From assembly GCA_027063755.1 (NCBI GenBank), contig JAMORD010000210.1, positions 1-16,394 of the forward strand: a stretch of 16,394 nt of DNA, given 5' to 3'. Shown piece by piece: positions 1 through 16,394 of the stretch. The notes under the pieces were generated by a model. The model searched no databases, had not been told where the DNA came from, and was given only the letters and a program-made list of their open reading frames with translations. Each line of letters opens with the position of its first letter. The stretch's first letter is position 1. The position numbers and the translations under genes are program-made. This DNA is from a bacterium (GTDB lineage: Bacteria > Coprothermobacterota > Coprothermobacteria > Coprothermobacterales > JAADFF01).

Positions 1-406
1 CAAGCACCTGTTTATAACCACCAGACAGCGTCTGAATGCTTTCATTGCGATAATCGTACATCCCAAACTGCTTCAGTATACGATCGGCCATTTCATACGC
101 CTCTTCATGGGAACAACCCTTAAGCAGATATGACAGCACTACTTCTTCCCATACTGTTGTAGATATAAAACTCCACTCCGGATTTTGCCAAACAAACCCT
201 ACATGGGGTTTAATTGTATCTTCATCGTACATACGACCTTCGGCTGGTAAAACACCTGCAAGAGCTTTAGCTAGTGTAGACTTACCTGCTCCATTAGGAC
301 CAACAATGGCAACAAACCCCGGCTTATTAAAAGAAAGGGTGATGCCTTTCAGCACCACCCGATCTCCGTATTTTACAGTTAAATTATCAACAACTACTCT
401 ACCCAT
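1..406 (-). CDS. ECF/CbiO-type ABC transporter ATP-binding protein (3' part missing)
   Basis: I translated this by hand; 135 residues are visible before the window edge. It begins MGRVVVDNLTVKYGD. Walker A is GPNGAGKST at residues 36-44, the Q-loop is VGFVWQNPEW with Gln74, and the ABC signature LSGGYKQ begins at 127. The stretch SFISTTVWEEV after the Q-loop matches the energy-coupling factor ATPases (EcfA/CbiO), which usually read FQNP..Q....TV..DV. It would hydrolyse ATP on the cytoplasmic side to drive vitamin or metal uptake through EcfT and an S component. The ATG at 406 lies inside rplQ, giving a 13-base overlap without a strong ribosome binding site, so translation may be coupled. An ECF ATPase after rplQ is the usual order in Bacillota. 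Walker B and the H-loop lie outside the window, and the substrate cannot be told. Confidence 0.85.
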   Translation of the reverse strand, partial: MGRVVVDNLTVKYGDRVVLKGITLSFNKPGFVAIVGPNGAGKSTLAKALAGVLPAEGRMYDEDTIKPHVGFVWQNPEWSFISTTVWEEVVLSYLLKGCSHEEAYEMADRILKQFGMYDYRNESIQTLSGGYKQVL

Positions 407-753
407 TCTATAATGGCCATCTGAGCACCATCGCCGCGACGAATACGGGTACGAACAACTCTTGTGTATCCACCGTTTCTGCTCTCATATTTAGGAGCAA
501 TCTCCCTAACAAGTTTCCAAACGGCCTGTTTATCATAAAGATGTCTCTTAGCTTCTCTAACTTTGTTATACATAAGAGGCTCCTTCTTTATACGAGTAAC
601 AACCCTCTCAGCATAGGCCTGCAGAGCCTTTGCCTTGGGATGCGTTGTCTCTATTCTTCCGTATAAAACAAGGGAGTTAAGCAAGCCTCTTAGCAGAGCC
701 TCCCTTTGATTCTTCTTTCTACTTAGCTGTACTTTTTTTACTCTATGCCTCAC
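394..753 (-). CDS. rplQ: 50S ribosomal protein L17
   Basis: L17 of the large subunit, located near the polypeptide exit tunnel. The protein is 119 residues, the usual bacterial length, and starts MRHRVKKVQLSRKKNQREA. The core LLRGLLNSLVLYGRIETTH and the C-terminal GGYTRVVRTRIRRGDGAQMA match the family. The start is GTG at 753. Its ribosome binding site GGAGGT sits 8 bases upstream, inside the last codons (Gly-Gly-Gln) of rpoA, whose stop is one base away, so the two genes are very likely translationally coupled. The 3' end overlaps the ABC ATPase gene by 13 bases. Confidence 0.97.
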   Translation of the reverse strand: MRHRVKKVQLSRKKNQREALLRGLLNSLVLYGRIETTHPKAKALQAYAERVVTRIKKEPLMYNKVREAKRHLYDKQAVWKLVREIAPKYESRNGGYTRVVRTRIRRGDGAQMAIIEWVE

Positions 754-754
754 C

Positions 755-2275
755 TTACTGACCTCCTTTCTCCAGGTAGGCAGTCAGTGCTTCTTCTATC
801 TTTTTCTGTCTTGTAGCACCGATACCACGAACAGTAGATATAGAACCATCATCTACCATGGCCTTTAGTTTGGCTACAGTATCAATGCCGGCAGACTTCA
901 ATATCTTCGCAAGAGTATCATCAAGTCCAAGCACATCAATAGATGCGTCCTCTGATACACTCTCGGCACTTACTGCCTCTGCATCTTCTTTAGCTCCAGT
1001 GTAAGACTGAATAACTTCAATAATCTTTTGGGCCCTGCTCTGGCCAATACCTTTTATATCTGTTAGCTTACCCTGATTTATCAGCTCAACAAGCTGTCCT
1101 ATGGTCTCAATACCAGCCTTTCTGAGATTCTTCTCCACTGGAGAGCCCAATTTGAGTACACTTATATCTTCATTAAGCTTATCGTCTTGGGCAACCTCAA
1201 CCTTTGTCTCGGTAGCTGTCTCAACAAAAAGCTCTTCTCCTCTTTCTTTGAGCCAGCGTTCCAGTGCTTCAATAATAGACTCTTTTCTCTTTGCACCAAT
1301 ATGAGGTATATGGTCAAGGCCACCAGAACGGGTAATGTCTATAAGTTCTTCAATGGTATCAATACCATGCCTCTGTAATATCTCTGCAACAAGGTCAGGC
1401 AAACCAAGCTCAGTAAGAGGTGTACGAGACTGAATATGCATCTGAACTTGCTGCTGAGTTTCCTCACTACGCGTATGATACTTTTCCACAGCATCGTCAA
1501 GCATATCAAACAATGTCAGTCTATCTCGCATAATGGCCACTGCCTCTTTAAGGGCATCAATGGCCGTAACAGAACGGTCAGTCCAAATCTCCATCACAAG
1601 CTGATCGTACTTAGAAGACTTACCCACACGGGCAGGTACAACTTTATATGCAACTCTCTTAACAGGAGAGAAAAAAGCATCAATGAAAATGATGTCTCTT
1701 CCGGCGTGCATAAAATTATCGGTAGAAGTAGCATCAATGGTGATATAGTCCCTAATGTGAGCACCACCCGGAGTAATCTCGGCAAAGTGCTCTTTCACTT
1801 CTTCATCTGTCATATAACCGCGACCTTTGGCAACAAATATTTCCATCTTTACCTCAATAGGTTCGGTTATCTCAAACAGGTGAAGATCACCATTGATTAC
1901 CTCTACATCAGCAGAGCGGCTTATATCAGAGGCCCTGACAACAGCAGGGCCTGTCTTAGATATATACAGGGTCTTAAAATCACTATCTTCAAGTTTGACA
2001 ACAAGGTTTTTCAGATTCATAGTAATCTGAAGACCATCTTCGTATATACCTTCAAGAGATGTGAATTCATGGTAAAACCCACTAAGCTTATACGCTATAG
2101 GAGCTGCTCCTTCAATAGAAGAGAGAAGCACTCTTCTTAGCATATTACCTATAGTAATACCATACCCCTCGTTAAGGGGACCTATGCTGATACGAGCATA
2201 GTTGTACCCCTTCTCAGGGTCATCATACATCTCTTCTACTTTTAAGTTTATATCAGAAAGCGGTATAAGTTCCAT
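755..2275 (-). CDS. rpoA: RNA polymerase alpha subunit with three C-terminal HhH modules
   Basis: The alpha subunit dimerises to scaffold RNA polymerase assembly. At 506 residues it is far longer than the usual 315-330. The N-terminal domain is recognisable: GYNYARISIGPLNEGYGITI, the dimerisation helix NMLRRVLLSS at 44-53, KGRGYMTDEE, DAFFSPVKRVAYKVVPARVG and YDQLVMEIWTD. Between GRGYM (151-155) and DAFFSP (199-204) there are about 25 more residues than in E. coli or Bacillus alpha. After the linker come three alpha-CTD-like helix-hairpin-helix modules at about 286-345, 371-426 and 446-503. Each holds a GI[DE]T[IV] segment and an IG..R or IGAKR hairpin. They are joined by acidic linkers of about 20-25 residues. 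The ATG at 2275 follows a GAGGGGGTG ribosome binding site. The reading frame is intact, so this is not a frameshift or assembly fusion that I can see. Its place between rpsD and rplQ is normal for the alpha operon. Confidence 0.98.
   Translation of the reverse strand: MELIPLSDINLKVEEMYDDPEKGYNYARISIGPLNEGYGITIGNMLRRVLLSSIEGAAPIAYKLSGFYHEFTSLEGIYEDGLQITMNLKNLVVKLEDSDFKTLYISKTGPAVVRASDISRSADVEVINGDLHLFEITEPIEVKMEIFVAKGRGYMTDEEVKEHFAEITPGGAHIRDYITIDATSTDNFMHAGRDIIFIDAFFSPVKRVAYKVVPARVGKSSKYDQLVMEIWTDRSVTAIDALKEAVAIMRDRLTLFDMLDDAVEKYHTRSEETQQQVQMHIQSRTPLTELGLPDLVAEILQRHGIDTIEELIDITRSGGLDHIPHIGAKRKESIIEALERWLKERGEELFVETATETKVEVAQDDKLNEDISVLKLGSPVEKNLRKAGIETIGQLVELINQGKLTDIKGIGQSRAQKIIEVIQSYTGAKEDAEAVSAESVSEDASIDVLGLDDTLAKILKSAGIDTVAKLKAMVDDGSISTVRGIGATRQKKIEEALTAYLEKGGQ
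767..1420 (-). repeat. Three tandem alpha-CTD-like modules within rpoA
   Basis: These are protein-level repeats. Module 1 is at 1241-1420, with LTELGLPDLVAEIL, HGIDTIEELI and IPHIGAKRKESIIEALE. Module 2 is at 998-1165, with ISVLKLGSPVEKNL, AGIETIGQLV and IKGIGQSRAQKIIEVI. Module 3 is at 767-940, with IDVLGLDDTLAKIL, AGIDTVAKLK and VRGIGATRQKKIEEAL. All share the layout L.L......L...GI.T...L......G.[LI]..I..IG..R...I.E.[IL], and each is about 56-60 residues, the size of one alpha-CTD. Modules 2 and 3 look more alike in the hairpin (GIG..R) than module 1 (HIGAKR). Identity is moderate, so the duplication looks old. Confidence 0.85.
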
Positions 2276-2290
2276 ATAAGCACCCCCTCA

Positions 2291-2902
2291 TTAACGGGAG
2301 TAAAACTCAATGATCAGCTGTGTATTAACGGGCAGATTAGCTTCCTCTGCTGTAGGAAGTGCTATAACTCTACCCTTACCCTGTTCAAAGTCTACCTCCA
2401 GCCAAGAAGGTACACCTATCTTCTTGACCTCTTCCATAACTTTCTTCACATCAGGATTATTGAGCATCTTAGAAGATATGGTAATTTCCTCTCCAACATC
2501 AACAAGGAATGATGGAATATTTGTCTTTACACCATTGACCCTAACATGGCCATGGGTAACCATCTGGCGTGCCATTCTTCTTGTTGGGGCAAACCCCATA
2601 CGATACACAACATTGTCAAGCCTACGTTCAAGAAGCTGAATAAGATAGTCGCCAGTAGCCATCTTTCTCTGACGGCTGGCCTTTTCAAAATAGCGACGCA
2701 TTTTGGTCTCGGAAATCTGATAAATCCTTTTCAGCTTCTGCTTTTCTCTCAAACGAATAGCATATTCTGTTGGTTTGGTGCGAAGCTTCTTCGGTCTATT
2801 TCCAGGTGGGGTGTTAAGCCTACCACATCTACGCCACCTTTTCAGGCCCAGATCAACACCCTCTCTACGAGATAATCTGCATACAGGTCCAGTATATCTC
2901 AC
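2291..2902 (-). CDS. rpsD: 30S ribosomal protein S4
   Basis: S4 is a primary 16S rRNA binder that nucleates small-subunit assembly and lines the mRNA entry. The 203 residues have the usual length. The S4 RNA-binding domain shows RRLDNVVYRMGFAPTRRMAR followed by HVRVNGVKTNIPS. The N-terminal region MRYTGPVCRLSRREG resembles the zinc-binding form, but only two of its four cysteines remain (Cys8 and Cys26; the second position is Ser11). The start is GTG at 2902, since an in-frame TGA lies just upstream, and AAGGAGGGTGA precedes it. The gene sits between rpsK and rpoA, as in clostridia and many other phyla but not in Bacillus. In several bacteria S4 represses the alpha operon; I cannot identify such a site here. 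Confidence 0.97.
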   Translation of the reverse strand: MRYTGPVCRLSRREGVDLGLKRWRRCGRLNTPPGNRPKKLRTKPTEYAIRLREKQKLKRIYQISETKMRRYFEKASRQRKMATGDYLIQLLERRLDNVVYRMGFAPTRRMARQMVTHGHVRVNGVKTNIPSFLVDVGEEITISSKMLNNPDVKKVMEEVKKIGVPSWLEVDFEQGKGRVIALPTAEEANLPVNTQLIIEFYSR

Positions 2903-2917
2903 TATCCATCACCCTCC

Positions 2918-3313
2918 TTACATCCTGCGTGGCTTTGGTGGTCTGCATCCGTTGTGTGGAATAGGTGTCACATCACGGATACCTTTAATCTCAAGACCAG
3001 CACTTTGAATAGCACGAATAGCTGTCTCACGAGCAGATCCAGGACCTTTTACCCAAACTTCAACCTCTTTCATACCATAAACCTGCTGGGCCTTTTTGGC
3101 AGCCTGCTCGGCAGCAAGCTGAGCTGCATAAGGTGTACCCTTTCTGGTACCTTTAAAACCTGCTGATCCACCACTCGCCCATGCAAGGGTATTACCCTGA
3201 GGGTCTGTAATGGTAATAATTGTATTATTGAAAGTTGCGTGAATATGGACAATACCAAACGGTACCTGCCTTCTTGCACGCTTCTTTGTTGTGCTTCTTC
3301 TTCTCCTAGCCAC
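2918..3313 (-). CDS. rpsK: 30S ribosomal protein S11
   Basis: S11 is on the platform of the small subunit, near the mRNA exit and the E site. The protein has 131 residues, normal for the family. The signature regions are [49 protein letters not shown] and the C-terminal [17 protein letters not shown]. It begins [15 protein letters not shown], a basic N-terminal tail. The start is GTG at 3313, with GGAGGT 9 bases upstream; the ATG inside that spacer is out of frame. It lies 15 bases upstream of rpsD and 17 bases downstream of rpsM. Confidence 0.97.
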
Positions 3314-3330
3314 AGATCATCTACCTCCTT

Positions 3331-3711
3331 TTACTTCTTAGGTGCTTTCTTCTTACCGGCAACTGTCTTTCTCGGACCTTTACGAGTACGAGCATTAGTT
3401 CTTGTTCTCTGTCCCCTTACAGGAAGTCCCATCTTATGTCTGAGACCTCTATAGCACTTAATTTCAATCAGACGGCGAATGTTCATGGCAATCTCTCTGC
3501 GGAGATCACCTTCTACCACATAGTGTTCCCTTATGTAATTCTCAAGTGTTTCAATCTCTTCATCTGTCAGCTCATTGACCTTCTTCATAGGGTCAATACC
3601 TGTAGCTTCCAAAATCTCCTTTGCACGAGCACGGCCAATACCATAAATGTAAGGCAGGGCAAATTTGATTCTCTTATTCCTTGGCAAATCAACACCAACT
3701 ATACGAGCCAC
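3331..3711 (-). CDS. rpsM: 30S ribosomal protein S13
   Basis: S13 is on the head of the small subunit and contacts the P-site tRNA and L5 through intersubunit bridges. The core is standard: [33 protein letters not shown], the helical middle [13 protein letters not shown], and the basic tail [21 protein letters not shown] ends in KKKAPKK. I chose GTG at 3711, giving 126 residues beginning M(V)ARIVGV. It lies 8 bases after GGAGGT and matches the family start MARIAGVD. A TTG two codons upstream is only 2 bases from the ribosome binding site and is unlikely. Confidence 0.95.
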
Positions 3712-3729
3712 TATCAAACACCTCCTACA

Positions 3730-3846
3730 TTATTTACCCTGACGCTGTTTATGTTTAGGATTCTCACAAATAACATAAACACGTCCTTTTCTTCTCACTA
3801 TCTGACACTTGTTGCAAATTTTCTTGACAGAAGGTCTTACCTTCAT
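3730..3846 (-). CDS. rpmJ: 50S ribosomal protein L36 (zinc-binding form)
   Basis: This small gene encodes 38 residues, beginning [17 protein letters not shown] and ending [10 protein letters not shown]36 is a zinc protein of the large subunit that binds 23S rRNA. The zinc ligands are visible: Cys11, Cys14, Cys27 and His32, the C+ type arrangement. The start is ATG at 3846, preceded by GGGAGGTAGAGGAGT. The stop is TAA at 3730-3732. Its position between infA and rpsM is the classic one. Confidence 0.95.
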
Positions 3847-3867
3847 ACTCCTCTACCTCCCTTCAAT

Positions 3868-4131
3868 CTAACCAATCCTGTAAGTTATACGGCCTTTCTC
3901 CAAGTCATAAGGAGAAATCTCTACTTTGACCCTATCGCCTTCAACAACCCTGATGTAGTTCATTCGCATCTTTCCCGAAAGATAAGCAATAATCGTAATA
4001 CCATTGTCAAGTTTCACCCTAAAGTGGGCATTAGGCAGGGCCTCCACAACAACGCCTTCCATTTCGAAAAATTCCTTCTTTTTCTCGCCGCTCTGCTGTT
4101 TGGGTTTTTTATTCTTCTTTGCCTTTCCCAC
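3868..4131 (-). CDS. infA: Translation initiation factor IF-1
   Basis: IF-1 blocks the A site of the 30S subunit during initiation. The S1-like OB fold is clear: [40 protein letters not shown] and [16 protein letters not shown]. The family is normally about 72 residues; here 87 are predicted from GTG at 4131 because of a lysine-rich N-terminal extension ([18 protein letters not shown]). I prefer GTG 4131: it follows the KOW gene stop after one base and has GGGTGG 6 bases upstream. An in-frame ATG at 4155 would give 95 residues and a 23-base overlap, but it has no visible ribosome binding site. The reading frame cannot extend further because of an upstream TGA. The identity is certain, the exact start is not. 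Confidence 0.93.
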
Positions 4132-4132
4132 C

Positions 4133-4393
4133 TCAGGCCACCCTACCTCTCTCATTGAGTTTTTTCAGCACGCCATCAACCTCCTTAAAAATTAATCTGT
4201 CAAAATGCATGTTCACTTTTTGAACATGTCTCATATTTTTTCGCTTTAGGCGCTTCATACCATGCTTAGGCCCAGCAAGATACAAAAAGCGCCCGCAGCG
4301 ATCAACGACAACATAAAAAGTACCAACATCCTTCCCAGCTATTGATTTGACAACATCACCCACTTTATATCTACTACCTGTCGCACTATGCAC
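4133..4393 (-). CDS. KOW-domain RNA-binding protein (L14e-like)
   Basis: This is a small basic protein with one KOW motif: [20 protein letters not shown], followed by [20 protein letters not shown] and NMRHVQKV. It resembles the uncharacterised KOW/ribosomal-L14e-like family found between map and infA in many Bacillota, probably an RNA- or ribosome-binding protein; the function is not established. I choose GTG at 4393 (86 residues, M(V)[11 protein letters not shown]), 12 bases after GGAGGT. A longer TTG start at 4429 would leave no space for a leader after the promoter proposed at 4430-4458. The gene ends in TGA at 4133, one base before the preferred infA start. The family assignment is good, the start moderate. 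Confidence 0.8.
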
Positions 4394-4429
4394 TATTATA
4401 CAACAACCTCCATTTAAATACAATAGCAA

Positions 4430-4458
4430 ATTATACCTAAAACCTATATCTTTGTCAT
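4430..4458 (-). promoter_or_regulatory. Putative sigma-70 promoter for the KOW gene-infA-rpoA section
   Basis: Reading the minus strand, ATGACA (4453-4458, five of six matches to TTGACA) is followed by exactly 17 bases and then a perfect TATAAT (4430-4435). Transcription would begin near 4423, leaving about 30 bases of leader with GGAGGT before the GTG at 4393. The -35 box lies in the last codons of map, and the -10 box in one of the two longest non-coding gaps of the window. It would give infA, rpmJ and the alpha operon a supply independent of the S10 and spc sections. This is predicted from sequence only. Confidence 0.65.
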
Positions 4459-5184
4459 AATCTCATAACCATCTTTTAGTATTGCAATGGTATGTTCAAA
4501 ATGCGCAGATGGCTTTTTATAAATACTATACACAGTCCAGCCATCATCAGCCACCTTCACTGTGCAATCTTCATATGCAACAACCATAGGTTCAATAGCT
4601 ATAAATTGACCGGCCTTTAGACGTGGACCCGTTCCCTTTTGTCCATAATTAAAAATTGGTGGTTCCATATGAAGCTTGCGACCGATACCATGACCTGTAT
4701 AGTCACGAAGCACACAAAATCCGGCCCCTTTTACAGTTTTCTCAACAACTTCTCCTATATCTCCTGTATAAACACCTTCTCTTACAATAGATATAGCTTT
4801 ATATAGAGCTTTCTCAGTAACATCCATCAATCTTCGTTTTTCCTCAGAAACTTTCCCAACGGGCATGGTAAATGCCATATCGGCATACCAGCCTTTATAT
4901 GAGAGGCCAATATCTATAGATACAATATCACCAGGAAGTAAAGGCTTATCTCCTGGAATACCGTGAATAACAACTTCATTAACAGAAAAACATATAGTAG
5001 CAGGGAAGCCACCATATCCCTTAAAAGCGGGTATGCTATTCCTCTTCTTTATCTCTCTTTCGGCAATCTCATCAAGTTCCCTTCCTGTAACACCAGGAGA
5101 AATATGCTCCTTCAAAATTTCTGATACTTCGGCAAGTCTCTTACCTGCCTCTCGCATACCCTTAAGTGCATCTGCTCCTATCAC
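4444..5184 (-). CDS. map: Methionine aminopeptidase type I
   Basis: This enzyme removes the initiator methionine from nascent proteins at the ribosome. The 246 residues correspond to the short type Ia form without an N-terminal zinc finger. All five metal ligands are visible: Asp91 (SIDIGL), Asp102 (YADMAF), His165 (YTGHGIGR), Glu198 (AIEPM) and Glu230 (HFEHT). The catalytic His74 is in VIHGIP, and the N-terminal MREAGKRLAEV motif is present. The start is GTG at 5184, overlapping the adk stop as GTGA, with AAAGGAGG 7 bases upstream. adk-map after secY is the common order in Gram-positive bacteria. A predicted promoter lies across its 3' end. Confidence 0.97.
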   Translation of the reverse strand: MIGADALKGMREAGKRLAEVSEILKEHISPGVTGRELDEIAEREIKKRNSIPAFKGYGGFPATICFSVNEVVIHGIPGDKPLLPGDIVSIDIGLSYKGWYADMAFTMPVGKVSEEKRRLMDVTEKALYKAISIVREGVYTGDIGEVVEKTVKGAGFCVLRDYTGHGIGRKLHMEPPIFNYGQKGTGPRLKAGQFIAIEPMVVAYEDCTVKVADDGWTVYSIYKKPSAHFEHTIAILKDGYEIMTKI

Positions 5185-5807
5185 GCTATTGCCTCCTTTA
5201 GTCTCTGATAAACCTCTTCAATAGAACCAAGTCCATCAACTGCCACATATATCCCCCTATGCTTATACCAACCTATAACGGGGTCGGCATACTTATGATA
5301 TTCCTCAAGTCTTCTGCGAACAGTTTCTTCATTGTCATCAGCCCTCTTCTCAAGAGTTGCACCATCATTGGGACATTTACCAGGCTTGTTGCTAACATAA
5401 CCACAAACAGGACATACATACCTATTGGTTAGACGACGAATAACTTCATCTTCTGGCACGACAATCTCCACGAATTTATAAACCTCATATCCAAACTCTC
5501 TGGCAATATCTTCCAGTATCTCGGCTTGTCTAACCGTACGTGGCACCCCATCAAGAAGCAGCTTTTCAGGATATCCCATCTTAGATATCTCATCTTTAAC
5601 GATTTCCATAACAAGCTCATCTGATACAAGCCCGCCACTTTTCACAATGGCCTCTACCTGTTTACCCAGCGGTGTTCCTTCACGAATGTTTCTACGAAAG
5701 ACCTCACCTGTGGAAAGCCATGCAAACCCGTCATTTTTCACAAGCAAAGATGCCTGCGTTCCCTTACCAGACCCCGGTGGTCCAAAGAGAATATACATCT
5801 TTTTCAT
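5181..5807 (-). CDS. adk: Adenylate kinase with zinc-binding LID
   Basis: Adenylate kinase interconverts ATP + AMP and 2 ADP in the cytosol. Counting from ATG 5807 it has 208 residues. The P-loop GPPGSGKGTQ is at 9-18, the AMP-binding WLSTGEVFR at 30-38, and ADDNEETVRRRLEEYHKY follows the LID. The LID carries a zinc site of the Bacillus type, Cys132, Cys135, Cys145 and Asp148 (VCPVCG ... KCPNDG), with a short connector. The usual DGFPRT motif reads DGVPRT (86-91), an uncommon change. ATG 5807 lies 5 bases after GGGGGTGG. An in-frame GTG at 5816 lies inside that site, and ATG 5798 (MYILFGPPG) is another possibility. The gene overlaps map by 4 bases. Confidence 0.96.
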   Translation of the reverse strand: MKKMYILFGPPGSGKGTQASLLVKNDGFAWLSTGEVFRRNIREGTPLGKQVEAIVKSGGLVSDELVMEIVKDEISKMGYPEKLLLDGVPRTVRQAEILEDIAREFGYEVYKFVEIVVPEDEVIRRLTNRYVCPVCGYVSNKPGKCPNDGATLEKRADDNEETVRRRLEEYHKYADPVIGWYKHRGIYVAVDGLGSIEEVYQRLKEAIA

Positions 5808-5831
5808 ATTCTCCACCCCCTGAGGAGATAT
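5806..5831 (-). promoter_or_regulatory. Possible hairpin over the adk translation start
   Basis: On the transcribed strand ATATCTCC (5824-5831) can pair with GGAGA-A-TAT (5806-5814), with one bulged A. The loop is TCAGGGGGT (5815-5823), which holds much of the ribosome binding site, while the start codon of adk enters the stem. This is 8 pairs around a 9-base loop in the secY-adk gap. It could slow or temperature-tune adk translation, or be chance. It lacks the T-run of a terminator. Confidence 0.35.
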
Positions 5832-5854
5832 TTAAGGGCAACCCCAACCCCATA

Positions 5855-7165
5855 TTAGAGGTTGAGGTAACCCTTGAAGTGACGAAGCTGAATATATGCT
5901 TCAATTTGTCTATATGTTTCAATAGCCACACCAACAACAATGAGCAGTGATGTACCACCGAAGAAGAACAGTCTTGCTCCCGTAATGCCAGGGAACATAT
6001 ATTTCATAATGATATAAGGTAATACAGCTAAGATACCAAGAAATATAGATGTTGGCAAGGTCAAATTATTAATAACTTTTGCAAGATATTCGGCCGTTGG
6101 CTTACCAGGACGAATACCGGGAATATAACCACCATATTTCTGGATATTTTCAGCAATTTCGTCTGGGTTATAAGTAATAGAGTTGTAGAAGTATGTAAAG
6201 AATACAACAAGAAGGAACATCACTATGTAGTACCAAAAGCTATTGGCAAAGTGATACCACCCTACAAGTGGACCCCACTGTGGATTTTTCTTGGCATATG
6301 CAATAATCTGAAGAATAACCTGCGGAGCATAGAGCATAGACATGGCAAAGATGATAGGAAGAACACCAGCTTGAATAAGCCTAATAGGAAGATATGTAGA
6401 CTGTCCGCCGTATACCCTTCTACCCCTAACTTGTCTTGCATACTGGATAGGTATTCTTCTTTCTGCCAGGTATGCATAGATGGTTAAGTACATCACGACA
6501 ATACCACCAATGATGGCAAGGATAATCTTGATCCATGTCTGGACATCACCTGAAGCACCTGTAATGTACTGGTACATACCCACAAAGAAAGAGTTAACAA
6601 TACCAATGAAAATGACAAGAGATACACCATTACCAATACCGATAGTAGTAAAAACCTCACCAAGCCATATTAGAAGCATACTACCGGCGGTAAGAACAAG
6701 TGTTGTTGTAAGAATAGTTAGACCATCTTTATCAATAAACCCTTGGTTTGCAAAGAGTTTGGCAAGCCCCCAACCCTGCAAGAGAGCCAAGGCAATGGCC
6801 AACCACCTAACATACCTTTGAAGTTTTTTTCTCCCCTCTTCTCCTTCTTCTTTGGCAAGACGCTCAAGGGATGGTACAACAACAGTCAGCAGTTGCATGA
6901 TAATGGATGCATTGATGTATGGCAGAACACCCAAGGCAAATATTGCCACATTATTAGTTCTACCACTACCAGAGAAGAAGCTCAGAAGAGTGAAAAGGTC
7001 ATTAAGACCTCCACCCTTCTGAACAGCCTGTTTTAACACTTCCCATTTAAATCCCGGAATAGGAACAAAAGAGCCTATTCTAAATAGGGCAATAAATATT
7101 AATGTGTTAATCATTCTCTTGCGTGTTTCAGGTATCTTCCACGCAGATACAAATGTCTTAAACAT
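5855..7165 (-). CDS. secY: Preprotein translocase subunit SecY
   Basis: SecY is the channel subunit of the SecYEG translocon in the inner membrane. It has 436 residues, and about ten hydrophobic segments can be followed. It starts [18 protein letters not shown], with [12 protein letters not shown] at the end of the first segment. [15 protein letters not shown] is the conserved TM2 region, and [13 protein letters not shown] lies mid-protein. The cytoplasmic loop [16 protein letters not shown] is conserved, as are [15 protein letters not shown] and YYFY-like [20 protein letters not shown]. The C-terminal part shows [14 protein letters not shown] 7165 overlaps the rplO stop by 8 bases and has GAGGTGA upstream. 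This is the standard end of the spc section. Confidence 0.98.
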
Positions 7166-7616
7166 TGTCTATCACCTCAACGGTGCCCCCAGCCTTTTCT
7201 ATTTTCTCTTTGGCAGACTGAGAAATAGCGTGCACTTTGACATGGAACTTCTTTGTCACCTCGCCTCTACCCAGAAGCTTGATACCATCTCTCATCTGCT
7301 TGACAATACCTTTCTCCTTGAGAACCTCAGGGGTAATTTCGGCACCGTCTTCAAACCTCTCCTCAAGAAGTTCTACATTGATAACAACATAGTCCTTCTT
7401 GAATGGATAGTTTTTAAACCTCCACAGTTTGGGAATTCTCTTATAGAAAGGTGTCTGACCACCTTCAAATCCTCTCTTGTTTACACCTCCGGAACGGGCC
7501 TTCTGTCCCTTATGACCTCTACCAGAGGTCTTACCGTGACCGGAGGAAATACCACGGCCTATTCTCTTGCGTTTTCTCACAGCACCTGGTGCTGGAGCAA
7601 GCTCGTGAAGTCTCAT
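7158..7616 (-). CDS. rplO: 50S ribosomal protein L15
   Basis: L15 is a large-subunit assembly protein with a long basic N-terminal extension in the 23S rRNA. It is 152 residues from ATG 7616 ([20 protein letters not shown]). Family features are [35 protein letters not shown] and the C-terminal domain with [18 protein letters not shown]. The start is fixed by GGAGGTGA 5 bases upstream; a GTG at 7625 lies inside that site and is rejected. The gene follows rpsE with no rpmD in between and overlaps secY. Confidence 0.97.
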
Positions 7617-7631
7617 AATCTTCACCTCCCA

Positions 7632-8132
7632 TTACCTTTCAAGGAGTTCCTTGACATCTTTACCCCTCAGTTTGGCTACCTCATCTGGAGTACGGAGATT
7701 CTTAAGAGCATTGATAGTTGCATAGGCAAGGTTGGTAGCATTGGTAGAACCCTGAGCCTTAGAAATAATATCGTGGTATCCGGCAAGCTCCAGTATCATC
7801 CGAACAGTTCTACCTGCAATAAGACCGGTACCTCTAACGGCAGGCTTAAGAAGAATACGGGATGTATTCAGCTTACCCTCAACAGTATGGGGTATTGTTG
7901 TACCTGCCATAGGCACCTTAATCATATTCTTCTTGGCCTTCTGTATAGCCTTTACAACAGCATCTGGTACCTCAGATGCCTTACCAAGGCCTATACCAAC
8001 TCTACCCTTGCCATCGCCAACGGCGACAAGCACTCTGAATCTCATACGCTTACCACCGGCAACAACACGGGTAACCCTTTTGATCTCTATTATCTTTTCC
8101 TGAAATTCGCTATCCTGTCTTGGTCTTGCCAC
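7632..8132 (-). CDS. rpsE: 30S ribosomal protein S5
   Basis: S5 lies near the decoding region and mRNA entry and affects translational accuracy. It has 166 residues, the normal size. The N-terminal double-stranded RNA-binding domain shows EKIIEIKRVTRVVAGGKRM and VAVGDGKGRVGIGLGKASEV; the second domain shows GTTIPHTVEGK, LLKPAVRGTGLIAG and STNATNLAYATINALKNL. The start is GTG at 8132 with AAGGAGGTG about 8 bases upstream; that site overlaps the stop of rplR. It is followed directly by rplO, where rpmD would normally stand. Confidence 0.97.
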   Translation of the reverse strand: MARPRQDSEFQEKIIEIKRVTRVVAGGKRMRFRVLVAVGDGKGRVGIGLGKASEVPDAVVKAIQKAKKNMIKVPMAGTTIPHTVEGKLNTSRILLKPAVRGTGLIAGRTVRMILELAGYHDIISKAQGSTNATNLAYATINALKNLRTPDEVAKLRGKDVKELLER

Positions 8133-8147
8133 GCCAGTAGCACCTCC

Positions 8148-8516
8148 TTAGAACTCAAGTCCGGCTTCTCTTGCAGCTTCTGCAAGAGCATGGACTCGTC
8201 CCTGATACTTAAAGCCGCCTCTATCAAAGACAACTTTCTTGATACCTTTCTCAAGAGCACGCTCGGCAATAACCTTGCCAAGATATTTGGCCTGCTCTGT
8301 CTTGCTCATACCCTTGATAGCCTCCTGTATAGCCTTCTCATTGGTTGCAGCGGAAACAAGGGTATGGCCTATCTCGTCGTTGATTATCTGCACATACATA
8401 TGCTTCAGACTCTTATATACAGCCATACGAGGACGCTCTGCGGTACCAAACACCCTCTTGCGAATTCTTCTATGTCTTTTAACTCTCTGCTCTTTTCTAT
8501 TTACAGGCGTGTACAC
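8148..8516 (-). CDS. rplR: 50S ribosomal protein L18
   Basis: L18 binds 5S rRNA, together with L5, in the central protuberance. It has 122 residues. The motifs are [63 protein letters not shown] and [20 protein letters not shown], ending AREAGLEF. The start is GTG at 8516, 6 bases after GGAGGTGA. It lies between rplF and rpsE as in nearly all bacteria. Confidence 0.97.
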
Positions 8517-8532
8517 TACTGTTCACCTCCTA

Positions 8533-9075
8533 TTACTTACCAACGGTCTTACCGGGACGCAGTATCCTGTGTTCGCCCTCGTACCAAATACCTTTACCCT
8601 TATATGGGTCAGGTATTCTCCATCTACGGACGTTGGCAGCAAACTGACCAACCTTCTCTTTGTCAATACCCTTAATGATTATCTGGTCGGGGTTTGGTAC
8701 CTCTATGGTGATACCTTCTGGTGGCTCAATCTCAACATCATGAGACAAGCCAAGACGCATAACAAGTTTCTTCCCTTTCAGATCAGCCCTATAACCCACA
8801 CCCTTGATAATGAGCTTAACCTGAAAGCCTTGTGAAACACCGATAACCATATTGTTTATAAGGGCCCTCGTTGTACCATGAAGAGCCTTAACCTCTTTTT
8901 CATCATTGGGTCTCTCCACGATAACCTGGCCATCTTCAACCTTAATTATCATTCTTGGGTCAAATTTTCTCTGCAGTGTCCCCTTGGGCCCCTTAACGAT
9001 CACTGTGTTATCAGGCTGAACAGTAACCTCTACACCCTTAGGTATAATCACTGGCTTTTTACCTATGCGAGACAT
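8533..9075 (-). CDS. rplF: 50S ribosomal protein L6
   Basis: L6 lies at the base of the L7/L12 stalk near the factor-binding site. It has 180 residues in two L6 domains. It starts [19 protein letters not shown] and shows [51 protein letters not shown] and [18 protein letters not shown]. The C-terminal signature [17 protein letters not shown] is intact, ending [12 protein letters not shown] 9075 has AAGGGGGGATA-type purine sequence upstream. It lies 13 bases after rpsH. Confidence 0.98.
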
Positions 9076-9088
9076 TCGCTATCCCCCC

Positions 9089-9487
9089 TTAGACCACATA
9101 TGCGATGATTTCGCCGCCAACACCAAGTTCTCTTGCCTCTTTGTCAGACAGGACACCTTTGCTGGTTGTGAGGATAGCAATACCAAGGCCGTTCATAACC
9201 TTGGGTATGTTGTCCTTGTCAACATACAGGCGGCGACCAGGCTTGGATATTCTCTTAACATCGTTGATAAGACGCTCCTTGTTAGGACCATACTTCATAA
9301 ATACTCTGATGTACTTCTTACCATCTACCTCATACTCTTCGTAATCATTTATGAATCCCTCATCTTTAAGAACACGAAGCACATTCATCTTATATTTGGA
9401 ATGAGGGATACCCTCTACCTTCTCGTGATATCTCATGCTTGCATTTTTTAGTCTTATAAGAAGATCTCCAATAGGATCTGTCAACAT
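9089..9487 (-). CDS. rpsH: 30S ribosomal protein S8
   Basis: S8 is a primary binder of the 16S rRNA central domain, and in E. coli it represses the spc operon at the rplE leader. It is 132 residues from ATG 9487 ([16 protein letters not shown]), the family's normal length. It contains [36 protein letters not shown] and the C-terminal [11 protein letters not shown], with [17 protein letters not shown] 9493 and GTG 9496 are also in frame but lie within or directly against the GAGGTGA site, so 9487, about 5 bases away, is preferred. Confidence 0.96.
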
Positions 9488-9497
9488 CGCCATCACC

Positions 9498-9683
9498 TCA
9501 CCAAGATGCTTTCTTTAGTCCAGGGATAAGACCCTGATGGGCCATTTTTCTCAGACAAATACGGCAAAGCCCAAAGTCACGATATACAGAGCGAGGACGA
9601 CCACAAATACGGCATCTTGTATATTTTCTAACCTTAAATTTCGGTTCCTTTTGTGCTTTTACTATCAAAGCCTTTCTTGCCAC
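9498..9683 (-). CDS. rpsN: 30S ribosomal protein S14, zinc type (Z)
   Basis: This is S14 of the short zinc-binding form, in the head of the small subunit. GTG at 9683 gives 61 residues starting M(V)[17 protein letters not shown], exactly the standard length, and lies 8 bases after AAGGAGGT. In-frame ATG 9689 and TTG 9692 are too close to that site. The zinc knuckles are [10 protein letters not shown] and [13 protein letters not shown], giving CxxC-x12-CxxC. It ends [11 protein letters not shown]. Placement between rplE and rpsH is canonical. Confidence 0.96.
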
Positions 9684-9697
9684 ACTCATCAACCTCC

Positions 9698-10303
9698 TTA
9701 TTTCTTCTTAAATGGCACACCAAGTGCCTCAAGCAGAGCGTATGCCTCCTCATCGGTCTTCGCAGTTGTAACAATAGTAATATCCATACCTCTCTGCTTG
9801 TCTGCCAGCTCGTAAGGAATCTCTGGCCACACGAGCTGCTCTTTCAAACCAAAGTTGTAGTTACCTCTTCCATCAAAGCCACGAGGATTAAGACCTTTAA
9901 AGTCTCTCACCCTTGGAAGGGCTGTATTGATGAGTCTATCAAGGAAGTCCCACATATTACCTTTTCTGAGTGTGACCATAACACCAACAGGCATACCCTT
10001 ACGAATCTTGAAGCCGTGAATAGACTTCCTTGCACGGGTTACCATTGGTTTCTGCTTGGTAATAAGCTCAATTTCCTTAACATTCTTCTCAACGGCAGCA
10101 GAACCGAATGCACTCTTTTTACCGCCACCTCCGGAGGCTTTCTCCATAACAACCTCCTGGCCTATACCTCTGTTCACAACGATCTTAACGATCTTGGGAA
10201 CTTCCATAACATTCTTATATCCAAACTTCTTCATCAGGTAAGGTACGACTTCTTCCTCGTACTTCCTGTGAAGGTCATTGTATATCTTCTTTTCAAACGC
10301 CAC
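9698..10303 (-). CDS. rplE: 50S ribosomal protein L5 with a glycine-rich insertion
   Basis: L5 binds 5S rRNA and bridges to S13. It has 201 residues against the usual 179-180. Conserved parts are [76 protein letters not shown] and [20 protein letters not shown]. About 14 extra residues lie after VVNRGIGQE, at about 52-69, including [13 protein letters not shown]. There are also a few extra N-terminal residues and a GVPFKKK tail. The start is GTG at 10303, 8 bases after GGGAGGT. Confidence 0.96.
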
Positions 10304-10319
10304 GGTTATCTACCTCCCA

Positions 10320-10643
10320 TTACTTATCAATGATGGCGCCACACTTCTTGCAAACGCGAACTTTCTTACGTTTGCCGTTCTTTTCAATAAACTTATAGCC
10401 AACACGGGTGGGTTTTCCACAGCTGGGGCATATGAGCATAACTTTAGAAACATAAATTGGTGCCTCAAATTCCATAAAGCCACCCTGTGGATTTTTCTGG
10501 GTAGGTCTCATTGCCCTCTTAACAATGTTGACACCCTGCACAACAACCTTGTTTTCTTTTGGTATAGCTCTAAGGACGGTGCCGACCTTTCCCTTATCTT
10601 TGCCGGAAATAACCTTTACCTTATCTCCTGTCTTGATCTTCAT
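10320..10643 (-). CDS. rplX: 50S ribosomal protein L24 with a zinc-binding tail
   Basis: L24 initiates 23S rRNA assembly and lies near the tunnel exit. It has 107 residues. The N-terminal KOW motif is [20 protein letters not shown], followed by [20 protein letters not shown] and [17 protein letters not shown]. The C-terminal part has the four-cysteine form, [15 protein letters not shown] and [11 protein letters not shown], so it probably binds zinc. ATG 10643 is preceded by AAGGAGGTGTAAAAG. The junction with rplN is 13 bases. Confidence 0.97.
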
Positions 10644-10656
10644 CTTTTACACCTCC

Positions 10657-11049
10657 TTAGATAACCTCTGGAGCAAGGGATACGATTCTTGCAAAGCCCT
10701 TCTTCCTTAACTCTCTGGCAACAGGGCCAAAGACACGGGTTCCCTTGACTTGGAAGTCGTTGGTAACGACAACAGCTGCATTGTCATCAAATCTCACATA
10801 AGAGCCATCTTCACGGCGAACTTCCTTAGCGGTTCTTACAATAACAGCCTTGACAACATCTCCTACCTCATACTGAGAGTTAGGTATGACAGCCTTAACA
10901 GAACCAACCACAATATCACCAACGGTACCCCAAATCTTGACATTGGGGTTTAGTGAATCACTTTGAAGATTACCTATAACTCTGATAACTTGTATTTCCT
11001 TAACACCTGAGTTGTCTGCTATCTTCAGACGGGAATAGGGTCTAACCAT
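10657..11049 (-). CDS. rplN: 50S ribosomal protein L14
   Basis: L14 is at the subunit interface and contacts L19 and 16S rRNA. It has 130 residues against the usual 122. It shows [88 protein letters not shown] and VSLAPEVI. The extra length is mainly about 8 residues after IRVIGN ([15 protein letters not shown]), where the family usually has a short GSRRKYA-like stretch. ATG 11049 overlaps the rpsQ stop by one base (TAATG). Confidence 0.97.
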
Positions 11050-11414
11050 TACTCATCCCCTCCCTCTTCTGTTGTGCCTTCAATAATCTCTTCAACTTCC
11101 TTCTCCACAAGTTCTTCCTCTGCAGATACATCTTTACCCTGCTCTTTCAGATGCTCACGGGCAAGTGCAAGAGCAGAACGCTCAACAACGGTAATTAGCC
11201 TCCATCTTTTTAGTTTGCTTATAGGCTTAGACTCCTCAATAAGAACCTTATCACCAACATGAGAGATATTGTTCTCATCGTGCACATAAAATTTGCTACG
11301 ACGCTTAATAACCTTCTTATATAGAGGGTGAGGAACCCTTCTCTCAACAACAACAACTCTTGTCTTATCCATCTTATCGGACACAACTGTGCCAACAAAA
11401 CGCTTACGCGCCAT
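11049..11414 (-). CDS. rpsQ: 30S ribosomal protein S17 with an acidic C-terminal tail
   Basis: S17 binds 16S rRNA helices 7 and 11 during early assembly. I place the start at ATG 11414 ([18 protein letters not shown]), which has GGGGTGAG upstream; an upstream GTG frame extension (FSRFLESVKGVRN) overlaps rpmC and does not match the family. The protein is 121 residues against the usual 80-90. The OB fold is normal: [40 protein letters not shown] and LITVVERSA. From about residue 86 a helical, highly acidic tail follows ([20 protein letters not shown]), ending EEGGDE. It overlaps rpmC by 11 bases and rplN by one. Confidence 0.96.
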
Positions 11415-11610
11415 ATTTCTCACCCCTTTCACGCTCTCCAAGAACCGTGAGAACACGGGCTATATCCTTCTTTACCTGCTTGATTCTTGAGGTATTCTTC
11501 AGCTTACCCATCGCATGTTGGAAACGGAGGTTAAACAGTTCCTCCCTAAGATCCCTGAGGGTAGCCTGAAGCTCTTCATTTGTCATTTCTCTAAGTTCAC
11601 TCGCCTTCAT
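11404..11610 (-). CDS. rpmC: 50S ribosomal protein L29
   Basis: L29 is a helical hairpin at the tunnel exit, next to L23 where nascent-chain factors dock. It has 68 residues beginning MKASELREMTNEELQATLRD. The signature LREELFNLRFQHAMGKLKNT and the following SRIKQVKKDIARVLTVLGER are standard. ATG 11610 has GGGGGTG 6 bases upstream and lies 3 bases after the rplP stop. The 3' end overlaps rpsQ by 11 bases. Confidence 0.97.
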   Translation of the reverse strand: MKASELREMTNEELQATLRDLREELFNLRFQHAMGKLKNTSRIKQVKKDIARVLTVLGERERGEKYGA

Positions 11611-11613
11611 GAC

Positions 11614-12036
11614 TTACACCCCCATTTCCTCGTCACGCTTGATAAGACGGACCTCAAAGGGTATCTTATAGCTAACGAGCCTTGCTATCTCTTTTGCTGT
11701 CTCCTCATCTACACCGGAGAACTCAAAGAGAACCTTACCAGGCTTAATGTGTGCAATCCACTTCTCAGGGTCACCTTTACCTCCACCCATACGAACCTCA
11801 AGTGGCTTTTTAGTCCATGGGTGGTGAGGGAATACCCTAATCCAAATCTTTGCACCTTTCTTCAAGGCACGAACCATGGTAACACGAGCAGACTCTATGG
11901 TCTGAGCAGAAAGATAACCTCTACCAACAGCCTGTATACCATAATCACCAAAAGCGACAAAATTTCCTCTTGTTGCTACTCCCTTTATGCTGGGGAGGTG
12001 GGTTTTTCTCCATTTCACTCTCTTAGGCATTAACAT
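11614..12036 (-). CDS. rplP: 50S ribosomal protein L16
   Basis: L16 lies near the A site and the peptidyl-transferase region of the large subunit. It is 140 residues from ATG 12036, [19 protein letters not shown]. Family features are [79 protein letters not shown] and [10 protein letters not shown]. The AAGGAGG site is encoded within the last arginine codons of rpsC, 10 bases before this ATG. GTG 12045 is too close to the site, and ATG 12030 would also be in frame. Confidence 0.96.
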
Positions 12037-12037
12037 A

Positions 12038-12742
12038 TCAACCACGCCTCCTTCCTCTTCTACGAGAAGATATTTCCATACCCCTTGGAGGCAGAAGCTC
12101 CTTAAAGTCTGTTACATCACCTTTGTAAATCCATACATGGACACCGATAACACCATACTTTGTTACTGCCTCGGCAAATCCATAGTCAATATCAGAACGT
12201 AGTGTAGATAGGGGCATGCGGCCGTCAAGGAACCACTCGTCACGGGCAATCTCCGCACCATTCAGACGACCGGCAACAAGCACTTTTACACCCTTTGCCC
12301 CAGAGCGCATCGCCTTATACATGGCCTGCTTCATGGCACGCTTATAAGACACACGACGCTCAATCTGCTTGGCTATCCTCTGGGCTGCCAGCTGGGCATC
12401 AAGATCGGGTTCTTTTATCTCGCGTATCGACACATTAAGTTCTTTATATTTACCACCGGTGAGTTTCTGGAGTCCCTCTCTAATCTTATTAACCTCAGCA
12501 CCTTTCTTACCAATAAGCACACCGGGGAAAGCTGTATAAACAAATATGTTCATTTTATTACCTACACGCTCTATCTCAACACCAGAGATATCTGCGTGAT
12601 CGTAGTTCTCCTTAAAGAACTTTCTTATCTTAAAGTCCTCTTCAATAAGATCAGGATACTTATAATGTGGTACCATCCAACGGCTTCTCCAGCCTTTCAG
12701 GATTCCTAGTCTAAATCCGAACGGATGTGTTTTCTGTCCCAA
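12038..12742 (-). CDS. rpsC: 30S ribosomal protein S3
   Basis: S3 is in the head of the small subunit at the mRNA entry and takes part in helicase activity on mRNA. It has 234 residues and begins M(L)[17 protein letters not shown]. The type II KH domain carries [16 protein letters not shown] (GXXG is GKKG), and the C-terminal domain shows [40 protein letters not shown] and [20 protein letters not shown]. The only usable start is TTG at 12742: an in-frame TGA lies two codons upstream and the family starts MGQK at exactly this place. GGGAGGTG precedes it. It ends RRGRRRG, whose codons provide the rplP ribosome binding site. Confidence 0.97.
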
Positions 12743-12758
12743 TTTTCACACCTCCCGA

Positions 12759-13154
12759 TTAGGCCTGCTCTGCCTTTTTCTGGCGTCTGAGGAATTTTTC
12801 ATACTCCTCATCGGTCATCTCACGCACCTCAACGGTAATATGGCTGAGCCTGCGTTTCATAATATCAGCACGACCAAAAGCCCTTGGCTTTAGTCTCTTC
12901 AGTCTTGGTCCCTCATCAACATATGCCCTGTGGACAATCAGTCTATCTCTATCCATATCATGGTTATTAACAGCATTAGACATGGCAGAGTAAAGAACCT
13001 TATATATAAGTCTTGCTGCCTTCTTAGGCGTATACTTCATTATGGCAAGAGCCTCATCAACCTGCTTGCCCCTTATCAGGGCGATGACAGGGCGAGCCTT
13101 TTTCGGAGAAATTCTCAGATATTTGGCTGTAGCCTTAGCCACTTTGTATTCCAT
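12759..13154 (-). CDS. rplV: 50S ribosomal protein L22
   Basis: L22 lines the exit tunnel with a long beta-hairpin. It has 131 residues against the usual 110-115. It begins MEYKVAKATAKYLRISPKKA and shows ARPVIALIRGKQVDEALAIM, SAMSNAVNNHDMDRDRL and the tunnel hairpin region DEGPRLKRLKPRAFGRAD, then HITVEVRE. The extra length is a charged C-terminal tail, MTDEEYEKFLRRQKKAEQA. ATG 13154 is 11 bases after the rpsS stop, with GGTGA-type purines upstream. Confidence 0.97.
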   Translation of the reverse strand: MEYKVAKATAKYLRISPKKARPVIALIRGKQVDEALAIMKYTPKKAARLIYKVLYSAMSNAVNNHDMDRDRLIVHRAYVDEGPRLKRLKPRAFGRADIMKRRLSHITVEVREMTDEEYEKFLRRQKKAEQA

Positions 13155-13165
13155 CCCCGATCACC

Positions 13166-13471
13166 TCACCTTAAAGATGTCTTACGCTCGCTCTTATCAC
13201 CATGACCACGATAGGTCCTGGTTGGAGCAAACTCGCCCAGCTTATGTCCCACCATCTGTGGTGTGATATACACTGGAATATGCATTCTACCATTATACAC
13301 GGCAATTGTAAAGCCTACCATCTCTTCTGTGATGGTGCTGCGACGAGACCATGTCTTGATAACCTTTTTCTCTCCTGTCTCTTTCATCTTGCGTATCTTT
13401 TTCAGGAGTTTGGGATCTGTATACTTACCTCTCTTATAGTGTACGCCTCTGATCCACTCTATCTTAGCCAC
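13166..13471 (-). CDS. rpsS: 30S ribosomal protein S19
   Basis: S19 is in the head of the small subunit and forms a complex with S13. It has 101 residues against the usual 92. The body is standard: [36 protein letters not shown] and [19 protein letters not shown]. The N-terminus ([20 protein letters not shown]) departs from the usual RSLKKGPFVD segment, with only KRGKY partly resembling it. The start is GTG at 13471, with AAAGGGGTGATGATAAG upstream. It lies between rplB and rplV as expected. Confidence 0.96.
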
Positions 13472-13486
13472 CTTATCATCACCCCT

Positions 13487-14326
13487 TTACTTCCTCTTCC
13501 TGCGCTTAATAATAAACTTGTCAGAAGGTCTACGTCCACGACGAGTCTTCCAACCAAGTGTCTTCCAACCCCATGGAGACAGTGGTGCTGGGTGACCGAT
13601 AGGTGCCTTACCCTTACCACCACCATGTGGGTGATCAACGGCATTCATAGCACTACCACGGACATGTGGTCTACGACCAAGCCATCTGGAACGACCGGCC
13701 TTACCCAAAGAAATGTTCTCATTGTCGGGATTGGAAACTCTACCTATGGTTGCCTTGCACTTAAGATTGATCTTTCTTATTTCACCAGAAGGCAACTTGA
13801 TAATGGCATATTTACCTGTATCATCTTTACCCATATACTGAGCCCATGTACCGGCAGCACGCACAAGCTGTGCTCCTCTACCGGGATACAGCTCAATATT
13901 GTGGATAACAGTACCAACAGGAATATCCTTGAGCTGAAGAGCATTACCAACCTTGATTGGTGCCTCAGGACCAGACATTACAGTATCGCCAACCTTGAGG
14001 CCCTCAGGGGCAATGATATATCTCTTCTCACCATCTGCATAGTGAAGCAGTGCAATAAATGCAGTTCTATTTGGATCGTATTCAATAGCGGCTACCTTTG
14101 CAGGAATACCGTCTTTATCTCTCTTAAAGTCAATAATACGATATTTTCTCTTATGGCCTCCTCCACGGAAGCGAACGGTTACCTTACCCTGATTATTACG
14201 ACCACCAGTAGACTTCTTTGTAACGACCAAGGACTTCTCAGGTTCTGTCTTTGTAATCTCGGAGAAGTCCAGAACTGTCATGTGGCGACGACCTGGTGTT
14301 GTTGGCTTAAACTTCTTTATACCCAT
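13487..14326 (-). CDS. rplB: 50S ribosomal protein L2
   Basis: L2 is needed for subunit joining and peptidyl-transferase activity. It has 279 residues, close to the usual 273-277. It starts [20 protein letters not shown]. Core motifs are [60 protein letters not shown] and the catalytic-region [20 protein letters not shown] (DHPHGGG at 231-237, with the conserved histidines present). It ends in a basic FIIKRRKRK tail. ATG 14326 follows GGTGAACGGTC, a moderate site. It is the largest ribosomal protein gene in the window. Confidence 0.98.
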
Positions 14327-14336
14327 GACCGTTCAC

Positions 14337-14627
14337 CTACCTTCCTTCCATGATGTCAATACGCTGACCTGGTGCAAGCTGAACAATGGCTTTCTTTCTT
14401 GTACCAGTATATGTCCACCAAGGACCTCTTCTCTTTACTTTACCCTTCATATTCATTGTGTTAACCCACAATACCTTTACTCCAAATATCTCCTCTACAG
14501 CCTTCTTTATCATGGGCTTATTGGCCTTAGGATGCACCCAGAAAGTGTACTTTCCCTCTTCCATAAGCCTCATTGTCTTCTCTGTAATGTGAGGAGCGAG
14601 TATTATCTGATGTGCCTCAAGCTTCAT
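14337..14627 (-). CDS. rplW: 50S ribosomal protein L23
   Basis: L23 is at the tunnel exit and is the docking point for trigger factor and SRP. It is 96 residues from ATG 14627 (MKLEAHQIILAPHITEKTMR). Features are EEGKYTFWVHPKANKPMIKK, AVEEIFGVKVLWVNTMNMKG, KVKRRGPWWTYTGTRKKAIV and LAPGQRIDIMEG. The start overlaps the rplD stop as ATGA, and GGAGGTG lies about 8 bases upstream. A longer TTG start at 14657 would read through that binding site and is rejected. Confidence 0.96.
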   Translation of the reverse strand: MKLEAHQIILAPHITEKTMRLMEEGKYTFWVHPKANKPMIKKAVEEIFGVKVLWVNTMNMKGKVKRRGPWWTYTGTRKKAIVQLAPGQRIDIMEGR

Positions 14628-15262
14628 TTGCCCCACACCTCCTGAACCTTTTCCCAAGCCTCACGGGAAAAGACAATATTGCTGTTCTTAAGAATCCAGT
14701 AAGGATGCAAGCTGCTGAAGTTTACTACATCGGCCCTTGCAAGGTTGCGTGCAGAAAGGGCAACATTCTTCTGGTCATTGCAAAGCACAAACAGTGTGCT
14801 CTGGGTCTCTGCATCTATACCAAACTTACCAAGAATCTCTTTCATCTTCTTGGTCTTAGGACCCTCTGCAAATGCATCGCCAAAGTCTACAACCTTAATA
14901 GCATCTCTGCGAAGAGCATCTCTAATAGCAGACCTCATAGCCTCTTTTCTCATCTTCTTGGGCATATCCTCTGCCCAGCTTCTTGGCTTTGGACCGAATA
15001 CTACAGCACCTTTATACCAAATAGGGCTCCTTCTATAACCATGACGGGCCCTACCGGTGTGTTTCTGTGGCCATGGTTTACGCTTAGAACCCTGAACCTC
15101 ACCCTGCTTCAGGGTAGAAGCACGACCACGACGCTTACCGGCAAGATATCTCTTAACAGCCTGCCAGAGCAGTTTACCACGAACGGGGCCTTCTGCCAAC
15201 TTCTCAGCTACGGCAGATGTGCCAATTTCTGTTCCGTCGTATTTATATACTTTCAATTCCAC
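14624..15262 (-). CDS. rplD: 50S ribosomal protein L4
   Basis: L4 lines the exit tunnel, and in E. coli it represses the S10 operon. It has 212 residues. It starts MELKVYKYDGTEIGTSAVAE. The long tunnel loop shows RASTLKQGEVQGSKRKPWPQ, KHTGRARHGYRRSPIWYKGA and VVFGPKPRSW; the usual GGG before the VFGPKPR motif reads KGAV. The C-terminal half includes MPKKMRKEAMRSAIRDAL and the final LKNSNIVFSREAWEKVQEVW. GTG 15262 has GAGAGGTGA upstream, inside the end of rplC. No L4-responsive leader is visible upstream of rpsJ. Confidence 0.97.
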   Translation of the reverse strand: MELKVYKYDGTEIGTSAVAEKLAEGPVRGKLLWQAVKRYLAGKRRGRASTLKQGEVQGSKRKPWPQKHTGRARHGYRRSPIWYKGAVVFGPKPRSWAEDMPKKMRKEAMRSAIRDALRRDAIKVVDFGDAFAEGPKTKKMKEILGKFGIDAETQSTLFVLCNDQKNVALSARNLARADVVNFSSLHPYWILKNSNIVFSREAWEKVQEVWGK

Positions 15263-15268
15263 CCTTCA

Positions 15269-15940
15269 TCACCTCTCCTGTGGTCCTGTTCCATATGCAA
15301 GTCTAATCTCAAGAAGACCGCCTACGGGACCTGGCACACTTCCCTTAACAAGGAGCAGGTCCTGCTCGGGAATAATCTTTACTACTTCAAGTCTCTTTAC
15401 CATCCTTCTTTCATTACCATAGTGACCGGGCATTCTCTTACCAGGCTTAACCTCAGCAGGGAAAGATCCCGCAGAGATAGCACCTACTCTTCTGTGCCAT
15501 CCACGGGCACCGTGAGATTTGGGACCTCCTGAGAAGTTCCATCTCTTCATAGCACCGGCAAAACCTCTACCCTTGGTCTTTCCGGCAATATCTACTTCGT
15601 CACCCTCTTTAAACACATCGGTAACTTTGATAACCTTTCCTACCTCACCAAACTGCTGAGTAATACCAGGATATCTAAACTCTCTCATGTGTCTCAGAGG
15701 TGGTGTGCCGGCCTTCTTGAATATGCCAAGCAGTGGCTTATTGAGAACCTTCTGGGCTCTCTTCTCATCTATCTCCTCAAAACCGACCTTAATGGCCTCG
15801 TAGCCATCTCTCTCAGGAGTCTTAACATCTACAACATATACAGGACCGGCTTTGATAACGGTAACAGGAACAACTGTTCCATCTTCTTTAAAGATCTGTG
15901 TCATTCCCAGTTTCTTTCCAAGTATTCCTATACCCTTCAC
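15269..15940 (-). CDS. rplC: 50S ribosomal protein L3
   Basis: L3 starts 23S rRNA assembly, and its central loop reaches the peptidyl-transferase centre. It has 223 residues. It starts [20 protein letters not shown] and shows [64 protein letters not shown] and the signature [20 protein letters not shown]. The start is GTG at 15940 after GAGGTGATGCGAA; the ATG within that spacer is out of frame. The gap to rpsJ is 11 bases. Confidence 0.97.
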
Positions 15941-15951
15941 TTCGCATCACC

Positions 15952-16260
15952 TCACAGTTTAAGGTGGACATCTACGCCAACGGGAAGCTCAAGATTAGCC
16001 AACTTCTCAATTGTTTCCTGTGTTGGGTTAAGAATGTCTATCAGTCTCTTGTGAATACGAATCTCAAAGTGCTCACGGGAGTCTTTATCAATGTGAGGAG
16101 ACCTCAGAACACAGTATACACGCCTATCAGTAGGCAGAGGTATCGGACCAGATACCTCTGCCCCTGTGCTCCTGGCGGCCTCCACTATCTTCTGTGCTGA
16201 CTGGTCAAGTATTCTGCTGTCGTAGGACTTCAGTTTGACCCTTATTCTCTGAACCGCCAT
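15952..16260 (-). CDS. rpsJ: 30S ribosomal protein S10
   Basis: S10 is in the head of the small subunit, and as NusE it also joins transcription antitermination complexes. It has 102 residues, the usual length. It starts [20 protein letters not shown] and shows [40 protein letters not shown] and [20 protein letters not shown], ending [16 protein letters not shown] 16260 has GGGAGGG 6 bases upstream. Only 17 bases separate it from tuf, so it is most likely cotranscribed with the str genes. Confidence 0.98.
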
Positions 16261-16277
16261 GGTTATCCCTCCCTAAA

Positions 16278-16394
16278 TTACTCTATGATCTCGGTGACAA
16301 CACCTGCACCTACTGTGCGGCCACCTTCACGAATTGCGAATCTGCTGCCCTCTTCAAGGGCTATCGGGTAGATAAGCTCTACTTCAAGCTCCAG
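16278..16394 (-). CDS. tuf: Elongation factor Tu, C-terminal end only
   Basis: Only the last 38 codons and a TAA stop are inside the window. They read [16 protein letters not shown] then [20 protein letters not shown], ending IE. The [14 protein letters not shown] motif is the C-terminus of EF-Tu domain 3. EF-Tu brings aminoacyl-tRNA to the ribosome with GTP. Position 16394 falls on a codon boundary, and the rest of the gene lies beyond the right edge. tuf followed closely by rpsJ joins the str and S10 clusters, as in Thermotoga and several other lineages. Confidence 0.95.

Follow-up and report, generated by a model that had tools for sequence, protein, structure and literature searches.

The window analysed here is a stretch of 16,394 nucleotides, in which rpoA, the gene of the RNA polymerase alpha subunit, occupies positions 755-2275 on the minus strand. 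Its frame of 506 residues runs uninterrupted from an ATG start to the stop, as had been claimed in the original prediction, and the ribosome-binding-like stretch GAGGGGGTG lies 6-14 bases 5′ of the ATG. The genes on the 5′ side are rpsD, rpsK, and rpsM, and on the 3′ side rplQ is found together with an ECF/CbiO-type ATPase (names read from the sequences). By these names, the locus order rpsK-rpsD-rpoA-rplQ, with rpoA between rpsD and rplQ, is the normal order of the alpha operon. The encoded protein exceeds the cut-offs of the RpoA family models NF003519 (302 bits) and TIGR02027 (275 bits), and it is the sole copy, as a single RNA_pol_A_bac (PF01000) match is present per genome in both the source genome (G000) and G001. 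By all the marks tested save the number of its C-terminal domains (CTDs), this protein is RpoA. In the same window, the IF-1 frame (3868-4155, minus strand, read by eye) has an apparent basic N-terminal extension of about 20 residues, if the listed ATG is the true start. The features of the rpoA frame are the following:

755..2275, minus strand: rpoA, RNA polymerase alpha subunit (NF003519, TIGR02027; single RNA_pol_A_bac match)
1517..2275, minus strand: alpha-NTD (dimerisation and insert domains), residues 1-253 (PF01193, PF01000; AlphaFold2 mostly 71-92, except at the ends and the insertion)
1694..1780, minus strand: genus-specific loop insertion of the alpha-NTD, residues 166-194 (loop length comparison; 0 amino acid changes; low pLDDT)
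1421..1495, minus strand: linker between the NTD and module 1, residues 261-285, predicted partly helical (AlphaFold2; dN/dS 0.13)
1238..1429, minus strand: alpha-CTD module 1, residues 283-346 (PF03118 24.2 bits alone; 7vpd_S Z 9.2; dN/dS 0.03)
1187..1237, minus strand: acidic linker between modules 1 and 2, residues 347-363 (residues 346-370: 60% interspecies identity, dN/dS 0.13)
992..1186, minus strand: alpha-CTD module 2, residues 364-428 (PF03118 25.1 bits alone; 9dvt_A Z 9.7; dN/dS 0.07)
962..991, minus strand: acidic linker between modules 2 and 3, residues 429-438 (pLDDT <50; residues 427-445, dN/dS 0.25)
767..961, minus strand: alpha-CTD module 3, residues 439-503 (sister-family CTD profile 38 bits; 8y5t_A2 Z 8.7; dN/dS 0.11; PF03118 13.5 bits)

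Three helix-hairpin-helix modules had been proposed at residues 286-345, 371-426, and 446-503, and their placement agrees with the bounds given above, all of them C-terminal to the alpha-NTD. The whole protein yields three PF03118 stretches in hmmscan (E 7e-14). When the modules are scanned singly, modules 1 and 2 (24.2 and 25.1 bits) exceed the PF03118 cut-off of 23.8 bits and module 3 (13.5 bits) falls below it, so that Pfam by itself supports two modules; the third is supported by profile comparison, fold, and phylogeny. With a profile of the alpha-CTDs of other bacteria, all three modules score 22-26 bits, as against 9.8 bits for the best decoy helix-hairpin-helix protein of relatives. In a small database, each module retrieves both others with E values of 1e-7 to 1e-12, a likeness beyond chance, and the pairwise identity among them is only about 35-38%. 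Module 2 is over the cut-off of PF14520 (HHH_5), a generic helix-hairpin-helix model, and has some affinity to a PolX-like protein (27-30 bits). None of the modules is net basic, the acidic and basic residues numbering 12 versus 9 in module 1 and 9 versus 9 in each of modules 2 and 3. The linkers are acidic, as had been supposed, with D/E to K/R counts of 9:2 in 25 residues and 6:1 in 19.

The fold was predicted by AlphaFold2 for the tail alone (two sequences; mean pLDDT 75) and for the whole chain (18 sequences; mean pLDDT 78), and both models show three compact helical modules, mostly at pLDDT 70-90, with low-confidence linkers. The pTM is low (0.35 for the tail and 0.46 for the whole chain), and the relative placement of the modules is thus not predicted. 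By VIA-align, module 1 superposes on the alpha-CTD of S. coelicolor (7vpd_S) with Z 9.2 and an rmsd of 1.5 Å over 57 residues, module 2 on that of Synechococcus (9dvt_A) with Z 9.7 and 1.4 Å over 62 residues, and module 3 on that of E. coli (8y5t_A2) with Z 8.7 and 1.8 Å over 63 residues. Modules 2 and 3, on whose fold the original prediction had been staked, therefore both superpose, as predicted models, on solved alpha-CTDs. Rad51-type helix-hairpin-helix domains superpose on the model about as well as alpha-CTDs do, and the fold by itself is hence proof of neither kinship nor function. A Foldseek search with the predicted model gave no match at E 0.001 or better.

The alpha-NTD is over the cut-offs of PF01193 (69.5 bits) and PF01000 (77.3 bits). 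Its loop from the GYxPAE motif to the FSP motif comprises 42 residues, compared with 15-20 in 29 single-CTD relatives, which amounts to an insertion of about 25 residues. Between the two species of the genus, the inserted stretch of 29 residues differs by 8 silent codon changes and no amino acid change, and it is devoid of a confident predicted structure (pLDDT <50 at residues 171-192). An element unchanged in sequence yet unstructured in the model suggests a candidate binding element. In E. coli alpha, residues near this loop are contacted by CRP.

The second species, G001, is the sole other genome of the genus compared. Its contig JAADFF010000094.1, deposited under the label “Dictyoglomota bacterium isolate L_MetaBat.91”, encodes an RpoA of 507 residues which is 93% identical and has the same three modules. 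The dN/dS between the two species, a rough ratio because the synonymous distance is high in parts, is 0.016 for the NTD, 0.03, 0.07, and 0.11 for modules 1, 2, and 3, and 0.13-0.25 for the linkers; over residues 346-370, between modules 1 and 2, just 60% of the positions are identical. Constrained modules joined by freer linkers are the pattern that would be expected of three working domains. The chance that the tail is an artefact of assembly or gene calling, or a fusion of helix-hairpin-helix domains from an unrelated protein, is negligible. The source genome is indeed a fragmented draft of 251 contigs, and modules 2 and 3 are also matched by generic helix-hairpin-helix models. However, an independent species has this architecture and differs at many silent sites, which rules out an assembly artefact, and the only direct DNA repeat of the region is one 30-nt pair with 77% identity; this near-absence of repeats indicates that the module copies are old and that neither collapse nor expansion of repeats is involved. 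A fusion of unrelated domains is ruled out for all modules by the alpha-CTD profile, which exceeds the decoys by at least 12 bits, and the modules cluster with the sister-family alpha-CTD.

In the alpha-CTD, R265 touches the minor groove of the UP element (PMC3828302). In the alignment to the E. coli alpha-CTD, the position of R265 is occupied by Leu, Pro, and Thr in modules 1, 2, and 3, respectively, with no Arg anywhere at 264-266, and that of N268 by Glu, Lys, and Lys. The sister family of the same order has Ala at 265 and Thr at 268. Among relatives outside the order, Arg is found at 265 in 24 of 24 and Asn at 268 in 21 of 24. That R265 is lacking in the sister family as well as in every module had been missed previously. 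As for the second hairpin, a GIGxxR-type motif is common to the modules and the canonical residues are kept in part: G296 is retained in each of the six modules (three per species), K298 is found in module 1 only, and S299 is replaced by Arg in every module and also in the sister family. Such a hairpin would suit the docking of proteins or contacts with the DNA backbone that lack sequence specificity. As originally proposed, six modules per alpha dimer stand as anatomy, but the accompanying idea of a longer classical reach on UP elements is weakened, since a simple gain of such reach is unlikely when R265 is absent from all modules. Classical UP-element reading was probably lost before the triplication, and the loss of canonical UP-element reading may be order-wide. 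All five single CTDs of the sister family (G002-G006) lack R265 and have Arg at the neighbouring position 264, and a one-residue shift is possible there.

The distribution of the architecture was surveyed in 290 genomes of some 220 families, 284 of which have a PF03118 match, and those with at least two matches were checked singly. Both triple-CTD genomes, as positive controls, show two PF03118 matches each. Outside the genus, no RpoA frame with two PF03118 matches was found among the 284 positive genomes, although the survey model may miss a very diverged extra CTD, as it does with module 3. In the genomes with at least two matches, the extra ones lie outside the RpoA frame, and a further rpoA-like frame, again with a single CTD, is present in each of G243, G252, G263, and G092. 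Further long RpoA frames (G025, G042, G058, G187, G252, G354, G278, G145, and G261) were rejected as candidates, as each has a single CTD, accompanied by a charged tail or an upstream extension of the frame. Within the order, the sister family is represented by five genomes, whose RpoA frames measure 319-330 residues with one CTD each. In the surveyed data, CTD triplication appears to be limited to this genus. No report of multiple CTDs in RpoA was found in the open-access papers searched, in keeping with the original prediction, in which the single CTD was taken as standard and a triplicated form as not known to be described.

The modules seem most closely related among themselves and to the one alpha-CTD of the sister family. 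A profile of the sister-family CTDs scores 38 bits on module 3, 34-35 on module 2, and 20-21 on module 1. In the tree, the six modules of the two species and the five sister-family CTDs fall on one side of a branch with a support of 94/86, which is below the strict mark. Rival duplication orders (58 columns) have AU p values of 0.39-0.49, and a single clade of modules is not distinguished from module 3 as the original. Alignment with the triple tail divides the sister-family CTD between two modules, its start (SDEKL...) falling on module 2 and its end (...AYLE.GG) on module 3; the structure alignment with sister CTDs was set aside because MAFFT split them in this way. Such a split is expected of tandem copies and fits the tandem duplication of one ancestral CTD, module 1 having diverged the most. 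Most likely, the triple CTD arose by tandem copying from an ancestor resembling the single CTD of the sister family, after the loss of R265-type DNA reading.

The single-CTD RpoA of E. coli, B. subtilis, and Thermus shares with the RpoA of this genus the alpha-NTD, the locus between rpsD and rplQ, the alpha-CTD fold, and a flexible linker. The latter differs in having three CTDs without R265 and N268, a loop longer by one residue before the second hairpin, the GIGxxR hairpin, and the NTD insertion of about 25 residues. The sister-family RpoA resembles it in a CTD with Ala in place of R265, a GIGA.R hairpin, and an AYLEGG-like C-terminal end, with its profile matching modules 3 and 2 best; in contrast, it has one CTD, a frame of 319-330 residues, and a normal NTD loop of 17-18 residues. 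The polymerase of Francisella also carries nonidentical CTDs, but these belong to a heterodimer of two different alpha subunits encoded by two rpoA genes (PMC3294249) rather than to tandem modules in one chain. What is new in the RpoA of this genus is the presence of three CTDs with R265 lost, for which no description was found in the open-access papers searched.

In its contacts with promoters or partners, the polymerase of the genus probably departs from the textbook enzymes, and the question is what the three modules may do. The reading given most weight, tentatively and at somewhat less than an even chance, is that of a flexible multivalent arm, in which the three modules would act together through several weak contacts. 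The helix-hairpin-helix hairpin (GIG..R) of every module would grip the DNA backbone, and the alpha dimer would make up to six low-specificity contacts on the DNA upstream of the promoter. Strength would come from the number of contacts and not from the reading of the AT-rich minor groove by R265, and the surfaces that differ between the modules would be left free for regulators and other partners. Against such an arm, the loss of both R265 and N268 means that DNA binding by the modules may be gone altogether, and the modules are not net basic. The alternative that the extra modules are protein docking sites ranks close behind and is a real but lesser possibility: having lost R265, the alpha-CTD of this order would have turned into a base to which activators, elongation factors, or the ribosome could dock, and triplication and divergence would have made of it three different sockets. 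R265 and N268 are already gone in the single-CTD sister family, the modules are only about 35-38% identical yet each is well conserved between the species, which suggests distinct roles, and the NTD insertion is fully conserved as well. In other bacteria, the alpha-CTD binds Spx and NusA (PMC2801614; PMC13374769). Docking accounts less readily for a backbone-gripping hairpin in all modules; moreover, a PF14520 search of the NusA contig of the sister species gave no match, and NusA there, a frame of 389 residues, has no helix-hairpin-helix repeats detectable by this model, leaving the E. coli contact between the NusA repeat and the alpha-CTD with no obvious counterpart.

It is improbable that the copies are a neutral expansion of a tolerant tail domain, with no new function and one active module. 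The triple CTD is carried by just two species of one genus, and the constraint declines from module 1 to module 3; however, purifying selection acts on all three after long mutual divergence and the linkers evolve faster, whereas unused copies would decay. Neutral retention is therefore less likely than either the multivalent arm or the docking platform. A broader proposal, on balance doubtful, is that the lineage abandoned the reading of UP elements through R265 and that contact with upstream DNA, or the docking of regulators, was rebuilt on a multivalent arm of three diverged CTDs in each alpha and six in the enzyme, along with the conserved NTD insertion, which would be a promoter-contact logic undescribed in bacteria. 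Few components of bacterial transcription are as conserved as the alpha subunit, whose plan of one NTD and one CTD is treated as fixed. A natural polymerase with six CTDs raises directly the question of how the number and spacing of CTDs affect promoter strength and activator use. In addition, the lack of R265 in all members of the order seen would test how dispensable UP-element recognition is.

Tandem alpha-CTDs, two per chain, were also encountered in proteins other than RpoA, namely, TPR proteins in G143 and G280 and frames in G037, G184, and G202. Unlike the RpoA of this genus, they lack an alpha-NTD, Arg is retained at the position of R265 (LSVRS) in those read out, and the genome has a gene for a normal RpoA at another place. 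The TPR proteins of G143 and G280, which end in two canonical alpha-CTDs with this Arg, could mimic or compete with the RNA polymerase alpha subunit. In G202 (C3:1272200-1275400), two N-terminal alpha-CTD-like domains are followed by a region in which a sigma-like DNA-binding motif was recognized by eye.
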